Shown here one piece after another: positions 1 to 64,000 of a stretch of DNA of 64,000 nucleotides. The notes below the pieces were generated by a model that ran no database searches, had not been told where the DNA came from, and saw only the letters and a list, made by a program, of their open reading frames with translations. A program made the position numbers and the translations under genes. This stretch comes from Rhizobium jaguaris. GTDB taxonomy: Bacteria > Pseudomonadota > Alphaproteobacteria > Rhizobiales > Rhizobiaceae. The DNA lies in the NCBI RefSeq assembly GCF_003627755.1, contig NZ_CP032695.1:2294001-2358000 (forward strand). The letters are read 5' to 3'. Within the stretch, counting starts at the first letter, position 1. Each line of letters begins with the position of its first letter.

Positions 1-213
1 ACCGCCGTGGTCAAGAGCTACGACCTCGTCGTCGCCATGACGGGTGGTGGCCCCGGCATCAGCACCGATGTGCCTGGAAAGTTCGTGGTCGACCTGCTGT
101 TCCAGCGCGCCAATATCAGCACGGCAGCGGCTGCAGCGATCTTGATGTTGCTGTCGGTGATCTGCGCCCTTTCCCCCTATGTCTATATCGAGCTCAAGAG
201 GCAGAAGCGATGA
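1..213 (+). CDS. Sugar ABC transporter permease, MalF type (C-terminal fragment)
   Basis: This is the last 70 residues of an inner-membrane permease whose start lies before the window; the frame is open from base 1. The visible part has the conserved end of MalF-type permeases: a K-S-Y-D-L-V stretch, then M-T-G-G-G-P, a short periplasmic part and a final hydrophobic helix ending in a basic tail (KRQKR). The stop overlaps the next start in an ATGA, so translation is coupled to the second permease. With the following permease and ATPase it forms a CUT1-type importer whose binding protein must lie upstream. The substrate is unknown; the partner permease resembles glucose-type (GtsC) permeases. 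Confidence 0.85.
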   Translation, partial: TAVVKSYDLVVAMTGGGPGISTDVPGKFVVDLLFQRANISTAAAAAILMLLSVICALSPYVYIELKRQKR

Positions 214-1121
214 CTGCGACCCCTCTCGCCCAATCCGAGGCTTCAATTGTCCACATCGTGCCTCACGCAAGCAAGACAAAGCCCGGCCGTGTTCTCCTCT
301 ATATCATCCTTTCACTCGCGGTAGTCTATTACGCGATCCCGCTGCTGCTGGTGATCTCCACATCGCTGAAGACAGCCGACGAACTGCGCAGCGGCAACAT
401 CTTCACCCTGCCCCAGAGCCTCAATTTCGACGCCTGGACCAAGGCCTGGCTAACGGCCTGCACGGGTATCGAGTGCAACGGCATTCACGGCAATTTCTGG
501 AACTCCGTCGAGATTGTCGTGCCCAGCGTCGTCTTCTCGATCCTGTTCGGCGCACTGACCGGCTTCGCGCTGTCGCAGTGGCAGTCGAAACTCAGCCGCG
601 TGATGCTGCTGTCGCTGATGCTCGGCGCCTTCATTCCCTACCAGGTCATTCTCTATCCGCTCGTCCGGATATTCAGCACTGTCGGCCTTTACGGCACGCT
701 GCCGGGGATCATCCTGATCCACATCATCTTCGGCCTGCCCTACATGACGCTGCTGTTCTTCAATTTTTACCAGGGCGTATCGCCAGAGCTTTCGAAGGCG
801 GCGAAGATGGATGGCGCCGGCTTTTTCACGATCTTCTTCGAGATCATGCTGCCGATGTCCGTCAACGTCCTTGTGGTCGCCATCATCATGCAGGCGACCG
901 GCATCTGGAACGACTTCCTGCTGGGCCTGATCTTCGCCGGGCGAGATCACCTGCCGATCACGGTGCAGCTCAACAATATCGTCAATACAACGACCGGCGT
1001 CAAAGAATACAATGTGAACATGGCCGCGACCTTCCTCACCGCGCTGCCGCCGCTTCTCATCTACATTCTTTCCGGACGCTATTTTGCGCGCGGCCTCGCC
1101 GCCGGCGCGGTGAAGGGCTAA
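210..1121 (+). CDS. Sugar ABC transporter permease, MalG/GtsC type
   Basis: A 303-residue inner-membrane permease of a CUT1 carbohydrate importer. It has a cytoplasmic N-terminus of about 28 residues and about six hydrophobic helices. The EAA loop that docks on the ATPase (residues about 190-210, around L-S-K-A-A-K-M-D-G-A) and the usual C-terminal G-A-V-K-G are visible. A periplasmic insert at about residues 82-98 holds two cysteines (A-C-T-G-I-E-C). From memory, such an insert marks the glucose/mannose (GtsC-like) permease branch; this is not verified. Its start overlaps the upstream stop by 4 nt and the ATPase follows after 4 nt, so this is one operon. Confidence 0.92.
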   Translation: MTATPLAQSEASIVHIVPHASKTKPGRVLLYIILSLAVVYYAIPLLLVISTSLKTADELRSGNIFTLPQSLNFDAWTKAWLTACTGIECNGIHGNFWNSVEIVVPSVVFSILFGALTGFALSQWQSKLSRVMLLSLMLGAFIPYQVILYPLVRIFSTVGLYGTLPGIILIHIIFGLPYMTLLFFNFYQGVSPELSKAAKMDGAGFFTIFFEIMLPMSVNVLVVAIIMQATGIWNDFLLGLIFAGRDHLPITVQLNNIVNTTTGVKEYNVNMAATFLTALPPLLIYILSGRYFARGLAAGAVKG

Positions 1122-1125
1122 AGCA

Positions 1126-2211
1126 ATGACACAGATTTCCGTTATCGATGCAAACAAGTCCTTCGGGCAGCAGCATATCCTTCGCGATATCAATCTTTCG
1201 ATTGCCAGCGGCGAATTCATTGTCCTCCTCGGCTCTTCCGGCTGCGGAAAGTCGACGCTGCTAAACGTCATCGCCGGGCTCGAAGATCTCGACACCGGCA
1301 AGATTATCGCCGGCGATCAGGATGTAACCAATGTTGATTCCAGCCGCCGCAAGATGTCGATGGTGTTTCAGTCCTACGCGCTCTACCCAACGATGACGGT
1401 GCGCAAGAACCTCGGCTTCGGCCTGCGCGTTAACAAGGTGCCGAAGGCGGAGATCGCCAAGCGCGTCGAATGGGCTGCCAACCTGCTGCAGCTGGCGCCG
1501 CTGCTGGATCGCCGCCCGTCGCAGCTTTCCGGTGGCCAGCGCCAGCGCGTGGCAATCGGCCGGGCGCTGGTGCGCCGCAGCCCGATCTGCCTTTTCGACG
1601 AGCCTTTGTCGAACCTCGATGCCAAGCTACGCACCGAGATGCGACTGGAGATCAAGAAGCTGCATCAGGAGTTGCGCAGCACCATCGTCTACGTCACCCA
1701 CGACCAGATCGAAGCGATGACGCTGGCAACCCGCGTTGCCGTCATGAAGAGCGGCAAGATCGAACAGTATGCGTCGCCGGACGAACTCTATGAGAAGCCC
1801 GAGACCTTGTTCGTCGCCGGCTTCGTCGGCTCGCCGGGCATGAACCTGCTCTCCGCTCGCATCAAGATCGAGGACGGCGAGCCGATGGCCGCCATCGGCG
1901 ATCATCTTCTGCCCATCGACGCCTATCCATTCCGACGCCCGGCCGTCGATGGCCAGGAGATCGTCATCGGCTTTAGACCCGAAGACATCCAGCTAGCCGA
2001 CGAGCGGGCAACCCTGCCGACGCTTGCGGCGCCGATCACCTTCGTCGAACCGATGGGCGCAGATACACTTGTCTGGTTTACTCTCGCCGGGCAGAAGCTA
2101 TCGGTTCGCCTACCCGCCGCAAAGGCGCGCGGGCTGTCGGACGACGCACGCCTGGCATTCAATCCGGCCACTGCCTCCATCTTCTCGAAGGAAAGCGAGC
2201 AGCGCCTCTGA
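1126..2211 (+). CDS. Sugar ABC transporter ATP-binding protein, UgpC/MalK type
   Basis: A 361-residue ATPase that would power the preceding permease pair. Walker A is at about residues 37-44 (GSSGCGKS), the signature is LSGGQRQR at about 133-140, Walker B is CLFDEPLSNLDA, and the switch histidine is in VTHDQIEAMT. The C-terminal third (about residue 235 on) is the MOIP/TOBE beta domain typical of the MalK/UgpC family. In rhizobia one such ATPase often serves one sugar system; the substrate cannot be deduced from it. It is last in its operon and converges with the deacetylase gene, with 46 nt between the two stops and no clear terminator there. Confidence 0.93.
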   Translation: MTQISVIDANKSFGQQHILRDINLSIASGEFIVLLGSSGCGKSTLLNVIAGLEDLDTGKIIAGDQDVTNVDSSRRKMSMVFQSYALYPTMTVRKNLGFGLRVNKVPKAEIAKRVEWAANLLQLAPLLDRRPSQLSGGQRQRVAIGRALVRRSPICLFDEPLSNLDAKLRTEMRLEIKKLHQELRSTIVYVTHDQIEAMTLATRVAVMKSGKIEQYASPDELYEKPETLFVAGFVGSPGMNLLSARIKIEDGEPMAAIGDHLLPIDAYPFRRPAVDGQEIVIGFRPEDIQLADERATLPTLAAPITFVEPMGADTLVWFTLAGQKLSVRLPAAKARGLSDDARLAFNPATASIFSKESEQRL

Positions 2212-2257
2212 GGTGCTGCAGTCGTAATTGCCGAATGCTGCAACTGCCTCCTTATCC

Positions 2258-3367
2258 TCAGCAGAGTTTCTCGATCAGCCGGTCCATCATGGCATCGCAG
2301 CGCTGCAGCTCTTGCTCTTCAATATATTCGTCCGGCTGATGCCCCTGGTCCATGTTGCCGGGGCCAATCACCACAGTTTCCAGATTCAGTCTTGTCGCGA
2401 ACAATCCGGCCTCTGTGCCGAACGACACCTTGGTTGTTCGCGCCTCACCGAGCAGGTGCCTTCCGAAGATCGTAGCGGCACTGTCGTCCGATGTTGCAAG
2501 CCCGGGATAGGCGTTGCAGACCTCGATTTCGGGCTCGGCACCTGCAGAAGCGCGAATGCGGGCCAGGATAGCCTCCACATTGTCTTCCGCCAGATGGCGG
2601 ATCTCGAAATCGACCAAGGCCCTCTCGGCAACGATATTGAGAACTTCTCCGCCGGCGATCTTGCCAGCATGAACTGTGGTGTAGGGGACCTCATAATCCG
2701 CATCCTGCCGGCCGGTGTCGGCGATCTCCTTTTGTAAGCCGCGAAGCATGCCGACAAAATCGCAGGCGAGCTGGATGGCATTGACGAAACGCGGCGCCAG
2801 CGAAGAATGACCGGCCTCGCCTCGAAAGCGGGCCTGCGCCGCGAGCTTCCCCTTGTGGCCGAGAGCAATCGACATGGACGTCGGCTCGCCGACGATGCAG
2901 AGCGTCGCCTTGAACTGCTCTTTCACCAAAACATCGATTAGCGACCGAACGCCGACGCAACCGATCTCTTCATCATGAGAGAAGGCTATATGCAGCGGCC
3001 GCTTCAACGCTTTTGCATCGATGCGATCAGCCGCTGCGAGCACACTGGCAAGGAAGCCCTTCATGTCGGTGGAACCTCGGCCATGTAGTCGCGTGCCCCG
3101 CCGCGTCAGCTTGAAAGGATCCGATGTCCACGCCTGTGTTGCAACCGGAACCACGTCCGTGTGGCCGGAGAGGACGATACCATCGTCCTGTTTCGGTCCG
3201 ATGCTGGCGAACAGGTTCGCCTTTTCTCGGCTGCCGTCGGGAACAAGGCGGCACTCAAAACTGCGGTCGGTCAGATAGCCGCGGACAAAATCGACAAGCG
3301 GCAGATTGCTGTCGGCGCTGACGGTCGGGAAGGCGACAAGGCGATCGAGTAAGTCAAGCGTATTCAA
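2258..3367 (-). CDS. argE: Acetylornithine deacetylase-like M20 peptidase
   Basis: A 369-residue M20 zinc metallohydrolase that resembles acetylornithine deacetylase, which converts N2-acetylornithine to ornithine and acetate. Metal-site motifs are visible: LSGHTDVVP (His and Asp) early, then GRGSTDMKG, HDEEIGCVG (catalytic and bridging acids), GEPTS, and a C-terminal G-P-G-N-M-D-Q-G-H-Q-P-D-E. A TTG start at 3367 is chosen because homologues begin with a T-L-D-L-L-D-R-L-V-A-F-P-T-V-S block and GGGGG lies about 7 nt upstream; an in-frame ATG at 3418 would add 17 atypical residues. The GH3 gene just upstream (71 nt from this start) is probably co-transcribed. The true substrate could be another N-acyl amino acid. 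Confidence 0.82.
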   Translation of the reverse strand: MNTLDLLDRLVAFPTVSADSNLPLVDFVRGYLTDRSFECRLVPDGSREKANLFASIGPKQDDGIVLSGHTDVVPVATQAWTSDPFKLTRRGTRLHGRGSTDMKGFLASVLAAADRIDAKALKRPLHIAFSHDEEIGCVGVRSLIDVLVKEQFKATLCIVGEPTSMSIALGHKGKLAAQARFRGEAGHSSLAPRFVNAIQLACDFVGMLRGLQKEIADTGRQDADYEVPYTTVHAGKIAGGEVLNIVAERALVDFEIRHLAEDNVEAILARIRASAGAEPEIEVCNAYPGLATSDDSAATIFGRHLLGEARTTKVSFGTEAGLFATRLNLETVVIGPGNMDQGHQPDEYIEEQELQRCDAMMDRLIEKLC

Positions 3368-3438
3368 GGTGTGCCCCCAAAAGAGGAAGGCCCGCATTCG
3401 CTGCGAGCCCTCCATCATGGTCTGTCTTCAATGGCGCA

Positions 3439-5814
3439 CTAGTTCACTATCGTCTCTTCATCGGCCATCGTCTTGTTGATGTCGGCCAAAAGAGCGGCAA
3501 TGTCCGCCTTCGGAAAAGCTTGGCGGAAGCGCCGGTCGAAGGTGGTGAACATGCCGAAGAAGGAGTTGGCGCAATGCTCCAACATGCGGTCCGCGGCAGC
3601 CTCGTCGATCGACAGATGCTTTTGCAGGAACTCGTTGAACTTGGCCCGTGCAATCGGGTTGGCGAGCACGAACACCGGCTGCGTGTCCCACTTCACTTCG
3701 CGGTGGCGCGAGGCACGCGAGCGGATCTGCAGCGGCGCTGTCAGGTGAATGTCGCGCGAGGACGAACCGATTTCGATTTGAACCGCATCGTCATCGAGGA
3801 TCCAGCGGCCCTTTCCGGAATCGTAGAGCGCGAAATCAGCAGCGGGGATCGTCAGTATCACGCGCTTTGATTCACCGGGCTCTAGCTGCACCTTGGCGAA
3901 GGACTTCAGCTCGCGCTTCGGCCGTTGCAGTCTCGGCTTGCCGTAGCTGACGTAGAGTTGTGTGGCCTCCTTGCCGGCGACGGGGCCGGTGTTGGTCACC
4001 GTGAAGCTCGCGACGACCTCCTCGCCGGCATTCAGCTCCGAGCGGTCCAGTTTCAGGTCCGAATAGGCGAAACTGGTGTAGCTGAGGCCGAAGCCGAAGG
4101 GATATTGCGGCTCGATCTCGCGCGCATCGTACCAGCGATAGCCGACATGGATGCCTTCGCTGTAGTAGTGGCGGCCGTTCTCGCCGGGATAGCTGAGATA
4201 TGAAGGCATGTCCTGTATGCGCTTCGGGAAGGTGGTGGTCAGCTTGCCCGAAGGATTGGCGACACCGAAGAGAATATCGGCAATGCCGCCACCGGTAGCC
4301 TGGCCCGAGAAGAACATCTCGACGATCGACTTGACTTCCGGGATCCACGGCATGACCACTGCGTCCGGGCTCGCTATGGCAACGACGACATTCGGGTTGA
4401 CGGCAGCAACGGCGCTCACGAGCGCATCATGGCCCGGCGCAAGATCGAGAGTGGTGCGGTCCGAACCTTCGCCGTCATAACCGTTTTCGGTACAGACGAA
4501 GATGACCACGACATCGGCGCCACGTGCACCCTCGACGGCCTCCGCGATCAATGCCGGACGCTCGCCTTCCGCCTCGCTGGTGCCGCGGTACTGATCAACC
4601 TTGATCGCATCGCCAGCCAGCTTGACGATCTCATCGATCGGGACATCGACGAGGGTCGGCGTCGTGGTCGCACAACCCGAGCCCTGGATGACCGGAACGC
4701 CGGCGCCTTCGCCAATCACCACCATCCGTTTGACCTTGGCAGGCGTGATCGGCAGCACCTGATCGTCATTCTTGAGGAGGACCATTGATTCCGCCGCCAT
4801 GCGGCGGGCCAGCTTGTGATGCGCTTCGCGGTCAAACACGGTGTCGCGACGTTCGCCGAGCTTGCCGGCGCGCACCAGCGCCAACACCCGCGCGCACGCT
4901 TCGTCGACGACGGCCATATCCACCGTGCCTGCTTCTATGGCTTGTAACAGATCGCTCTTGCGGGTTTCGCTCTCAGGCATATCTAGGTCGTTGCCGGCCT
5001 TGAGCGACGCTGGGCGATCCTTGATGCCGTGCCAGTCGGAAACCACGAGGCCTTCGTAACCCCACTCTTCACGCAGCACCTTCGTCAACAGCCAATGATC
5101 CTCGGCGGCCTGAACACCGTTCAGACGATTATAGGAACTCATGACAGTCCACGGCTTGCTCTTGGCAATCGCCCGCTGGAAGCCTTTCAGATAGATTTCG
5201 CGCAGCGCACGCTCGTCGACGACGGAATCCATCGACGTGCGCTCGACTTCGGAATTGTTGCAGGCGAAGTGCTTCAGCGAGGCGCCGACGCCATTTTCCT
5301 GCAAGCCGTTGATGACGCCGGCGGCGAAATCACCGCTGACAACCGGATCTTCGGCATAATATTCGTAGGAGCGGCCGCCGAGCGGCGTGCGACGGATGTT
5401 AATGCCCGGGCCGAGCAGCAGATGAACGCCGAATTCCTGGCATTCCATAGCCAATGCCGTACCGAGCTCGTGAGCGAGATCGACATCCCACGAGCAGCCG
5501 AGGCTGGAGCCGTTGGGGAAGCAGGTGGCCTGCTTCATCGCACCCCATGCCACTTCGACATGGCTGGCCCGCTGGCCGACAACGTTGAGGAAAGCGGAGA
5601 AGTCGACGCCGCCGGCCTGGTCGTTGTCGATCTGATGGATTGAGTAGCGCACGCCGTAGGTGCCGTCGGTCATGACAATGTTCGGAATGCCCAGGCGCTC
5701 GATCGCCTTGGTCTTCCACATGCGATGCCCAGCCAGAAGGGCGACTTTTTCCTCGTTCGTCATTTCCGCGATCAGTGCCGCGAAGTCACCATTCATAAGC
5801 TTGTCTGAATTCAC
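3439..5814 (-). CDS. GH3 family beta-glucosidase
   Basis: A 791-residue glycoside hydrolase family 3 enzyme that probably releases terminal beta-linked glucose from plant oligosaccharides. The N-terminal barrel has K-H-F-A-C-N-N at about 181 and the nucleophile motif V-V-S-D-W-H-G with Asp260. An alpha/beta sandwich follows, then a fibronectin-III-like domain (about 585-655). No signal peptide is visible, so it is likely cytoplasmic and acts on imported sugars. After the usual family end there is an extra segment of about 90 residues (from about 700), helical and rich in Phe and Asp. The neighbouring CUT1 importer converges with this operon and may supply substrate, but the two are not co-transcribed. 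Confidence 0.93.
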   Translation of the reverse strand: MNSDKLMNGDFAALIAEMTNEEKVALLAGHRMWKTKAIERLGIPNIVMTDGTYGVRYSIHQIDNDQAGGVDFSAFLNVVGQRASHVEVAWGAMKQATCFPNGSSLGCSWDVDLAHELGTALAMECQEFGVHLLLGPGINIRRTPLGGRSYEYYAEDPVVSGDFAAGVINGLQENGVGASLKHFACNNSEVERTSMDSVVDERALREIYLKGFQRAIAKSKPWTVMSSYNRLNGVQAAEDHWLLTKVLREEWGYEGLVVSDWHGIKDRPASLKAGNDLDMPESETRKSDLLQAIEAGTVDMAVVDEACARVLALVRAGKLGERRDTVFDREAHHKLARRMAAESMVLLKNDDQVLPITPAKVKRMVVIGEGAGVPVIQGSGCATTTPTLVDVPIDEIVKLAGDAIKVDQYRGTSEAEGERPALIAEAVEGARGADVVVIFVCTENGYDGEGSDRTTLDLAPGHDALVSAVAAVNPNVVVAIASPDAVVMPWIPEVKSIVEMFFSGQATGGGIADILFGVANPSGKLTTTFPKRIQDMPSYLSYPGENGRHYYSEGIHVGYRWYDAREIEPQYPFGFGLSYTSFAYSDLKLDRSELNAGEEVVASFTVTNTGPVAGKEATQLYVSYGKPRLQRPKRELKSFAKVQLEPGESKRVILTIPAADFALYDSGKGRWILDDDAVQIEIGSSSRDIHLTAPLQIRSRASRHREVKWDTQPVFVLANPIARAKFNEFLQKHLSIDEAAADRMLEHCANSFFGMFTTFDRRFRQAFPKADIAALLADINKTMADEETIVN

Positions 5815-5989
5815 GTTATGTCTCCAAGGTATTTCTGCACAGGCAATCTATGGAAGACCAGCCTTTTATGGTCGAGCGACACTAGACCATGGCCGGAAAA
5901 GCTATTGCGATCGATCTTGGCACTCGGCCGAGCGCAGAGAAACGATCTTTTTCCGAGGCGACGCTTCATCAAAAACTTGGCAGGTCGGA

Positions 5990-6940
5990 TCAGTCCGACA
6001 CCTTGCGTCGCTCCATGGCGGGCGCAACCATTCCAGGGATATAGTCATCCGACACGAAGGACTGGCAGTGCTGCTGAAACATCTCGATCAACCGTGACTT
6101 GCGGCTCTGATTCAGCGTGATGACTCCGACAACCATTGGCTTCTGACCGCCGGAGATTGGAACACGTACTAATGGCCGGCCGTCCATAGCCAGCTGCGAC
6201 CGGGGGCGAACATTGGCGATCGTATAGCCGTAACCGTTTGCCACCATAGTGCGGATAATATCCTGATATGCCGAGCGCATGACGATTGTCGGCTCGACGC
6301 CTGATTTCGCAAATAGGCCGAGGAAATATTCGCGGCTGATGGGCAGATCCAGCAGGATCAAGGGCGCATCGACGAGTTCGTCAAGGCTAACGGAAGAATA
6401 GCGCGCGAAAGGGTGCTCCTCCGCGACCAGGATGTGCGGCGGCAGTGTGGCCAGCGGAACGAAGTCGAAGCCTTCAGGAATGAGAAGATCGTAACTCAAC
6501 GCGACGTCGATCTCAGCATGCTGCAGTTTTTCCAGCAGCTCCTCATGGTCGCTAACGGTCTGAATGATCCGGGTTTCCGGGAAGGCGGATGTGAAAGAGT
6601 GCGAAAGCTCCGGCATGATCATCGAAGCCAGTGTGACCATGCAGCCGAGCGACAGCTGGCCTCTGATCTTATCGTTCACCTCCGAGGCAACGGTATAGAT
6701 GTTTTCCGCCTGCTCCACGAGTTGCTTCGCCTCAACCAACATCAGCCGCCCGGCGGGCGTCAGCGAAAGCCCCTTCGCATGATGGCGCACGAAAAGCTGC
6801 GTTTGCAGCTCGGTCTCAAGATGGGTGATCGCCGTCGAAATCGATGGCTGGGAGATGTTCAGCCGCTCCGACGCCAGCGTGATACTTCCTGTCTCCGCAG
6901 TCGCAATGAAATATTCGATCTGGCGCAGGGTGTATCTCAT
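5990..6940 (-). CDS. LysR family transcriptional regulator
   Basis: A 316-residue LysR-type regulator. Residues 1-60 are the winged helix-turn-helix (R-Q-I-E-Y-F-I-A-T-A-E-T-G-S-I-T, then N-I-S-Q-P-S-I-S-T-A-I), followed by a linker helix and a periplasmic-binding-fold effector domain. It lies 49 nt downstream of the DUF1028 gene on the same strand and is probably the last gene of the monooxygenase/RidA/DUF1028 operon. A dyad with a T-N11-A core at 9527-9547, upstream of the first gene of that operon, is the best candidate binding site, which would make the operon autoregulated. The effector is unknown. Confidence 0.93.
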   Translation of the reverse strand: MRYTLRQIEYFIATAETGSITLASERLNISQPSISTAITHLETELQTQLFVRHHAKGLSLTPAGRLMLVEAKQLVEQAENIYTVASEVNDKIRGQLSLGCMVTLASMIMPELSHSFTSAFPETRIIQTVSDHEELLEKLQHAEIDVALSYDLLIPEGFDFVPLATLPPHILVAEEHPFARYSSVSLDELVDAPLILLDLPISREYFLGLFAKSGVEPTIVMRSAYQDIIRTMVANGYGYTIANVRPRSQLAMDGRPLVRVPISGGQKPMVVGVITLNQSRKSRLIEMFQQHCQSFVSDDYIPGMVAPAMERRKVSD

Positions 6941-6989
6941 CGCGCCTTTATAAATCCGCTAGCCAAAAGAACAAGCAACGATCGGGGTA

Positions 6990-7661
6990 CTATTCGTCCC
7001 CGGGTACACCGAAGGACGGCGCCGCATTGGGGTCGAGCGCGCGCTTGACGTAATCTTCCATCTGCGGCTCGTAGACAGACCAGAGACCTTGTAGGGCCTC
7101 AATCGGTTGGTCATGCCAGTCCACCCGAAGATCGACGATCGGCCAGGCGACATTGCGCACGACCTTCAGCCCTGCCGAGCGCACCGGCCCTGCTTCTCCG
7201 CCCGCCTCAAGACCGGCAGCGAGGGCTTGAACCAGCCGCGATGGCAAGTCGCCGTTGGCCGCTTCGAAGGCTGCGATCATGCGCTGGGGCACATCGGGAT
7301 TCGCCAGCAAATTGCCGGCGGCAATGCGGCCTGTTCCTTTCGCCAGCGCGTGGACACCCAGCGTCCGCTCGCCGGAATGCCCGGCAACGTTGCCTTGTGC
7401 ATCAACGATGGCCAGCTGCCGATAGGCGGCAAAGGGCGTCGACAACACGAGGCGCCCCAGGGCCTCCTCGGCCGTTGCGCCCATTGCCAGCATTTCCAGA
7501 CCCGAGATCCCCAGGCTTGGATCGGTAATGTTCTGGCTGGCGACGACACCAGCGCCGGCACGTGTATGCGAACAGCGTGCCGCCACCGCCGGAGACGAGG
7601 AGGAGATAGCGAGACCGAACATACCGGTTTCTGCACAGCGGGCGGCGATGGAGAAGGTCAT
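6990..7661 (-). CDS. DUF1028 family protein (Ntn-hydrolase-like)
   Basis: A 223-residue protein of the DUF1028 family, begun by the characteristic T-F-S-I-A-A-R-C and followed by G-L-A-I-S-S-S-S-P-A-V-A-A-R-C and T-Q/S-Q-N-type residues near 45. The fold is related to Ntn hydrolases, but no reaction is established for the family. It sits 12 nt after the RidA-like gene, a pairing seen in many proteobacteria next to amine, ureide or peptide catabolism genes. Here it is preceded by a flavin monooxygenase and followed by a LysR regulator. A role in processing an N-containing intermediate is a reasonable inference, not shown. Confidence 0.88.
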   Translation of the reverse strand: MTFSIAARCAETGMFGLAISSSSPAVAARCSHTRAGAGVVASQNITDPSLGISGLEMLAMGATAEEALGRLVLSTPFAAYRQLAIVDAQGNVAGHSGERTLGVHALAKGTGRIAAGNLLANPDVPQRMIAAFEAANGDLPSRLVQALAAGLEAGGEAGPVRSAGLKVVRNVAWPIVDLRVDWHDQPIEALQGLWSVYEPQMEDYVKRALDPNAAPSFGVPGDE

Positions 7662-7673
7662 GGGGCGATACCT

Positions 7674-8087
7674 TTATTCCGGGATGACGGCGATGGCGTC
7701 GACTTCCACCAACCATTCGGGACGGGCAAGCGCAGAGACGACGATGCCCGTCGAGACAGGGAAGACGCCCTTTAGCCACTTGCCGACAACACGATAGACG
7801 GCTTCTCTATAGCGCGGGTCGACGATGTAGATGGTGATCTTGCAGACATGATCGAGCGAGGAGCCGGCCTCTTCCAGAAGCATCTTGATGTTGGCCATGG
7901 CCTGTTCGGATTGGCCAGAAACGTCGCCGATAGCGACGCTGGCAGACGTGTCGAGATCCTGACCTATCTGACCGCGGACGAAGACCATCGTGCCCTTGGC
8001 GACGACCGTCTGGCAGAGATCATTGTCCAGCTTCTGCTCGGGGTAGGTGTCTTTCGTGTTGAACTTGCGGATGCGGGTGTGAACCAT
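7674..8087 (-). CDS. RidA family protein (YjgF/YER057c/UK114)
   Basis: A 137-residue RidA-fold protein. Archetypal RidA hydrolyses reactive enamine/imine intermediates. Visible family features are the Q-A-M-A-N-I-K-M-L-L-E-E-A-G helix, I-T-I-Y-I-V-D and the terminal V-E-V-D-A-I-A. The Arg that binds the substrate carboxylate in archetypal RidA (in A-R-L-P) does not align cleanly: this protein reads A-L-A-R-P-E-W. It may therefore belong to a divergent Rid subfamily without imine deaminase activity. It lies between the flavin monooxygenase (77 nt upstream) and DUF1028 genes, so a role in handling the oxygenase product is plausible. Confidence 0.9.
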   Translation of the reverse strand: MVHTRIRKFNTKDTYPEQKLDNDLCQTVVAKGTMVFVRGQIGQDLDTSASVAIGDVSGQSEQAMANIKMLLEEAGSSLDHVCKITIYIVDPRYREAVYRVVGKWLKGVFPVSTGIVVSALARPEWLVEVDAIAVIPE

Positions 8088-8164
8088 GCTTGAACTCCTC
8101 GGAATAGAGAAAATGCTTTAGTGGCGGCGGTCGCTAGCACAGCGACAAAAGCTTAGGTCAGCTG

Positions 8165-9430
8165 TCACTCGCCGCTTCGGTTCGAAGGGCGATATTCATC
8201 ATACTTGCGCTGGGTCGAGATGCAGTCGGCAAGATGCTTAGCATCGTGCCAGACGCCCCAGATGAAGCTTGATCCCCTGCGCGATTGCCATGGCAAGCCG
8301 AGGAAGTAGATGCCACGCTCGGCCGAAACGCCTCGCTGATGCTTCGGGCGGCCACGCTCATCAAATATATCTACTTTCAGCCAGCTGTAGTCCGATGCGA
8401 AGCCAGTCGCCCAGATGACCGTGCGGATGCCGGCTTGCCTGAGATCGAGGCTGAGGATTGGATTAGCCACGCAATCGGGCTCTGGCGCGATCCTGCGGGC
8501 TTCCGGATCTTCCGGCAGGTCGATGCCGTTTCGCTCCACATAGTCATCGGCCTCATCCAGCAAGGCCGTGTAGTTGGCATCGCCGCGTGCCAGGTTTTGG
8601 GCAAGGTCTTCCGAGAAAGCCAGCGCGGCTCCATCGAAGGAAACCGCACGGCCGAGCAAGGTCATCCCCTGGCCAGCTAGGCGACGAAAGTCAATCGTGT
8701 AGCCGCCGCGCGCGCCGCTCACCGCGATCGTCACGTGTTCGGTGCCAGGACCAGGCGTTTCGGCATCCCATTTTCCGAGTACCCCAAGCCACCAGCAGAA
8801 ATCGCGACCGCGATAGGCACGCGGGGGGCGATCATGTGGGCCGACGGACAGATAGACGCGCCGTCCTGCCAGCAGGAGCTCCTCAGCTATCTGCGTCCCC
8901 GACGAGCCCGCGCCGATAACGAGAACAGCACCATCCGGCAATTGCCCGGGATTGCGATATTTGGTCGAATGCATCTGTATGATATCGGGCGCTTTCGCAA
9001 TAAGCGCGGGAACGACAGGAACCTGGAAAGCTCCGGTCGCAGCAACAATATTCTGGGCCTCTATCACACCATCGGAGGTTTCCACCCGGAAGCCGGGGCG
9101 ACCAACATGTCTTTCGACGCTTCTTACGTCTACACCGCAGCGAATGGGAGCATCGATCTGCTTGGCGTAAGCCTCGAAGTAATTGGCAACCGCTTCCTTC
9201 TGTGGAAAGCTGTCTGGATCCAAATTGGGAAACGCCATCCCAGGGAAACGGTCGTGCCACGCCGGTCCATTGGCAACCAGAGAATCCCACCGTTCCGTGC
9301 GCCAGCGCTCGGCAATCCGGCTGCGCTCAAGCACAAGGTGAGAAACACCGGCCTTGCTCAGGTGTTCGCTCATGGCAACTCCAGCTTGGCCGGCACCGAC
9401 AACTAGAGTGTCCACGATTTCAACTGGCAT
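8165..9430 (-). CDS. Flavin-containing monooxygenase-type oxidoreductase
   Basis: A 421-residue FAD/NAD(P)H-dependent oxidoreductase of the flavin-containing monooxygenase group. It has an N-terminal FAD site V-V-G-A-G-Q-A-G (about 9-16), a W-R-T-E-R-W-D-S-L linker typical of these enzymes, and a second Rossmann motif V-I-G-A-G-S-S-G near 158 for NADPH. An A-T-G-F motif is present late (W-A-T-G-F-A-S-D-Y). The ATG at 9430 is chosen over an upstream in-frame start at 9490 because an AAGGA lies 9 nt before it and the FAD motif then sits at the normal distance. It is first gene of the RidA/DUF1028/LysR operon. The substrate is likely an amine or soft heteroatom, unproven. Confidence 0.9.
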   Translation of the reverse strand: MPVEIVDTLVVGAGQAGVAMSEHLSKAGVSHLVLERSRIAERWRTERWDSLVANGPAWHDRFPGMAFPNLDPDSFPQKEAVANYFEAYAKQIDAPIRCGVDVRSVERHVGRPGFRVETSDGVIEAQNIVAATGAFQVPVVPALIAKAPDIIQMHSTKYRNPGQLPDGAVLVIGAGSSGTQIAEELLLAGRRVYLSVGPHDRPPRAYRGRDFCWWLGVLGKWDAETPGPGTEHVTIAVSGARGGYTIDFRRLAGQGMTLLGRAVSFDGAALAFSEDLAQNLARGDANYTALLDEADDYVERNGIDLPEDPEARRIAPEPDCVANPILSLDLRQAGIRTVIWATGFASDYSWLKVDIFDERGRPKHQRGVSAERGIYFLGLPWQSRRGSSFIWGVWHDAKHLADCISTQRKYDEYRPSNRSGE

Positions 9431-9733
9431 AGCTGCGTCCTTTTCCCATTTCCGGGCCTTGTGTGGTTTCTCATCGCAGCTGTAGTGCACCCGCCCTGGG
9501 TAGAAAATTACGTTTTCATTTCGCAGTGCTTAGCCTATTGCTAAGCATGAACGTTTGATGGTGGCAGAGTAAGTTCGAAAAGCCTTATAGAGCGGCGACG
9601 TTACGACAGTCGCCCGCTATGGCACTTTTGGAAATGGCGGTAGGCCTTGAGCTAATTTGAACTCCGACCCCCGCTATCCCGTTGCATCAACGAGCTTTTC
9701 CAAGCTGCCTGACCTGAGAGATAAGTGACGTTT
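9431..9733. other. Intergenic region upstream of the monooxygenase operon
   Basis: About 300 bases between the monooxygenase start and the IS remnant. It holds the monooxygenase promoter region and the dyad at 9527-9547. Beyond that no open frame with family features was seen. Confidence 0.5.
9527..9547 (-). promoter_or_regulatory. Candidate LysR-type operator of the monooxygenase operon
   Basis: Perfect inverted repeat with 8-nt arms, TGCTTAGC and GCTAAGCA, and a 5-nt spacer, 97 nt upstream of the chosen monooxygenase start. Its centre reads TAGCAATAGGCTA on the minus strand, which fits the T-N11-A core of LysR boxes. The LysR gene at the end of the same operon is the likely binder. Confidence 0.6.
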
Positions 9734-9979
9734 TGTACCGGACACATGGGTAACACTTTCCGCTTTTTGGCGGGAGGTGTTGATGCCGTGGAGAGAAACT
9801 TCGGTGATGGAGGAGCGTCTTCGATTTGTCGCCCGGCTGATTGAGGGCGAAGGGATGAGCGATGTGTGCCGAGAGTTCAGCATCTCGCGCAAGACCGGCT
9901 ACAAGATCTTCAACCGTTATAAGGATGAGGCCCGGGAGCCGTGACGGATCGCTCCAGGCGACCGGTGCGCTACGCCGTG
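9734..9979 (+). mobile_element. Remnant of an IS481-family insertion sequence
   Basis: A TGTACCGGACACATGGGTAA-type segment at about 9734-9755 looks like an IS481-family end, followed 28 nt later by the start of the transposase gene. Only the first 60-70 codons of transposase are recognisable and no second end was found. The element therefore seems dead. The exact boundaries are uncertain. Confidence 0.55.
9783..9979 (+). pseudogene. Truncated, frameshifted IS481-type transposase
   Basis: From ATG 9783 a 53-residue frame encodes the N-terminal helix-turn-helix region of an IS481-type transposase: M-P-W-R-E-T-S-V-M-E-E-R, then C-R-E-F-S-I-S-R-K-T-G-Y-K-I-F-N-R-Y. It stops at TGA 9942-9944. In the -1 frame from 9941 the family sequence resumes as T-D-R-S-R-R-P-V-R-Y-A and then loses similarity. 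The DDE catalytic domain is absent. Both a frameshift and a 3' truncation are therefore present, and no product is expected. Confidence 0.75.
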
Positions 9980-10225
9980 GCCTCTCAGTCTGCCTTGCAA
10001 TTCGACGCCGATAGGCCCGCCCCAGGCAGCGCGGTTCAGTGCGATAACGCACTTGCAACCGTCGAGGCAGCAGGTCACAACCTATAATTCAAGCCAAATT
10101 TCCGAGAATATTTTTCTACTATCGTTCCTATATTTAGCAAATCGCGATAGGCTCGATTTCGACTCGGCCGCGCATCTGCTGCGTTGCGCCCGTGGAGCGA
10201 GACAACCAGCCAAAGATATGTCGAC

Positions 10226-11854
10226 ATGCCCAGCAAGACCTCTCCGCTCATTGCGTTTCAATCCAAGACATTCCGCTCGCTTTGGTCGGCAACGCTTATT
10301 TCGAATCTTGGGGGCTTGGTCGAAGGCGTCGGTGCTGCCTGGCTCATGACCAGCTTGGCCACGTCCCATGGGATGGTGGCACTGGTTCAGTCCTCGACGA
10401 CGTTACCGGTGATGATCTTCTCGCTCGCCGCCGGAGCGCTGGCCGACAATTTCGACCGAAGGCGGATCATGCTGGTCGCGCAGTTATTGATGCTGAGCGT
10501 GTCCGCGACGCTGGTGGTGCTTTCCTATACCCACGTCTTGACGCCCTGGCTGCTTCTCAGCTTCACGTTCCTGATCGGCTGCGGCGGCGCTCTCCATAAT
10601 CCGTCGTGGCAAGCTTCGATGGGTGACGTCGTTCCACGCGATCATCTGCCGGGCGCCGTTGCGCTCAACAGCATGAGTTACAATCTCATGCGCAGCATAG
10701 GCCCGGCGATCGGCGGCATCATCGTTGCGACCGCGGGCGCCCCCTTCGCTTTTCTTTTCAATGTCTTCTGTTATTTCGCGCTCATTTTCGCCTTATGGCG
10801 CTGGAAGAAAGATGCCTCCCGGAACGCGCTACCGCGCGAACCTTTCGGTAGCGCAATGTCGGCGGGCTTCCGCTACGTCTTGATGTCACCGAACCTTCTT
10901 AAGGTCATGTGTCGCGGATTTGTGTTCGGCTTGACCGCGATTGTCATTCTTGCCTTGTTGCCGCTCGTGGCGCGCGACCAGGTCAAGGGTACTGCAATTA
11001 CTTACGGCGTGATGCTCGGCTTCTTCGGCTTGGGTGCCATATGCGGTGTGCTGCTTATCGGACGCATTCGCGAATTCTTGAGCAATGAATGGGTAATCCG
11101 CGGCGCCTTCCTCACGCTGGCCGCCAGCTGCGCCCTTCTGGCCCTGAGCCACCAGGTGTGGCTGAGCTGTTTGCTTCTCATGCCCGCGGGCGTCGCGTGG
11201 GTGCAGGCCTTCTCCCTGTTCAACGTCACCGTCCAGCTGTCGACGCCGCGATGGGTTGTCGGACGCGCGCTCTCGCTCTATCAGACCGCCACCTTCGGCG
11301 GCATGGCAGCGGGAAGCTGGGCCTGGGGCGCAATTGCCGACATCAACGGCGTTTCCGGCGCACTCCTCATCGCAAGTGCCGCCCTGGTTTTCGGCGGCCT
11401 GCTTGGCATTCTGCTGCAACAGCCCGATTTTGAGTCCCTTAATCTCGATCCAGCAAACATGTTCAGCGAACCCCAATTGCAGCTTGATTTGCGATCGAGG
11501 AGCGGGCCGATCATGGTCATGGTGGACTACAATATCGATCAGCAGGATATCCCGGAATTCCTGACCATGATGTCCCTGCGGCGCAGAGCAAGAATTCGCG
11601 ATGGTGCAAAACAATGGGCGCTGCTTCGCGACCTCGAAAAACCGAACATATGGACGGAAAGCTATCACTTACCGACTTGGATAGAGTATGTTCGACACAG
11701 CCAGCGCCAGACATATGCAGATGCCGAGATCGCTGAGCGGCTGGACGCGCTGCATCGTGGCGAACAGCCGCCTGCAATCCACCATATGATTGAAAGGCAA
11801 GCGGTGCCCAGGCACGATGACATGCCATTGAAACCCTATCTTGACGCGACCTGA
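10226..11854 (+). CDS. MFS transporter, MFS_3 (EntS-like) family, with C-terminal soluble domain
   Basis: A 542-residue major facilitator. Residues 1-410 hold about 11-12 hydrophobic helices, with a D-N-F-D-R-R-R-I-M loop 2-3 motif at about 70 and N-P-S-W-Q-A-S in helix 4, typical of the EntS/MFS_3 exporters. Residues from about 430 form a soluble tail with V-M-V-D-Y-N-I, W-T-E-S-Y-H-L-P-T-W and H-H-M, resembling the antibiotic-biosynthesis-monooxygenase-like tail found on many rhizobial members. The ATG at 10226 is preferred to the in-frame 10184 because the conserved sequence begins shortly after it. It stands alone between the IS remnant and a small secreted protein. The exported compound is unknown. 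Confidence 0.88.
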   Translation: MPSKTSPLIAFQSKTFRSLWSATLISNLGGLVEGVGAAWLMTSLATSHGMVALVQSSTTLPVMIFSLAAGALADNFDRRRIMLVAQLLMLSVSATLVVLSYTHVLTPWLLLSFTFLIGCGGALHNPSWQASMGDVVPRDHLPGAVALNSMSYNLMRSIGPAIGGIIVATAGAPFAFLFNVFCYFALIFALWRWKKDASRNALPREPFGSAMSAGFRYVLMSPNLLKVMCRGFVFGLTAIVILALLPLVARDQVKGTAITYGVMLGFFGLGAICGVLLIGRIREFLSNEWVIRGAFLTLAASCALLALSHQVWLSCLLLMPAGVAWVQAFSLFNVTVQLSTPRWVVGRALSLYQTATFGGMAAGSWAWGAIADINGVSGALLIASAALVFGGLLGILLQQPDFESLNLDPANMFSEPQLQLDLRSRSGPIMVMVDYNIDQQDIPEFLTMMSLRRRARIRDGAKQWALLRDLEKPNIWTESYHLPTWIEYVRHSQRQTYADAEIAERLDALHRGEQPPAIHHMIERQAVPRHDDMPLKPYLDAT

Positions 11855-12120
11855 CGCCGAGGCAGCGACAACAATCCTCGCCCTCTCCCGGAAGCCGATA
11901 ACATCGGCTCGTCCGTCTTCCAGCCGTAGCGCCTCCTCCTCCGATACAAGCCGGGGCTGGTTAAGCACAAGGGCGACCTGAATCGGGTCCTTGCCGGTGC
12001 TCGACGTCCGACATCACTTCAGCGGCACGCGCAACAGACCCGTGACTACGGCGGCTTATGTCCCTTGTCTTTGCCGTCTGTACGCTAAGTCAATCTATAG
12101 CGCGTTCGGAGGAGATTCTC
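11855..12120. other. Intergenic region, no gene recognised
   Basis: 266 bases between the MFS gene and the small secreted protein. A short minus-strand frame is open across part of it but overlaps the MFS gene antisense. No family features, dyads or terminator were recognised. A GGAGGAG just before 12121 is the ribosome binding site of the next gene. Confidence 0.4.
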
Positions 12121-12495
12121 ATGTTTAAGCGCATAGTTTTACTTGGCCTTACTTTGTTTCCGACAGTGGCTTTAGCGCAATCACCCGATCTTGAAGCGAC
12201 GTGTAAAACAGTAGCCAAAAACTTCTTCTTGTCGGATGGACTCACAATCGGCACGGTTCAGTCCTTTCCTGAACTCAAGCCGCTAGGCGTGCGTATGACC
12301 TATTCCATGCGGCAAGGAACAGCGTCCGCCGAGATGACGGATACGTTCGAATGCGAATTCAATAAAGCTGACAAACCCCATGATCTTGCCAAGTTCTGTG
12401 TATCGACCACCTGCTATACGCCCAATGATAACGATGCCGACCGCAAGCGGCGTTTCGAGGAGATGCGTATCCTTCTGCAGCGAGCGGAAAAGTAG
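12121..12495 (+). CDS. Small secreted hypothetical protein
   Basis: A 124-residue protein of unknown function. The first 20 residues (M-F-K-R-I-V-L-L-G-L-T-L-F, ending A-L-A-Q) are a clear Sec signal peptide, so the mature protein of about 104 residues is periplasmic. It has four cysteines (C-K-T-V, F-E-C-E, F-C-V-S-T-T-C), which could form two disulfides. GGAGGAG before the ATG supports 12121 over an in-frame start at 12058. Its lower GC and lysine-rich composition differ from the flanking operons. No neighbour explains its role. Confidence 0.75.
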   Translation: MFKRIVLLGLTLFPTVALAQSPDLEATCKTVAKNFFLSDGLTIGTVQSFPELKPLGVRMTYSMRQGTASAEMTDTFECEFNKADKPHDLAKFCVSTTCYTPNDNDADRKRRFEEMRILLQRAEK

Positions 12496-12577
12496 GTATG
12501 GCGAAATTTATGAACGTTGTCAGTCAATTAGTGGATTACTGTCTCGAGATCCATATCAGCATTGATGGCAGCGGCGG

Positions 12578-13777
12578 CTAGTCTTTCAAAATTGCGGCAT
12601 AGCGTGGATCGAATTCCAGGCTGATCGGTCCGGCGGCGGCGCCGAGTGCGACGGACCAAGGGTCGGCCATGCCAACCTGCAAGCGCGGAACTGTCCGATC
12701 CGGGCGCTCGGCGAGCGACGGCAGCAATGGTCCCATGGCGGCGATCAGCCGATCCACCAGAATCTGCGGTGCGCTGCCGCATAGAATGACGGTCTGCGGA
12801 TCGAAGACGGTTTCGATCAGGTGCACGCTCCATCTCAGATCGGATGCAGCCGCTTCGATCCATTCAACGATCCTGCGATCCTCAGCGGACACGAGGTCGC
12901 CGATCTTGGCATAGATATCCGGATCAGCCGGATCGAAGGATAGATATTGGTAGAGCGAAGCGAGCGAAGCGCGATGTTCGAGCGGCGTCGACTTGCCGCC
13001 GACGGACAGCAAGGCCATCCCGATTTCGCCGGCATTGCCGTTCGCACCGGTATAGAGCTCGCCGCCAAGAATAAGGCCTGCACCGATGCCATAGCCGATA
13101 TAGAGGCAAACCGCATGATCCAGCCCATGCGCTGCGCCGACCATTCTTTCGGCGATCGTGGCTGCGGCAGCGTCGTTTTGGATGCTGACGTCGAGACCGG
13201 TGCCGAGGGCAAGGGTTTCAAGCAGCGGAAATTTTTGCCAGGCCTCCATCATCCAGGGATCATCACCGTTTCCGGCGAGGCCGAAGGGGCCCGGCATCGC
13301 CGCGCCGAGCCCGACGAGCCTCTGTTCGGATTGGGTTGCGATGACCGCCAGACGGCGCCGGACGGCGGCAACAAGATCGAGAATGACCCTGATGCCTGTC
13401 GTCGGCCCGCCCGAGGGAAGCTTCGCCTCCAGTCGTACCAGCACATTTCCGACGAGATCGACGGCAATCGCCCTTGTCATATGCCGGTCGATTTGGAGAC
13501 CGATGGCAAACGCTCCTTCCGGAACCAAGGCATAGGGTGTCGAAGGCTGCCCGCGGCCGTTGCGCACCGTCTGCATCGATGTCACGAGGCCGTCGCGTTC
13601 GAGCTCCTCGATAATGTTGGAAACCGTTTGTTTCGTCAGCCGCGTTGCACGCGCCAGATCCGCGCGGGAGAGCGCTCCATTGACGCGCAAGGCATCGATC
13701 ATCACCCGACGGTTATGGGCACTGGTGCCTTCGTGATTGGTGCCGCTCTTGGCGCGGATCGGGCGGGTATCGTTCAT
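12578..13777 (-). CDS. ROK family transcriptional repressor
   Basis: A 399-residue ROK protein: N-terminal winged HTH (about residues 22-80, with S-R-A-D-L-A-R-A-T and T-K-Q-T-V-S-N-I-I-E-E-L) and a C-terminal sugar-kinase-like domain (A-M-P-G-P-F-G, I-Q-N-D-A-A-A, Y-I-G-Y-G-I-G-A-G). The usual zinc motif C-x-C-G-x-x-G-C is absent; the region reads G-E-I-G-M-A-L-L-S-V-G-G. ATG 13777 is chosen over a TTG two codons earlier because GAGGGA lies 7 nt upstream. It is divergent from the binding-protein gene of the sugar operon, with a perfect dyad between them, so it very likely represses that operon and itself until an inducing sugar binds. Confidence 0.92.
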   Translation of the reverse strand: MNDTRPIRAKSGTNHEGTSAHNRRVMIDALRVNGALSRADLARATRLTKQTVSNIIEELERDGLVTSMQTVRNGRGQPSTPYALVPEGAFAIGLQIDRHMTRAIAVDLVGNVLVRLEAKLPSGGPTTGIRVILDLVAAVRRRLAVIATQSEQRLVGLGAAMPGPFGLAGNGDDPWMMEAWQKFPLLETLALGTGLDVSIQNDAAAATIAERMVGAAHGLDHAVCLYIGYGIGAGLILGGELYTGANGNAGEIGMALLSVGGKSTPLEHRASLASLYQYLSFDPADPDIYAKIGDLVSAEDRRIVEWIEAAASDLRWSVHLIETVFDPQTVILCGSAPQILVDRLIAAMGPLLPSLAERPDRTVPRLQVGMADPWSVALGAAAGPISLEFDPRYAAILKD

Positions 13778-13818
13778 GTGCAATTCCCTCTTGACACCAG
13801 TAGAGTATTGAAGAAGTA

Positions 13819-13843
13819 ATTAAGTCAAGACAATTGACTTAAT
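13819..13843. promoter_or_regulatory. Operator dyad between ROK gene and sugar ABC operon
   Basis: Perfect inverted repeat ATTAAGTCAA-N5-TTGACTTAAT. Each arm contains TTGACT, a -35-like hexamer, once on each strand and pointing outward in both directions, so one bound repressor could block both divergent promoters. It lies 42 nt from the ROK start and 159 nt from the binding-protein start. Confidence 0.75.
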
Positions 13844-14001
13844 AAGAAACCAAAGAGTTTCACGGGAACAACCCGGCCGAACGAGGCCCTGACGATGATC
13901 CAACAGGAACGAGGCATCCGATCCCGGCTGCCTTTTCAACAACCGGTCGCGACGCAGAGCCGCCATCGGAAATCCGGAAAGTCAAAAAACTGGAGGGTGT
14001 A

Positions 14002-15240
14002 ATGTTGAAATCCATACACAAGACGCTGCTCGGCGCCGCGCTGATCGGCATGTCCTTTGCATCGCATGCATTTGCCGAAACGACGATCAACGCACTTTTT
14101 ATGGCACAGGCCGCCTATAGCGAAGCCGACGTGCGCGCCATGACCGACGCCTTCACCAAGGCCAATCCCGATATCAAGGTCAACCTCGAGTTTGTTCCTT
14201 ATGAGGGCCTGCACGACAAGACCGTGCTGGCACAGGGCTCCGGCGGCGGCTATGACGTCGTCCTCTTCGATGTGATCTGGCCGGCCGAATACGCGACGAA
14301 CAAAGTGCTCGTCGACGTGTCCTCGCGCATCACCGACGACATGAAAAAGGGCGTGCTGCCCGGCGCCTGGACCACGGTTCAATATGACGGCAAATATTTC
14401 GGCATGCCGTGGATTCTCGATACGAAATATCTGTTCTACAACAAGGAAATCCTGGAAAAAGCCGGCATCAAGAACCCACCGAAGACCTGGGATGAGCTCG
14501 CCGAACAGGCAAAAACGATCAAGGACAAGGGACTGCTGGCGACGCCGATTGCCTGGAGCTGGTCGCAGGCCGAAGCCGCCATCTGCGACTACACGACACT
14601 CGTCAGCGCCTATAAGGGAGACTTCCTGAAGGACGGCAAGCCCGCCTTCCAGACAGGCGGTGGTCTCGATGCCCTGAAATACATGGTTTCAAGCTATACG
14701 TCCGGCCTTACCAATCCGAACTCCAAGGAATTTCTTGAGGAAGACGTCCGCAAGGTCTTCGAAAACGGCGACGCTGCTTTCGCGCTGAACTGGACTTACA
14801 TGTACAACATGGCGAACGATCCGAAGGACAGCAAAGTGGCCGGCAAGGTTGGTGTCGTACCGGCTCCGGGCGTTGCCGGTAAGAGCGAAGCCTCTGCCGT
14901 GAACGGTTCGATGGGCCTCGGCGTCACGACCGCCAGCAAACATCCGGACGAAGCCTGGAAATACATCAGCTTCATGACCTCGCAGCCGACGCAGAACCAA
15001 TATGCCAAGCTCAGCCTGCCGATCTGGGCGTCCTCCTATCAGGACCCTGCCGTCACGAAGGGACAGGAAGAACTGATCGCGGCGGCAAAGGTCGGCCTCG
15101 CCGCCATGTACCCGCGCCCGACGACGCCGAAATACCAGGAGCTTTCGACGGCGCTTCAACAAGCGATCCAGGAATCACTGCTCGGCCAGTCCTCGCCGGA
15201 AGATGCGTTGAAATCGGCTGCCGCTAACAGCGGTCTCTAA
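14002..15240 (+). CDS. Sugar ABC transporter substrate-binding protein
   Basis: A 412-residue family 1 extracellular solute-binding protein that captures a carbohydrate in the periplasm. Residues 1-25 are a Sec signal (L-L-G-A-A-L-I-G-M-S-F-A, cleavage after A-F-A). The mature part has the typical F-T-K-A-N-P-D-I-K-V-N-L-E and W-I-L-D-T-K-Y-L-F-Y-N-K-E lines of the family. GGAGG lies just upstream of the ATG. First gene of the operon with two permeases, SIS protein, PfkB kinase and ATPase; a strong stem-loop follows its stop. The substrate is unknown; the kinase and SIS protein downstream suggest a sugar that is phosphorylated after uptake. Confidence 0.92.
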   Translation: MLKSIHKTLLGAALIGMSFASHAFAETTINALFMAQAAYSEADVRAMTDAFTKANPDIKVNLEFVPYEGLHDKTVLAQGSGGGYDVVLFDVIWPAEYATNKVLVDVSSRITDDMKKGVLPGAWTTVQYDGKYFGMPWILDTKYLFYNKEILEKAGIKNPPKTWDELAEQAKTIKDKGLLATPIAWSWSQAEAAICDYTTLVSAYKGDFLKDGKPAFQTGGGLDALKYMVSSYTSGLTNPNSKEFLEEDVRKVFENGDAAFALNWTYMYNMANDPKDSKVAGKVGVVPAPGVAGKSEASAVNGSMGLGVTTASKHPDEAWKYISFMTSQPTQNQYAKLSLPIWASSYQDPAVTKGQEELIAAAKVGLAAMYPRPTTPKYQELSTALQQAIQESLLGQSSPEDALKSAAANSGL

Positions 15241-15251
15241 GGTCGCCTAAG

Positions 15252-15279
15252 ACGGGCGGCGCAAAGTGCCGCCCGTTTT
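15252..15279 (+). terminator. Stem-loop with T tract after the binding-protein gene
   Basis: ACGGGCGGC and GCCGCCCGT pair perfectly over 9 bp with a 7-nt loop, ending in TTTT, 11 nt after the stop. It sits inside the operon, so it probably acts as a partial terminator or 3'-end protector that raises binding-protein mRNA over the rest. Confidence 0.75.
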
Positions 15280-15314
15280 CAATCCAGCCCGACGAATAAA
15301 AAGAGTGGCCCTGA

Positions 15315-16199
15315 ATGTCCGGCACCTGGATGACAACCCGCGCGTGGCTTTTGATGTTGCCGCTCCTCGTGGTCATGATCGCCGTCATTGGATGGCCCTT
15401 GGTCGATACCGTCCGTCTCTCCTTCACCGATGCCAAGCTTGTCGGCACCGAAGGCAATTTCGTCGGGATCGATAACTTTACAAAGATGTTGTCCGGTTCG
15501 AACTTCCAGCGGACCCTCGTCACGACCGCCTTGTTTGCGATCATTTCCGTTGCCGCCGAGATGGTGATCGGCGTGCTTGCCGCATTGCTGCTCAATCAGG
15601 AATTCCGTGGCCGCACGGCGCTGCGCGCACTGATGATCCTGCCTTGGGCACTACCGACCGTCGTGAATGCGACACTATGGCGGCTGATCTATAATCCGGA
15701 ATATGGTGCCTTGAATGCTGCGCTGACGCAGCTTGGTCTGATTGATGCCTATCGTTCCTGGCTGGGGGAACCGGGCACCGCGCTGGCGGCGCTGATCGTC
15801 GCCGATTGCTGGAAGAATTTTCCCCTCGTCGCGCTGATCGCTTTGGCGGCGCTGCAGGCTGTTCCGCGGGAAATCACTGCTGCCTCGCTGGTCGACGGCG
15901 CCGGGCCGATAGCGCGTTTTCGCTTCGTGATCCTGCCATATCTCGCCGGTCCGCTGATGGTGGCGCTGGTGCTGCGGACCATCGAAGCCTTCAAAGTCTT
16001 CGATATCATCTGGGTCATGACGCGCGGCGGCCCCGCGAACAGCACACGCACATTGTCGATCCTTGTCTATCAGGAAGCCTTCTCCTTTCAGCGGGCTGGA
16101 TCCGGCGCCTCGCTGGCACTGATGGTGACGCTGCTGGTGACGGTGCTCGCCGCCGGCTATGCCGCATTGGTGCGTAAGACGGTGGGGAGTGCTGCCTAA
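15315..16199 (+). CDS. Sugar ABC transporter permease, MalF type
   Basis: A 294-residue inner-membrane permease with about six helices. The EAA-type cytoplasmic loop is at about residues 185-205 (E-I-T-A-A-S-L-V-D-G-A-G), and M-T-R-G-G-P-A-N-S-T-R-T near 240 matches the MalF-branch end. It forms the pore with the next permease, whose start overlaps this stop by one base (TAATG), so translation is coupled. Downstream of the stem-loop it belongs to the same operon as the binding protein. Confidence 0.93.
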   Translation: MSGTWMTTRAWLLMLPLLVVMIAVIGWPLVDTVRLSFTDAKLVGTEGNFVGIDNFTKMLSGSNFQRTLVTTALFAIISVAAEMVIGVLAALLLNQEFRGRTALRALMILPWALPTVVNATLWRLIYNPEYGALNAALTQLGLIDAYRSWLGEPGTALAALIVADCWKNFPLVALIALAALQAVPREITAASLVDGAGPIARFRFVILPYLAGPLMVALVLRTIEAFKVFDIIWVMTRGGPANSTRTLSILVYQEAFSFQRAGSGASLALMVTLLVTVLAAGYAALVRKTVGSAA

Positions 16200-17044
16200 T
16201 GGAACGCAAAAACCCGATCTTCACCCTATTCATCTACGTCTCCGCGATCGTGCTGGCCGCCGTCATTCTCGCGCCGATCCTCTGGCTGTTCGTCATGAGC
16301 ATCTCGCCGGCGGCCGATCTCGCGGCGAAGCCGTTGCGCTGGTGGCCGCAAACGACCGATTTTTCCCGTTACCGGTTGTTGTTCTCGACGATCGAGAACA
16401 GCACTGGCGCCGCCTTCACTTCCTCGCTGCGCAACAGTATCGAGGTCGCCGGCATGGCGACAATCGCCGCCATTGCGCTGGCCATCCCGGCTGGCTGGGC
16501 CGTATCGCGCACGCCGTCGGTCGGCTGGTCGCTGTCCATGGTGATCGCCACCTACATGCTGCCGCCGGTGGCGCTCGCTGTGCCGCTCTATATGGGCCTT
16601 GCCTATCTCGGCATGCTGAACAACGTCTTCGGGCTTGCGCTTGTCTATCTCACCATCCTCGCGCCGTTCACGACCTGGCTGATGAAATCCGGTTTCGATT
16701 CCATTCCAAGAGAAATCGAATCCGCTGCCATGATCGACGGCGCCGGCCTGTTCCAGACGCTGAAGATCATTACGCTGCCGCTTGCGATGCCGGTGATTGC
16801 GACATCAGCGCTCTTCGCATTCCTGCTGGCCTGGGATGAATTCTTCTATGCGCTGCTCTTTACATCAGACCAGCGGGCGAAGACCCTGACCGTCGCCATA
16901 GCCGATCTGGCTGGCGGCCGTGTATCTGATTACGGACTGATTGCGACCGCCGGTGTGCTTGCCGCCCTGCCCCCGGTGCTGGTCGGTCTCGTCATGCAAC
17001 GCGCCCTGATTTCGGGGCTGACAAGCGGCGGCGTCAAGGGGTGA
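16199..17044 (+). CDS. Sugar ABC transporter permease, MalG type
   Basis: A 281-residue inner-membrane permease, partner of the preceding gene. Six hydrophobic segments are visible; the coupling loop has R-E-I-E-S-A-A-M-I-D-G-A-G-L-F at about 175-190, and the protein ends in the common L-T-S-G-G-V-K-G. The start overlaps the upstream stop by one base, and the SIS-domain gene begins 2 nt after its stop. It is part of a CUT1 importer. Confidence 0.93.
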   Translation: MERKNPIFTLFIYVSAIVLAAVILAPILWLFVMSISPAADLAAKPLRWWPQTTDFSRYRLLFSTIENSTGAAFTSSLRNSIEVAGMATIAAIALAIPAGWAVSRTPSVGWSLSMVIATYMLPPVALAVPLYMGLAYLGMLNNVFGLALVYLTILAPFTTWLMKSGFDSIPREIESAAMIDGAGLFQTLKIITLPLAMPVIATSALFAFLLAWDEFFYALLFTSDQRAKTLTVAIADLAGGRVSDYGLIATAGVLAALPPVLVGLVMQRALISGLTSGGVKG

Positions 17045-17046
17045 CC

Positions 17047-18063
17047 ATGACCGAACAAAAAACACGACCGACGGGACTTGTTGCAATCGATCGCGAAATG
17101 GCGCGCCAGCATGCGGATGCCATTGCCTCCTACGAAGGCGCTTCCGAAATGGCTGCAAAGGCGGCCGCCTCGCTGAAGAGAACGGGCAAGCTCCTGCTGC
17201 TCGGCATGGGTGGATCGCACGCCGTCAACCGCGCGGTCGAACCGCTCTATCGCACTCTGGGCATCGATGCGATCGCGCTACCGCTATCCGAACAGCTCGG
17301 CCAGCCGCTGTTGCTGAACGGCCGGACGATCTTCGTTACCTCGCAATCCGGTGAAAGCGCCGAAGTGGTCCGTTGGTTCAATGAGGCCGGCGGTAGGGAC
17401 GAGACATTCGGGTTGACGCTGGAAGGCCACTCATTCCTGGCAAAGACTGCACCGTCCCTAGTCGGCGCCGGCGGCACGGAATTGGCCTTCGCTGCAACAC
17501 GCAGCCTGACTGTCACCTTTGCCCTGCATCTCGCAATCCTTGCAGCGCTTGGTGAAGATCCGACAGCAGCGCTTGCCGTTTTGAAATCGCCTCAAGACAT
17601 CGACATCACCACCGCACTCTCCGCACTCGCGAACGTCCAAACAGTCGTTACCTCTGGCCGCAGATTGCAGGGCGTCGCGGAAGCGCTCGCACTTGGTTTG
17701 ACGGAGCTGTCTCGCCGCCCATGTTTCTCGCTCGAAGGCGGGCAGCTTCGGCACGGGCCGATGGAAATGCTCGGACCGAACATGGGCGTCGTTCTGTTCC
17801 GTGGGCGGGACAATACGGCAGGCCTTGTCACCGCGATGATCGTCTCCGCCGTGGAAACCGGTGCTCCGACCGTCGTCTTCGATGCATCCGGCGAGGAGCC
17901 GGTGGCGGGAGCAGTGACGCTCCGCTTCGAGCCCGCAAGCGGCCTCGCGGCGATCTTCGCCATGTTGCCCGTCGCACAACGGCTGATGATCGCTTTTGCC
18001 GAAGCCCGCGTCGACAATGCCGGAACGCCGGTCCGCTCGACGAAAATCACGCGGAGTGAATGA
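17047..18063 (+). CDS. Double SIS-domain sugar isomerase/deglycase-like protein
   Basis: A 338-residue cytoplasmic protein with two SIS domains, like the isomerase half of GlmS and the FrlB/FraB deglycases. The first domain shows L-L-L-G-M-G-G-S-H near 53 and T-S-Q-S-G-E-S-A-E-V near 100; the second shows T-S-G-R-R-L-Q-G-V-A-E-A and E-G-G-Q-L-R-H-G-P. ATG 17047 is preferred to GTG 17041, which overlaps the upstream stop. It is directly followed by a PfkB kinase. In frl and fra loci a kinase phosphorylates an imported Amadori compound and an SIS deglycase splits it to sugar phosphate and amino acid. That role is inferred here; an aldose-ketose or aminosugar-phosphate isomerase is the alternative. 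Confidence 0.85.
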   Translation: MTEQKTRPTGLVAIDREMARQHADAIASYEGASEMAAKAAASLKRTGKLLLLGMGGSHAVNRAVEPLYRTLGIDAIALPLSEQLGQPLLLNGRTIFVTSQSGESAEVVRWFNEAGGRDETFGLTLEGHSFLAKTAPSLVGAGGTELAFAATRSLTVTFALHLAILAALGEDPTAALAVLKSPQDIDITTALSALANVQTVVTSGRRLQGVAEALALGLTELSRRPCFSLEGGQLRHGPMEMLGPNMGVVLFRGRDNTAGLVTAMIVSAVETGAPTVVFDASGEEPVAGAVTLRFEPASGLAAIFAMLPVAQRLMIAFAEARVDNAGTPVRSTKITRSE

Positions 18064-18993
18064 ATGAAGCCGCTTGCAGTCATCGGTAATGTCAATGTCG
18101 ACTTGATTCTTGGGCCTGCGGCGCCTTGGCCGAAGGCAGGCACCGAAATCATCGTCGACCATGACGAACTGCGTGTCGGCGGTGCAGCCGGAAATAGCGC
18201 GCTCGCGTGGGATGGGCTTGGCGTCAGCTTCGAGATCGCCGCGAATGTCGGCAGCGATCAGTTTGGTCGCTGGCTGAGCGAAGCCTTTGGCGAACGCGCG
18301 GCGCATTGGCCGGTGCGGCCGGAGCCGACGACGCTTTCGGTGGGCATTACCCATCCCGACGGCGAACGGACCTTTTTTACGACCCGCGGTCACCTGCCAC
18401 GTCTCAGCCTTGCAGACGTCCTTGCCGTTCTCGACGGGCCGAAGCTTTCCGGCGGCTACGCTCTGCTCTGTGGCTCCTTCCTGACCGACGACCTGACCCA
18501 AGACTACGACGCCTTGTTCAATTGGGCCGATGAACACCGGATCACTGTCGCCCTCGATACCGGATGGCCGCTCGATGGTTGGACAGACGAAAACTGCGCC
18601 GCCGCGCTTGGATGGCTGTCGCGTTGCGGCGTCGCCCTGTTGAATGAGGTCGAAGCAACCACGCTCGCAGGTCTCGATGATCCGGCAGACGCTGCACGCC
18701 AGCTTCGCTCGCATATGCCGGATGGGGCTGTTGTCGTCGTCAAACGTGGTCCCGATGGCGCGATCGCCATCGATCAGCGGGGCGAATTCGTTGTAGCCAC
18801 CGCCCCCAACGTGAAAGTCGTGGATACGATCGGCGCCGGCGATGTCTTCAATGCCGCGTTCCTGGCGGCGCTTGCCCGCGGCGAGCCACTTTCGATCTCC
18901 TTGACGGCTGGAACTGAGGTCGCCTCACGCGCCATTTCCACCCTTCCCCGTAGCTACGGCAAGCTCAAGGCTTCCGCGGAGACCATGCGATGA
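18064..18993 (+). CDS. PfkB family carbohydrate kinase
   Basis: A 309-residue ribokinase-fold sugar kinase. The N-terminal G-N-V-N-V-D-L and G-G-A-A-G-N-S-A motifs bind the sugar, and D-T-I-G-A-G-D-V-F-N-A-A-F near 262 carries the catalytic Asp of PfkB signature 2. It starts directly after the SIS gene stop and overlaps the ATPase start by 4 nt, so all three are translated together. It most likely phosphorylates the sugar brought in by this transporter. Members include fructoselysine kinase (FrlD, FraD), ribokinase and 2-keto-3-deoxygluconate kinase; the pairing with an SIS protein favours the first group but does not prove it. Confidence 0.9.
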   Translation: MKPLAVIGNVNVDLILGPAAPWPKAGTEIIVDHDELRVGGAAGNSALAWDGLGVSFEIAANVGSDQFGRWLSEAFGERAAHWPVRPEPTTLSVGITHPDGERTFFTTRGHLPRLSLADVLAVLDGPKLSGGYALLCGSFLTDDLTQDYDALFNWADEHRITVALDTGWPLDGWTDENCAAALGWLSRCGVALLNEVEATTLAGLDDPADAARQLRSHMPDGAVVVVKRGPDGAIAIDQRGEFVVATAPNVKVVDTIGAGDVFNAAFLAALARGEPLSISLTAGTEVASRAISTLPRSYGKLKASAETMR

Positions 18994-20063
18994 GCGCGCT
19001 CGAAATCCAGAATATTCGCAAGACCTATAGTCAAGTCGAGACACTGAAAGGCATCGACATCTCGCTTGAAAGCGGCGAATTCCTGGTGCTGCTCGGCTCC
19101 TCCGGCTGCGGTAAGTCCACGCTGCTGAACATCATCGCCGGTCTTGCCGAGGCGACCAGCGGTGACGTGCGGATAGGCTCTCGCTCGGTTCTTGGCGTGC
19201 ACCCCAAAGACCGCGACATCGCCATGGTGTTCCAATCCTATGCGCTCTATCCAAACTTGACGGTCCATCGCAATATCGGCTTCGGCCTTGAGATGCGCAA
19301 AGTGCCGGCGGCAGAGCGCGACAAGGCCGTGCGCGAGGCGGCGAAACTGCTCCAGATCGAAAATCTGCTGGACCGCAAGCCAAGCCAGCTTTCCGGTGGC
19401 CAGCGGCAGCGCGTCGCAATCGGCCGAGCACTGGTGCGCAAGCCGGAAGTCTTCCTTTTCGATGAGCCGCTTTCGAACCTCGACGCCAAACTGCGCATGG
19501 AAATGCGCACGGAACTCAAACGTCTTCATCAGATGCTGAAGACGACGATCGTCTATGTCACCCACGATCAGATCGAGGCGATGACGCTCGCCACCCGGAT
19601 CGCGGTCATGCGGGATGGAAAGATCGAACAGTTGGGCACGCCGGAGGAGATCTACAACAGCCCTGCAACGCTCTATGTCGCAACCTTCGTCGGCGTACCG
19701 CCTATGAACCTTTTGAAGACGACGCTTCGCCGCGAAGGGTTGGAGTTGCAAGGCGCAGGCACGTATCTGCGGCTTCCCGATCGCTTCAAGGGTAAGGTGG
19801 AAGAAGGCCAGCAGCTTGTTCTCGGCATACGGCCGGAGGCATTGCGCCTGGAACAAGCCGCTCTGTCGATCGAGGCTATGCCTGAAATAGCGGAGCTGAC
19901 CGGCCCCGAACTCGTCGTCACCGCCCTCGCCGGAGATCAGCGGTTGACCGCTTGTCTTCCTCCGCGCACGTCAATCGGAAACAACCGTAAGCTAACGCTA
20001 TCCTTCGACGATGAAGCGATACATCTTTTTGACGCAGAAACGGGCCTCAGCTGCCTTCGTTAG
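18990..20063 (+). CDS. Sugar ABC transporter ATP-binding protein, UgpC/MalK type
   Basis: A 357-residue ATPase, last gene of the ROK-controlled operon. Walker A is GSSGCGKS (about 37-44), the signature is LSGGQRQR (about 133), Walker B is F-L-F-D-E-P-L-S-N-L-D-A, and the switch His is in V-T-H-D-Q. The C-terminal regulatory beta domain is present (about 235-357). Its ATG overlaps the kinase stop. It converges with the 2OG-oxygenase gene, with 13 nt between the two stops. Confidence 0.93.
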   Translation: MSALEIQNIRKTYSQVETLKGIDISLESGEFLVLLGSSGCGKSTLLNIIAGLAEATSGDVRIGSRSVLGVHPKDRDIAMVFQSYALYPNLTVHRNIGFGLEMRKVPAAERDKAVREAAKLLQIENLLDRKPSQLSGGQRQRVAIGRALVRKPEVFLFDEPLSNLDAKLRMEMRTELKRLHQMLKTTIVYVTHDQIEAMTLATRIAVMRDGKIEQLGTPEEIYNSPATLYVATFVGVPPMNLLKTTLRREGLELQGAGTYLRLPDRFKGKVEEGQQLVLGIRPEALRLEQAALSIEAMPEIAELTGPELVVTALAGDQRLTACLPPRTSIGNNRKLTLSFDDEAIHLFDAETGLSCLR

Positions 20064-20076
20064 GCGACTGAGCTGA

Positions 20077-20817
20077 TTATTTCGCATCGTGAAAGATGAT
20101 CCCGACCGTATGGCGCATGCCTGATCGAAGACGGCTGACGCCGTGCCGGAGGTTGACGCGGTAGCTCCCCTTGGAGCCCTGAACCGGACGATTGTGGACC
20201 GCAAAGGCGACCGCGTCGCCCTGGCGCAACGGCACCACCTCGACGCGGCTTTGCATCCGCGGGCGCTGTTCCGTCAGGACGAACTCGCCGCCCGTGAAAT
20301 CCCTCCCCGGTTCGGAAAGCAGGATCGCCACCTGCAGCGGAAATGCGAGGTCGCCATAGAGGTCCTGGTGCAGGCAGTTAAAGTCGCCCGGGACGTATTG
20401 CAACAGCAATGGCGTCGGCCGCGTCTGGCCCGCATCATGGCATTGCTTGAGTAACGCAGCATGGTTTGCGGGGTAACGCTGATCGATACCCATGCGGCCG
20501 TTCCAGTCGTTGGCAACCTCGGCCAACCGCGGATAAAGTGCCGTGCGCAGACCGCCAAGCAGGTCGGGCAACGGATATTTGAAATAGCGGTATTCGCCCT
20601 TGCCGAAGCCATGGCGCGCCATGTGAATATGGCTGCGGAAATGCTCCTCCTGCGGATAAAGATCGGCAATCGCCCGGCATTCCTCAGGCGACAGCAACCT
20701 CTCCATAACCGCGCAGCCGTACCCGCTCAGTTCTTCCGACAGCTTCTGCCAATCATAGGCAGCGACCCGCGCCTCCGCGGCGGAGGCCGATGGATCAAGT
20801 TTGGAATGGGCATTCAT
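20077..20817 (-). CDS. 2OG-Fe(II) oxygenase
   Basis: A 246-residue Fe(II)/2-oxoglutarate dioxygenase of the prolyl-hydroxylase-like group. The iron triad appears as H150-x-D152 (C-L-H-Q-D) and H225 (L-R-H-G-V), with R235 ten residues later as the 2OG anchor. It overlaps the Ada-C gene by 4 nt (ATGA), so the two are translationally coupled. Its place in a group of Ada-type alkylation repair genes suggests a role in the response to alkylation damage, perhaps an AlkB-like dealkylation, although its sequence is closer to prolyl hydroxylases than to AlkB. Substrate unproven. Confidence 0.87.
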   Translation of the reverse strand: MNAHSKLDPSASAAEARVAAYDWQKLSEELSGYGCAVMERLLSPEECRAIADLYPQEEHFRSHIHMARHGFGKGEYRYFKYPLPDLLGGLRTALYPRLAEVANDWNGRMGIDQRYPANHAALLKQCHDAGQTRPTPLLLQYVPGDFNCLHQDLYGDLAFPLQVAILLSEPGRDFTGGEFVLTEQRPRMQSRVEVVPLRQGDAVAFAVHNRPVQGSKGSYRVNLRHGVSRLRSGMRHTVGIIFHDAK

Positions 20818-21380
20818 GCTCTAGCCTCCTTCTCGATGAGAGCACGCTTTCGCTCGATGCCCCAGCGATAGCCCGACAACGTGCCATTGCTGCGGACGAC
20901 CCGGTGGCAGGGTATGCCCAAAGCGATTGCGTTTGCCGCACAGGCGCTGGCAACCGCGCGGGCTGCCTTCGGCTCGCCGATGCGTCGGGCAAGCGCGGCG
21001 TAGGTTACCATGGCGCCGCATGGAATTGCGCGAAGAGCATCCCACACCCGGCGCTGGAACGGCGTGCCACGCCGCATATCGAGCGGCAGATCCAACCCGG
21101 CTTCCGGTCTTTCGATGAACTGGGCAACCTTGTCGATGTCGTCGCAGAGGCGCGGTTCGTCCGAGATCAGTTTATTCGTCGGAAAGCAGACGGCGAGATC
21201 ATTCGTTAGCGCATCGTCGTCCGATCCGATCAGGATAGCACAGACCCCGACGGCGCTGCGTGCGACGAGAATTTTGCCTAAGGTGCTATCGCCGATCGAA
21301 TAGGCGATAGCGTTTTGGATGTCTGTCCTCGTCGTCAGCAGCTCGCGCCGCGATGAGGTATCGGTGTTGATGAGGTTCAT
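20814..21380 (-). CDS. Methylated-DNA--protein-cysteine methyltransferase (Ada C-terminal type)
   Basis: A 188-residue suicide methyltransferase that removes O6-alkyl groups from guanine. The active-site motif I-P-C-H-R-V-V is present near residue 155, and G-T-P-F-Q-R-R-V-W-D-A-L begins the DNA-binding domain. The N-terminal region is of Ada type (S-I-G-D-S-T-L-G-K-I-L-V-A), but the Ada zinc and AraC domains are missing. It is a paralogue of the C-terminal half of the full Ada gene 1 kb upstream. ATG 21380 is chosen over an in-frame start at 21458. It is coupled to the 2OG-oxygenase gene. Confidence 0.9.
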   Translation of the reverse strand: MNLINTDTSSRRELLTTRTDIQNAIAYSIGDSTLGKILVARSAVGVCAILIGSDDDALTNDLAVCFPTNKLISDEPRLCDDIDKVAQFIERPEAGLDLPLDMRRGTPFQRRVWDALRAIPCGAMVTYAALARRIGEPKAARAVASACAANAIALGIPCHRVVRSNGTLSGYRWGIERKRALIEKEARA

Positions 21381-21390
21381 TTGCTTAGCT

Positions 21391-21411
21391 CGATGATCCT
21401 TATGATCATCG
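21391..21411 (-). promoter_or_regulatory. Dyad upstream of the Ada-C gene
   Basis: Perfect inverted repeat CGATGATC-N5-GATCATCG, 10 nt before the Ada-C start codon. It could be an operator or a hairpin covering the translation start; Ada itself binds non-palindromic boxes, so another regulator is possible. Confidence 0.45.
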
Positions 21412-21597
21412 ACAGTAGAGCTGCAGACGTCGGCCCTCACTCCGGTCCTTGCTTTCAAATCGACAACTTTTCTCGGCTATTGGTGATTCACCGTCGATTA
21501 TCTCTTCGGGGAAAACAATCTCGTTTTAGCCATGCCGGTAGCCTCGGACTGGCGGTCAGCAGTTCCATCGGGGTCAAACGGGCCGGTCGTGTTGAGC

Positions 21598-22227
21598 CTA
21601 TCGGAACGTCCCGATCATGGGGTGAAGGATCGGCCGATAGCCTGCCCGAAGCGCCATGAATGTCGACGGCGGGGTCAGCATGCCGTCGGCGTGGGTGAGT
21701 TCCTGTGGCGGCTCATAGCCATGCTCTGCCCAGCGAAAAGCTCGGCCATTGGCAATCGTGTAAGCCGAACCGTCTGCCGCGACAACCGTACCATCCGGCA
21801 GCTGAGAGTGTGGTCCCGGAAGCGGGTGTATCCGCTTGCGCCCGCGCTCCGTGCGTTCGCTGTGGAGGACGGCATCCATGATGGTTACCGAGGGCTCGGC
21901 CTGTCCCCTCGCGCCCGCCCACGCCGCGCGGAATTTTTTAGCGGCATCGCGCCGACAGAAGAAACAAGGACGATGGCCGGCTGCCAATGCCACGGCCTCA
22001 TCGAGAAAGAAGAGTTCGGTCCAGCTCCGGCTGGCCATGACATCTCGGCGGCGGCCTTTGTATTCGCAAGTGCAAACCAGCCATGCCTTGGTCGACCAGC
22101 GTTTGTTCAGCAACGTTTTGGTAGCCGGATCGTGGATGATACCGCGATTGCCCGTAAACAGTCCTCGTTGCGAAATGGCAACGATATCGCCAAAGGGGGT
22201 CACGCGATTCTGAAGCGGAGCGCTCAT
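21598..22227 (-). CDS. Conserved hypothetical protein with H-x-x-C-x-x-C motif
   Basis: A 209-residue protein of unknown function, without signal peptide or membrane segments. A possible metal site is G-H-R-P-C-F-F-C-R-R-D-A near residue 86, with a further C-T-C pair earlier (L-V-C-T-C-E-Y-K-G-R-R-R). Its basic N-terminal half would suit nucleic-acid contact. It lies between the two Ada-type genes on the same strand (84 nt after full Ada), so it may be part of the alkylation response. Similar proteins are, from memory, common in rhizobia and bradyrhizobia but uncharacterised. Confidence 0.75.
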   Translation of the reverse strand: MSAPLQNRVTPFGDIVAISQRGLFTGNRGIIHDPATKTLLNKRWSTKAWLVCTCEYKGRRRDVMASRSWTELFFLDEAVALAAGHRPCFFCRRDAAKKFRAAWAGARGQAEPSVTIMDAVLHSERTERGRKRIHPLPGPHSQLPDGTVVAADGSAYTIANGRAFRWAEHGYEPPQELTHADGMLTPPSTFMALRAGYRPILHPMIGTFR

Positions 22228-22311
22228 GGGAGAATATTGCCTCGCTCGCGCGGCGTGCGCCAGAGATATCGCGATGCAGCGGTGCGACGCGGGGAGATGC
22301 TCATCGGGTCC

Positions 22312-23403
22312 TCAGCGGCCTTCGGCCGCTTCACGATCAAGCAGAACACGTTTTCGCTCCACGCCCCAGGCGCAGCCGGAAAGCGAACCGTCGTTCCGCA
22401 CCACCCGATGGCACGGGATCGCGACGGCCAGATTATTGGCCGCGCATGCTGCGGCAACGGCGCGCACCGCCTTGGGCGAGCCGATCCGGAGGGCAACCTT
22501 CGCGTAGGAAACAGTCTGGCCAGCCGGTATTTGCTGCAAGGCCTGCCAAACGCGCCGCTGAAAGGCCGTTCCGCGAACATCAAGCGGCAAGTCGATCCCG
22601 AGACCGGGCGCTTCCACGAGACCGACAACGCGCGCCACAAGGGCTTCGTAATCGCCATCGGCGCCGATCAGATTGGCGTTGGGAAAACGATCCTGAAGAT
22701 TGCGCACCAGCGCATCGGGATCGCTGCCGAGGAGAATGGCCGCCACGCCTCTTTTGCTCGACGCCACCAGGATCGCGCCCAGGGACGATTGACCGACCGC
22801 AAAACGTATATCCTCGTTGGCACCTCCCAATCGATATTGGGTCGGCGTCATTCCGAGCATATCGGTGGATTTTTCGTAGAAACGCCCGCTCGAATTAAAC
22901 CCGGCATCGTAGATCGCTTCGGTCACGCTGTTGCCGTTTGCAAGGCCTTCGCGCACCTTGGCGGCACGATGTGCCGAGGCGTAGTCCTTGGGCGTCAGGC
23001 CGGTTGCCGATTTGAACAGCCGGTGAAAATAGCTGGCGCTGCGTCCGGCAGCGTCCGCGAGCTCGTTCAGAGACGGTTCTTCCTCGCTCTCTTCGATCAA
23101 GCGGCAAACGCGCGCGACGATCGCGGCGTTCTCATCATCCGTGGAAGGGCCATCCGGATTGCATCGCTTGCAGGCGCGAAAACCGGTCGCTTTGGCAGCT
23201 TCCAGCGAGTCATGCAGTTGCACGTTCCTGGGGTTTGCGGTTCGCGACGGACAGGACGGCCGGCAATAGACGCCGGTCGTCGCCACCGAGTACCAGAGAT
23301 GACCATCGGCAGACCGGTCACGGGTGACAATGCGTGCCCAACGCGGATCATCGGCCACCGCTGTTTGTGTAAAAGTCGTCCGGTTTCTGGGCATCACGGT
23401 CAT
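22312..23403 (-). CDS. ada: Ada: bifunctional transcriptional activator / O6-alkylguanine methyltransferase
   Basis: A 363-residue full-length Ada. The N-terminal zinc domain has the four cysteines C47, C51, C78 and C81 (Y-C-R-P-S-C and A-C-K-R-C); one accepts methyl groups from phosphotriesters and turns the protein into an activator. An AraC-type HTH follows at about 90-180 (S-A-S-Y-F-H-R-L-F-K, V-T-E-A-I-Y-D-A-G-F). The C-terminal methyltransferase domain has I-P-C-H-R-V-V. ATG 23403 has AGGGA 8 nt upstream; the in-frame start at 23559 would overlap the NTF2-like gene. It probably activates itself and the downstream minus-strand genes. Confidence 0.94.
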   Translation of the reverse strand: MTVMPRNRTTFTQTAVADDPRWARIVTRDRSADGHLWYSVATTGVYCRPSCPSRTANPRNVQLHDSLEAAKATGFRACKRCNPDGPSTDDENAAIVARVCRLIEESEEEPSLNELADAAGRSASYFHRLFKSATGLTPKDYASAHRAAKVREGLANGNSVTEAIYDAGFNSSGRFYEKSTDMLGMTPTQYRLGGANEDIRFAVGQSSLGAILVASSKRGVAAILLGSDPDALVRNLQDRFPNANLIGADGDYEALVARVVGLVEAPGLGIDLPLDVRGTAFQRRVWQALQQIPAGQTVSYAKVALRIGSPKAVRAVAAACAANNLAVAIPCHRVVRNDGSLSGCAWGVERKRVLLDREAAEGR

Positions 23404-23536
23404 ATCGTTCGTCCCTGTATTATCCAGCGCAAGGACACCATTCTTGGCAGTCGAAGAGCCGCGCGGCCACCCGATTCCTGCGTGACCAGAGACCACAGGA
23501 GGTCGCCGCCCGGAACGATGGGCGGCGGCCTCTCCA

Positions 23537-23986
23537 TCAGGCGGCCTTGATGAGGCCAAGCTGCGCGAGCGCCGTCACACCGTCATCGAGGCCGATTTCC
23601 TCGGCGATCTTGCCGTTCTCGATGCGCAGGATCGTGGTGCCGGTGAAGCGCATCTTGCGTCCGGTTGCAGCCGGCAGCGAACCGACCAGAAAGTCGGCAA
23701 ACGCCGGACCGTTGTGGGTGCCGCCGCCTTCCCACTGGCCGACGACATAGTCGCCTTCGGCAATGAGATCGGCTGTGCCCCAGAAATTGAGATCCGGGAA
23801 TGCCGTGCGAAAATCAGTCATAAAGGCCTTGATATCGTCACGGCCACGACGCGGCTCATGCAGCGAGTATTTCAGCAACATGTCCGGCGCGGCGATGTCG
23901 TCGACGACAGACAGGTTGCAGGTCTCACCCCAGAATTCGGTGAACCAACGCGCAACGATGGCCTTGTTGTCTTCTTCTTTGCTCAT
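23537..23986 (-). CDS. NTF2-like / SnoaL-type ester cyclase family protein
   Basis: A 149-residue single-domain protein of the SnoaL/NTF2-like fold, with V-A-R-W-F-T-E-F-W, R-R-G-R-D-D-I-K-A-F-M-T-D-F-R-T-A-F-P-D and a late R-F-T-G-T-T-I-L-R-I-E-N-G-K-I line. Such proteins form a cone-shaped pocket and can be cyclases, isomerases or binding proteins; the substrate cannot be predicted. GGAAAT before the ATG is a weak ribosome site. It lies 133 nt upstream of ada on the same strand and may share its transcript. Confidence 0.85.
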   Translation of the reverse strand: MSKEEDNKAIVARWFTEFWGETCNLSVVDDIAAPDMLLKYSLHEPRRGRDDIKAFMTDFRTAFPDLNFWGTADLIAEGDYVVGQWEGGGTHNGPAFADFLVGSLPAATGRKMRFTGTTILRIENGKIAEEIGLDDGVTALAQLGLIKAA

Positions 23987-24273
23987 GTGGATTTCCTTCT
24001 TGATCTATCCAGCAGGGATCACCGATCTCGGTCGATGACCTGAACAAAGGGATAGGCCGGTCCGGCGGCGTCAAAACTCCGGTTCTTGCCCCGCAATCGA
24101 ATCCGTCGAGTTACAAAGCCGCCGGAACGCAACTACCCCAGATAGCGCTTTCGACTGCTTATGGTGGTGACAGACGCCGCATAAAAGGAGATGGTTTGGT
24201 TTGAAAGCAAGGAACGGGGTGCCGGCCGACCGGATCGGTGGGAAAGTTCGCCTGTCACAGAGGGAGAACGCAG
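23987..24273. other. Intergenic region, no gene recognised
   Basis: 287 bases between the divergent NTF2-like and small secreted protein genes. It must hold both promoters, but no dyad or clear consensus promoter was recognised. Confidence 0.4.
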
Positions 24274-24582
24274 ATGAAAGCTCAAATCACCGTGCTTGCC
24301 GCGCTCGCGGTCTTCGCAGCCTCTCCGGCGTCCGCAATCGAGCGGCTGCGAACCGACACGAGGTCGTGCGCTGAAATCCAGTCCTTCGTTCGGGCGAACC
24401 GCGCGGTTATCCTGCAGTATCCGCCGTCCCGGGGTTCCGGTCCTCTGCTCTATGACCGCGCCGTCGCCAATTCCAATGTTTGCCTTGGCAACGGCTTCGC
24501 TGAACAAAGCTATGTGCCGTCGAAGGATACACGCAATTGCGCCATCTGGATCTGTAGCCCCACCACCGATCTACGCCCGTGA
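24274..24582 (+). CDS. Small secreted hypothetical protein
   Basis: A 102-residue protein with a clear signal peptide (M-K-A-Q-I-T-V-L-A-A-L-A-V-F-A, cleavage near S-A-I-E). The mature part of about 80 residues has four cysteines (S-C-A-E-I, V-C-L-G, N-C-A-I-W-I-C), probably disulfide-bonded in the periplasm. GGGAGAA 5-6 nt upstream supports ATG 24274. Its pattern resembles small periplasmic rhizobial proteins of unknown function. No functional link to its neighbours is visible. Confidence 0.75.
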   Translation: MKAQITVLAALAVFAASPASAIERLRTDTRSCAEIQSFVRANRAVILQYPPSRGSGPLLYDRAVANSNVCLGNGFAEQSYVPSKDTRNCAIWICSPTTDLRP

Positions 24583-24655
24583 TCAGGCCAGTCCTGGATT
24601 GGAAGAAAGGTACAGGAAAGAGTTGCTGTGCCCGAAGCTCGACAGGTTTAGACGA

Positions 24656-25633
24656 TCAGACAACAACGACAAGCTTTCCCATGGCACCGTCACCCTCCAT
24701 AAGACGATGCGCTTCGCGAATGTCATGAAAGTCAAAAGTCCGAGCCGGCTTGGCATTGTAGATGCCGGCCTCCACCTGTTCGACGATGGCTTGCAAGGGA
24801 ACGTCATCAAGTTCGAAGTCTGGCGTACCGAACATGAAGCTGGCAAAAAAACTGAGCTGAACGCCGCTCGGCATATGCGACAGCGGATCGAACGCGTCGA
24901 TACCGCTGCCGCCGCCAAGAAAACCTGCCATGCAGAGATGGCCGCCCCGTCGCACCATCTTCAGTGAATCCAGCAGGGTTGACGTGCCGACGATATCGAG
25001 GACAGCGTCGAGGCCCGATGAATAATGCCGGCGTATGGTCTCGCTGAGCGACGGCTCGTCCAAGACAGCTTGGTGTGCGCCAAGATCGCGAAGGCCCGAC
25101 AGCCGTTCCGGCCGGCGCGTCGTCGCAATAACAATGGCGCCTGCAGCGGCGGCAATGTTGATCGCAGCCTGGCCGAGTGCGGAGGTTGCACCTCTGATTA
25201 GAAGTGTCTGTCCATCGGCGATCGTGAGATTGCGATGCAGACATGTCCACGCTGTCGCATAGGATTCAGGAATGGCGGCGAGGTCCGCCCACGACAGTCT
25301 CGATTTGATCGGTACGACATTAGCTGCGGGAACACGTGTCTGCTCGGCATAGCTGCCATTGATGCTGCGTCCCATACCACCCATCAGCGCGGCAACCTTG
25401 GTCCCGATTTCAAATCGGCCACTCGGATCATGCAGGATTTCTCCAACGCATTCGATGCCGCTGATCTTCGCGACCTCACCCCACTTGCCGCTGCGCATAT
25501 ACGTCTCGGCGCGATTGAGACCAAATGCACGCACGGCGATGACGATGGTTCCCTCTGTCGGCTCGGGATCCGTTTGATGGATTATTTCGAGGACATCCGG
25601 TCCCCCATATTCCTTGAACCTTATGGCTTTCAT
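24656..25633 (-). CDS. Zinc-independent alcohol dehydrogenase / NADPH:quinone oxidoreductase
   Basis: A 325-residue medium-chain dehydrogenase/reductase of the quinone oxidoreductase group. It has the N-terminal GroES-like domain (M-K-A-I-R-F-K-E-Y-G-G-P-D-V-L) and a Rossmann domain with L-L-I-R-G-A-T-S-A-L-G-Q-A-A-I-N near 145 that binds NADPH. The structural and catalytic zinc cysteines are absent. It is transcribed divergently from a LysR gene, with a 21-bp dyad between them, so it is the probable target of that regulator. It may reduce quinones or reactive enones; the substrate is unknown. Confidence 0.9.
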   Translation of the reverse strand: MKAIRFKEYGGPDVLEIIHQTDPEPTEGTIVIAVRAFGLNRAETYMRSGKWGEVAKISGIECVGEILHDPSGRFEIGTKVAALMGGMGRSINGSYAEQTRVPAANVVPIKSRLSWADLAAIPESYATAWTCLHRNLTIADGQTLLIRGATSALGQAAINIAAAAGAIVIATTRRPERLSGLRDLGAHQAVLDEPSLSETIRRHYSSGLDAVLDIVGTSTLLDSLKMVRRGGHLCMAGFLGGGSGIDAFDPLSHMPSGVQLSFFASFMFGTPDFELDDVPLQAIVEQVEAGIYNAKPARTFDFHDIREAHRLMEGDGAMGKLVVVV

Positions 25634-25686
25634 GACTTTCTCCCTTGTTTGGACAAAGCCTTTTTATCGGAGAGTTTCGTAGATAT

Positions 25687-25707
25687 ATTGTTCGAAATTC
25701 GAGCAAT
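25687..25707. promoter_or_regulatory. Candidate LysR operator between oxidoreductase and LysR genes
   Basis: A 21-bp dyad ATTGnTCGAAnTTCGAnCAAT with only the three n positions breaking symmetry. It lies 21 nt before the LysR start and 54 nt before the oxidoreductase start, a usual place for an autoregulating LysR protein. Confidence 0.7.
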
Positions 25708-25727
25708 CTTTTTAGAGAAAATCTACA

Positions 25728-26628
25728 ATGAATGGCATTACGTTGCAGCAGTTGAAGTGTTTTGATGCGGTTGCCACAGAAGGCAGCTTTCAGGCTGCCG
25801 CCGATCGGCTGCTGCGCACCCATCCGACCGTGGTCGCCGCCGTAAGAAATCTGGAGGTGCAACTCGGCTTTCCACTTCTCGACCGCAGCGGCTATCGCGT
25901 AGTCCTGACAGAAAGAGGCCGTGCTTTTCATGCCAAGGCGCAAAATCTCTTGCGACAGGCCGATGGCCTCGGCACATTCGGGAAGCAGCTTGCCATGGGA
26001 GAAGAAACGGCATTGCGGGTGGTTGTCGGCGACCTCTGCCCACTTGAGCCGACGCTGCAATGCCTGCGAAATTTTTCGATAGACAATCCTGCGACCCGTC
26101 TCGATCTCTATTTCGAAGCGATCTCAGGACCCTGGGAGCGGCTCGCGGACGACGAGGCCGATTTGATCTTTCATCACATAGACAAGAGCGACCCCTTGTT
26201 CGACTACATCGACCTCTCCTCCGTCGACCTTGTTCCCGTTATCGCACCGGAAGTATTCCCCGGCTCTTCTACCCGAACAGATCACGCCGCCTCATCTTCA
26301 AGACCTCGTGCAATGCATCATCCGTGATACGGCCCGCCATTCGCCACCGAAAGACTACTACGTCCTTAGAGGTGCAAGATATCTCACCGTCAGCGATCAG
26401 CTCATGAAGAAACAGGTGATCCTGAATGCGATGGGCTGGGGACACATGCCGCATTTCCTGGTCGAAGAGGAAATACGCCAAGGCCTCCTCATCGACTTTA
26501 CCAATGCCGACTTCAAGGGCGGCCGCATCGATCTGGTGGCCGCCCGCCGCAGGGACAGACCACACGGGCCGGCCGCTAATCGGCTATGGCGCTACATAGC
26601 CGCACACATCGGTCGTTGGACGCCGTAA
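25728..26628 (+). pseudogene. LysR family regulator broken by a one-base frameshift
   Basis: The first frame (25728-26261) encodes the LysR HTH (L-Q-Q-L-K-C-F-D-A-V-A-T-E-G-S-F-Q-A-A-A) and half of the effector domain, up to V-I-A-P-E-V-F. The second frame continues it from P-A-L-L-P-E-Q-I to A-A-H-I-G-R-W-T-P at 26628. Removing one C from the CCCC run at 26258-26261 joins both into one protein of about 299 residues, normal for the family. This is either a recent inactivating mutation or a sequencing error in a homopolymer. The intact operator and target gene favour a recent event or an error over an old decayed gene. Confidence 0.85.
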
Positions 26629-26753
26629 GGACGCGCCATCTGTCTTCGTCAGCGGCGATCGCTGGCGTCGATTCGCCGATTGACAATCCTGCCGGTCATT
26701 CGGATATCGCGCTCTTCTTTGATGGATGCCTTGTCGAACGAATCGGCCGTAGG

Positions 26754-27497
26754 TCAACCGGAGGCTGACATTGGCGTGAAATCGCTCATCGCACCGCTGA
26801 AAGGCTTTGGCAGTGGAGAGGCGTAGGAGCCGCGCTTGCTGGTGGAAAGGCCGAGCGACACCAGAGCTTCCGCCTGTTTGACGGCCGCCGCGACGCCGTC
26901 GATCACCGGCACGCCGTAGATCTCCTGCAACTCGCGCGCAAGATCGGTCATGCCGGCGCAACCGAGCACGATCGCTTCTGCTCCGTCTTCTTCCAGCGCT
27001 CGTTCGATTTCAGACCGCAGCTTGCCGATCGCGCCGGATGCGGCATCCTCGAGTTCCAGTACGGCGATATCGGAGGCACGCACCTTTGCCCGCCCGCCCA
27101 TGCCGTAACGTTGGATGAGGTTGTCGATCAGGACCCGCGAACGCTCCAGCGTTGTCACGACCGTGAAGCGCTGGGCGAGAAAGCCGGCCGTCGCGACGGC
27201 GGATTCGCAAAGCCCGAGAACAGGGACATCCGAAAACGTGCGCGCCGCGTCGAGACCCGTATCATCGAAACAGGCGACGATCGCGGCATCATAACCCGTC
27301 GTCTGCCGCTCCTTGAGTTCGCTCAGAAGGCCGGGAACGGCAAGGGCGCCGTCATAATATCCCTCGATAGAGGCTGGTCCCGTCCGTGAGGTGGCGGCAA
27401 TGATTTCTGTCCCCGACGCAGCGACAGCGCGGGCGGTAATCGCGGCCTTTTCGGTCATCGACGCACTGGTGTTCGGATTGATGAGCAATAAACGCAT
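26754..27497 (-). CDS. Aspartate/glutamate (hydantoin) racemase family protein
   Basis: A 247-residue racemase of the Asp/Glu/hydantoin family. It begins with the family line L-L-L-I-N-P-N-T-S and has the two catalytic cysteine regions, A-C-F-D-D-T near 73 and V-L-G-C-A-G-M near 180. Known relatives racemise hydantoins or allantoin. ATG 27497 lies 4 nt after the stop of the upstream permease, so it is part of the Pot-type ABC operon; an in-frame start at 27530 would overlap that permease. The enzyme probably inverts one stereocentre of the imported compound, which points to an amino-acid-like or ureide substrate rather than a true polyamine. Confidence 0.88.
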   Translation of the reverse strand: MRLLLINPNTSASMTEKAAITARAVAASGTEIIAATSRTGPASIEGYYDGALAVPGLLSELKERQTTGYDAAIVACFDDTGLDAARTFSDVPVLGLCESAVATAGFLAQRFTVVTTLERSRVLIDNLIQRYGMGGRAKVRASDIAVLELEDAASGAIGKLRSEIERALEEDGAEAIVLGCAGMTDLARELQEIYGVPVIDGVAAAVKQAEALVSLGLSTSKRGSYASPLPKPFSGAMSDFTPMSASG

Positions 27498-27501
27498 GAT
27501 C

Positions 27502-28323
27502 TCAGCTTTTCTTGGCCTGCCGGCGGCCAAGCATGGCCATGATGCCGAGCGCCACGAGAATGATGGTGAAGGAAAAGAGGGTCGTCACCGTTCCCAGCGC
27601 ATAAAGCACGGGTGTGGTGACGTTGGTGGTCATGCCGTAGATCTCCAGGGGCAGCGTGTTGTAGGTGCCGGATGTCATCAACGTGCGCGCGAACTCGTCA
27701 TAGGACAGCGTGAAGCCGAACAGACCGACGCCGATCAGGCTCGGCGCGATCATCGGCAGCACGACGTAGCGGAAGGTCTGCCATGAAGTCGCCCCGAGAT
27801 CGCGAGCGGCCTCCTCGTAAGCCGGCGAAAAACGGTTGAAGACGGCGAACATGATCAGCACGCCGAAGGGAAGAGTCCAGGTCAGATGTGCGCCGAAGGC
27901 GGAGGAATACCAGGCCGGAGCAAGACCGCCCTGCTGGAAGACGACGCCGATGCCGAGGGAAATGATGATGGACGGAACCACGAGACTGGCAACCGTCGCG
28001 TAGAACAGCAGCGACGCCCCGCGGAAGCCGCGGCGGAAGGCCAGGCCCGCGAGCAGCGAGACGACGACAGTAACGATCATCACCATCAGCCCGAGCATGA
28101 AGGATCGACGGAAGGAGGCGCCGAAATCGCCGACCGCCTGTTTCTCAAACAGGTTTGCAAACCAATGCAGCGAGACACCGTTCAACGGGAAGGTCAGGCC
28201 GCCATCCGGTCCCTGGAAGGAGAGGATGAGGATCGCCGAAAGAGGCCCATAAAGGAACAGCACGAAGACGATGAAAAAGATCGCCAGGACATAGAATTCC
28301 AGGCTGCGTTTTTCGCGGTTCAT
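27502..28323 (-). CDS. ABC transporter permease, PotC type
   Basis: A 273-residue inner-membrane permease of the spermidine/putrescine-type (PotC) family. About six helices are visible, with the coupling loop E-E-A-A-R-D-L-G-A-T-S-W-Q-T-F near 180 and a S-Y-D-E-F-A-R-T motif typical of PotC. It starts one base after the stop of the PotB-type gene and is followed by the racemase gene. With its partner it forms the transport pore of this operon. Confidence 0.92.
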   Translation of the reverse strand: MNREKRSLEFYVLAIFFIVFVLFLYGPLSAILILSFQGPDGGLTFPLNGVSLHWFANLFEKQAVGDFGASFRRSFMLGLMVMIVTVVVSLLAGLAFRRGFRGASLLFYATVASLVVPSIIISLGIGVVFQQGGLAPAWYSSAFGAHLTWTLPFGVLIMFAVFNRFSPAYEEAARDLGATSWQTFRYVVLPMIAPSLIGVGLFGFTLSYDEFARTLMTSGTYNTLPLEIYGMTTNVTTPVLYALGTVTTLFSFTIILVALGIMAMLGRRQAKKS

Positions 28324-28324
28324 C

Positions 28325-29236
28325 TCAAAGCTCCTTGCGGATATCGACGACCCGCAGGATGGCGGAGACCATCAGCAGGACGAGGATCAGCAGCACGACA
28401 GCATTCGCAGCCGCGGCCGGGTATTGCAGCAGCGACATCTGATTTTTCATCATCAGCGCGATGGAGGCGCTCTGGCCGCCGGACATGACCTGCACGGTCG
28501 AAAAATCCGCCATGACCAGCGTAACAACAAAGATCGTGCCGATCGCCATACCGGGCTTGGCAAGCGGGATCACGACGTTCCAAAGGACCTGCCAGCCGCT
28601 GGCGCCGGCGTCGCGCGCCGCTTCGAACAGCGAGCGGTCGATGCGCATCAGCGTGTTGAAGATCGGCGTCACCATGAACAGCGTATAAAGATGCACCATG
28701 GCGAGCACGACGGCAAAATCGGAATAGAGAAGCCATTCGATCGGCTTCGGAATGAGCCCCATCTGGATCAGGGTCGAATTGACGAGACCGTTGCGCCCGA
28801 GCACCGGGATCCAGGAGATCATACGGATGATGTTCGACGTCATGAAAGGCACGGTGCAGACGAGGAAGAGGATCATCTGCGTCGACGTGCGGCGGATATG
28901 GAAGGCGAGGAAATAGGCGACCCAGAAACCGATCACCAGCGTCAATGCCCAGACGATGGCGGTGAATTTCAGGGTGTTGAGATAGGTCTTCCAGGTGACC
29001 CACGAACCCAGCGTATCGGTGTAGTTCGTGGTCAGGAAGGCGGGATAGAGACCGGCGAAATCATAGTCCCAGAAACTGACGACGCCGATCATCGTGATCG
29101 GCAGGAGGAAGAAGAAACCCAGGATCAGAAAGAGCGGCGCTGCCTGCAGATAGGAGATGAGCCATAGCGGCACGCCGAAACCACCACCTGCTTTCCGTAT
29201 TGCCTGGTCTGTTTCCGATGAAGCGATCGTCGCCAT
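28325..29236 (-). CDS. ABC transporter permease, PotB type
   Basis: A 303-residue inner-membrane permease of the PotB type: long cytoplasmic N-terminus (about 28 residues), about six helices, and the coupling loop F-E-A-A-R-D-A-G-A-S-G-W-Q near 210. It is separated from the binding-protein gene by 69 nt that hold a stem-loop. It pairs with the PotC-type permease that follows immediately. Confidence 0.92.
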   Translation of the reverse strand: MATIASSETDQAIRKAGGGFGVPLWLISYLQAAPLFLILGFFFLLPITMIGVVSFWDYDFAGLYPAFLTTNYTDTLGSWVTWKTYLNTLKFTAIVWALTLVIGFWVAYFLAFHIRRTSTQMILFLVCTVPFMTSNIIRMISWIPVLGRNGLVNSTLIQMGLIPKPIEWLLYSDFAVVLAMVHLYTLFMVTPIFNTLMRIDRSLFEAARDAGASGWQVLWNVVIPLAKPGMAIGTIFVVTLVMADFSTVQVMSGGQSASIALMMKNQMSLLQYPAAAANAVVLLILVLLMVSAILRVVDIRKEL

Positions 29237-29260
29237 GTTCCGGTCTCTCCGTTAGCGGCT

Positions 29261-29286
29261 TCCTCCCCCCGCTTGCGGGGAGAGGA
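29261..29286 (-). other. Intercistronic stem-loop after the Pot-type binding-protein gene
   Basis: TCCTCCCCCCGC and GCGGGGAGAGGA pair over 12 positions with one mismatch, 20 nt after the stop. It lacks a T tract and lies within the operon, so mRNA 3'-end protection is more likely than full termination. Confidence 0.65.
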
Positions 29287-29305
29287 TTGGATTGGGGGGC
29301 GATAC

Positions 29306-30604
29306 TTAGGCGGCGATGAACTCGTTCCAGCGGCGGACCATATAGCGGTCTTCGTCCATCACGGAGTTCCAGCAGGCGACCGCGCCCATACGGGCTTCGA
29401 ACGAGCCGCCGTCGCGAACGGCGCCGGCCTTCTCCATGACCTTGCCTTCAGGAGACAAGATATCGCCCTGCGCCGGCTTGCCCTCGATCCAGTAACCCCA
29501 TTCGTCGGCCGACATGAATTGCTTGGCCGTTTCCATGCAGGCCGAGTAGTAACCCTGGCGGTTGAGATAACCGCCGACCCAGCCGGACGTGTACCAGTTG
29601 ATATATTCATAGGCCGCATCGAGCTGTGCGCCCTTGAGGTGCGAGGCGAGGCCGAGACCGCCGCCCCAGGCGCGATAACCTTCCTTGAGCGGCTGGAAGG
29701 TGCAAGGGATGCCCTTCGAACGAACGGCGGCAACGGCCGGTGACCACATCGACTGGATGACGACTTCGCCCGACGCCATCAGGTTGACGCTTTCGTCGAA
29801 GGACTTCCAGAAGGCGCGGAACTGGCCGTCACCCTTGGTCTTGATCAGGAAGTCAATCGTCTTGTCGATCTCCGCCTTCGTCATGTTGCCCTTATCGGCG
29901 TATTTGATCTTGCCGGCAGCTTCCATGATCATTGCAGCATCCATGATGCCGATCGACGGGATGTTGAGGATTGCGGTCTTGCCCTTGAAGGCCGGATCGA
30001 GGATGTCGGCCCAGCTCGTGATCGGACGGCCGGTCAAGTCCGGACGGATGCCCAAGGTGTCGGCATTGTAGATGGTCGGAACCATCGTCATCCACTGCGT
30101 CGGCTCCTTGGCGAATTTCTTTGAACCCTGCGCTTCGACGAAGCCGACCGTGTGCGGCGCCGTGCCCTGGGCGATGACACTGTCCGGCTTCAGCTTGCCG
30201 TTGATGAACAGCGGCACGATCTTGTCGTAATATTTGAGCTTCTTGACGTCCATCGGCTGCATGACGCCGGTCGGGAAGACCTTCTTGGCGATCCAGTATT
30301 CGATGTCGGCTATGTCATAGCTGTCCGGCTGGGTAACGGCGCGCTGGGCGGCGGCGTCGGAATCGGTCGCCGTCATCTCCAGCGTGATGCCGAGATCGGC
30401 TTTGCACTTCTCGGCGATCGCATTGATGTTCGAAACGCCGGTGCCGAACTGGCGAAGCGTGATGTTCGATTGCGCCCAGATGGTCGGAAAGCCGGTGATG
30501 AGGCCGGAGCCGGCGATCGCGCCGGCGGCGGCAGCGCCGGTCTTCAAAAGCGAACGGCGGGAGATTCCCTTTGCCGGCTTGGTTGTCTTCGTTTCAGTCG
30601 TCAT
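29306..30604 (-). CDS. ABC transporter substrate-binding protein, PotD-like, Tat-exported
   Basis: A 432-residue periplasmic binding protein. The N-terminus has a twin-arginine signal (I-S-R-R-S-L-L-K-T-G, then a hydrophobic stretch ending near I-W-A-Q), so it is exported folded by Tat. The mature protein resembles extracellular solute-binding proteins of Pot-type systems. It has W-A-D-I-L-D-P-A-F-K-G-K and E-Y-I-N-W-Y-T-S-G-W, typical of that group. It is followed by two permeases and a racemase and preceded by the ATPase gene on the same strand (29 nt). The ligand is probably an amino-acid-like or ureide compound rather than a polyamine, given the racemase. Confidence 0.9.
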   Translation of the reverse strand: MTTETKTTKPAKGISRRSLLKTGAAAAGAIAGSGLITGFPTIWAQSNITLRQFGTGVSNINAIAEKCKADLGITLEMTATDSDAAAQRAVTQPDSYDIADIEYWIAKKVFPTGVMQPMDVKKLKYYDKIVPLFINGKLKPDSVIAQGTAPHTVGFVEAQGSKKFAKEPTQWMTMVPTIYNADTLGIRPDLTGRPITSWADILDPAFKGKTAILNIPSIGIMDAAMIMEAAGKIKYADKGNMTKAEIDKTIDFLIKTKGDGQFRAFWKSFDESVNLMASGEVVIQSMWSPAVAAVRSKGIPCTFQPLKEGYRAWGGGLGLASHLKGAQLDAAYEYINWYTSGWVGGYLNRQGYYSACMETAKQFMSADEWGYWIEGKPAQGDILSPEGKVMEKAGAVRDGGSFEARMGAVACWNSVMDEDRYMVRRWNEFIAA

Positions 30605-30633
30605 GTCAGTTCCCCTTTTGTGATGCTTACGAG

Positions 30634-31722
30634 TTATGCGGAAACCCGGCCAAGGAGGATCGCGTCCTCCAGGGCCCAGCTCAGAGACACCGCATCGCCG
30701 ACCGATACCGGTTTGGCGAAGTAATCGCCGTCGCTCGCGATGACCGTGAAGTCGTCGCTGCCCGCGCCGATGACGGTGATTTTCACCGACGCGCCGCGAT
30801 ATTCGATGTTGGAGACGATACCGTTGAAGCCGAGGGTCTTTTCGGAGGCCTCCTGCAGGCGTACACGGTCGGTGCGGATGCCGATATCGATAGCTTCGCC
30901 CACGTCCCGGCCGGTTCCGCGCACCGAAAAAGCCTGCCCCTCGGGCACGACCATCGTCAGCACACCGTTTTCGCTGGATGCCACCCGGCCGGAGAGTACG
31001 TTGTGATCGCCCATGAAGCGGGCGACGAAAGCCGTCGCCGGGCGCTCGAAGACTTGACGGGGCGCAGCCGCCTGCTCGATCCTGCCATCGTTCATGATGA
31101 CGATGATATCGGCGAGCGCCATGGCCTCTTCCTGGCTATGCGTCACATGCACGAAGGTGATGCCCAGCGTCTTCTGCAGCTTCTTCAGCTCGGCGCGCAT
31201 GCGGATCTTCAGAAACGGATCGAGCGCTGACAGCGGCTCGTCGAGAAGCAGGGCCTCGGGATCGGTAATCAGAGCGCGGGCAAGCGCCACACGTTGCTGC
31301 TGCCCACCGGAAAGCTGTGCTGGACGCCGTGTGGCATAGGCTTCCATCTGCATCAGCTTCAGCATGTCAAGCGCCTTGGCCCGGCGGTCGTCCTTGTCCA
31401 CGCCCTTCATCTTCAGGCTGAAAGCGACATTGTCGATGAGATCGAGATGCGGAAAGAGCGCATAGGACTGGAACATCATCGCCGTTCCGCGCTTGGCAGG
31501 CGGGAAATCGGTGACAACGATATTTCCTAGACGGATATCGCCCGACGAGATGCTTTCATGGCCCGCGATCATGCGTAGGGTTGACGTCTTGCCGCAGCCG
31601 GATGGCCCCAGAAAACAGCAATAGGAGCCGGCCGGAATCTTCAGGCTTATGGCATGCACGGCGGTCGTCGTGCCATAGACCTTCGAAACGGATGCTATAT
31701 CGATCTCTGCCGCTTTCGACAT
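30634..31722 (-). CDS. ABC transporter ATP-binding protein, PotA type
   Basis: A 362-residue ATPase, first gene of the Pot-type operon. Walker A is GPSGCGKT (about 41-48), the signature LSGGQQQR (about 137), Walker B L-L-L-D-E-P-L-S-A-L-D, switch His in V-T-H-S-Q-E-E-A. A TOBE domain follows at about 285-360. ATG 31722 has GGGAG 8 nt upstream; an in-frame start at 31755 is less likely. It is transcribed divergently from the GntR/FCD gene, whose intergenic region holds three dyads. Confidence 0.92.
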   Translation of the reverse strand: MSKAAEIDIASVSKVYGTTTAVHAISLKIPAGSYCCFLGPSGCGKTSTLRMIAGHESISSGDIRLGNIVVTDFPPAKRGTAMMFQSYALFPHLDLIDNVAFSLKMKGVDKDDRRAKALDMLKLMQMEAYATRRPAQLSGGQQQRVALARALITDPEALLLDEPLSALDPFLKIRMRAELKKLQKTLGITFVHVTHSQEEAMALADIIVIMNDGRIEQAAAPRQVFERPATAFVARFMGDHNVLSGRVASSENGVLTMVVPEGQAFSVRGTGRDVGEAIDIGIRTDRVRLQEASEKTLGFNGIVSNIEYRGASVKITVIGAGSDDFTVIASDGDYFAKPVSVGDAVSLSWALEDAILLGRVSA

Positions 31723-31770
31723 CGTGTCTCCCTCTGTTCGAGAAAGACAATGCATCTGCTGTGCCAGTTC

Positions 31771-31785
31771 TGGTGCAGTGCACCA
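31771..31785. promoter_or_regulatory. Dyad between Pot-type operon and GntR gene (1 of 3)
   Basis: Perfect palindrome TGGTGCA-G-TGCACCA, about 49 nt upstream of the ATPase start. Candidate operator or promoter-proximal element. Confidence 0.45.
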
Positions 31786-31826
31786 ACTCTTTGTGATTCA
31801 TGGTTTTTTGCTGCGGACTCAGAAAA

Positions 31827-31844
31827 TTGCCTCATGAGAGGCAA
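31827..31844. promoter_or_regulatory. Dyad between Pot-type operon and GntR gene (2 of 3)
   Basis: Perfect inverted repeat TTGCCTC-ATGA-GAGGCAA near the middle of the intergenic region. Function unknown. Confidence 0.45.
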
Positions 31845-31893
31845 ACACCTGTCTGCACATGAAATAGGCTTTCGTCTGCAATATAGGCATTAA

Positions 31894-31905
31894 ATCGTAT
31901 ACAAT
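31894..31905. promoter_or_regulatory. Candidate GntR/FCD operator
   Basis: ATCGTATACAAT, an imperfect palindrome around GTATAC (TTGTATACGA on the minus strand). It fits the T-x-G-T-x-x-x-A-C-x-A pattern of FCD-type GntR operators and lies 84 nt before the GntR start. Confidence 0.6.
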
Positions 31906-31989
31906 TAATCCTCAATTTTGCGACAAATTCCGTTTAACTTTCGCGACGAACACGGATATCATCGCATCGATTATCAGGTATCCAATTTC

Positions 31990-32703
31990 ATGAATTCCCC
32001 AGCCGACGCGCTCCTGACCTCAAACGATTCCACTGAAACCGGCGCACAGCAGATCCGCGATGCCATTCGCGAAGCGATCGTCGAGCGCCGGCTTTCACCG
32101 GGCACGAAACTTTCGGAAAGTGATGTCGGCAATCTGTTCAACGTCAGCCGGACGCTAGCGCGCGCCGCTCTGCAGGCCCTGTCCTATGAAGGGCTTGTCA
32201 GCGTCGAGAAAAACCGCGGCGCTTTCGTCGCCTATCCTTCGCCGGACGAAGCCCGGCAGATCTTCGCCGCCCGTCGTCTGGTGGAGCCGGGTATTCTCAG
32301 CGAAGCGGCGAAGAGGATCACACCCTTGCAGGTTCAGCACCTGAAGCAACTCCTGCTCGAAGAAGGGCGGCTTATGAGCGAACGTGGCCAGTCCGCACGC
32401 CGCGCCGAGATCAAGGCATCGGGCGATTTTCATCTCATGCTCGCTACGATCTCCGGCAATTCAATCATGCAGCGCTTCATGGAGGAGCTTGTCGCGCGCT
32501 CGTCGCTTGTGATTGCGCTCTACGGCCAATCGAGCGCCTCGAGCTGTGGTCACGCGGAGCATGGCGACATCATTGCCGCCATCGAACGAAGGGACGTCGA
32601 GGCGGCACGTGATCTCATGCTCCACCATATTTCGCATATCGAAGCCGATCTAGATCTGCGGGAGCGCAAGGGCTTCGGTTTAAAAGAAGCTTTCGAGCGT
32701 TAA
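31990..32703 (+). CDS. GntR family transcriptional regulator, FCD subfamily
   Basis: A 237-residue regulator: N-terminal GntR winged HTH (about 20-85, with I-R-E-A-I-V-E-R-R-L-S-P-G-T-K-L-S-E and N-V-S-R-T-L-A-R-A-A-L) and a helical FCD effector domain with metal-site candidates D-F-H near 150 and H-A-E-H near 205. ATG 31990 is chosen over a TTG at 31918. It is divergent from the Pot-type ABC operon and probably controls it. Typical effectors are small carboxylates or amino-acid-like molecules. Confidence 0.9.
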   Translation: MNSPADALLTSNDSTETGAQQIRDAIREAIVERRLSPGTKLSESDVGNLFNVSRTLARAALQALSYEGLVSVEKNRGAFVAYPSPDEARQIFAARRLVEPGILSEAAKRITPLQVQHLKQLLLEEGRLMSERGQSARRAEIKASGDFHLMLATISGNSIMQRFMEELVARSSLVIALYGQSSASSCGHAEHGDIIAAIERRDVEAARDLMLHHISHIEADLDLRERKGFGLKEAFER

Positions 32704-33020
32704 AATGAACTCCGCGGCGCGCCCTTGGTGCAACGCGACCTTCCCCTGAAATACCAAGGTTCTCGGACGGCGCTGACGATATGCTGAAGGGCAACAGCCG
32801 AGGAGATCGCTGCGAACGCTTTGCAGAACTATCCGCGATCACGCGTCCTGGGTCCCAGAGGTTCCGGCAAAAATGACGAGCGTCTAATTTAAGCAACAGG
32901 CGACAAAGGCTATAAGATTTGATAGATCTATCATCACCGGTTGCGGCTTGACGTGTCGGTGAAAAATTGCCGGGCGCCTTTGCACTGCCAGCCGGACCAG
33001 GGTGGAGGAGGAGAGTTGCT
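32704..33020. other. Intergenic region, no gene recognised
   Basis: 317 bases between the GntR and DUF2189 genes. It holds a 14-bp palindrome at 32920-32933 and the GGAGGAGAG ribosome site of the next gene. No open frame with family features was found. Confidence 0.5.
32920..32933. promoter_or_regulatory. 14-bp perfect palindrome upstream of the DUF2189 gene
   Basis: TGATAGATCTATCA is fully self-complementary and lies 87 nt before the start. Its spacing does not fit an FNR/FixK box. It may be a regulator site. Confidence 0.45.
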
Positions 33021-33836
33021 ATGGCGACATTCCATGTCATGGCCGGTGCGAGCGGTGAATTCACGCGTCCGGAAGTCCGCAAGATAGGTGTCGTGGATCT
33101 TGTCGATGCGCTGAAGTTGGGATTGGAAGACTTCAGAGAGAAACCATCCCATTACGTCTTTCTCTGTCTCATGTATCCGATAGCGGGCGTCTTTCTTGTC
33201 ATGTGGAGTTCCGGCGCCAACCTGCTGCCGCTACTTTATCCCCTGATGTCAGGCTTTGCATTGGTTGGTCCGATCGCGGCCATCGGCCTCTATGAGATCA
33301 GCCGACGCCGTGAGCAGGGGCTCGACAGCTCCTGGCATCATGCCTTGGACGTGCGTCATTCGCTGGCGCTGCCGTCCATCGTTGCGGTCGGTCTCATGTT
33401 GTTCGTGCTTTTCGTCGCCTGGCTGATTGTCGCGCAGCGCATCTACACCATGACCTTCGACGAGGCCGGCCTCGCCTCGATCTCCGCCTTCCTATCAGAT
33501 GTGCTGACGACGCCGCGCGGCCTCTCCCTTATGCTTTGGGGGAACCTGGCCGGTTTCGTTTTCGCGGTAATTGTGCTGGCGACGACGGTGGTCACCTTCC
33601 CGCTGCTGCTGGACCGGGATATCGGCGCCGTCGCGGCTGTGGACACAAGCATACGCGCCACGCTTACCAATCCAGGGCCAATTGCGCTTTGGGGATTGAT
33701 CGTCGCGGCACTGCTCGTCGTCGGCACGATCCCGATCTTCGCCGGCCTTGCGGTCGTCATGCCTATCCTCGGGCATTCGACCTGGCACCTATATCGAAAA
33801 TTGATTGTTCCCGCCTACCCGAACCGCACGCCTTGA
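33021..33836 (+). CDS. DUF2189 domain membrane protein
   Basis: A 271-residue integral membrane protein with about six hydrophobic segments. The family signature is visible: D-L-V-D-A-L-K-L-G-L-E-D-F-R-E-K-P-S-H-Y near 25-45 and G-P-I-A-A-I-G-L-Y-E-I-S-R-R-R-E-Q-G near 85. No function is established for DUF2189. Its position just before cytochrome c and the cytochrome oxidase operon, on the same strand, suggests a role in respiration or oxidase assembly. ATG 33021 has GGAGGAGAG upstream, which rules out the in-frame 32967. Confidence 0.85.
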   Translation: MATFHVMAGASGEFTRPEVRKIGVVDLVDALKLGLEDFREKPSHYVFLCLMYPIAGVFLVMWSSGANLLPLLYPLMSGFALVGPIAAIGLYEISRRREQGLDSSWHHALDVRHSLALPSIVAVGLMLFVLFVAWLIVAQRIYTMTFDEAGLASISAFLSDVLTTPRGLSLMLWGNLAGFVFAVIVLATTVVTFPLLLDRDIGAVAAVDTSIRATLTNPGPIALWGLIVAALLVVGTIPIFAGLAVVMPILGHSTWHLYRKLIVPAYPNRTP

Positions 33837-33939
33837 ATTCGTAAAGGAAATTTACCCCCGGATCATCCTCCAAGCCGTTGCGACCTGCCAGATGACAGTC
33901 GTGTTGGTTGGGATAGCGATGAAGAGAATGAGGATTGCC

Positions 33940-34329
33940 ATGTCTCACCGTTTTCTTCCGATTTGCCTGCTTTTTGCCATCGCTTCCCCGCTCGGCGCGC
34001 TCGCGCAGCAAGGCGACGCCACCGCAGGGGCGACCATTTTCAAGAAATGCGCTATCTGCCATATCGCCGAAACGGACCAGAACAAGGTCGGCCCCTCGCT
34101 GAACGGTCTGTTTGGCAGGACGGCCGGAACACACCCGAATTTCGCCTATTCGCCGGCGATGCAGCAGGCGGGCAAGGGTGGCTTGGTATGGGACGAAGCG
34201 ACGCTCCGCGACTATTTGCACGACCCTAAGGCGAAGGTGAAGGGCACGAAAATGACCTTCGTTGGGCTGAAGGATGATACCGAGATTACCAATCTGATCG
34301 CCTATCTGAAGCAATACTCCAAACAGTGA
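33940..34329 (+). CDS. Small c-type cytochrome
   Basis: A 129-residue periplasmic class I cytochrome c. A signal peptide (L-P-I-C-L-L-F-A-I-A-S-P-L-G-A-L-A) is followed by the heme-binding C37-A-I-C40-H41, and the sixth ligand is the Met in G-T-K-M-T-F-V-G. G-P-S-L-N-G-L-F-G-R resembles mitochondrial-type cytochrome c. ATG 33919 and 33928 are possible alternative starts; 33940 gives the best signal peptide. As it immediately precedes the oxidase operon, it is the obvious candidate electron donor to that oxidase. Confidence 0.88.
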   Translation: MSHRFLPICLLFAIASPLGALAQQGDATAGATIFKKCAICHIAETDQNKVGPSLNGLFGRTAGTHPNFAYSPAMQQAGKGGLVWDEATLRDYLHDPKAKVKGTKMTFVGLKDDTEITNLIAYLKQYSKQ

Positions 34330-34538
34330 AATGCCTGATGTAATCGAGCTGTTTCCCGTGTCGCCGGTCGGATCGGCCGGGTTCGGCTCAACGACCAGAC
34401 GCCGCCGATCCGTTCCCGCGGTGTCAATATGCTCCGCTGCTAATGCTGCAATTGCCCGTCCGATTCGTTCATGAGATAATACTCAAACGTTTCGCGACGG
34501 GATTGTGGAAATGTTCGCGGCCGGTTCGGGAGGAGACG

Positions 34539-35339
34539 ATGGCTGTCGTATTGATTCTCGTTCTGCTGGTGGTGGGGTCGATCGCCTTCCACCTCTTGAG
34601 CCCTTGGTGGTGGACGCCGATCGCATCCAATTGGAGCTATATCGACAACACCATTGTCATCACGTTCTGGATCACCGGCTTCGTTTTCACGGCGGTCGTG
34701 TTGTTCATAGCCTATTGCGTCCTCCGCTTCAGGCACCGCGCCGGAAACCAGGCGGCATACCAGCCCGAAAACAAGAGGTTGGAATGGTGGCTTGCCGGGG
34801 GAACCGCGATTGGGGTGGCTGCAATGCTCGCACCGGGCCTGTTCGTATGGAAACAGTTCGTCACGGTCCCGGCCGATGCCAGCGAGGTCGAAGTCGTCAG
34901 TCAGCAATGGCAATGGAGTTTCCGGCTGCCGGGGGCGGACGGAAAGCTCGGTCGGGCGGACACGCGCAATGTCACTCCGGACAACCCGCTCGGTTTGAAC
35001 AAGAATGATCCCGCCGGAATGGACGACGTCATCATCGAAGGCGGCGAACTGCATATACCCGTCGGCAAGCCAGTGAAGGTGCTTCTGCGCTCGATCGACG
35101 TTATTCACGATTTCTACGTACCGGAATTCCGGGCCAAGATGGACATGATCCCCGGCACGGTCACCTATTATTGGTTCACGCCGACGCGAACGGGAACTTT
35201 CGAGATTCTTTGCGCGGAGATGTGCGGGGTTGGTCATCCGCAGATGCGCGGCACGGTCGTCGTCGATACCGATACCGACTATCAAGCCTGGCTGCAGCAA
35301 CAGCCGACTTTCTCGAAATTGGTGGCGGCGGAGAAGTAA
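34539..35339 (+). CDS. coxM: Cytochrome c oxidase subunit II
   Basis: A 266-residue subunit II with two N-terminal membrane helices and a periplasmic cupredoxin domain. The CuA ligands are all present: H190, C225, C229, H233 and M236 in C-A-E-M-C-G-V-G-H-P-Q-M, so it accepts electrons from cytochrome c rather than quinol. W-Q-W-S-F near residue 120 is the conserved aromatic entry site. GGGAGGAG precedes ATG 34539. The name follows the Bradyrhizobium coxMNOP operon by gene order and is from memory. There is no fused cytochrome c domain. Confidence 0.93.
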   Translation: MAVVLILVLLVVGSIAFHLLSPWWWTPIASNWSYIDNTIVITFWITGFVFTAVVLFIAYCVLRFRHRAGNQAAYQPENKRLEWWLAGGTAIGVAAMLAPGLFVWKQFVTVPADASEVEVVSQQWQWSFRLPGADGKLGRADTRNVTPDNPLGLNKNDPAGMDDVIIEGGELHIPVGKPVKVLLRSIDVIHDFYVPEFRAKMDMIPGTVTYYWFTPTRTGTFEILCAEMCGVGHPQMRGTVVVDTDTDYQAWLQQQPTFSKLVAAEK

Positions 35340-35395
35340 GTGCCATGCGCATCTGAGGAGGAAGGCCGCATCAAAGGGAATAGGGAGGATGGAAT

Positions 35396-37174
35396 ATGGT
35401 CGACATCGGATCCGGCAATGAGCAGGTCATCCTGCCCGCTGAAGTCGAGGATGTGGAGCTTTATCACCCAAGAAGCTGGTGGACGAGATATGTCTTCAGC
35501 CAGGATGCCAAGGTCATAGCCATACAGTATTCACTGACCGCCATCTCGATCGGCATGGTGGCGCTGGTGCTGTCCTGGATGATGCGCCTACAACTCGGCT
35601 TTCCAGGTTCCTTCGCCTTTATCGACGCGGAGCATTATTATCAGTTCATCACCATGCACGGCATGATCATGGTGATCTACCTGTTGACGGCGCTGTTCCT
35701 CGGCGGTTTCGGCAACTATTTGATCCCCTTGATGCTCGGCGCCCGCGACATGGTGTTTCCCTATGCGAACATGCTGAGCTACTGGCTCTATCTGCTCGCG
35801 GTCATCGTGTTGGTCGCCGGCTTCTTCGCGCCTGGCGGGCCGACGGGTGCCGGCTGGACGCTGTATCCGCCACAGGCACTTCTATCGGGGACGCCTGGAG
35901 GGCGTGACTGGGGCATCATCCTGATGCTGTCATCGTTGATCCTGTTCATCATGGGCTTCACGATGGGCGGGCTGAACTATGTCGTCACGGTCCTGCAGGG
36001 ACGCACCCGCGGCATGACGCTGATGCGAATGCCCCTAACGGTATGGGGCATATTCACCGCAACCGTCATGGCGCTGCTTGCTTTCCCGGCACTCTTTGTC
36101 GCCGCCGTCATGATGCTGTTCGACCGTTTGCTCGGCACGAGCTTCTTCATGCCCTCCATCGTCGAGATGGGCCAGCAGTTGCAGCAAGGGGGCGGCAGTC
36201 CCATCCTGTTCCAGCATCTGTTCTGGTTCTTCGGCCACCCCGAGGTCTATATCGTTGCACTTCCTGCCTTCGGCATCGTCTCGGATCTGATCAGCACCCA
36301 CGCGCGCAAAAACATCTTCGGCTACAGGATGATGGTCTGGGCGATTGTCATCATCGCAGCGCTGAGCTTTGTCGTGTGGGCGCATCATATGTATGTCAGC
36401 GGCATGAACCCGAACTTCGGGTTCTTTTTCGCGACCACGACGTTGATCATCGCCATCCCGACGGCCATCAAGGTCTACAATTGGGTGCTGACGCTCTGGC
36501 GCGGCGATATCCATCTGACATTGCCGATGCTGTTTGCCCTGGCGTTCATCGTCACATTTATTAATGGCGGACTGACCGGCCTCTTTCTTGGTAATGTCGT
36601 TGTCGATGTGCCGCTGTCCGACACCATGTTCGTCGTTGCGCATTTCCACATGGTGATGGGGGTCGCGCCGATTCTGGTGATCTTCGGCGCAATCCACCAT
36701 TGGTATCCGAAAGTCACGGGGCGCATGCTGAACGTGACGATGGGCCAGATCCACTTCTGGATCACTTTTCTAGGCGCCTATGCGATCTTCTTCCCGATGC
36801 ACTACCTCGGTTTGATGGGCGTGCCGCGCCGCTACTACGAGCTTGGCGAAACGGCTTTCATTCCGCCGTCAGCGCATACGCTGAACATGTTCATCACCGT
36901 TGCCGCGCTGGTCGTCGGGGCAGCTCAGATTCTGTTCCTGTTCAATCTGGCCTGGAGCCTTCGCTGGGGCAGGCAAGCAGGCGGCAATCCATGGCGAGCG
37001 ACGACGCTGGAATGGCAGACACCGCAAACGCCGCCCGTTCACGGCAATTGGGGCAAGGAGCTGCCGATCGTCTACCGCTGGCCGTATGATTACAGTGTCC
37101 CCGGAGCAAGCCAGGACTTCCTGCCGCAGAACCAGCCGGCTTCGGCCGGATTGTCCGAAGGGCCGTCGTCATGA
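35396..37174 (+). CDS. coxN: Cytochrome c oxidase subunit I
   Basis: A 592-residue heme-copper oxidase subunit I. All metal ligands are present: H88 and H418 (low-spin heme), H416 (heme a3), H281, H330 and H331 (CuB), and Y285 for the His-Tyr crosslink. Proton-channel residues match the A1 type: D118 and N125 (D channel), E283 in G-H-P-E-V-Y, and K359 (K channel). It is therefore an aa3-like proton-pumping oxidase. The tail of about 60 residues after the last helix is cytoplasmic. Its stop overlaps the next start by 4 nt. Confidence 0.95.
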   Translation: MVDIGSGNEQVILPAEVEDVELYHPRSWWTRYVFSQDAKVIAIQYSLTAISIGMVALVLSWMMRLQLGFPGSFAFIDAEHYYQFITMHGMIMVIYLLTALFLGGFGNYLIPLMLGARDMVFPYANMLSYWLYLLAVIVLVAGFFAPGGPTGAGWTLYPPQALLSGTPGGRDWGIILMLSSLILFIMGFTMGGLNYVVTVLQGRTRGMTLMRMPLTVWGIFTATVMALLAFPALFVAAVMMLFDRLLGTSFFMPSIVEMGQQLQQGGGSPILFQHLFWFFGHPEVYIVALPAFGIVSDLISTHARKNIFGYRMMVWAIVIIAALSFVVWAHHMYVSGMNPNFGFFFATTTLIIAIPTAIKVYNWVLTLWRGDIHLTLPMLFALAFIVTFINGGLTGLFLGNVVVDVPLSDTMFVVAHFHMVMGVAPILVIFGAIHHWYPKVTGRMLNVTMGQIHFWITFLGAYAIFFPMHYLGLMGVPRRYYELGETAFIPPSAHTLNMFITVAALVVGAAQILFLFNLAWSLRWGRQAGGNPWRATTLEWQTPQTPPVHGNWGKELPIVYRWPYDYSVPGASQDFLPQNQPASAGLSEGPSS

Positions 37175-37875
37175 GCGCCATTCTCATCTTCATGGCGGGT
37201 ATCTTCGGCATCATCATCTGGTGGATGACAGGGCAGCGGTTGACCTCGAAGCCCTGGCTGGAAACAGGGCTAGCAGGCGATGCGCCGGAGATGCGAGGGT
37301 CACGGGCGACTGCGGCGAAAGTCGGTCTCGGCATCTTTCTCGCCGTCGTCGGCGCCTTGTTCACGCTCCTCATCAGCGCCTATCTTAGCCGTCTGAGCGG
37401 TACCGACTGGTGGAGTATACCGATCCCACGACTGCTTTGGGTGAATACTGCCGCGCTCGTCGCCAGTGGCGCCGCTCTGCAATGGGCGAAGATGGAAGCC
37501 CATCTTGACCGCAGCGAGATGCTGAACACTGCTCTTGCAGTGGCGTTTGTATTGGCTGTTCTCTTTCTCGCCGGACAGGTTCTGGCGTGGCGGCAATTGG
37601 TTGCGGCAGGCTATCTCCTCGCAGATAATCCATCGAACAGCTTCTTCTACATGATCACCGGACTGCATGGCCTGCACATTCTGGGTGGGCTTTTCGTACT
37701 CGGACGGACGACAATCCGCGCCCGGACCAGCCCCGCTCTGGCGAAAATCCGCCTGAGCGTGGAGCTCTGCGCCATCTATTGGCATTTCATGCTTGTTGTC
37801 TGGCTGGTCCTCTTTGCGCTCTTTGCGGGCTGGGCAAATAGTTTCGTCGATCTCTGCCGTCAATTGGTCACTTGA
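37171..37875 (+). CDS. coxO: Cytochrome c oxidase subunit III-like protein (first copy)
   Basis: A 234-residue membrane protein of the subunit III family with about six or seven helices. F-F-Y-M-I-T-G-L-H-G-L-H-I-L-G-G near 155-170 and Y-W-H-F-M-L-V-V-W-L-V-L-F near 205 are the family signatures. It differs from the second subunit III gene and is more divergent, with an extra hydrophobic N-terminus. Overlap of 4 nt with subunit I and of 4 nt or close spacing with the next gene show tight coupling. Two subunit III genes in one operon match the coxMNOP arrangement. Confidence 0.88.
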   Translation: MSAILIFMAGIFGIIIWWMTGQRLTSKPWLETGLAGDAPEMRGSRATAAKVGLGIFLAVVGALFTLLISAYLSRLSGTDWWSIPIPRLLWVNTAALVASGAALQWAKMEAHLDRSEMLNTALAVAFVLAVLFLAGQVLAWRQLVAAGYLLADNPSNSFFYMITGLHGLHILGGLFVLGRTTIRARTSPALAKIRLSVELCAIYWHFMLVVWLVLFALFAGWANSFVDLCRQLVT

Positions 37876-37883
37876 GGAGTTCC

Positions 37884-38609
37884 ATGATGACCGAATCCAT
37901 AGAAAGACCGGCAAACGACCCACTTCTGCGGCCCGCGGGACTGCGCGGCGTCGCGGCTGATTTGTCGTCGGACCAGCGGGCGTTCAAGAACGTCTCCTGG
38001 GGCAAGGCGATGATGTGGATCTTCCTCCTCAGCGATACCTTCATTTTCGGCTGTTTTCTACTGGCCTATATGACGGCGCGCATGTCGACCACGGTCCCCT
38101 GGCCGAATCCCAGTGAGGTTTTCGCCTTGACGATCGGAGGCACGGAAATCCCGCTGATCCTGATCGCCATCATGACTTTCGTCCTCATTAGCAGCAGCGG
38201 TACCATGGCCATGGCTGTCAATTTCGGTTACCGCCGCGATCGCCGCAAGACCGCCGCGCTGATGTGGGCGACGGCCGCCCTCGGCGCGACATTCGTCGGA
38301 ATGCAGGCATTCGAATGGACCAAGCTGATCACGGAAGGAGTCCGCCCCTGGGGAAACCCGTGGGGCGCGGCACAGTTCGGTTCGTCCTTTTTCATGATCA
38401 CGGGCTTTCACGGCACCCACGTCTCGATCGGGGTGATTTTCCTTCTGATCATCGCACGCAAGGTGTGGCGGGGAGACTTCGACCAGGAAAGGCGGGGGTT
38501 CTTCACCAGCCGCAAAGGCAATTACGAGATCGTCGAGATCATGGGATTATATTGGCACTTCGTCGATCTCGTCTGGGTATTCATCTTTGCATTCTTCTAT
38601 CTGTGGTGA
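37884..38609 (+). CDS. coxP: Cytochrome c oxidase subunit III (second copy)
   Basis: A 241-residue subunit III with about five helices and clear signatures: F-M-I-T-G-F-H-G-T-H-V near 165-175 and Y-W-H-F-V-D-L-V-W-V-F at the end. The helix pattern and G-T-H-V are closer to typical subunit III than the first copy. ATG 37884 follows GAGGAG 4 nt upstream; an in-frame TTG at 37872 would overlap the preceding stop. The small subunit IV gene follows after 10 nt. Confidence 0.9.
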   Translation: MMTESIERPANDPLLRPAGLRGVAADLSSDQRAFKNVSWGKAMMWIFLLSDTFIFGCFLLAYMTARMSTTVPWPNPSEVFALTIGGTEIPLILIAIMTFVLISSSGTMAMAVNFGYRRDRRKTAALMWATAALGATFVGMQAFEWTKLITEGVRPWGNPWGAAQFGSSFFMITGFHGTHVSIGVIFLLIIARKVWRGDFDQERRGFFTSRKGNYEIVEIMGLYWHFVDLVWVFIFAFFYLW

Positions 38610-38619
38610 GGATGGCATC

Positions 38620-38952
38620 ATGGCGAAGGTACAAGCACATTCCGGACAGCAGCATCCAATAAAACTTTACATGGTGGTCTGGGGACTGCTTTTCGTCCTC
38701 AGCACCTTCTCCTACCTCGTCGACTATCTCGGCATTCAGGGCTATCTCAGATGGTTTCTGATCCTGCTGTTCATGATCTTGAAGGCGGGGTTGATCGTCG
38801 CCGTTTTCATGCACATGGCCTGGGAACGGCTGGCGTTGATCTACGCCATCCTGGTTCCGCCAGTCCTGGTGCTTGTCTTCGTCGCTCTGATGGTGTCGGA
38901 ATCGCACTACACGGCGCTTACCCGGATGACCTTTTTCGGCGCCGGTCAATAG
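38620..38952 (+). CDS. Cytochrome c oxidase subunit IV family protein
   Basis: A 110-residue membrane protein with three helices (about 20-42, 49-72, 78-97), including F-M-H-M-A-W-E typical of the prokaryotic subunit IV (COX4/CtaF-like) family. It stabilises the oxidase complex. GAGGA lies 8 nt before ATG 38620, ruling out 38587. Last gene of the oxidase operon; a strong stem-loop follows 34 nt after its stop. Confidence 0.9.
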   Translation: MAKVQAHSGQQHPIKLYMVVWGLLFVLSTFSYLVDYLGIQGYLRWFLILLFMILKAGLIVAVFMHMAWERLALIYAILVPPVLVLVFVALMVSESHYTALTRMTFFGAGQ

Positions 38953-38986
38953 GGGATGAAGCGGCTATATTGCGGATAATGCCGGC

Positions 38987-39015
38987 GGCGGGGAGCCGGC
39001 TTGCCGGTTCCCGCC
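38987..39015 (+). terminator. Stem-loop after the oxidase operon
   Basis: GGCGGGGAGCCGGC and GCCGGTTCCCGCC form a long GC-rich stem with one bulge and a tiny TT loop. There is no T run after it, so it may be a weak or Rho-assisted terminator. Confidence 0.55.
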
Positions 39016-39175
39016 CTTCCTCGGACCGCCTTTTTCCGACCACGTGCCCAACAGTGGCAGACCTTCGAGGCGGCTGGCTGGCCCTGCCGTGAAGATTTCG
39101 ATCTCGAAAAACTGAGGAACTCATCCTGTCTGTACCAGTTGTTCAAGTGTACGACTTGAACAATGGAGACAAAAA

Positions 39176-39349
39176 ATGAGCAAAAGCGACGTTCAAAAAC
39201 TCCAGAAGCGAGCCGAACGGCAGGTGAAGAATACCAGCGCTGGCGGCCATCTTGGCGGAACGTATTTTGGTCAGCAGCCCGACGGCAAAACGATGTCGTC
39301 ATCCACCAACGACAGCGCCAAGGCGCGGAAGAACGATGGAAACAGCTAA
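39176..39349 (+). CDS. Small hydrophilic hypothetical protein (57 aa)
   Basis: ATG 39176 with GGAGA 5 nt upstream starts a 57-residue frame ending at TAA 39347-39349. The product is basic and polar: M-S-K-S-D-V-Q-K-L-Q-K-R-A-E-R-Q-V-K-N-T, a glycine-rich centre (G-G-H-L-G-G-T-Y-F-G) and a Ser/Lys/Asn-rich end, with no cysteines, signal or membrane segment. Good ribosome site and coding-like composition support it as a gene. The function is unknown; a small nucleic-acid- or stress-related protein would fit. Confidence 0.6.
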   Translation: MSKSDVQKLQKRAERQVKNTSAGGHLGGTYFGQQPDGKTMSSSTNDSAKARKNDGNS

Positions 39350-39491
39350 TTCATTGTAATTCCGATCGCTGCATCGAACATCCTTGAGGCGCCGAGGTAA
39401 GACGCTCCGGACGGCGTGATGGTTATGCGACTGTCGCGTCGGTCCTCACGGACAATGGCCCGCCCAACCGGACGAGCCATCATCAGGAGCT

Positions 39492-41123
<1,632 letters not shown>

Positions 41124-41152
41124 TTACTCCTCCATAGGCAGCAAAGTCTTGA

Positions 41153-41467
41153 TCAAGCGGCTCTCTTGTCTGCGGCCTGGGTCTCGATGATGCCCAGAAC
41201 GTCGCTCTCCTTCATGATCAGCAAATCTTCACCACTGATCTTGATCTCGGTGCCGGACCATTTACCGAACAGGATGCGATCGCCGGTCTTCACATCGAGC
41301 GGCTGGATCTGGCCGGCCTCATTGCGTGCGCCGGGGCCGACGGCCACGATTTCGCCTTCCTGCGGCTTTTCCTTGGCGGTGTCCGGAATGATGATGCCGC
41401 CCTTGGTTTTCTCCTCAGACTCGACGCGGTGGACGAGAATGCGATCGTGAAGCGGTCGGAACGTCAT
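41153..41467 (-). CDS. groS: 10 kDa chaperonin GroES
   Basis: A 104-residue co-chaperonin. It begins [10 protein letters not shown] and has the mobile loop [14 protein letters not shown], then V-A-V-G-P-G and [16 protein letters not shown] 41467 has GGAGGAG 5-6 nt upstream. The much longer in-frame extension to 41632 would run through the regulatory region and is rejected. Expressed with groL. Confidence 0.96.
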
Positions 41468-41605
41468 GTTCTCCTCCTTGGCAGACGATGATGATCGATG
41501 CTCCCATGCCCGGACCAGATCACCGGTCCGGGGCGCCGAGGTCCTCCAGCGTTCGATAGAATTGATCTGGTTTAGCGCGTTTTCAAGTGAGAAAGAGCGA
41601 AAATT

Positions 41606-41632
41606 TTGGCACTCTGCGCCACCGACTGCCAA
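41606..41632 (-). promoter_or_regulatory. CIRCE element of groESL
   Basis: TTGGCAGTC-N9-GAGTGCCAA on the minus strand, matching CIRCE (TTAGCACTC-N9-GAGTGCTAA) at 8 of 9 and 7 of 9 positions across the arms. The HrcA repressor binds such sites, so the operon is heat-inducible. It lies 139 nt upstream of groS. Confidence 0.85.
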
Positions 41633-41707
41633 CGCGATCGAAAGAACCGCAAATTCGGTTCAATCCTTCGATCTTTCGCAAATGCTTCCGCCTGCAAGCG
41701 GGCTGTT

Positions 41708-43717
41708 CTAACCATTTTCCAGCCAGCGCAGCTCCTCGGGAGAAAGCTGAATGTCAAAGGCGCCGAGGCTGTGATTGAGCTCGGCCAGCGAACGGGGACC
41801 GATCAGCGGAATGACCGGCCAGGGCTGCTGCAACACATAGGCGAGCGCGACCTGGATCGGATCCTTTCCAAGCCGTTTTCCCAATTCTTTGGCGCGATCT
41901 CTGCGCGCGAAGTTCGTCTCCGAATACCATGCACGGGCCAATTCCGGATCGCCGAATTTGCTACGGCCCGCGCGGTCGGTGAAGAAGCCGCGCGCCTGGC
42001 TCGACCAGGCGAAATTGGTGACCTTTCGGTCCGCAAGCCACGATTTCCACTCGGCGTCGGACGAAGCGATGCAGCCGGCCCAAACGGGTTGAACCATGTC
42101 GGCGAGCGAGAAATTGTTCGAGAGTACGCTTGGCCTCGTCTTGCCGGTGCGTTCGGCGTAGGCAATCGCTTCATCCATACGCGCGCGCGTCCAGTTGGAA
42201 CCGCCGACCGGGCCGCGAATACGCCCTGCCCTGACTTCGGCATCCATGGCGTCGACGAATTCGCCAACCGGAATATCCGGGTTGTCGCGATGCATGAAAT
42301 AGATATCGACATAGTCGCTCTTCAGCCGGTCCAGACTGACGGTCAGCTGCTTGCCGATGACATCGGGATAGCAGAGCGGGCTATGCGCTCCCTTCTCTAT
42401 GATGACCACCTGCTCACGGACGCCACGGCTTTGCATCCATTCGCCGATCAGCCGATCCTGCGTGCCACCGCCATATTGAAAGGCGGAATCGATCAGGTTT
42501 CCGCCGGCCTCGAAGAAAGCATCGAGAACGATCGATGCGCCGGGAAAAGTGGAAAACTCCATCATGCCGAGCGCGGCCTTCGACATCTCCTTCGATAGGC
42601 CGGCGATCCTTCCGCGCGCCACACGGTCTTGCCGGCGCGCAAGCAGATCGCCGCGAAGGGTCCGTGTGCGGACAGCAGGCGTCTCCAGAGCATATTCGAG
42701 GCCGATTGCGGCGCGCCATTTGTCCATCACCTGCAGATTGCCGAGCGTATCCGCCCGCGTCATGCCTGGATAGGCAAAGTCTTTGCGGCCTGCGCGGATC
42801 GCAGCTCCCGCAGCGTCAACCTCGAAGCTGTAGATATGGCGTGGCTCATTGACAGGGATGTCCTGCCGCGTGCCATCGGCCGCGAAAAGCCGGATCGTGG
42901 CCGTGCCGCCCTGCTTGCCGGCGGCAAACCAGAATTGGTCAACCTCGATCCGCCCCTGCGTACCGAAAATGCGTAGGACATTGTCCTGTGCCAACGACAC
43001 CGAGCAGGAAAGCTCGGCGATGATGCCGTTCGGGAAATGCAGCACCGCCGCACTCCATTCGTCGACCCCGGTCTCACCGAGATGGCCGACCGCAAAAACC
43101 TTGTCGGGCTCGATCACACCCGTTTCGCTATCGATCCCGGCAATCAAACGCGCCATCGACACGGGGTAGCCGCCGACATCGAGAATGCCGCCGCCGGCAA
43201 GATCGTTCGAAAACAACCGATGGCTGGCATCACACGGCAGCTTTGCGAAGCCGAAGCTGGATTTGATCAGGCGCACCTCGCCGATTGCCCTCGCCTTTAG
43301 CAGCTCGACCAGCTTCGACGTCAATGGATGCAGGCGATACATATAGGCTTCGCCGAGAAATGTGCCGGCCCGATGTGCGGCTTCCTGCATCGCTTCGGCC
43401 TCTGCGGCCGAAAGGCCCATCGGCTTTTCACAAAGTACGTGCTTGCCATGCTCTGCCGCTTTGATCGCCCATTCGGCGTGGCTCGGATGCGGTGTAGCAA
43501 TATAAACGGCATCGATCGCGGGATCCGCGAGCAAGGCATCGTAGCCATGGACGATGCGTGCCCCCGGAAAATTCTCGGCAAGACCCGGTTTATCGGGATT
43601 GCGCGTGCCGATTGCCTCGACACGACCGGTCTCGGACTGCGCCACGCCTGCGAAGAAGTCAGCGGCGATCCGGCCGGGGCCGAGGATGCCCCAGCGTATT
43701 CTATCCGTATTCGTCAT
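41708..43717 (-). CDS. Gfo/Idh/MocA oxidoreductase fused to aldo-keto reductase
   Basis: A 669-residue fusion of two sugar oxidoreductases. Residues 1-340 are a Gfo/Idh/MocA NAD(P)-dependent dehydrogenase: Rossmann G-I-L-G-P-G-R-I-A near 10 and the catalytic C-E-K98-P. Residues about 365-669 are an aldo-keto reductase whose tetrad appears complete: D410, Y415, K442 and H476 (L-I-D-S-A-F-Q-Y, I-I-E-K-G, F-M-H-R-D). The two could act in sequence, oxidising and reducing a sugar with cofactor recycling. It is transcribed with the GH42 and CUT1 ABC genes (63 nt downstream of GH42), so a role in catabolism of the imported sugar is likely. Confidence 0.9.
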   Translation of the reverse strand: MTNTDRIRWGILGPGRIAADFFAGVAQSETGRVEAIGTRNPDKPGLAENFPGARIVHGYDALLADPAIDAVYIATPHPSHAEWAIKAAEHGKHVLCEKPMGLSAAEAEAMQEAAHRAGTFLGEAYMYRLHPLTSKLVELLKARAIGEVRLIKSSFGFAKLPCDASHRLFSNDLAGGGILDVGGYPVSMARLIAGIDSETGVIEPDKVFAVGHLGETGVDEWSAAVLHFPNGIIAELSCSVSLAQDNVLRIFGTQGRIEVDQFWFAAGKQGGTATIRLFAADGTRQDIPVNEPRHIYSFEVDAAGAAIRAGRKDFAYPGMTRADTLGNLQVMDKWRAAIGLEYALETPAVRTRTLRGDLLARRQDRVARGRIAGLSKEMSKAALGMMEFSTFPGASIVLDAFFEAGGNLIDSAFQYGGGTQDRLIGEWMQSRGVREQVVIIEKGAHSPLCYPDVIGKQLTVSLDRLKSDYVDIYFMHRDNPDIPVGEFVDAMDAEVRAGRIRGPVGGSNWTRARMDEAIAYAERTGKTRPSVLSNNFSLADMVQPVWAGCIASSDAEWKSWLADRKVTNFAWSSQARGFFTDRAGRSKFGDPELARAWYSETNFARRDRAKELGKRLGKDPIQVALAYVLQQPWPVIPLIGPRSLAELNHSLGAFDIQLSPEELRWLENG

Positions 43718-43780
43718 GATGATATGTCCTTTTGATTTGAATGGCGCCCTGGCAACAGATCGGGCGCCACAAAACTCGTG

Positions 43781-45946
43781 TCAGCTCAACTCGACGATCG
43801 CGCAGCCATAGGCTTCGAGCGACAGAGCGCCCAACACCGGCTTGCCGCCGTCAAGAAGATTGACACCGGCCGGCACGCCGGTCAGTTCGGCGCGCTGATC
43901 GACGTAGTTCTGGATGAAAAGGAGACGCCGTTCGTCGTTCTGGCGCATCGTCACTTCGACACCGCCCGGCAGATCGGCGATCAACGGCTCAACCCCTGCA
44001 TCCGCAAAGGTGCGGTCGGCCGCTGCAGCCGTCAGGTCTGGCGTCAGATAGGTGCCGAGATAGAGAACCCTGCCCTTGCCGACATTGCGCGAGGTCGCCA
44101 TCGGTACCCCTTCGGCATAACGGTTCGACCAGGTCGCCACCACCTCGACATCATCGGCAATCACCAGGTTCTCATAGAAATGTGCGGCCTCGAGCTCGCG
44201 ATTGCCGATGGTGAAACGGCGAACGCGGCGATGAGATTCAGCCGGGCGGTTGGGGGGTATGACCAATCCGCCGGAGCGGGACATGACATCGAAAAGGCCG
44301 TTGGCGCCCGGCGCCGTAAGCCGGCCAAAATCCTCGACCTTGACGCCGGTCAACCGCGAGAGTGACGAACCGGGCGCGGTCTCGCGGATGACGTGGTTGT
44401 TTTCATCACGCGTGCCGGTGCGGGCGCCGATGATCACCGTGCCGCCGTCGCGGGCAAAGGCCTCCAGCCGTTCTGTCCAGCCATCCTTCCACATCACCCA
44501 ATGGGGAACATAAAGCAGTTTCAATCGCGAAAGATCGTCTTCCGGATGGATGAAGCCGCAGGCAATGCCGCGGTCGTAGCAATATTGATGCAGCAACACC
44601 GCGTCGTCCTGCGGGCTCGGCAGGCCGATCGAGTAGGTCTTGTGCGCCTCCTGATTGTCGAAATCGGCACCGGCGATGCCGACATCCATACGGACGTAGG
44701 TGCCGAGGATCTTGTCCTTGAGCATCGTCATCTCGGTGGCGAAACGCTTTGCCTCGTCATAGCGATGGCGAGGCACGTCGTCGTGATCGATAACGCCCAT
44801 CCAATAGATTTCCGCGCCGAAATGCGCCGGCCGCCAACGGAAGAACATCAAACCATCGGCACCGCGCGCAACGGAGGACATCGCCATGCGCCGCATCTCG
44901 CCGGGCTCCGGCGTCAGCGTGCAGAAGCCCGGCTGGCTGCCGAAGCCGGATTGCTGTTCCGGAACGATATAGTTGCCCGAAAAACCGCGGCAGATATCGA
45001 GATGCAGCGCCTGCACCTTGGCGTGGTTGCCGATGCGCTGAAACTCGTCATAGAGCATCGGGTAGATATCGTATCCGACGAAATCGAGATCAGTAGAGAA
45101 CTGACCACGAAAGTCGATATCGCGCAGGCCGCCGAGATTGTGGAAGATGAACCAATCGGCCTTGGTCGCCCGCAGAATCTCCACCTGATCGTGCTGGAAA
45201 CGCGCCGTCGCGAAGGCCAGGAAGCGGTGGTAGTCCTGCAGATGCCCCGGACTTGGGAAGGTCGGCGCGAAATCCAGGGGAAGCACCAGTTGACTGAAAT
45301 CATCATAGGCCGTCGCCCAGAAATCGCCGCCCCAGGCAAAATTGAGCTTGTCGATCGTGCCGTACTTGTCCGCAAGATACGCCTGGAATTCCTTCAGCGT
45401 CGACGGCGAAAAGGATTCCGGCATGCTGGTGTTGAGCTCATTGTCGGTCTGCCAGCCGACAACATAGGGATTATCGCGATAATGCTCGGCCATCGCCCTG
45501 GTGATGCGCTTGCTGTGCTCACGAAAAACCGGGCTCACGGTATCGGCATGCTGGCGCGAACCGTGGCTCATCTTCCGGCCATTGCCGTCGACGCGCAGGA
45601 TTTCCGGATGAGCCGCCGTTAGCCAGCGAGGCGGCGTTGCGGTCGGCGTGCACATGATGGTGCTGAGGCCATGACGACCAAGGACCGCGATGGCGCGATC
45701 GAAGAGATCGAAATCGAACGTACCCAGCGTGGGCTCGAACAGATGCCAAGCGAACTCGCCGAGACGGACGACATTGAAGCCGGCCTCCACCATGCGCTTG
45801 GCGTCGCGTTCCCAATAGCTTTCATCGACATGTTCCGGATAGTGCGGCACGCCGACCAGAAATCTGTCGGTCTTGATGGTACGCCACACGGAAAGGTCCT
45901 TGGTACTGCTGCTAACTGACACGGTATCGGGCTCCTGAAGGATCAT
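43781..45946 (-). CDS. GH42 family beta-galactosidase
   Basis: A 721-residue glycoside hydrolase family 42 enzyme. The acid/base Glu170 is in W-Q-T-D-N-E-L-N and the nucleophile is probably Glu330 in V-P-E-Q-Q-S-G. The barrel is followed by a trimerisation domain (about 400-620) and a small beta domain. No signal peptide, so cytoplasmic. It overlaps the ATPase gene by 4 nt, which ties it to the transporter: oligosaccharides would be imported, then their beta-galactosyl (or alpha-arabinosyl, as in some GH42) ends cleaved. Confidence 0.93.
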   Translation of the reverse strand: MILQEPDTVSVSSSTKDLSVWRTIKTDRFLVGVPHYPEHVDESYWERDAKRMVEAGFNVVRLGEFAWHLFEPTLGTFDFDLFDRAIAVLGRHGLSTIMCTPTATPPRWLTAAHPEILRVDGNGRKMSHGSRQHADTVSPVFREHSKRITRAMAEHYRDNPYVVGWQTDNELNTSMPESFSPSTLKEFQAYLADKYGTIDKLNFAWGGDFWATAYDDFSQLVLPLDFAPTFPSPGHLQDYHRFLAFATARFQHDQVEILRATKADWFIFHNLGGLRDIDFRGQFSTDLDFVGYDIYPMLYDEFQRIGNHAKVQALHLDICRGFSGNYIVPEQQSGFGSQPGFCTLTPEPGEMRRMAMSSVARGADGLMFFRWRPAHFGAEIYWMGVIDHDDVPRHRYDEAKRFATEMTMLKDKILGTYVRMDVGIAGADFDNQEAHKTYSIGLPSPQDDAVLLHQYCYDRGIACGFIHPEDDLSRLKLLYVPHWVMWKDGWTERLEAFARDGGTVIIGARTGTRDENNHVIRETAPGSSLSRLTGVKVEDFGRLTAPGANGLFDVMSRSGGLVIPPNRPAESHRRVRRFTIGNRELEAAHFYENLVIADDVEVVATWSNRYAEGVPMATSRNVGKGRVLYLGTYLTPDLTAAAADRTFADAGVEPLIADLPGGVEVTMRQNDERRLLFIQNYVDQRAELTGVPAGVNLLDGGKPVLGALSLEAYGCAIVELS

Positions 45947-47091
45947 TTGTCGAGGATCGGCTTGCGGACCGTGATGGTCCGCTCGTCATTGGCGGAAAAC
46001 AGGTAGACTTCGCGCGGATCGATGCGAAGGCTGATCGGCGCCTCAGCATCAACGCCAACGACATGGCCGACCTGCACGGTGATGTTGCCGGTACCGCTTT
46101 CGGAGCTGACGCATTGCAGCGCTCCGGCGTCGACATAAAGGATGGTCTCTCGTCCGAGATGCTCGACCAGGCGGACGCGGCCGGAAATCGTGGCGCCGGC
46201 AGAGACAGCGTCCTCCTGGACGGCGATGCTTTCCGGACGGACGCCGAGGGTCAGCGTCGTTCCCTTCTGCACCGAAGCACCAGCTGCCAGTTCCACCGCG
46301 ATCGGCGCGAGGCCAGCGGCGGAGACCGTCGCTTTGTTTCCCGAGACATCATCGACGGTCACGGGGAAGAAATTCATCCGCGGTGCGCCGAGAAAACCGG
46401 CAACGAAAAGATTGTCCGGGTTGCGATAGAGTTCCAGCGGCGAGCCGACCTGCTCGATGATGCCACGATTGAGAACCACGATCCGGCTCGCCATCGTCAT
46501 GGCCTCGATCTGGTCGTGCGTCACGTAGACCATTGTCGCGCCGAGTTCGGCATGCAGGCCGCTCAGCTCGACGCGCATCTGCGTGCGAAGCGCCGCATCG
46601 AGATTCGATAGCGGTTCGTCGAACAGGAAGACGTCGGGCGAGCGCGTGATCGCCCGACCGATCGCGACGCGTTGGCGCTGACCGCCCGAAAGCTGCTTCG
46701 GCCGCTTATCGAGCTGATCAGTTATCCTGAGAATCTTGGCGGCGCGTGCCACCGCCGCGTCGATCTCCGTCTTGGGGTGCTTGGCCATGCGCAGGCCGAA
46801 GCCCATGTTCTCGGCGACGGTCATATGCGGATAGAGCGCATAGGATTGGAACACCATGGCAATGCCGCGGTCACCGGGCTCCGCCTTGCTGACATCGCGG
46901 CCATTGATAAGGATCTGCCCCGAGGAGATCGTTTCCAGACCGGCGATCGATTTCAGAAGAGTGGACTTGCCGCAACCGGAAGGGCCGACCATGACGATGA
47001 ACTCGCCCTGCTCGACGGAAAGATCGATGCCGCGCAGCGCGTGATAGGCGCCATAGTTCTTGTTGACGTGTCGAAGTTCGAGACTGGTCAT
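45943..47091 (-). CDS. Sugar ABC transporter ATP-binding protein, UgpC/MalK type
   Basis: A 382-residue ATPase. Walker A is GPSGCGKS (about 36-43), signature LSGGQRQR near 133, Walker B F-L-F-D-E-P-L-S-N-L-D-A, switch His in V-T-H-D-Q-I-E-A-M, and a C-terminal MOIP/TOBE domain. ATG 47091 is chosen over an in-frame start at 47124. It lies 67 nt after the MalG-type permease gene and overlaps the GH42 gene, so this operon joins transport and hydrolysis. Confidence 0.93.
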   Translation of the reverse strand: MTSLELRHVNKNYGAYHALRGIDLSVEQGEFIVMVGPSGCGKSTLLKSIAGLETISSGQILINGRDVSKAEPGDRGIAMVFQSYALYPHMTVAENMGFGLRMAKHPKTEIDAAVARAAKILRITDQLDKRPKQLSGGQRQRVAIGRAITRSPDVFLFDEPLSNLDAALRTQMRVELSGLHAELGATMVYVTHDQIEAMTMASRIVVLNRGIIEQVGSPLELYRNPDNLFVAGFLGAPRMNFFPVTVDDVSGNKATVSAAGLAPIAVELAAGASVQKGTTLTLGVRPESIAVQEDAVSAGATISGRVRLVEHLGRETILYVDAGALQCVSSESGTGNITVQVGHVVGVDAEAPISLRIDPREVYLFSANDERTITVRKPILDK

Positions 47092-47158
47092 AGTTCTAGG
47101 CTCGCAGAAGAAGGATTGGCACAAGGGGCGGGAACGGCGAACGCATCGGACAAGATCA

Positions 47159-48010
47159 TCACCCCTTCACCGCCCCCATGGTGAGCCCGGCGATGAAATG
47201 CCGCTGCATCAGGAAGAACATGACGACGGGCGGCACCGCGACGACGATCGTGCCGGCGGAGATCAGATTCCAGGCGGAGACCCATTCGCCGCGCAGATTG
47301 GCAAGACCGGCGGTGACCGGCTTGACGGTGTCGCTCACCGTCAGCACCACAGCCCAGAAATAATCGTTCCAGACAAAGGTGAAGATCAGGATGGCGAGTG
47401 CGGCCAGTGCTGGTCGAACCAGGGGGATCACCACGTGAACGAGCGTCTGGAACGGCGAAGCGCCCTCCGCCCTCGCCGCCTGGAACAATTCATCCGGTAG
47501 AGCGGCGATGAAGTTGCGCATGAACAGCGTCGCAAAGCCCGTCTGGAAGGCGATGTGGAAAATGATCAGCGCGCCCGTCGTGTCATAGAGACCGATCCGC
47601 ACCATCAGGTCGCGCACCGGTATCATCATGATCTGATAGGGCAGGAAATTGCCGCCGACGAAGAGCGCGAAAACCAGCATGTTGCCGCGAAACCGGTAGC
47701 GCGCCAACACAAAGCCGGCGAGCGTGCTTAAGGTCAACACGCCCATCACGGCGGGTATGGTGATCGTCAGGCTGTTCAGGAAATATCGCGCCATCGGCGT
47801 CTGGGTGAAGACCGACGTGTAATTCTCGACCAAGCCGAACTGCGTCGGCCATCCCCAGAGATTGCCGCCCATCACATCCTGCGTCGAACGGAACGAGGTG
47901 AGGATGACGGCGAAGAGCGGGCACAGCCAGAGGATCAGGATGGCAAGAACGGCAATGAAATAAAATCGGCGCTGCCAAATGGCATCTTCGGGGATCGGGC
48001 GCGGATACAT
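47159..48010 (-). CDS. Sugar ABC transporter permease, MalG type
   Basis: A 283-residue permease with six helices, the coupling loop D-E-L-F-Q-A-A-R-A-E-G-A-S near 185 and the terminal L-T-M-G-A-V-K-G. The frame is open far upstream to 48883, but that part overlaps the other permease out of frame and has no family features; the real start is ATG 48010, which overlaps the upstream stop by one base (TGATG). Partner of the MalF-type permease. Confidence 0.92.
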   Translation of the reverse strand: MYPRPIPEDAIWQRRFYFIAVLAILILWLCPLFAVILTSFRSTQDVMGGNLWGWPTQFGLVENYTSVFTQTPMARYFLNSLTITIPAVMGVLTLSTLAGFVLARYRFRGNMLVFALFVGGNFLPYQIMMIPVRDLMVRIGLYDTTGALIIFHIAFQTGFATLFMRNFIAALPDELFQAARAEGASPFQTLVHVVIPLVRPALAALAILIFTFVWNDYFWAVVLTVSDTVKPVTAGLANLRGEWVSAWNLISAGTIVVAVPPVVMFFLMQRHFIAGLTMGAVKG

Positions 48011-48894
48011 CAGGCCCCTCTTTCTTCGATGCGGATGATGCGTGTGAGGTACCAGACGATGAAGACCGCCATGATCACGAACAGAACTGAGGCGATCGCT
48101 GCGCCGTAACCGAAGCGGTAGGAGAAGATCGACTGTTCGAACATCTGGTAGGCCAGCACTTCCGAAGAGCCGAACGGCCCGCCCTGGGTCATGACCGACA
48201 CCATGTCGAAGGATCGAAGCGCCCCTACGACAGTGACGGCAATGGCGATGAAGGTGACTTGTGTCAGCTGCGGCAGAACGATATGGCGCAGCATGTTCCA
48301 GCCTCTGGCCCCGTCCACCCGGCCGGCACCGATCAGTTCCTCGCTGAGATTGTTGAGGCCGGCAAGGTAGAGCACCATGCAGAAAGCGATCTGCGGCCAA
48401 AGCGCGGCGATGACGATCGCAAACGTCACGAAACGCTCGTCTGACAGCACCGCCGGCGCTGTCGCGCCGAAGAAACCGAAGATCAGGGCGAGAAGCCCCA
48501 GTTGCGGCGTGTAGACCCAGGTAAAGACGACACCGACGGCGACCGAGGCTAGTACCAGCGGAATGAAGAACAGCGATTTCATCAACCGCATGCCGCGGAT
48601 CTTCTGGTTGACCAGCAGGGCGATCGCCAAGCCCAGCGGCGGCGCGGCCATGAACATGATCAGCCAGATGACGTTGTTCCTCAGCGAGACGTAGAACTGC
48701 GGATCGTTGAAAAGCTCGACATAGTTGCCGAAACCGATCCAGGTCATCGGGCTGAAGCCATCCCAATCGTGCAAGCTGATCCACAGGCTCTCGACTGCCG
48801 ACCAGAGGATCACGACGGAAAAGAGTATGGCAGCCGGCAATATCAGCAAAGTCGGGGTGAGCCACCAGCGATGGCGGCGCCAAGGTGTCTTCAT
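48010..48894 (-). CDS. Sugar ABC transporter permease, MalF type
   Basis: A 294-residue permease with about six helices. The coupling loop E-L-I-G-A-G-R-V-D-G-A-R-G-W is near 190 and V-M-T-Q-G-G-P-F-G-S-S near 235 is the MalF-branch motif. It follows the binding-protein gene after 66 nt containing a stem-loop, and its stop overlaps the next start. Confidence 0.92.
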   Translation of the reverse strand: MKTPWRRHRWWLTPTLLILPAAILFSVVILWSAVESLWISLHDWDGFSPMTWIGFGNYVELFNDPQFYVSLRNNVIWLIMFMAAPPLGLAIALLVNQKIRGMRLMKSLFFIPLVLASVAVGVVFTWVYTPQLGLLALIFGFFGATAPAVLSDERFVTFAIVIAALWPQIAFCMVLYLAGLNNLSEELIGAGRVDGARGWNMLRHIVLPQLTQVTFIAIAVTVVGALRSFDMVSVMTQGGPFGSSEVLAYQMFEQSIFSYRFGYGAAIASVLFVIMAVFIVWYLTRIIRIEERGA

Positions 48895-48915
48895 TTTATA
48901 TCCTCTTTCGGTTTG

Positions 48916-48943
48916 GAGAGGCGGAGCGGCTGCCCCGCCTCTC
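48916..48943 (-). other. Intercistronic stem-loop after the binding-protein gene
   Basis: GAGAGGCGG and CCGCCTCTC pair perfectly over 9 bp with a 10-nt loop, 18 nt after the binding-protein stop. No T tract; probably a 3'-end protector within the operon. Confidence 0.65.
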
Positions 48944-48960
48944 GGTCGCTGGGAGGAGAC

Positions 48961-50232
48961 TTAGAGTTTGTAGATGCGCTTGCGCGTGCCCTCGAGCCGC
49001 TTCAGGATCACATCGCGCCGTTCGGGCTTCGCCATGAATTCCTGGAAGCCGACGAGGCCGGCCTGCGCCATATCGGGGTCACTGTCGCGGTCGTAATATT
49101 GCGACGTGCCCTTGACCGTCTTCAGCGCTTCGACGGCCGCGTTCACCAGAGGATCCTTGCTCGGCGGCAGATCGTTGCGCGGCGGAACGTTGCCGCCTGG
49201 CTCCAGATAGGGGCCGAGATTTTCCGGACGGTAGAAATAAGCCAGGAACTCGCGGGCGCCCTGCTTGTTCTTCGCGTTCGTCGGAATATGAACCGAATTC
49301 AGTGAGAACTCCTCGAAACGGCCGACCTTCGGATCTATGGTGGGGAATGGTGCGAAAGCGAGCTGGTCGAGTTCTTCTTTCGGGAAGACATAGCGGACGA
49401 AGGCGCCGAGATTCATCATGCCCGCTTTCTTCTGCGCTAGAAGCGCGCCCGCTTCCTGCCAGCCGAAGGACGTATTGTTCGGCGTGAAAAAGTCCTGCTT
49501 GAGCAAAGTTTCCCATTGGTCGAAGACCGGTTTGAGCGCCGGATCGAGATAGCTCATCTCGCCGTTCATCAGCGCCATATGCTTGTCGAGGCCGTTGATG
49601 CGCAGATTCATCTGGTCGAACCAGCCGGCGGCAGGCCACAATTCTTTGGTGCCCATGGCAACTGGCGTCAGGTTGGCGCTCTTGCATTTGGCGCCGAAGG
49701 CCAGGAAATCATCCCAGCTTGCCGGCACCGACGTGCCGAGCTGGCTGAAGACATCCTTGCGATAGAACATGCCCCACAGCGTTCCGCCCGTCGGCAGGCC
49801 GTATTGCTTGCCGTCGACGGTGACGGCGCCTGTCGCTGCACCCAGCACATCCTTGTATTTTTCTTTCTCGAAGAGATCGGAAATATCGTCGAAAAGGCCG
49901 CGCTTGACGAAGGCGCGCATGCGGTTTCCGGAAAACCAGAAGCAGACGTCCGGTGCGCCGGCGACAAGATAATTGCGGATCGCTGTCTTGTGCGCCTCGT
50001 GGTCCATATTGTTGACCACAACCTTGACGCCGGCCTGCTTACCGAAATCATCGGCAATCTTGCGCAGGACCGCGAGCGCATCGGCATTGCTCTCGTCCGA
50101 AATGATGTTGATGTCCTGCGCCTGCGCAATAGCCGGCATCGGCAGGCCCGCCAAGGCGGTGGCGGAAACCACCCCTGCGCCCTTCAGAAAACTACGCCGG
50201 CTTGATGGCCTTCCAAGCAAATCGAAAGTCAT
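48961..50232 (-). CDS. Sugar ABC transporter substrate-binding protein, Tat-exported
   Basis: A 423-residue family 1 solute-binding protein. A twin-arginine signal is visible (S-S-R-R-S-F-L-K-G-A-G, ending A-I-A-Q-A-Q), so export is by Tat. Y-G-L-P-T-G-G-T-L-W-G-M-F-Y-R-K-D near 145 and A-F-V-K-R-G-L-F-D-D-I are typical of the family. ATG 50232 has GGGAGGAG 7 nt upstream. It heads the operon with two permeases, ATPase, GH42 and the fusion oxidoreductase, and is divergent from the ROK gene. Likely ligand: a galactose- or arabinose-containing plant oligosaccharide, inferred from GH42. Confidence 0.92.
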   Translation of the reverse strand: MTFDLLGRPSSRRSFLKGAGVVSATALAGLPMPAIAQAQDINIISDESNADALAVLRKIADDFGKQAGVKVVVNNMDHEAHKTAIRNYLVAGAPDVCFWFSGNRMRAFVKRGLFDDISDLFEKEKYKDVLGAATGAVTVDGKQYGLPTGGTLWGMFYRKDVFSQLGTSVPASWDDFLAFGAKCKSANLTPVAMGTKELWPAAGWFDQMNLRINGLDKHMALMNGEMSYLDPALKPVFDQWETLLKQDFFTPNNTSFGWQEAGALLAQKKAGMMNLGAFVRYVFPKEELDQLAFAPFPTIDPKVGRFEEFSLNSVHIPTNAKNKQGAREFLAYFYRPENLGPYLEPGGNVPPRNDLPPSKDPLVNAAVEALKTVKGTSQYYDRDSDPDMAQAGLVGFQEFMAKPERRDVILKRLEGTRKRIYKL

Positions 50233-50482
50233 GAGAACTCCTCCCTTTGTGACACTGACTGCCATCCTCCGTCAGGGAGCCGAACGGAACACCCTCCAAG
50301 CGTTTCCGTTCAGCGCCGGGTACTTGGCCGCAATAAACCTGCCGCGGTAGCGCATGCGCGCTGCCCGGATCGCAGAGTTCGAAAAACCAATGTTCCTGTT
50401 GACTGACTTCTTCGCGCTTCCGCACGAGCCGGATGTTGATCGGCAGGGGAAGTTATGCATATGTTCGATACGGACGCAATAA

Positions 50483-50499
50483 TTAATTTACAAAATTAA
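50483..50499. promoter_or_regulatory. Candidate ROK operator upstream of the second ROK gene
   Basis: Perfect inverted repeat TTAATTT-ACA-AAATTAA in an AT-rich stretch, 12 nt before the ROK start. Probably an autoregulatory operator that may also act on the divergent transporter operon. Confidence 0.6.
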
Positions 50500-50511
50500 G
50501 AAAGAGAATTC

Positions 50512-51717
50512 GTGAAGCTGAAAGGTGACCAAAGCACATCGCGCGCCATGAACCGGCGGCTTATCCTCAACCTGCTGAGGCGTGAGGGGCCGAAAAGCCG
50601 TGCGGAAATCGCGACGATTACAGGCCTCAGCCCTGCGGCGGTCACTTTCGTCATCGCGGATCTGATCGAGGAGGGCCATGTCGCTGAAGGCAAAGCCGTC
50701 GCCGGGCTTTCCGGCCGCCGGCCGATCCCGGTCGAGATCAATTACGCCAACGGATTGGCAATCGGTTTCAAGCTGATGGTCGGCTCCGCGGAGTGCGTCG
50801 TCACCGACCTTGCCACCAGCCCGCTCGCATCGCTGCGGCTCACCCTTGCCGATCATGATCCGGAAAACGTCATCAAGACGCTTGCGGCGGCCGTTCCTTC
50901 GCTTCTCAAATCGGCCGGCCGGCCGAATGCGCGGCTTGCCGGCATCGGCATTTCGATGCCCGGCGTCATCGACAATGAACAAGCCACCTGTGTGCGTAGC
51001 CATCGATATAACTGGGACAATGTCCCTCTCGCCTCCATGCTGGCACAGAAGGTCAAGGTGCCCGTTTGGCTCGAAGACGACACGAATGCCTATGCGATTG
51101 CCCAGCAGCTTTTCGGGCTGGGACGGCAGCATCGCAACATGGCGGTGCTCGCGATTGGCGTCGGCATCAGTTGCGCCCTTATCATCGAAGGCAAGCTCTA
51201 TCGCGGCGCCAATGGTGCCGCCGGCAAATTCGGCCATGTGGTTCACGAGGAAAACGGCCGTCTATGCGAATGCGGCAAGCGTGGCTGTCTCATGGCCTAT
51301 TATTCGCAACCCTCGATGTTGCGCACCTGGCGCGAAAGAACCAACCGCGATAGCAGCCATGGCCTGCCGGAGATGCTCGATGCCATGAACGAGAACGAAC
51401 CGGCGATCGCCAGCATTGTTCAGGAAGCAGGCATCGGCATCGGAAAGGCACTCGCAAATCTCGTCAACGTCACCGATCCCGAGGTGATTGTCGTCGGCGG
51501 TGAAGCCGTGTCCTTCGGGGATGCTCTTTTCGGGCCACTGAGGTCGACCATGGCCATTCACACCTTTCGCCCCGCTCCTCCATTGCTTCCGGATTGGGAG
51601 GACAATTCCTGGGCAAGGGGAGCAGCGGCACTCGTCACGCAGAAATTCTTCGACTTCGAGACATCAGGCGGCACGACGGGAAGCACGGAGGGATTGGCCA
51701 AAACTTCGGTCGCCTAG
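50512..51717 (+). CDS. ROK family transcriptional regulator
   Basis: A 401-residue ROK regulator starting with GTG. N-terminal winged HTH at about 15-70 (S-R-A-E-I-A-T-I-T-G-L-S-P-A-A-V-T-F) and a kinase-like domain with the zinc motif C-E-C-G-K-R-G-C near 250, G-A-N-G-A-A-G-K-F-G-H before it and D-D-T-N-A-Y near 185. Unlike the other ROK protein in the window it keeps the zinc site. It is divergent from the CUT1/GH42 operon and should repress it; inducer unknown. Confidence 0.92.
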   Translation: MKLKGDQSTSRAMNRRLILNLLRREGPKSRAEIATITGLSPAAVTFVIADLIEEGHVAEGKAVAGLSGRRPIPVEINYANGLAIGFKLMVGSAECVVTDLATSPLASLRLTLADHDPENVIKTLAAAVPSLLKSAGRPNARLAGIGISMPGVIDNEQATCVRSHRYNWDNVPLASMLAQKVKVPVWLEDDTNAYAIAQQLFGLGRQHRNMAVLAIGVGISCALIIEGKLYRGANGAAGKFGHVVHEENGRLCECGKRGCLMAYYSQPSMLRTWRERTNRDSSHGLPEMLDAMNENEPAIASIVQEAGIGIGKALANLVNVTDPEVIVVGGEAVSFGDALFGPLRSTMAIHTFRPAPPLLPDWEDNSWARGAAALVTQKFFDFETSGGTTGSTEGLAKTSVA

Positions 51718-51887
51718 AAAGCAGCGTTTCACCCTCAAAGACGCGAGGCGTTGTCGCGCAAACCTCCTGTTCAAGCCGACCGCCGCTGTCGCTCGACCTT
51801 CGGCCCGCCCGGGCGATGACGTGGTTTTGCGCGCATTGCGGACGTTGAAGTCTTGCGCCGCCAATCCTTTCACGAGACAAGCGTCCT

Positions 51888-52847
51888 ATGAGCGTTCCAA
51901 CGACACACCCCTTCGCCTTCGATCCAACCTATGGCATGAAGCTTGAGCAGCTCCTGGCGATCGCGCCGCCCGAGGCACCCCCGGGCTTCGACGATTTTTG
52001 GGCCGAACGGTATCGGCACGCGATAGCGGTCGACCCACAGCCGAAACTCCGCCGCAGCAAAATCGAAAATCCCAACTGGCATGTTCTCGACGTGACCTAC
52101 ATATCGACCGGCGCGTTTCAGATCGGCGGCTGGCTGCTTCTTCCCCGCGATCAGGAGGTGCGACGCGGCCTCGTCGTCGGGCATGGCTATGGCGGGCGGG
52201 ATTTGCCCGACTTCGATCTGCCAGTGGAGGAGACAGCCATACTGTTTCCATGCTTCCGCGGGCTGTCGCTCAGCGCCTGTCCGCCGATACCGGCCGATGC
52301 TGGTGGCCACGTCCTTTACGGCATCGAAAAACCCGCTTCCTATATCATCGGCGGCTGCGTCGACGATCTATGGATCGCCGTCACGACGCTTATTGCCCTT
52401 TATCCCTGGCTTGCGGGGCATATCGGCTATAGCGGCATCAGCTTCGGCGGCGGTATCGGAGCGCTGGCGATCCCGTTCGATCGGCGGATCGATCGCGGGC
52501 ATCTCGTCGTACCGACCTTCGGGCACCGGCCGCTGTGGCTGACCTTGCCAACCGTGGGCAGCGCCGATTCCGTCCAGGCCTATCAGAAAAAGCACGGAAG
52601 CGTGCTGGAGACCCTGCGCCTGTTCGATGCGGCGAACGCGGCTGCTCGCATCAAGGTACCGATGCTGGTCGCTTCGGCCCTCTTCGATCCGGCAGTAGCA
52701 CCGCCCTGCCAATTCGCTGTCGCGAATTCGTTGGCAAAATTTAACGAAATCTTCATCCTCGATGCCGGCCATTTCGACTATGTTGGCAGCAGCGAGCAAA
52801 ATGCGCTCCTTCATGAAAAAGTCCGACGATTTTTCAAGGTGCCATGA
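51888..52847 (+). CDS. Acetylxylan esterase / cephalosporin-C deacetylase family hydrolase
   Basis: A 319-residue alpha/beta hydrolase of the AXE1 family, which removes acetyl groups from sugars. The nucleophile elbow is G-Y-S-G-I-S-F-G-G-G (about 180-190), with D near 268 (F-D-P-A-V-A-P-P) and H near 295 (D-A-G-H-F) as the remaining triad. C-F-R-G-L-S and G-H-G-Y-G-G-R match the family. No signal peptide, so it would act in the cytoplasm on imported acetylated oligosaccharides. Its stop overlaps the next esterase start by 4 nt. Confidence 0.88.
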   Translation: MSVPTTHPFAFDPTYGMKLEQLLAIAPPEAPPGFDDFWAERYRHAIAVDPQPKLRRSKIENPNWHVLDVTYISTGAFQIGGWLLLPRDQEVRRGLVVGHGYGGRDLPDFDLPVEETAILFPCFRGLSLSACPPIPADAGGHVLYGIEKPASYIIGGCVDDLWIAVTTLIALYPWLAGHIGYSGISFGGGIGALAIPFDRRIDRGHLVVPTFGHRPLWLTLPTVGSADSVQAYQKKHGSVLETLRLFDAANAAARIKVPMLVASALFDPAVAPPCQFAVANSLAKFNEIFILDAGHFDYVGSSEQNALLHEKVRRFFKVP

Positions 52848-53572
52848 ACCGAGAATACCTGCGCTGGTACAGCCAGCGCCTGCATCGAGACATGGAACTT
52901 TTGGTGTTCGGCCATGCCGGCGCCAAGGTATTGATGTTTCCGACGCGGGACGGGCGCTTTTGGGAGTATGAGCAGCTTGGTATCGTCGCCAGCCTTGCCG
53001 ACAAATTGCGAGCCGGCCATCTTCAGCTCTACTGTATCGAGGGCCTGGCCACCGAAACTTTTTACGGATCCCACCACCATCCAGCCGACCGTATTCGCCG
53101 GCACACCGCCTTCGAAGAATATATTCTGAACGAAGTTCTGCCGCTGATGGCCCAGAAAAACCCTCATGAATGCACCATCGTGCATGGCTGCAGCCTCGGT
53201 GCTTTCCAGGCGGCCAGCCTCGTCTTTCGCCACCCTCACCTCTTTCGCAAGCTCGTCGCCTTTTCCGGCCGCTACGATCTGACGATAAAGGTCGAATCTT
53301 TTGGCGACCTGTTCGAGGGCTACTACGACGACAATGTCTATTTCCACACGCCGACACACTTCCTTCCAGGGCTTGTCAGCGAATGGCAGCTTGAAAGGCT
53401 GCGCCAGGTCGACATCGTCCTCACCATCGGGGACGCCGATCCCTTCCTCGACAACAACCGCCACCTGAGCCGGCTTCTCGTCGATAAGCAGGTTAGCCAT
53501 CAGCTGCATGTCTGGGGCGGGCGGGCCCACCGGGCAGGTGCCTGGCGCAAGATGGCGGCGCTCTATATTTGA
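52844..53572 (+). CDS. Esterase-like alpha/beta hydrolase
   Basis: A 242-residue alpha/beta hydrolase resembling the esterase D / antigen-85 group. The nucleophile is in H-G-C-S-L-G-A-F near 110-117; candidates for the acid and His are D-A-D-P-F near 206 and H in G-R-A-H-R near 230. G-R-F-W-E-Y-E near 38 is also conserved in the group. ATGA overlap with the acetyl esterase couples the two, so both may deacylate the same imported glycan. The exact ester is unknown. Confidence 0.85.
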   Translation: MNREYLRWYSQRLHRDMELLVFGHAGAKVLMFPTRDGRFWEYEQLGIVASLADKLRAGHLQLYCIEGLATETFYGSHHHPADRIRRHTAFEEYILNEVLPLMAQKNPHECTIVHGCSLGAFQAASLVFRHPHLFRKLVAFSGRYDLTIKVESFGDLFEGYYDDNVYFHTPTHFLPGLVSEWQLERLRQVDIVLTIGDADPFLDNNRHLSRLLVDKQVSHQLHVWGGRAHRAGAWRKMAALYI

Positions 53573-53582
53573 CAGTTAGCAA

Positions 53583-53599
53583 TCCTGGCCAAGCCAGGA
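53583..53599 (+). other. Hairpin after the esterase pair
   Basis: TCCTGGC-CAA-GCCAGGA forms a 7-bp hairpin 11 nt after the esterase stop. No T tract follows; it may be a weak terminator. Confidence 0.4.
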
Positions 53600-53694
53600 G
53601 AATGGCCAAAGCGTAGAACCGTCAAAGCCTTATCACGGCAAATCGCCAGCCGCCGGACCTTCTCGGGCGGATCAAGACATCAGTGAAATCCGGC

Positions 53695-53883
53695 TTACAC
53701 CAGGCCAACCGGAATAGGCGCAAGCTCTTTGGCGGCACCATAGTCGCGCTCGTGCGATCTGCGGTGACGTTTTTCGCGACTTGAGGAAAAGTCGAGACGA
53801 TTGTGCTCCACCATACCGTCCGGATAGGTTCCGGTGTCCTCGGTTTCCACTTCGGACTGAGCGGTGACGATTTTGAAATTCAT
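53695..53883 (-). CDS. Small hypothetical protein (62 aa)
   Basis: A 62-residue polar protein with a strong ribosome site (GGAGGA) 8 nt before the ATG. It starts M-N-F-K-I-V-T-A-Q-S-E-V-E-T-E-D and has a central H-N-R-L-D-F-S-S-S-R-E-K-R-H-R-R-S-H cluster, acidic at the start and basic in the middle. No signal or membrane segment. The function is unknown; it lies alone downstream of an AT-rich promoter-like region. Confidence 0.6.
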   Translation of the reverse strand: MNFKIVTAQSEVETEDTGTYPDGMVEHNRLDFSSSREKRHRRSHERDYGAAKELAPIPVGLV

Positions 53884-54083
53884 CGTGTTTCCTCCGGTGC
53901 GGCGCAGAAACGGTTAGCCCCGCGCTTTGTTCCATTAGTAAACACAAAATTATTAAAGAATTAACTACATTCGTTAATTAATTCGGGTGAGCCGACCGAT
54001 TTCAGCATACGAGGCAACGGAGGCCATTGGCGCCCAGCGTCTTCGCGGGACGCAGACATAGGTCTCAGCAGCAGCGGCCCGGG
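53884..54083. other. AT-rich intergenic region
   Basis: 200 bases upstream of the 62-residue protein. The stretch 53936-53990 is strongly AT-rich and probably holds its promoter. No dyad was clear. Confidence 0.35.
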
Positions 54084-54296
54084 TCAGACGTCATTGATCG
54101 AGGGGAGAAAAGACATCACCTCGTTGCGGCGTCTGAGGCTCAGCGTCTCGATACGCTCGCTCCAGAAGTTCTCCGCCTCCGGCGGGTCCGGCTCCCAGCA
54201 ATTCGTCGACAAGAGGTTGTCGTCCATCACCAGCAGACGATGGCCGCCCAACCGCAAATATTCTGTCGCCAGCTCTTTTGCAGCATTCGTCATCAT
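54084..54296 (-). CDS. Small hypothetical protein (70 aa)
   Basis: A 70-residue soluble protein starting M-M-T-N-A-A-K-E-L-A-T-E-Y-L-R-L-G-G-H, with W-E-P-D-P-P-E-A-E-N-F-W-S-E-R-I in the middle and ending F-L-P-S-I-N-D-V. AAGGAG 7 nt before ATG 54296 supports this start over the in-frame 54518, which lies in the upstream gene. It follows the DUF763 gene by 79 nt on the same strand and may share its transcript. Function unknown. Confidence 0.6.
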   Translation of the reverse strand: MMTNAAKELATEYLRLGGHRLLVMDDNLLSTNCWEPDPPEAENFWSERIETLSLRRRNEVMSFLPSINDV

Positions 54297-54375
54297 GATC
54301 CTGCTCCTTGCGCCGATCATCTGGATGTCAACAATCGAGCGGGGATTATGTTCCCGTTGGCGCGCAAGCCAGTTG

Positions 54376-55662
54376 TCAGCCTTTTGACGGCTGCCGGCGT
54401 CTTTCCTCCTCGTCTTCCAACGGGGGAGGCTCCCAGCCGAATACGCTGCGTCCGCCGTAAAAAGCGGACTTGTCAAATTCGCCAGCAACAATCTCCTTGA
54501 GATCGGGACCGGTGACATATCGTTCGAGCAAGCGGGACTGATCGTCCAGGCGTTTCAAAGCCTGCAATTCCTCGTCGCGACCCAGCCGTCCCTTTCTCAC
54601 CGCCGATTTCATCACGCTGATGGTCTCGTCATAGACCTTCAACGGAACCGGGAAAGGGTGGCGGTCCTTGCCGCCATGTGCGAGCGAAAACCGGGCGGGA
54701 TCGGAGAAGCGGTACGGCGCGCCATGCACCACTTCCGCAACCATTGCCAGCGCCTTGACCGTTCTTGCGCCAACGCCCGATGTCAGCAGCAGGTCCTCGA
54801 AATCCACCGGCCCACGGTCGGCGGCAGCCGCCAGATTTCCGTGCAGTCGCCGCATGTTCACATCGGTTTCGCGCACATCATGATGTGCCGGCATGATCAA
54901 ATGCGGCAGCATGGGTTGCGCGTGGTCTTTGCCAACTGCCGTCGGCTCGGCTTGCAGCGCGGCCAACTCGCACACGATCTTATCCGGCCCCAAAGTGGCT
55001 AGCAAATCGAGTTGACCCGCGCGTGACTGATCGGCGCGCCTATCGGCGAGATTGACGATCTCGCCCTGGTCTCTTCCCTCGATGGCCGCATGCGGGGAAT
55101 CAAGGAAGCTTGTCAGCCCTTCGGACAGCCAATGATACCGCCGTGCCTGTCGCCGATCGCCGTTCATTCCCTGCTGGACGACGACCCATTTGCCATCGTC
55201 CGTCACGATGAAGCCGTGCAGATAGAGGTCGAATCCGTCCTGAAGTGCGGCGCTGTCGACCTTGGCGACCAGCCGGCTTGTCGTCGCAAGCGCCGCGCCG
55301 TCGATACCGACACGATTGCCGATAGCCGCCAACTCATCCGGCGTCTTGCGCGACTGAGCACCGCGACCGCCGCAGACATGGATTCCAAGGTCGCCGGCAA
55401 GCGGCGTCAGACCCCGTTTCAGCGCACCGAGGACGCTGGTAGTAATGCCCGAGGAATGCCAGTCCATGCCCATGACGGCGCCAAAAGACTGGAACCAGAA
55501 CGGACTGGCCAACCGTCGCAATAGTTCGTCACGCCCATAATGCTGAACCACCGCCTCGGTAATCACGGCGCCCAAACGCGTCATCCGGTCGCCGAGCCAT
55601 TTCGGCACCCGGCCTCCATGCAGGGGAAGATCAGCGTTGCCCGCTCTTTGCGCCAAGTTCAT
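54376..55662 (-). CDS. DUF763 domain-containing protein
   Basis: A 428-residue protein of the DUF763 family. Its start A-D-L-P-L-H-G-G-R-V-P-K-W-L and F-G-A-V-M-G-M-D-W-H-S-S-G-I-T-T near 70-85 are the family marks, as is K-W-V-V-V-Q-Q-G-M-N near 160. No catalytic function is established. ATG 55662 has GGAGAG 3-4 nt upstream and fits the family start better than 55683. The family is known mainly from archaea and scattered bacteria, so presence here may reflect transfer. Confidence 0.87.
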   Translation of the reverse strand: MNLAQRAGNADLPLHGGRVPKWLGDRMTRLGAVITEAVVQHYGRDELLRRLASPFWFQSFGAVMGMDWHSSGITTSVLGALKRGLTPLAGDLGIHVCGGRGAQSRKTPDELAAIGNRVGIDGAALATTSRLVAKVDSAALQDGFDLYLHGFIVTDDGKWVVVQQGMNGDRRQARRYHWLSEGLTSFLDSPHAAIEGRDQGEIVNLADRRADQSRAGQLDLLATLGPDKIVCELAALQAEPTAVGKDHAQPMLPHLIMPAHHDVRETDVNMRRLHGNLAAAADRGPVDFEDLLLTSGVGARTVKALAMVAEVVHGAPYRFSDPARFSLAHGGKDRHPFPVPLKVYDETISVMKSAVRKGRLGRDEELQALKRLDDQSRLLERYVTGPDLKEIVAGEFDKSAFYGGRSVFGWEPPPLEDEEERRRQPSKG

Positions 55663-55883
55663 CGCTCTCCAAATCAGATCCAAAGCAATGTAGTACCGGC
55701 AACCGGATTACGCCACGCACGATATCGATCCGCAGCATCCAGCTTGAACATTAATATGCGAGGGTGACGCTTAGGCCGCCGGCCGAAAAACATTTTATAA
55801 TGCACTATATCTATAGAATGTAAGCTCTTACCTTTCGCCTGCATATCCTTCACCCATGGGGCGGTGGAACTAGGAGAGTGCGG

Positions 55884-57101
55884 ATGGATTTAGCCCTGCA
55901 ACAGACCGATCGAATTCGCCCAGTGGCGACCCAATTGACGACCGAAGAAGAGGCAATCGCGACAGCGCGAGCACTGGCCAGACGATTTGCCGAGTCGGCT
56001 TCCGATCGCGACGTTGATCGATTGCTGCCGCATCATGAGCTTGAGGCCCTGTCGCAATCGGGTCTGCTTTCGATCACCGTTCCCTCCGAATATGGCGGGC
56101 TCGACGTTTCCAATGCGGTTCTGGCCGAGGTTACCGCCATTCTCGCCGAAGCCGATGGCTCGATCGGGCAGATACCGCAAAACCATTTCTACATTCTCGA
56201 AGCCTTGCGAACCGACGGCAGCGAAGAGCAGAAGAAATTCTTTTTCGGCAGAGCTCTCGCCGGCGATCGCTTCGGCAACGCGCTGTCCGAACGCGGCACC
56301 AAGACAGTCGGCCACTACAATACCCGCATCAGCCGCGACGGGCTCGGCTACAGGATCAATGGCAGCAAATATTATTCAACCGGTGTCGTTTTCGCCGACT
56401 GGATCACGGTCTTCGCACTGGACGAGGAGGACCGGCTGACCATGTCGTTCCTGCCGCGCGGCACCGAGGGAATCGAGATCATCGACGATTGGGACGGGTT
56501 CGGCCAGCGGACGACCGGCAGCGGCACAACGATCCTCCACAATGTCTATGCGCGCGCGGATGCCGTCGTCTTCCATCACAAGGGGTTCGAGCGCCCGACA
56601 ACCATCGGTTCCGTCGGGCAGATCATCCATGCCGGCATCGACCTCGGCATTGCCCGCGCTGCTTTCGCCGAAACCGTCGAATTCGTCAAAACCAAGTCGC
56701 GCCCCTGGATGGACAGCGGCGTCGAACATGCCTCCGACGATCCCTTGACCATCGCCAAGATCGGACAGATCGCCATTCGTCTCGAGGCCGCGACCGCTGT
56801 CGTCGAACGTGCCGGTCAGAAGGTCGACGTGGCCCAGATCGATCCAAGCGAAGCAAATGTCGTTTCGGCCACGCTTGCCGTCGCGGCTGCGAAGGTGCTG
56901 ACGACGGAAATCGCGCTTGAAGCGTCGAACACGCTGTTCGAACTGGCCGGCACCTCATCCGTTCGCGTCGGCCTCAATCTCGATCGCCATTGGCGCAATG
57001 CGCGTACCCACACACTGCACGATCCCGTGCGCTGGAAATATCATGTCGTCGGCAATTATCATCTCAACGACGTGACGCCACCGAAGAACGGCGCACTTTG
57101 A
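55884..57101 (+). CDS. SfnB-like acyl-CoA dehydrogenase-fold flavin oxidoreductase (copy 1)
   Basis: A 405-residue acyl-CoA dehydrogenase-fold flavoprotein of the SfnB/DszC-like group, which oxygenate sulfur compounds with reduced flavin rather than dehydrogenate CoA esters. Features: V-P-S-E-Y-G-G-L near 72, G-S-I-G-Q-I near 100, N-G-S-K-Y-Y-S-T-G near 165, and the ending R-H-W-R-N-A-R-T-H-T-L-H-D-P typical of the group. The catalytic Glu of true acyl-CoA dehydrogenases is not evident. ATG 55884 has GGAGAG 7 nt upstream. It converges with a second copy, with a terminator between; together with the Rbs-type transporter it suggests organosulfur use. Confidence 0.88.
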   Translation: MDLALQQTDRIRPVATQLTTEEEAIATARALARRFAESASDRDVDRLLPHHELEALSQSGLLSITVPSEYGGLDVSNAVLAEVTAILAEADGSIGQIPQNHFYILEALRTDGSEEQKKFFFGRALAGDRFGNALSERGTKTVGHYNTRISRDGLGYRINGSKYYSTGVVFADWITVFALDEEDRLTMSFLPRGTEGIEIIDDWDGFGQRTTGSGTTILHNVYARADAVVFHHKGFERPTTIGSVGQIIHAGIDLGIARAAFAETVEFVKTKSRPWMDSGVEHASDDPLTIAKIGQIAIRLEAATAVVERAGQKVDVAQIDPSEANVVSATLAVAAAKVLTTEIALEASNTLFELAGTSSVRVGLNLDRHWRNARTHTLHDPVRWKYHVVGNYHLNDVTPPKNGAL

Positions 57102-57111
57102 GCCCTCAAGC

Positions 57112-57147
57112 AAGAAGGCCCATTCCGATGCCGGAACGGGCCTTCTT
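57112..57147. terminator. Bidirectional terminator between the two SfnB-like genes
   Basis: AAGAAGGCCCATTCCG and CGGAACGGGCCTTCTT pair over 16 positions with one mismatch and a 4-nt loop; the AAGAA/TTCTT ends give T-rich tails in both directions. It lies between convergent genes. Confidence 0.85.
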
Positions 57148-57171
57148 CCATGCACCTTGGGAGGATGCTGA

Positions 57172-58383
57172 TCAGCTATAGAGGCTGACGGCCGGAATCT
57201 TGCCGTTCAAAACGAACTCACCGACTTCCTTTGCCTTGTAGAAAACCGGATCGTGCAGCGTATGGGTGCGGACGTTGCGCCAGAAGCGGTCGAACCGGTA
57301 GTGCGAAGCGGTAGAGCGGGCGCCGGTCAATTCGAAGACGCGCGAGGTGATGTCGAGCGAAACGTTGGTCGCGTGTACCTTCGCCGCATAGGCTTCCGCC
57401 GCCGCTTCCCCACGCTCACGAGCCGTGACCTCCCTGCCGCAGGACAGCGCCGCCTCAACGGCCTGCGCGGCGCTATCGGCGAGCGCGACCGAGGCTTTCA
57501 GCGCAGCAGCGAACTCCCCGACCCGCTCAAGGATATAGGGATCGTCCGCCGCCTTCCCGACGCCGGATGTGATCCATGGCCGGGTTGTCGAACGAACATA
57601 GTCGAGCGCCGCCTCGAGCGCACCCTCGGCGGTGCCAAGGTAGAAATTGACGAAGACGAGCTGGATCAGCGGGGTGTTGAAGGTCGAAAGCACCGGCGGC
57701 GGCGCATCCGGTTCGGAGGGTAGCGCAATGAAATCCTCCTCGTAGACCGGAAAATCGCGGAACTCGACGCTCCCGCTATCGGAGAGCCGCTGGCCGATAT
57801 TGTCCCAATCGTCATTGGTGACATAACCCGGCCGATTGGTCGGTACGGCGAAACTGGCGATCTTGCCGTCAAGGGCGGCGTTGGCATTGATATAATCGGA
57901 GATATGGGCCGCCGTCGAAAACGATTTGCGGCCGTTGAGCGCATAGGTGTTGCCGCGCCGGGTCAGCTCCAGACCCGGATCACGCGGATTGACGGCAGCG
58001 CCCCAATAATAGTTTTTCGCTACCGTTTCCACGCCGAGCGCATGGGCGCGAGCGTCATCCTCGATCGCCCAATAGATATATTGGCTATTGACGAAGTGAT
58101 AGCCAATAAGTTGGCCCAGCGAGCTCTCGCCGCGCGCGATGATGCGCACCAGCTTCAGCGCATCGACCCAATTGAGACCGCCGCCGCCGATCTGCGACGC
58201 ATGCAGCGCGTTGAGCAGACCGGAATTCTTAAGCCGGATGATTTCCTTCAGCGGCGGCAGCCCTTCGCGGTCGAGTTCGGCCGCACGCTTCGCGAAATCG
58301 GCGGAAATCTCGGCCGCGGTGGACAATAGGGCTTCCCGCCCGGTACTATGGGGGGTGGCGAAAACAACATTGGATTGGCTCAT
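57172..58383 (-). CDS. SfnB-like acyl-CoA dehydrogenase-fold flavin oxidoreductase (copy 2)
   Basis: A 403-residue paralogue of the gene it converges with. G-G-G-G-L-N-W-V near 65, F-V-N-S-Q-Y-I-Y-W near 97, N-G-R-K-S-F-S-T near 152, and the group ending R-F-W-R-N-V-R-T-H-T-L-H-D-P. ATG 58383 is preferred to the in-frame 58512 because the latter adds a cysteine-rich, atypical extension across the hairpin. It lies 86 nt downstream of the RbsB-like gene on the same strand, with a stem-loop between, so it is co-transcribed with that binding protein. Confidence 0.88.
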   Translation of the reverse strand: MSQSNVVFATPHSTGREALLSTAAEISADFAKRAAELDREGLPPLKEIIRLKNSGLLNALHASQIGGGGLNWVDALKLVRIIARGESSLGQLIGYHFVNSQYIYWAIEDDARAHALGVETVAKNYYWGAAVNPRDPGLELTRRGNTYALNGRKSFSTAAHISDYINANAALDGKIASFAVPTNRPGYVTNDDWDNIGQRLSDSGSVEFRDFPVYEEDFIALPSEPDAPPPVLSTFNTPLIQLVFVNFYLGTAEGALEAALDYVRSTTRPWITSGVGKAADDPYILERVGEFAAALKASVALADSAAQAVEAALSCGREVTARERGEAAAEAYAAKVHATNVSLDITSRVFELTGARSTASHYRFDRFWRNVRTHTLHDPVFYKAKEVGEFVLNGKIPAVSLYS

Positions 58384-58421
58384 ATCCAAACTCCCGATCC
58401 ATCGATCTCTTGAAATGAAGA

Positions 58422-58450
58422 TGCGGCGGCACCGAAAACGTGCCACCGCA
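58422..58450 (-). other. Intercistronic stem-loop after the RbsB-like gene
   Basis: TGCGGCGGCAC and GTGCCACCGCA pair over 11 positions with one mismatch and a 7-nt loop, 19 nt after the RbsB-like stop. Confidence 0.65.
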
Positions 58451-58468
58451 CAAGTCTTGTTGCGAAGC

Positions 58469-59515
58469 TCAGAACAACTTGTCCGGAATCCAGCTCGCGG
58501 TCGCAGCATCACTGGTGCTGAAGGCCGGGATCTTGGCGGCCAGATCCTCGATGGTCTTGACGCCAGCAGCGCGCAGGCTGTCCTGGGTCAGAAGTGTCGG
58601 TTTGATGGTGATCTGGTGCGGAATCTCCTGGCCGGCGATCTGTAGAGCGGCCGCGCGAACGGAAACGGCACCGACCACGGCCGGATTGGTGGCGACGGTC
58701 GCGACCCACGGGCTTCCCGGCTCGGTGATCTCCTGGATATCGGCGGTCGAGACATCGGCGGAATAGATTTTGATCTTGTCGGCGATGCCAAGGTCGCCGG
58801 CCGCGAGCTTCACGCCACGGGCAAATTCGTCGTAGGGCGCAAAGACCACCTTGATATCGGGATTGGCCGTCAATGCCGCCTTGGCCTGGTCGGCAGTGGT
58901 GGTGGCAGTCGTGTCGCTGACATTGCCGAAGCGCGCCTTTTCGACCACGCCGGGATTGGCGGCCCTGAACTTGTCCCAGACCTCGTTGCGACGGTCGAGC
59001 GGTGCAAAGCCCGCGACATAGACGTAGCCGGCGGCAAAGCTCTTGCCGTTGTCCTTCACCACCTGGTCGAGCGCTTGCTGTGCGAGTTCGTGATCGCTCT
59101 GCTCGACCTGGGGGATCTTCGGATTGTTGAGGTTGACATCGAAGGCGACGATCTTAACGCCCTTGTCGAGCGCCTGCTGCACAACATCGCCGAGCGATTC
59201 CGGCAGGCCGTGATCGATGACGATACCGCTGACGCCGAGATTGACGGCCTGGAGGATCTGCTCGCGCTGCTCGGCGGCATCCTGGCGGCCTGGGAAGACG
59301 CGGAGATCGATGCCGAGTGCCTTGGCTTGCGCTTCGGCGCCCGCCTGATAGGCCTGGAAGAAATCGCCGGCGGAGATGTAGCTGATCAGCGCGAGCTTGA
59401 CGCCCCCCTTGTTGAATGGTGCGGGCGCACCGGCGATGCCATCGGCATTCGCCGGCTGCATGAAGACGAATGGAATGACGGCGGCAGACAGGGCGAGCCG
59501 TGCGAGAGATTTCAT
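58469..59515 (-). CDS. Ribose-type ABC substrate-binding protein (RbsB-like)
   Basis: A 348-residue periplasmic binding protein of the ribose/galactose (cluster B) type. The Sec signal is M-K-S-L-A-R-L-A-L-S-A-A-V-I-P-F, cleaved near N-A-D-G. G-V-S-G-I-V-I-D-H-G near 95 and V-V-F-A-P-Y-D-E-F near 215 are typical. It is divergent from RbsA-like and RbsC-like genes, with 227 nt between, so the three probably form one importer. It shares its transcript with the second SfnB-like gene, which links uptake to flavin oxygenation. Ligand unknown. Confidence 0.88.
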   Translation of the reverse strand: MKSLARLALSAAVIPFVFMQPANADGIAGAPAPFNKGGVKLALISYISAGDFFQAYQAGAEAQAKALGIDLRVFPGRQDAAEQREQILQAVNLGVSGIVIDHGLPESLGDVVQQALDKGVKIVAFDVNLNNPKIPQVEQSDHELAQQALDQVVKDNGKSFAAGYVYVAGFAPLDRRNEVWDKFRAANPGVVEKARFGNVSDTTATTTADQAKAALTANPDIKVVFAPYDEFARGVKLAAGDLGIADKIKIYSADVSTADIQEITEPGSPWVATVATNPAVVGAVSVRAAALQIAGQEIPHQITIKPTLLTQDSLRAAGVKTIEDLAAKIPAFSTSDAATASWIPDKLF

Positions 59516-59583
59516 CGTCGTGTTTCCTTATGGTCGGTCGAAAGCGTCGTCTGACGGGCAGCTGGTTCCCGGCGGCGCGTCAA

Positions 59584-59616
59584 TCTATTAGAAATAAACT
59601 CTATATTTTTAGTAGA
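59584..59616. promoter_or_regulatory. AT-rich dyad between RbsB-like and RbsA-like genes
   Basis: TCTATTAGAAATA and TATTTTTAGTAGA form an imperfect inverted repeat (11 of 13 positions) in a strongly AT-rich part of the divergent region. Candidate shared operator and promoter zone. Confidence 0.5.
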
Positions 59617-59742
59617 CTAAATGATCCGATTTTTGCGGCTTCCGGAGATTCTTTGTTCCGCCTGTGGCTTTGTGCCGGAAATGACGTGCCTGGAAGTTCA
59701 ATCGCAGCCTAGGGCATTATCCGGGAAACCGGAAAATCCTGT

Positions 59743-61224
59743 ATGCCCCTGCTCCAAGTCGAAAACCTCACGCGCAGCTTCGGCCCAACCCGCGCGCTTG
59801 CCGATGCGACGCTCTCCATCAAGCGCGGCGAGATCGTTGCCCTGATGGGCGCGAATGGCGCGGGAAAGTCGACGCTAGTGAAAATATTATCCGGCTCACT
59901 GCCTGCCGATGCTGGCAGGATTACCTTCAAGGGACGGAGCTTTGCCCCGGCAAACCCTGCTGAAGCGACAAAAGCGGGGATCGTCACCGTCCATCAGTCG
60001 ACCGATCTCGTTGGACCTCCCGGCCTGACGGTTGCGGACGCATTGCTATTGCCTCGTTTCGCCGATCGTCGTGTGCGGTTTTTCGTATCGCGCGCCGGCA
60101 TCCGCGCCCAGGCGCAAGCCATACTAGACATCGCCGGCTTCTCCCTGCCGCTTGATCGGGATTTCGGCGATCTGGCGGCGGCGGACCGGCAATTGGTGGC
60201 CGTGGCGCGTGCATTGGCGAATCAGGCCGATCTGCTGATCCTCGACGAACCGACAGCGAGCCTCTCCGGGCAGGAAAGCAGCCGCCTGTTCGATATCCTC
60301 CTGCGGCTGAAGAGCCAGGGATTGGCGATCCTTTATATCTCTCATCGCACAGCGGATCTGGATGCGGTCGCGGATCGCGCGCTCGTCATGCGCGGCGGGC
60401 AGGTGGTGGGCTCGTTTGTCCGTCCGATCGATTTTCCGGCAGCTATCGAAACCATGATCGGCCGCAAACTGCAATCGGCACGGCCGGGTGCACGCAACGT
60501 TGGCGGCACGCCGATCTTCGAAATGCGCCATGCACGCCTGCTGCCCAACGCCACGCCATTTGATCTTTCGCTGCACGAGGGTGAAGTCGTCGCCATTACC
60601 GGCGTGCTCGGTGCGGGCAAAAGCCGGCTCCTCTCGGCGCTCTTCGGCCTAAACCAACTCATCGAGGGCGATATGCACCTCGATGGCAAACCCTATCGAC
60701 CGAAGAGTCCTGCTGAGGCGATCGCCGCCGGCGTTGCCATGGCGGCGGAGGACCGGCACCGTTCTTCGCTGATGCCTGCCGCCTGGCCCGGCAATTCGGT
60801 CGCCGGCACGATCAGCCTGCCGCATCTCGGCCGCTGGTATCCGAGCGGTCTCCTCTGGGGCAGCCGCGAGCGCCGGGAAGCGGAGAAGGCGATCGAGCGG
60901 CTGCGGATCAAAGCCTCGGGCCCCTTTTCCTCCGTTTGGACGCTCTCCGGCGGCAATCAACAGAAGGTGGTGCTTGCCCGCTGGGAAGCGGAGCAAAGCC
61001 GGCTTCTGCTGCTCGACGAACCCTTCCAGGGCGTCGATGTCGGCGCCCGGCATGACATCATCCAGGCCATACGCCGCCGGAGTAATCGCGCCACATTGAT
61101 CGCCACCTCCGACCCTGAGGAAGCCTACGAGGTCGCCGACCGCATTCTCACAATCGACCGGCACAGCCTAAGCACCGTCGCCGATGCGGCGAACCCACAT
61201 GCTATTGAGGACATTTCCGCATGA
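59743..61224 (+). CDS. Ribose-type ABC ATP-binding protein (RbsA-like)
   Basis: A 493-residue tandem ATPase. First domain: Walker A G-A-N-G-A-G-K-S-T near 40 and Walker B L-L-I-L-D-E-P-T-A-S-L. Second domain: Walker A variant G-V-L-G-A-G-K-S-R near 290, signature L-S-G-G-N-Q-Q-K near 405 and D-E-P-F-Q-G-V-D-V-G-A. In the first domain the signature is degenerate (D-L-A-A-A-D-R-Q), which is normal in this family. It overlaps the permease start by 4 nt. Confidence 0.92.
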   Translation: MPLLQVENLTRSFGPTRALADATLSIKRGEIVALMGANGAGKSTLVKILSGSLPADAGRITFKGRSFAPANPAEATKAGIVTVHQSTDLVGPPGLTVADALLLPRFADRRVRFFVSRAGIRAQAQAILDIAGFSLPLDRDFGDLAAADRQLVAVARALANQADLLILDEPTASLSGQESSRLFDILLRLKSQGLAILYISHRTADLDAVADRALVMRGGQVVGSFVRPIDFPAAIETMIGRKLQSARPGARNVGGTPIFEMRHARLLPNATPFDLSLHEGEVVAITGVLGAGKSRLLSALFGLNQLIEGDMHLDGKPYRPKSPAEAIAAGVAMAAEDRHRSSLMPAAWPGNSVAGTISLPHLGRWYPSGLLWGSRERREAEKAIERLRIKASGPFSSVWTLSGGNQQKVVLARWEAEQSRLLLLDEPFQGVDVGARHDIIQAIRRRSNRATLIATSDPEEAYEVADRILTIDRHSLSTVADAANPHAIEDISA

Positions 61225-62288
61225 CATCCGTGGACAATGACAGCTTCCCGCAACCGGCTGATCGGACCGAGCCGGCGCCCGCAGATCCGGCAATCGGCTG
61301 GTTCACCGCCCTCAGCGGCATCCTGCGCTCCGGCGCGGTCTTCATCTTGCTCGCCTTGCTCGTCATCGGCTTCACTGCCGCCCAGCCCGCCTTCATCAAC
61401 ATCAACAATCTCATGAGCATTCTGCAGGCGGTCTCCGTCGTCGCGATCCTTGGCGCCGGCGTCACAGTGACACTTGCCGTCGGCGGGTTCGACCTCTCGA
61501 TCGGCGCAGTCGCCGCATCGAGTGTCATGGCGGCCAGCTATGCGATGATCGTCTGGCGGCTCGACGCCTATGCAACCGTGCCGCTGGTGCTGGCCTTTGG
61601 TGCGGCGATCGGCCTGATCAACGCCTTCATCATCGTCCGGCTGAGGGTACCCGATCTCCTGGCGACCCTGTCGATGATGTTCCTGCTCTCCGGCTTGCAG
61701 CTCATCCCGACCGCCGGGCGCTCGATCTCCTCCGGACTGATCCTGCCTGACGGCTCGAAGGCTGCCGGCAGTTACGATCCGCATTTCATGCTGATCGGCC
61801 GCTACAACCTGTTCGGTACCGTGCCGGTCTCAGTCGTCCTGATGATCCTTGTCGCCCTGGTGCTGTTTGTATTGACGGAGCGGACCCGCATCGGCCGCCT
61901 GCTTTTCGCCACCGGCGGCAACGAGGTGGCGACGCGGCTCGCCGGAGCGTCGACGACACGGCTGAAGACGCTGGCCTATGTCATTTCCGGCACGCTGGCC
62001 TCGCTCGGCGGCATTGTCATCGCCGCTCGCGTCGGCCGGGGCGATGTCTCGTCCGGCGGTTCGCTGCTGATGGACGCGGTCGCCGCCTCGTTGATCGGCT
62101 TTGCCGTATTGGGCCTGCGCCGTCCGAACGTGCTTGGCACCATCGCCGGTGCCGTTTTCGTCGGTGTGCTGCTCAACGGACTGACCATGCTGAACGCCCC
62201 CTATTACACGCAGGACTTCGTCAAGGGCGCCGTCCTCGTCGGCGCCCTTGCCCTGACCTACGGCCTCGGGCGAAACGGCGAGCGCTGA
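61221..62288 (+). CDS. Ribose-type ABC permease (RbsC-like)
   Basis: A 355-residue inner-membrane permease with about eight to ten helices. G-G-F-D-L-S-I-G-A-V near 88 and N-A-F-I-I-V-R-L-R-V-P-D-L-L-A-T-L near 134 are family marks, as is F-A-T-G-G-N-E-V-A-T-R-L-A-G near 232. A cytoplasmic Pro/Asp-rich N-terminus of about 40 residues precedes the first helix. It overlaps the ATPase gene and forms the pore for the RbsA-like ATPase. Confidence 0.92.
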   Translation: MTSVDNDSFPQPADRTEPAPADPAIGWFTALSGILRSGAVFILLALLVIGFTAAQPAFININNLMSILQAVSVVAILGAGVTVTLAVGGFDLSIGAVAASSVMAASYAMIVWRLDAYATVPLVLAFGAAIGLINAFIIVRLRVPDLLATLSMMFLLSGLQLIPTAGRSISSGLILPDGSKAAGSYDPHFMLIGRYNLFGTVPVSVVLMILVALVLFVLTERTRIGRLLFATGGNEVATRLAGASTTRLKTLAYVISGTLASLGGIVIAARVGRGDVSSGGSLLMDAVAASLIGFAVLGLRRPNVLGTIAGAVFVGVLLNGLTMLNAPYYTQDFVKGAVLVGALALTYGLGRNGER

Positions 62289-62402
62289 ATTACAAGCATC
62301 GCCCGAGGAACTTTTCTCTCGAACAAACGCCTTTTGGAATAGCGTTCCTCCTTATTTCATTAAATACATATAATTTATGGATTATCGCAGAGAGGGAACC
62401 CC

Positions 62403-63413
62403 ATGAACCATGACCAAAAATCCGGCTTTGGACGCCGGGAAATCCTGAAACTCGCAGCCGTCGCCGGCGCGACCTTTGCAGGCACCGGCGTTTTTGCCGG
62501 GCAATCGGCTGCGGCCGATGATGATAGCTTGTCGCTGAAGGGTAAGCGCATCGCCATCAGCGCCACCGGCACAGACCATTATTTCGATCTGCAGGCCTAT
62601 AATGCTCAGATCGCAGAGGTGAAAAGACTCGGCGGCGAACCGATCGCAGTCGATGCAGGCCGCAACGACGGCAAGCTCGTCGCGCAGCTTCAGACGCTGA
62701 TTGCGCAGAAGCCGGATGCTATCGTCCAGATTCTCGGCACTCTCAGCGTCATCGACCCGTGGCTGAAAAAGGCTCGTGACGCTGGCATTCCGGTACTGAC
62801 CGTCGATGTCGGCTCCACGAATTCCATCAACAACACGACCTCGGATAATTGGGGCATTGGCAAGGACCTCGCCTTACAGCTCGTCTCCGATATCGGTGGC
62901 GAAGGCAATATCGTGGTCTTCAACGGCTTCTACGGGGTCACGCCCTGCGCGATCCGCTACGATCAGCTCGTCAATGTCGTCAAATATTTCCCGAAAGTGA
63001 AGATCATCCAGCCGGAACTTAGGGACGTTATCCCGAACACGGTCCAGGATGCCTTCACGCAGATCACCGCGATCCTCAACAAATATCCCGAGAAGGGATC
63101 GATCAAGGCGATATGGTCCGCCTGGGATATTCCACAGCTTGGCGCGACCCAAGCTCTCGCGGCAGCCGGGCGCACGGAAATCAGGACGTACGGCGTCGAT
63201 GGAAGCCCGGAAGTCCTGCAGCTTGTCGCCGATCCAAATTCGCCCGCGGGCGCCGATGCCGCCCAGCAGCCAGCCGAGATCGGCCGCACCGCGATCCGAA
63301 ACGTCGCCAAGCTTTTGGCCGGCCAGACCTTGCCGCGAGAAACCTATGTGCCCGCACTGCTGGCCAACAAGACAAACGTCGCCGAGGTAACCAAGAAGCT
63401 CGGTATCGGGTGA
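62403..63413 (+). CDS. Ribose-type ABC substrate-binding protein, second copy, Tat-exported
   Basis: A 336-residue cluster B binding protein with a twin-arginine-like signal (F-G-R-R-E-I-L-K-L-A-A, ending near S-A-A-A-D). V-Q-I-L-G-T-L-S-V-I-D near 95 and K-A-I-W-S-A-W-D-I-P-Q near 235 are typical. It follows the permease gene by 114 nt and precedes another ATPase gene by 58 nt, with a strong stem-loop in between. It may belong either to the upstream RbsAC pair or to a second importer that runs off the window. Its Tat signal and sequence differ from the RbsB-like protein upstream. Confidence 0.88.
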   Translation: MNHDQKSGFGRREILKLAAVAGATFAGTGVFAGQSAAADDDSLSLKGKRIAISATGTDHYFDLQAYNAQIAEVKRLGGEPIAVDAGRNDGKLVAQLQTLIAQKPDAIVQILGTLSVIDPWLKKARDAGIPVLTVDVGSTNSINNTTSDNWGIGKDLALQLVSDIGGEGNIVVFNGFYGVTPCAIRYDQLVNVVKYFPKVKIIQPELRDVIPNTVQDAFTQITAILNKYPEKGSIKAIWSAWDIPQLGATQALAAAGRTEIRTYGVDGSPEVLQLVADPNSPAGADAAQQPAEIGRTAIRNVAKLLAGQTLPRETYVPALLANKTNVAEVTKKLGIG

Positions 63414-63423
63414 ACGTCTGGCA

Positions 63424-63449
63424 GATGATGCGGCTGGGGCCGCATCATC
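63424..63449 (+). other. Intercistronic stem-loop after the second binding-protein gene
   Basis: GATGATGCGGC and GCCGCATCATC pair perfectly over 11 bp with a 4-nt loop, 10 nt after the stop. No T tract; probably a 3'-end protector. Confidence 0.7.
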
Positions 63450-63471
63450 TCACCTCCATTGGATCGATGAA

Positions 63472-64000
63472 ATGACAGCCTTGGCTCCACAATTCGAAAA
63501 GACCGATGACCACGTCATTCACTTTGATCGTATCGTGAAACACTTTGGCGGGGCACAGGCGCTTGCCGGGGCTTCCGTCACGATACGGCCCGGCACGGTT
63601 CACGGCCTGGTCGGCCAGAACGGCGCCGGCAAATCGACGCTCATCAAGCTGCTCGCCGGATTGCACAGGCCGGATGAAGGGCGGATCGAGATCGAAGGCC
63701 GAGCTTTCGATCATCTGACACCGCATCTTGCAGAGTCTCTCGGAATCCAGTTCATCCACCAGGACCGGCTGCTGGTGCCGACCTTCACCGTCGGCGAGGC
63801 GCTGTTTCTCGGTCGCGAAGCTCGTATTGCCGGCACGCCGCTTTTGGACCGCCGGCGCATGCAGCGCCGCGCGCGTGAGATATTGGCCAATTATTTCGGG
63901 GTGAATCTGCCCAATAACGTCCTGATCGGGGAACTCTCCACTGCGGAACGGCAGATCGTTCAGATCACCCGCGCGCTCCTGAACCAGCCAAAGGTGCTTG
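63472..64000 (+). CDS. Sugar ABC transporter ATP-binding protein, RbsA type (N-terminal part)
   Basis: From ATG 63472 the frame stays open to the window end (176 codons). It encodes the first ATPase domain of an RbsA-type protein: Walker A G-Q-N-G-A-G-K-S-T near 51, Q-loop F-I-H-Q-D near 95, and a signature-like E-L-S-T-A-E-R-Q-I-V-Q-I near 160. It is distinct from the RbsA-like gene upstream, so the cluster contains two tandem-ATPase genes and probably two importers. The permease partner would lie beyond the window. Confidence 0.88.
   Translation, partial: MTALAPQFEKTDDHVIHFDRIVKHFGGAQALAGASVTIRPGTVHGLVGQNGAGKSTLIKLLAGLHRPDEGRIEIEGRAFDHLTPHLAESLGIQFIHQDRLLVPTFTVGEALFLGREARIAGTPLLDRRRMQRRAREILANYFGVNLPNNVLIGELSTAERQIVQITRALLNQPKVL

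Follow-up and report, generated by a model that had tools for sequence, protein, structure and literature searches.

A putative sulfur-scavenging locus of Rhizobium combining a methylthioribose-type importer with flavin monooxygenases

Importers of 5-methylthioribose (MTR) encoded with mtnKA, DHAP shunts and the use of dimethylsulfone are already known (PMC3228920, PMC6302742, PMC10986504, PMC7843439, PMC4239095, PMC5893883). MTA, the parent of MTR, arises from polyamine synthesis and other reactions, and MTR is excreted by E. coli lacking the salvage pathway (PMC3228920, PMC6302742, PMC10986504). ABC import of MTR is a step of MtnKA salvage (mtrACB/mtnKADCB in the MetJ regulon, PMC3228920; mtnXYZ, PMC4239095), and the DHAP-methanethiol shunt, which runs via MtnA and an aldolase, also recovers MTA sulfur under air (PMC5893883). 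The Sfn/Msu dimethylsulfone-methanesulfonate pathway, with its Dms1-3 extension, joins group D S-oxygenases, group C C-S monooxygenases and MsuE to sulfur assimilation; the group D enzymes, of acyl-CoA dehydrogenase fold, turn dimethyl sulfide into the sulfoxide and the sulfone with electrons from MsuE (PMC13352529, 2026). In P. putida, PP_2762 is a homologue of dms2/dms3 and PP_2765 of SfnG (PMC13352529), while the sugar-transport genes PP_2757-PP_2761 adjoin PP_2762 by number (PMC3056050), so that a sugar-type importer next to such enzymes may recur in a third lineage. Two further routes are the DszABC 4S pathway for dibenzothiophene and the CmoO/CmoJ salvage of S-alkylcysteine, in which S-oxidation by one flavoenzyme is followed by oxidative C-S cleavage by another (PMC10863075).

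The window analysed here was a stretch of 64,000 nucleotides (G000:C2:2294001-2358000) from a genome of 8.0 Mb in four contigs. From 55.9 kb the gene order was SfnB (+), DszX (-), SBP1 (-), RbsA1 (+), RbsC1 (+), SBP2 (+) and RbsA2 (+, cut), and all genes named in an initial annotation of this DNA were present. Past the window end lay the rest of RbsA2, two permeases (RbsC2 and RbsC3) and LLM2. The features were placed as follows.

55884..57101, + strand: SfnB, flavin monooxygenase of acyl-CoA dehydrogenase fold (group D), probable S-oxygenase (TIGR04022 and tree)
57113..57146: hairpin separating the two facing 3' ends, probably a terminator for both genes (folding energy -26.9 kcal/mol, z -4.82)
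57172..58386, - strand: 'DszX', predicted DszC/MsuC-type flavin S-monooxygenase (solved relatives and tree)
58421..58451, - strand: hairpin in the gap from SBP1 to DszX, which may act in attenuation or mRNA stabilisation (terminator-like scan, 12 pairs)
58469..59515, - strand: SBP1, CUT2 binding protein, predicted 5-methylthioribose type
59594..59616, - strand: putative conserved promoter box, with 78 nt between box and SBP1 start (alignment of orthologous upstream regions)
59743..61224, + strand: RbsA1, ABC ATPase (identity to mtnKA-linked ATPase)
61221..62288, + strand: RbsC1, permease (identity to mtnKA-linked permease)
62403..63413, + strand: SBP2, another CUT2 binding protein; its twin-arginine-like signal was identified by eye (nearest solved chain 4wt7)
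63472..64000, + strand: RbsA2 start, cut at the window end
G000:C2:2361065-2362465, beyond the window: LLM2, DmoA/NtaA family (TIGR03860)

The two enzyme genes had been described as converging on a shared terminator, and a strong hairpin was found between their 3' ends at 57113-57146. None of 200 shuffles was equally stable (z about -4.8); a good T tract was absent, and the hairpin was not picked up in the terminator consensus scan, but a terminator at this position is probable. Over 14 kb the terminator-like scan gave 20 sites, where 13.0 were expected. SBP1 and DszX lay on the same strand 82 nt apart, with a hairpin inside the gap; the common transcript that had been annotated is inferred. 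SBP1 was divergent from RbsA1 (59743) and RbsC1 (61221), and SBP2 and RbsA2 came next, in agreement with the annotation. Three kinds of gene had been suggested as worth seeking beyond 64 kb: an LLM monooxygenase was present as LLM2, starting about 3 kb past the window; flavin reductases (MsuE) were found elsewhere in the genome, not at the cluster; and the interval from SfnB to LLM2 contained no recognisable regulator gene. LysR genes occurred near some relatives of the locus and were absent from the window's cluster.

As in MtnKA salvage, the route proposed here opens with ABC import of MTR, but neither MtnK nor MtnA had a match anywhere in the window's genome, where flavin monooxygenases and an organosulfur-type box stand in their place. 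The absence of MtnA also sets the locus apart from the DHAP-methanethiol shunt. The types of enzyme listed above for the Sfn/Msu pathway recur, but the cluster has the DmoA-type LLM2 in place of SfnG, and an MTR-type importer in addition. With DszABC it has in common a DszC-like S-oxygenase and a C-S monooxygenase of the DszA/DmoA family, although DszX scored 284 against the DszC cut-off of 850 (NF043015) and an importer is present here. The two-flavoenzyme logic is that of CmoO/CmoJ, but with S-oxidation enzymes of acyl-CoA dehydrogenase fold and a sugar-type importer. No description of an MTR-type importer coupled to sulfur flavin monooxygenases was found in the small part of the open-access literature that was covered, and none was found there for six R. 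leguminosarum tags (pRL90244 to pRL90250) guessed to lie near these genes. The cluster suggests that a sulfur compound excreted by other cells is used as a nutrient in a manner not yet described. We lean, with moderate confidence, towards a sulfur-starvation module that imports MTR, or a 5-(alkylthio)pentose very like it, and obtains sulfur from it through oxygenation, not phosphorylation.

Conservation of gene order across Rhizobiales had been put forward as a check. The order was largely kept in the loci fetched. The cluster is more than a chance arrangement: of 37 genomes from the genus, 30 carried a DszX orthologue (at least 77%), and none of the 24 genomes from other families of the order did. 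Among 29 orthologous loci fetched, a convergent SfnB was near DszX in 27 (with more than 1 kb between them in five) and LLM2 was present in 26 (a contig end accounts for one miss). RbsA1/RbsC1 were found in 21 of these loci, and 14 had the SBP2-RbsA2-RbsC2-RbsC3 set. A set of 80 named loci, the best 80 of 459 relatives and in partial overlap with the genomes of the 29 loci, had DszX on the same strand 3' of SBP1 in 78 and SfnB in 76. LLM2 was seen in 66 of them, contig or flank ends cutting 7 of the 14 loci without it; 60 had RbsA1/RbsC1 and 45-46 the SBP2 set. For more distant contexts, genome draws and plasmids were used. The core genes were kept across Rhizobium, a compact relative occurred in Paraburkholderia, and similar DNA was present in 134 plasmid records, 101 of them named Rhizobium.

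The nearest solved structure to SBP1, by both sequence and fold, was 4ry8, titled a 5-methylthioribose transporter binding protein, at an identity of only about 34%; its bound ligand we take to be MTR. We know of no measured ligand for any protein of the SBP1 clade. In the sister clade, mtnK and mtnA (MTR kinase and isomerase) adjoined in 34 of 38 loci fetched, while in SBP1's own clade they were beside the importer in 0 of 17 and sulfur-type flavin monooxygenases were nearby in 12 of 17. Loci of lower identity were represented by 30 of 98 such family-draw matches, chosen non-randomly. Between sister clades of the SBP1 family, mtnKA is exchanged for monooxygenases; on the family tree the monooxygenase label needs five changes, and some long branches meet. 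Identity to the ATPase linked to mtnKA in S. meliloti was 43% for RbsA1 and 32% for RbsA2; RbsC1 was 52% identical to the mtnKA-linked permease, and RbsC2 and RbsC3 28-29%. The closest counterparts of SBP1, RbsA1 and RbsC1 belong to the rhizobial importer linked to mtnKA. The initial annotation had offered a sulfonated sugar or a thio-sugar as the substrate. A thio-sugar fits better and a sulfonated sugar less well, because the nearest solved relative of SBP1 is titled an MTR binder and both SsuD and SfnG are encoded away from the cluster, elsewhere in the genome.

The same desulfurisation module might instead serve another sulfur-containing sugar or polyol, such as a different 5-alkylthio-pentose, a thio-polyol or MTR sulfoxide, or SBP1 and SBP2 might have two related ligands. 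We regard this as unlikely but deserving of weight. The promoter box and the enzymes point to sulfur without fixing the substrate, and the second importer partly replaces the first (60 loci with RbsA1/RbsC1 and 45-46 with the SBP2 set, in the best 80 of 459 relatives). Since RbsA1/RbsC1 and the SBP2 set are each present in only part of the loci, the two importers are partly interchangeable beside a core made up of SfnB, DszX and SBP1, with LLM2. SBP2 was close to its nearest solved chain, 4wt7 (589 bits), the ligand of which is presumably allitol. Against another substrate, SBP1 and the mtnKA-linked protein have the same residue at 29 of the 34 positions likely to line the pocket. A point against the MTR reading is position 101, where SBP1 and 4ry8 have D and the mtnKA-linked proteins Q.

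The box, about 23 nt long, was obtained upstream of SBP1 from the alignment of orthologous upstream regions. At up to 3 mismatches it occurred at two sites in the 8.0 Mb genome, and the reversed pattern at none. The second site, whose end is 28 nt from msuE (flavin reductase, 230.5 bits, cut-off 212.5), lies in front of an operon encoding MsuE, SfnG (614 against 383), an ABC importer (branched-chain-type genes, named by eye) and SfnB (609 against 431). At up to 2 mismatches, 68 sites were found in 48 of 60 genomes of the genus (reversed control 0), and 45 of these precede SBP1. By our own tally, 17 of the other 23 were beside organosulfur-type genes: msuE-sfnG operons (5), DszC-type/LLM clusters with a LysR gene and an oligopeptide-type importer (3), LLM clusters with an acetyltransferase (4), SsuA/SsuB-type genes below curated cut-offs (2), SsuA-type genes with an FAD enzyme (2; SsuA seen in one of the two, below cut-off) and a gene of the broad TauD family (1). 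The remaining six of 23 had no clear sulfur role nearby, two of them lying by a photolyase gene. The full SBP1 box was absent from the SfnB upstream region. We infer that the box is an operator, and its presence by organosulfur genes is the strongest hint that the locus answers to sulfur supply.

These sites bear on whether SBP1-RbsA1-RbsC1 could be an ordinary carbon importer for a pentose or 5-deoxypentose, a chance neighbour of sulfur genes. CUT2 importers usually carry sugars, and a sulfur monooxygenase (at least 30%) was not seen nearby in 5 of the 17 clade loci, two of which are cut by contig ends. In addition, 5-deoxyribose is accepted by MtnK and MtnA (PMC10986504). However, chance neighbourhood is improbable, given that DszX follows SBP1 on the same strand in 78 of the best 80 of 459 relatives, that the SBP1 box is common with msuE-sfnG, and that mtnK/mtnA are missing from all 17 clade loci and from the genome.

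Both flavin enzymes had been called SfnB-like. The first is SfnB proper, at 606.3 bits against the TIGR04022 cut-off of 430.9; the second, DszX, reached only 260 bits and is of DszC/MsuC type. Its best solved relatives were MsuC (methanesulfinate monooxygenase; 6u76, 251 bits), 8cda (251) and DszC (3x0x, 248). In a tree of 19 rows, DszX grouped with 8cda, MsuC and DszC, and the window's SfnB with SfnB proteins, the branch holding all SfnB/DszC-type rows having support of 84/98. Phylogeny had been named as one means of refuting the assignment, and both enzymes were separate from isovaleryl-CoA dehydrogenase; true acyl-CoA dehydrogenase identity was ruled out by this position, with one named acyl-CoA dehydrogenase among the 19 rows. 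LLM2 scored 577.8 bits against the TIGR03860 (NtaA/DmoA family) cut-off of 279.7 and was 54% identical to the dimethyl sulfide monooxygenase DmoA (6ak1) over 454 residues. Genome-wide, SfnG, SsuD and three MsuE were over cut-off. A role of the enzymes in detoxifying or modifying a substrate without sulfur, or in catabolism as acyl-CoA-dehydrogenase-like enzymes, is very improbable. Although enzymes that do not act on sulfur (LadA and NTA monooxygenase, for example) occur in the acyl-CoA dehydrogenase fold and in TIGR03860, the best named relatives of all three enzymes work on sulfur compounds, isovaleryl-CoA dehydrogenase and three unnamed relatives are set apart in the tree (95/99), and the box is common with msuE-sfnG.

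For the preferred module, the following route is proposed. Sulfur limitation would turn on the divergent SBP1-DszX and RbsA1-RbsC1 transcripts, and SBP1-RbsA1-RbsC1, to judge from family, fold and context, would take up the thio-sugar. Co-regulated MsuE would supply reduced flavin to SfnB and DszX, which by analogy with group D relatives and DszC may convert the thioether sulfur to the sulfoxide or sulfone. LLM2, as a DmoA-type group C monooxygenase, would then cleave the C-S bond, giving methanesulfinate and an oxidised pentose. Alternatively, a DmoA-like LLM2 might act on the thioether itself and release methanethiol, the group D enzymes working downstream. LLM2 more likely acts after S-oxidation, unless it is DmoA-like, because dimethyl sulfide oxidation was undetectable for all group C enzymes of the Dms1-3 study (PMC13352529). 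The one-carbon product could pass to methanesulfonate and on to sulfite by MsuC-type enzymes and SsuD (Sfn/Msu/Ssu route).

The proposal that an organosulfur compound, possibly a thio-sugar, is taken up and desulfurised has gained support from LLM2, from the box common to msuE-sfnG-sfnB, from the kinship of SBP1 with a protein titled an MTR binder and from the enzyme tree; substrate and function stay putative. Whether rhizobia and some relatives carry out an aerobic MTR salvage, in which excreted MTR is taken up and its sulfur stripped by two-component flavin monooxygenation, we consider evenly balanced. Importers of one family would then have been paired with sulfur monooxygenases, not with MTR kinase and isomerase, and have joined the sulfur-starvation regulon; such a route would be distinct from salvage through MtnK, the DHAP shunt or the isoprenoid shunt. 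If true, a 'sugar ABC transporter' annotation across Rhizobium becomes a sulfur-nutrition locus, sulfur scavenging in plant-associated bacteria adds a terrestrial source of methanesulfinate or methanethiol, and SBP1, SfnB and DszX gain testable substrates.

One genome (G004) had both the DszX locus and MtnK, which counts against the preferred reading. In six genomes without RbsA1/RbsC1 beside the core, an RbsC1 orthologue (77-83%) was encoded elsewhere in the genome.

The binding protein of the 5-methylthioribose (MTR)-type importer, SBP1, has paralogues of 54–57% that adjoin the RbsC1 gene in some of the loci fetched from genomes (L047, L232, L266 and L276), and these form a separate clade. 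An MTR-type importer was also located in three genomes of one family (L261–L263), which belongs to the phylum of the window's genome and to a different class. Neither the MTR kinase and isomerase genes mtnK and mtnA nor monooxygenase genes were detected at these three loci by the queries used.

In one relative (genome G011, locus L045) no RbsA1 was found at the locus, and RbsC1 was represented by a remnant, a 119-residue match (92%). SfnB, DszX, SBP1 and LLM2 were all kept there.

A further SfnB, 75% identical to that of the window, is encoded on another contig of the same genome at G000:C1:2515718-2516851 (L005, L087); searches with the cluster genes as queries placed no other cluster gene close by. 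The window SfnB is itself adjoined by the following feature:

54376-55683, minus strand, long ORF

No NCBIfam model matched this ORF, which was judged DUF763-like by eye only.

At loci of the R. leguminosarum type (L032 and several of L035–L046), the adjoining genes included an additional LLM gene, one with a class V aminotransferase fold and those of a Dpp-type importer. Other Rhizobium clusters (L063, L064) contained two DszC-type enzymes, 34–39% to DszX; these clusters also included an importer of the oligopeptide type, LLM genes and a LysR gene. In two genomes, the conserved promoter box found upstream of SBP1 also occurred with photolyase and hydrolase genes on either side (L144 and L146, with Pfam naming for L144 only).
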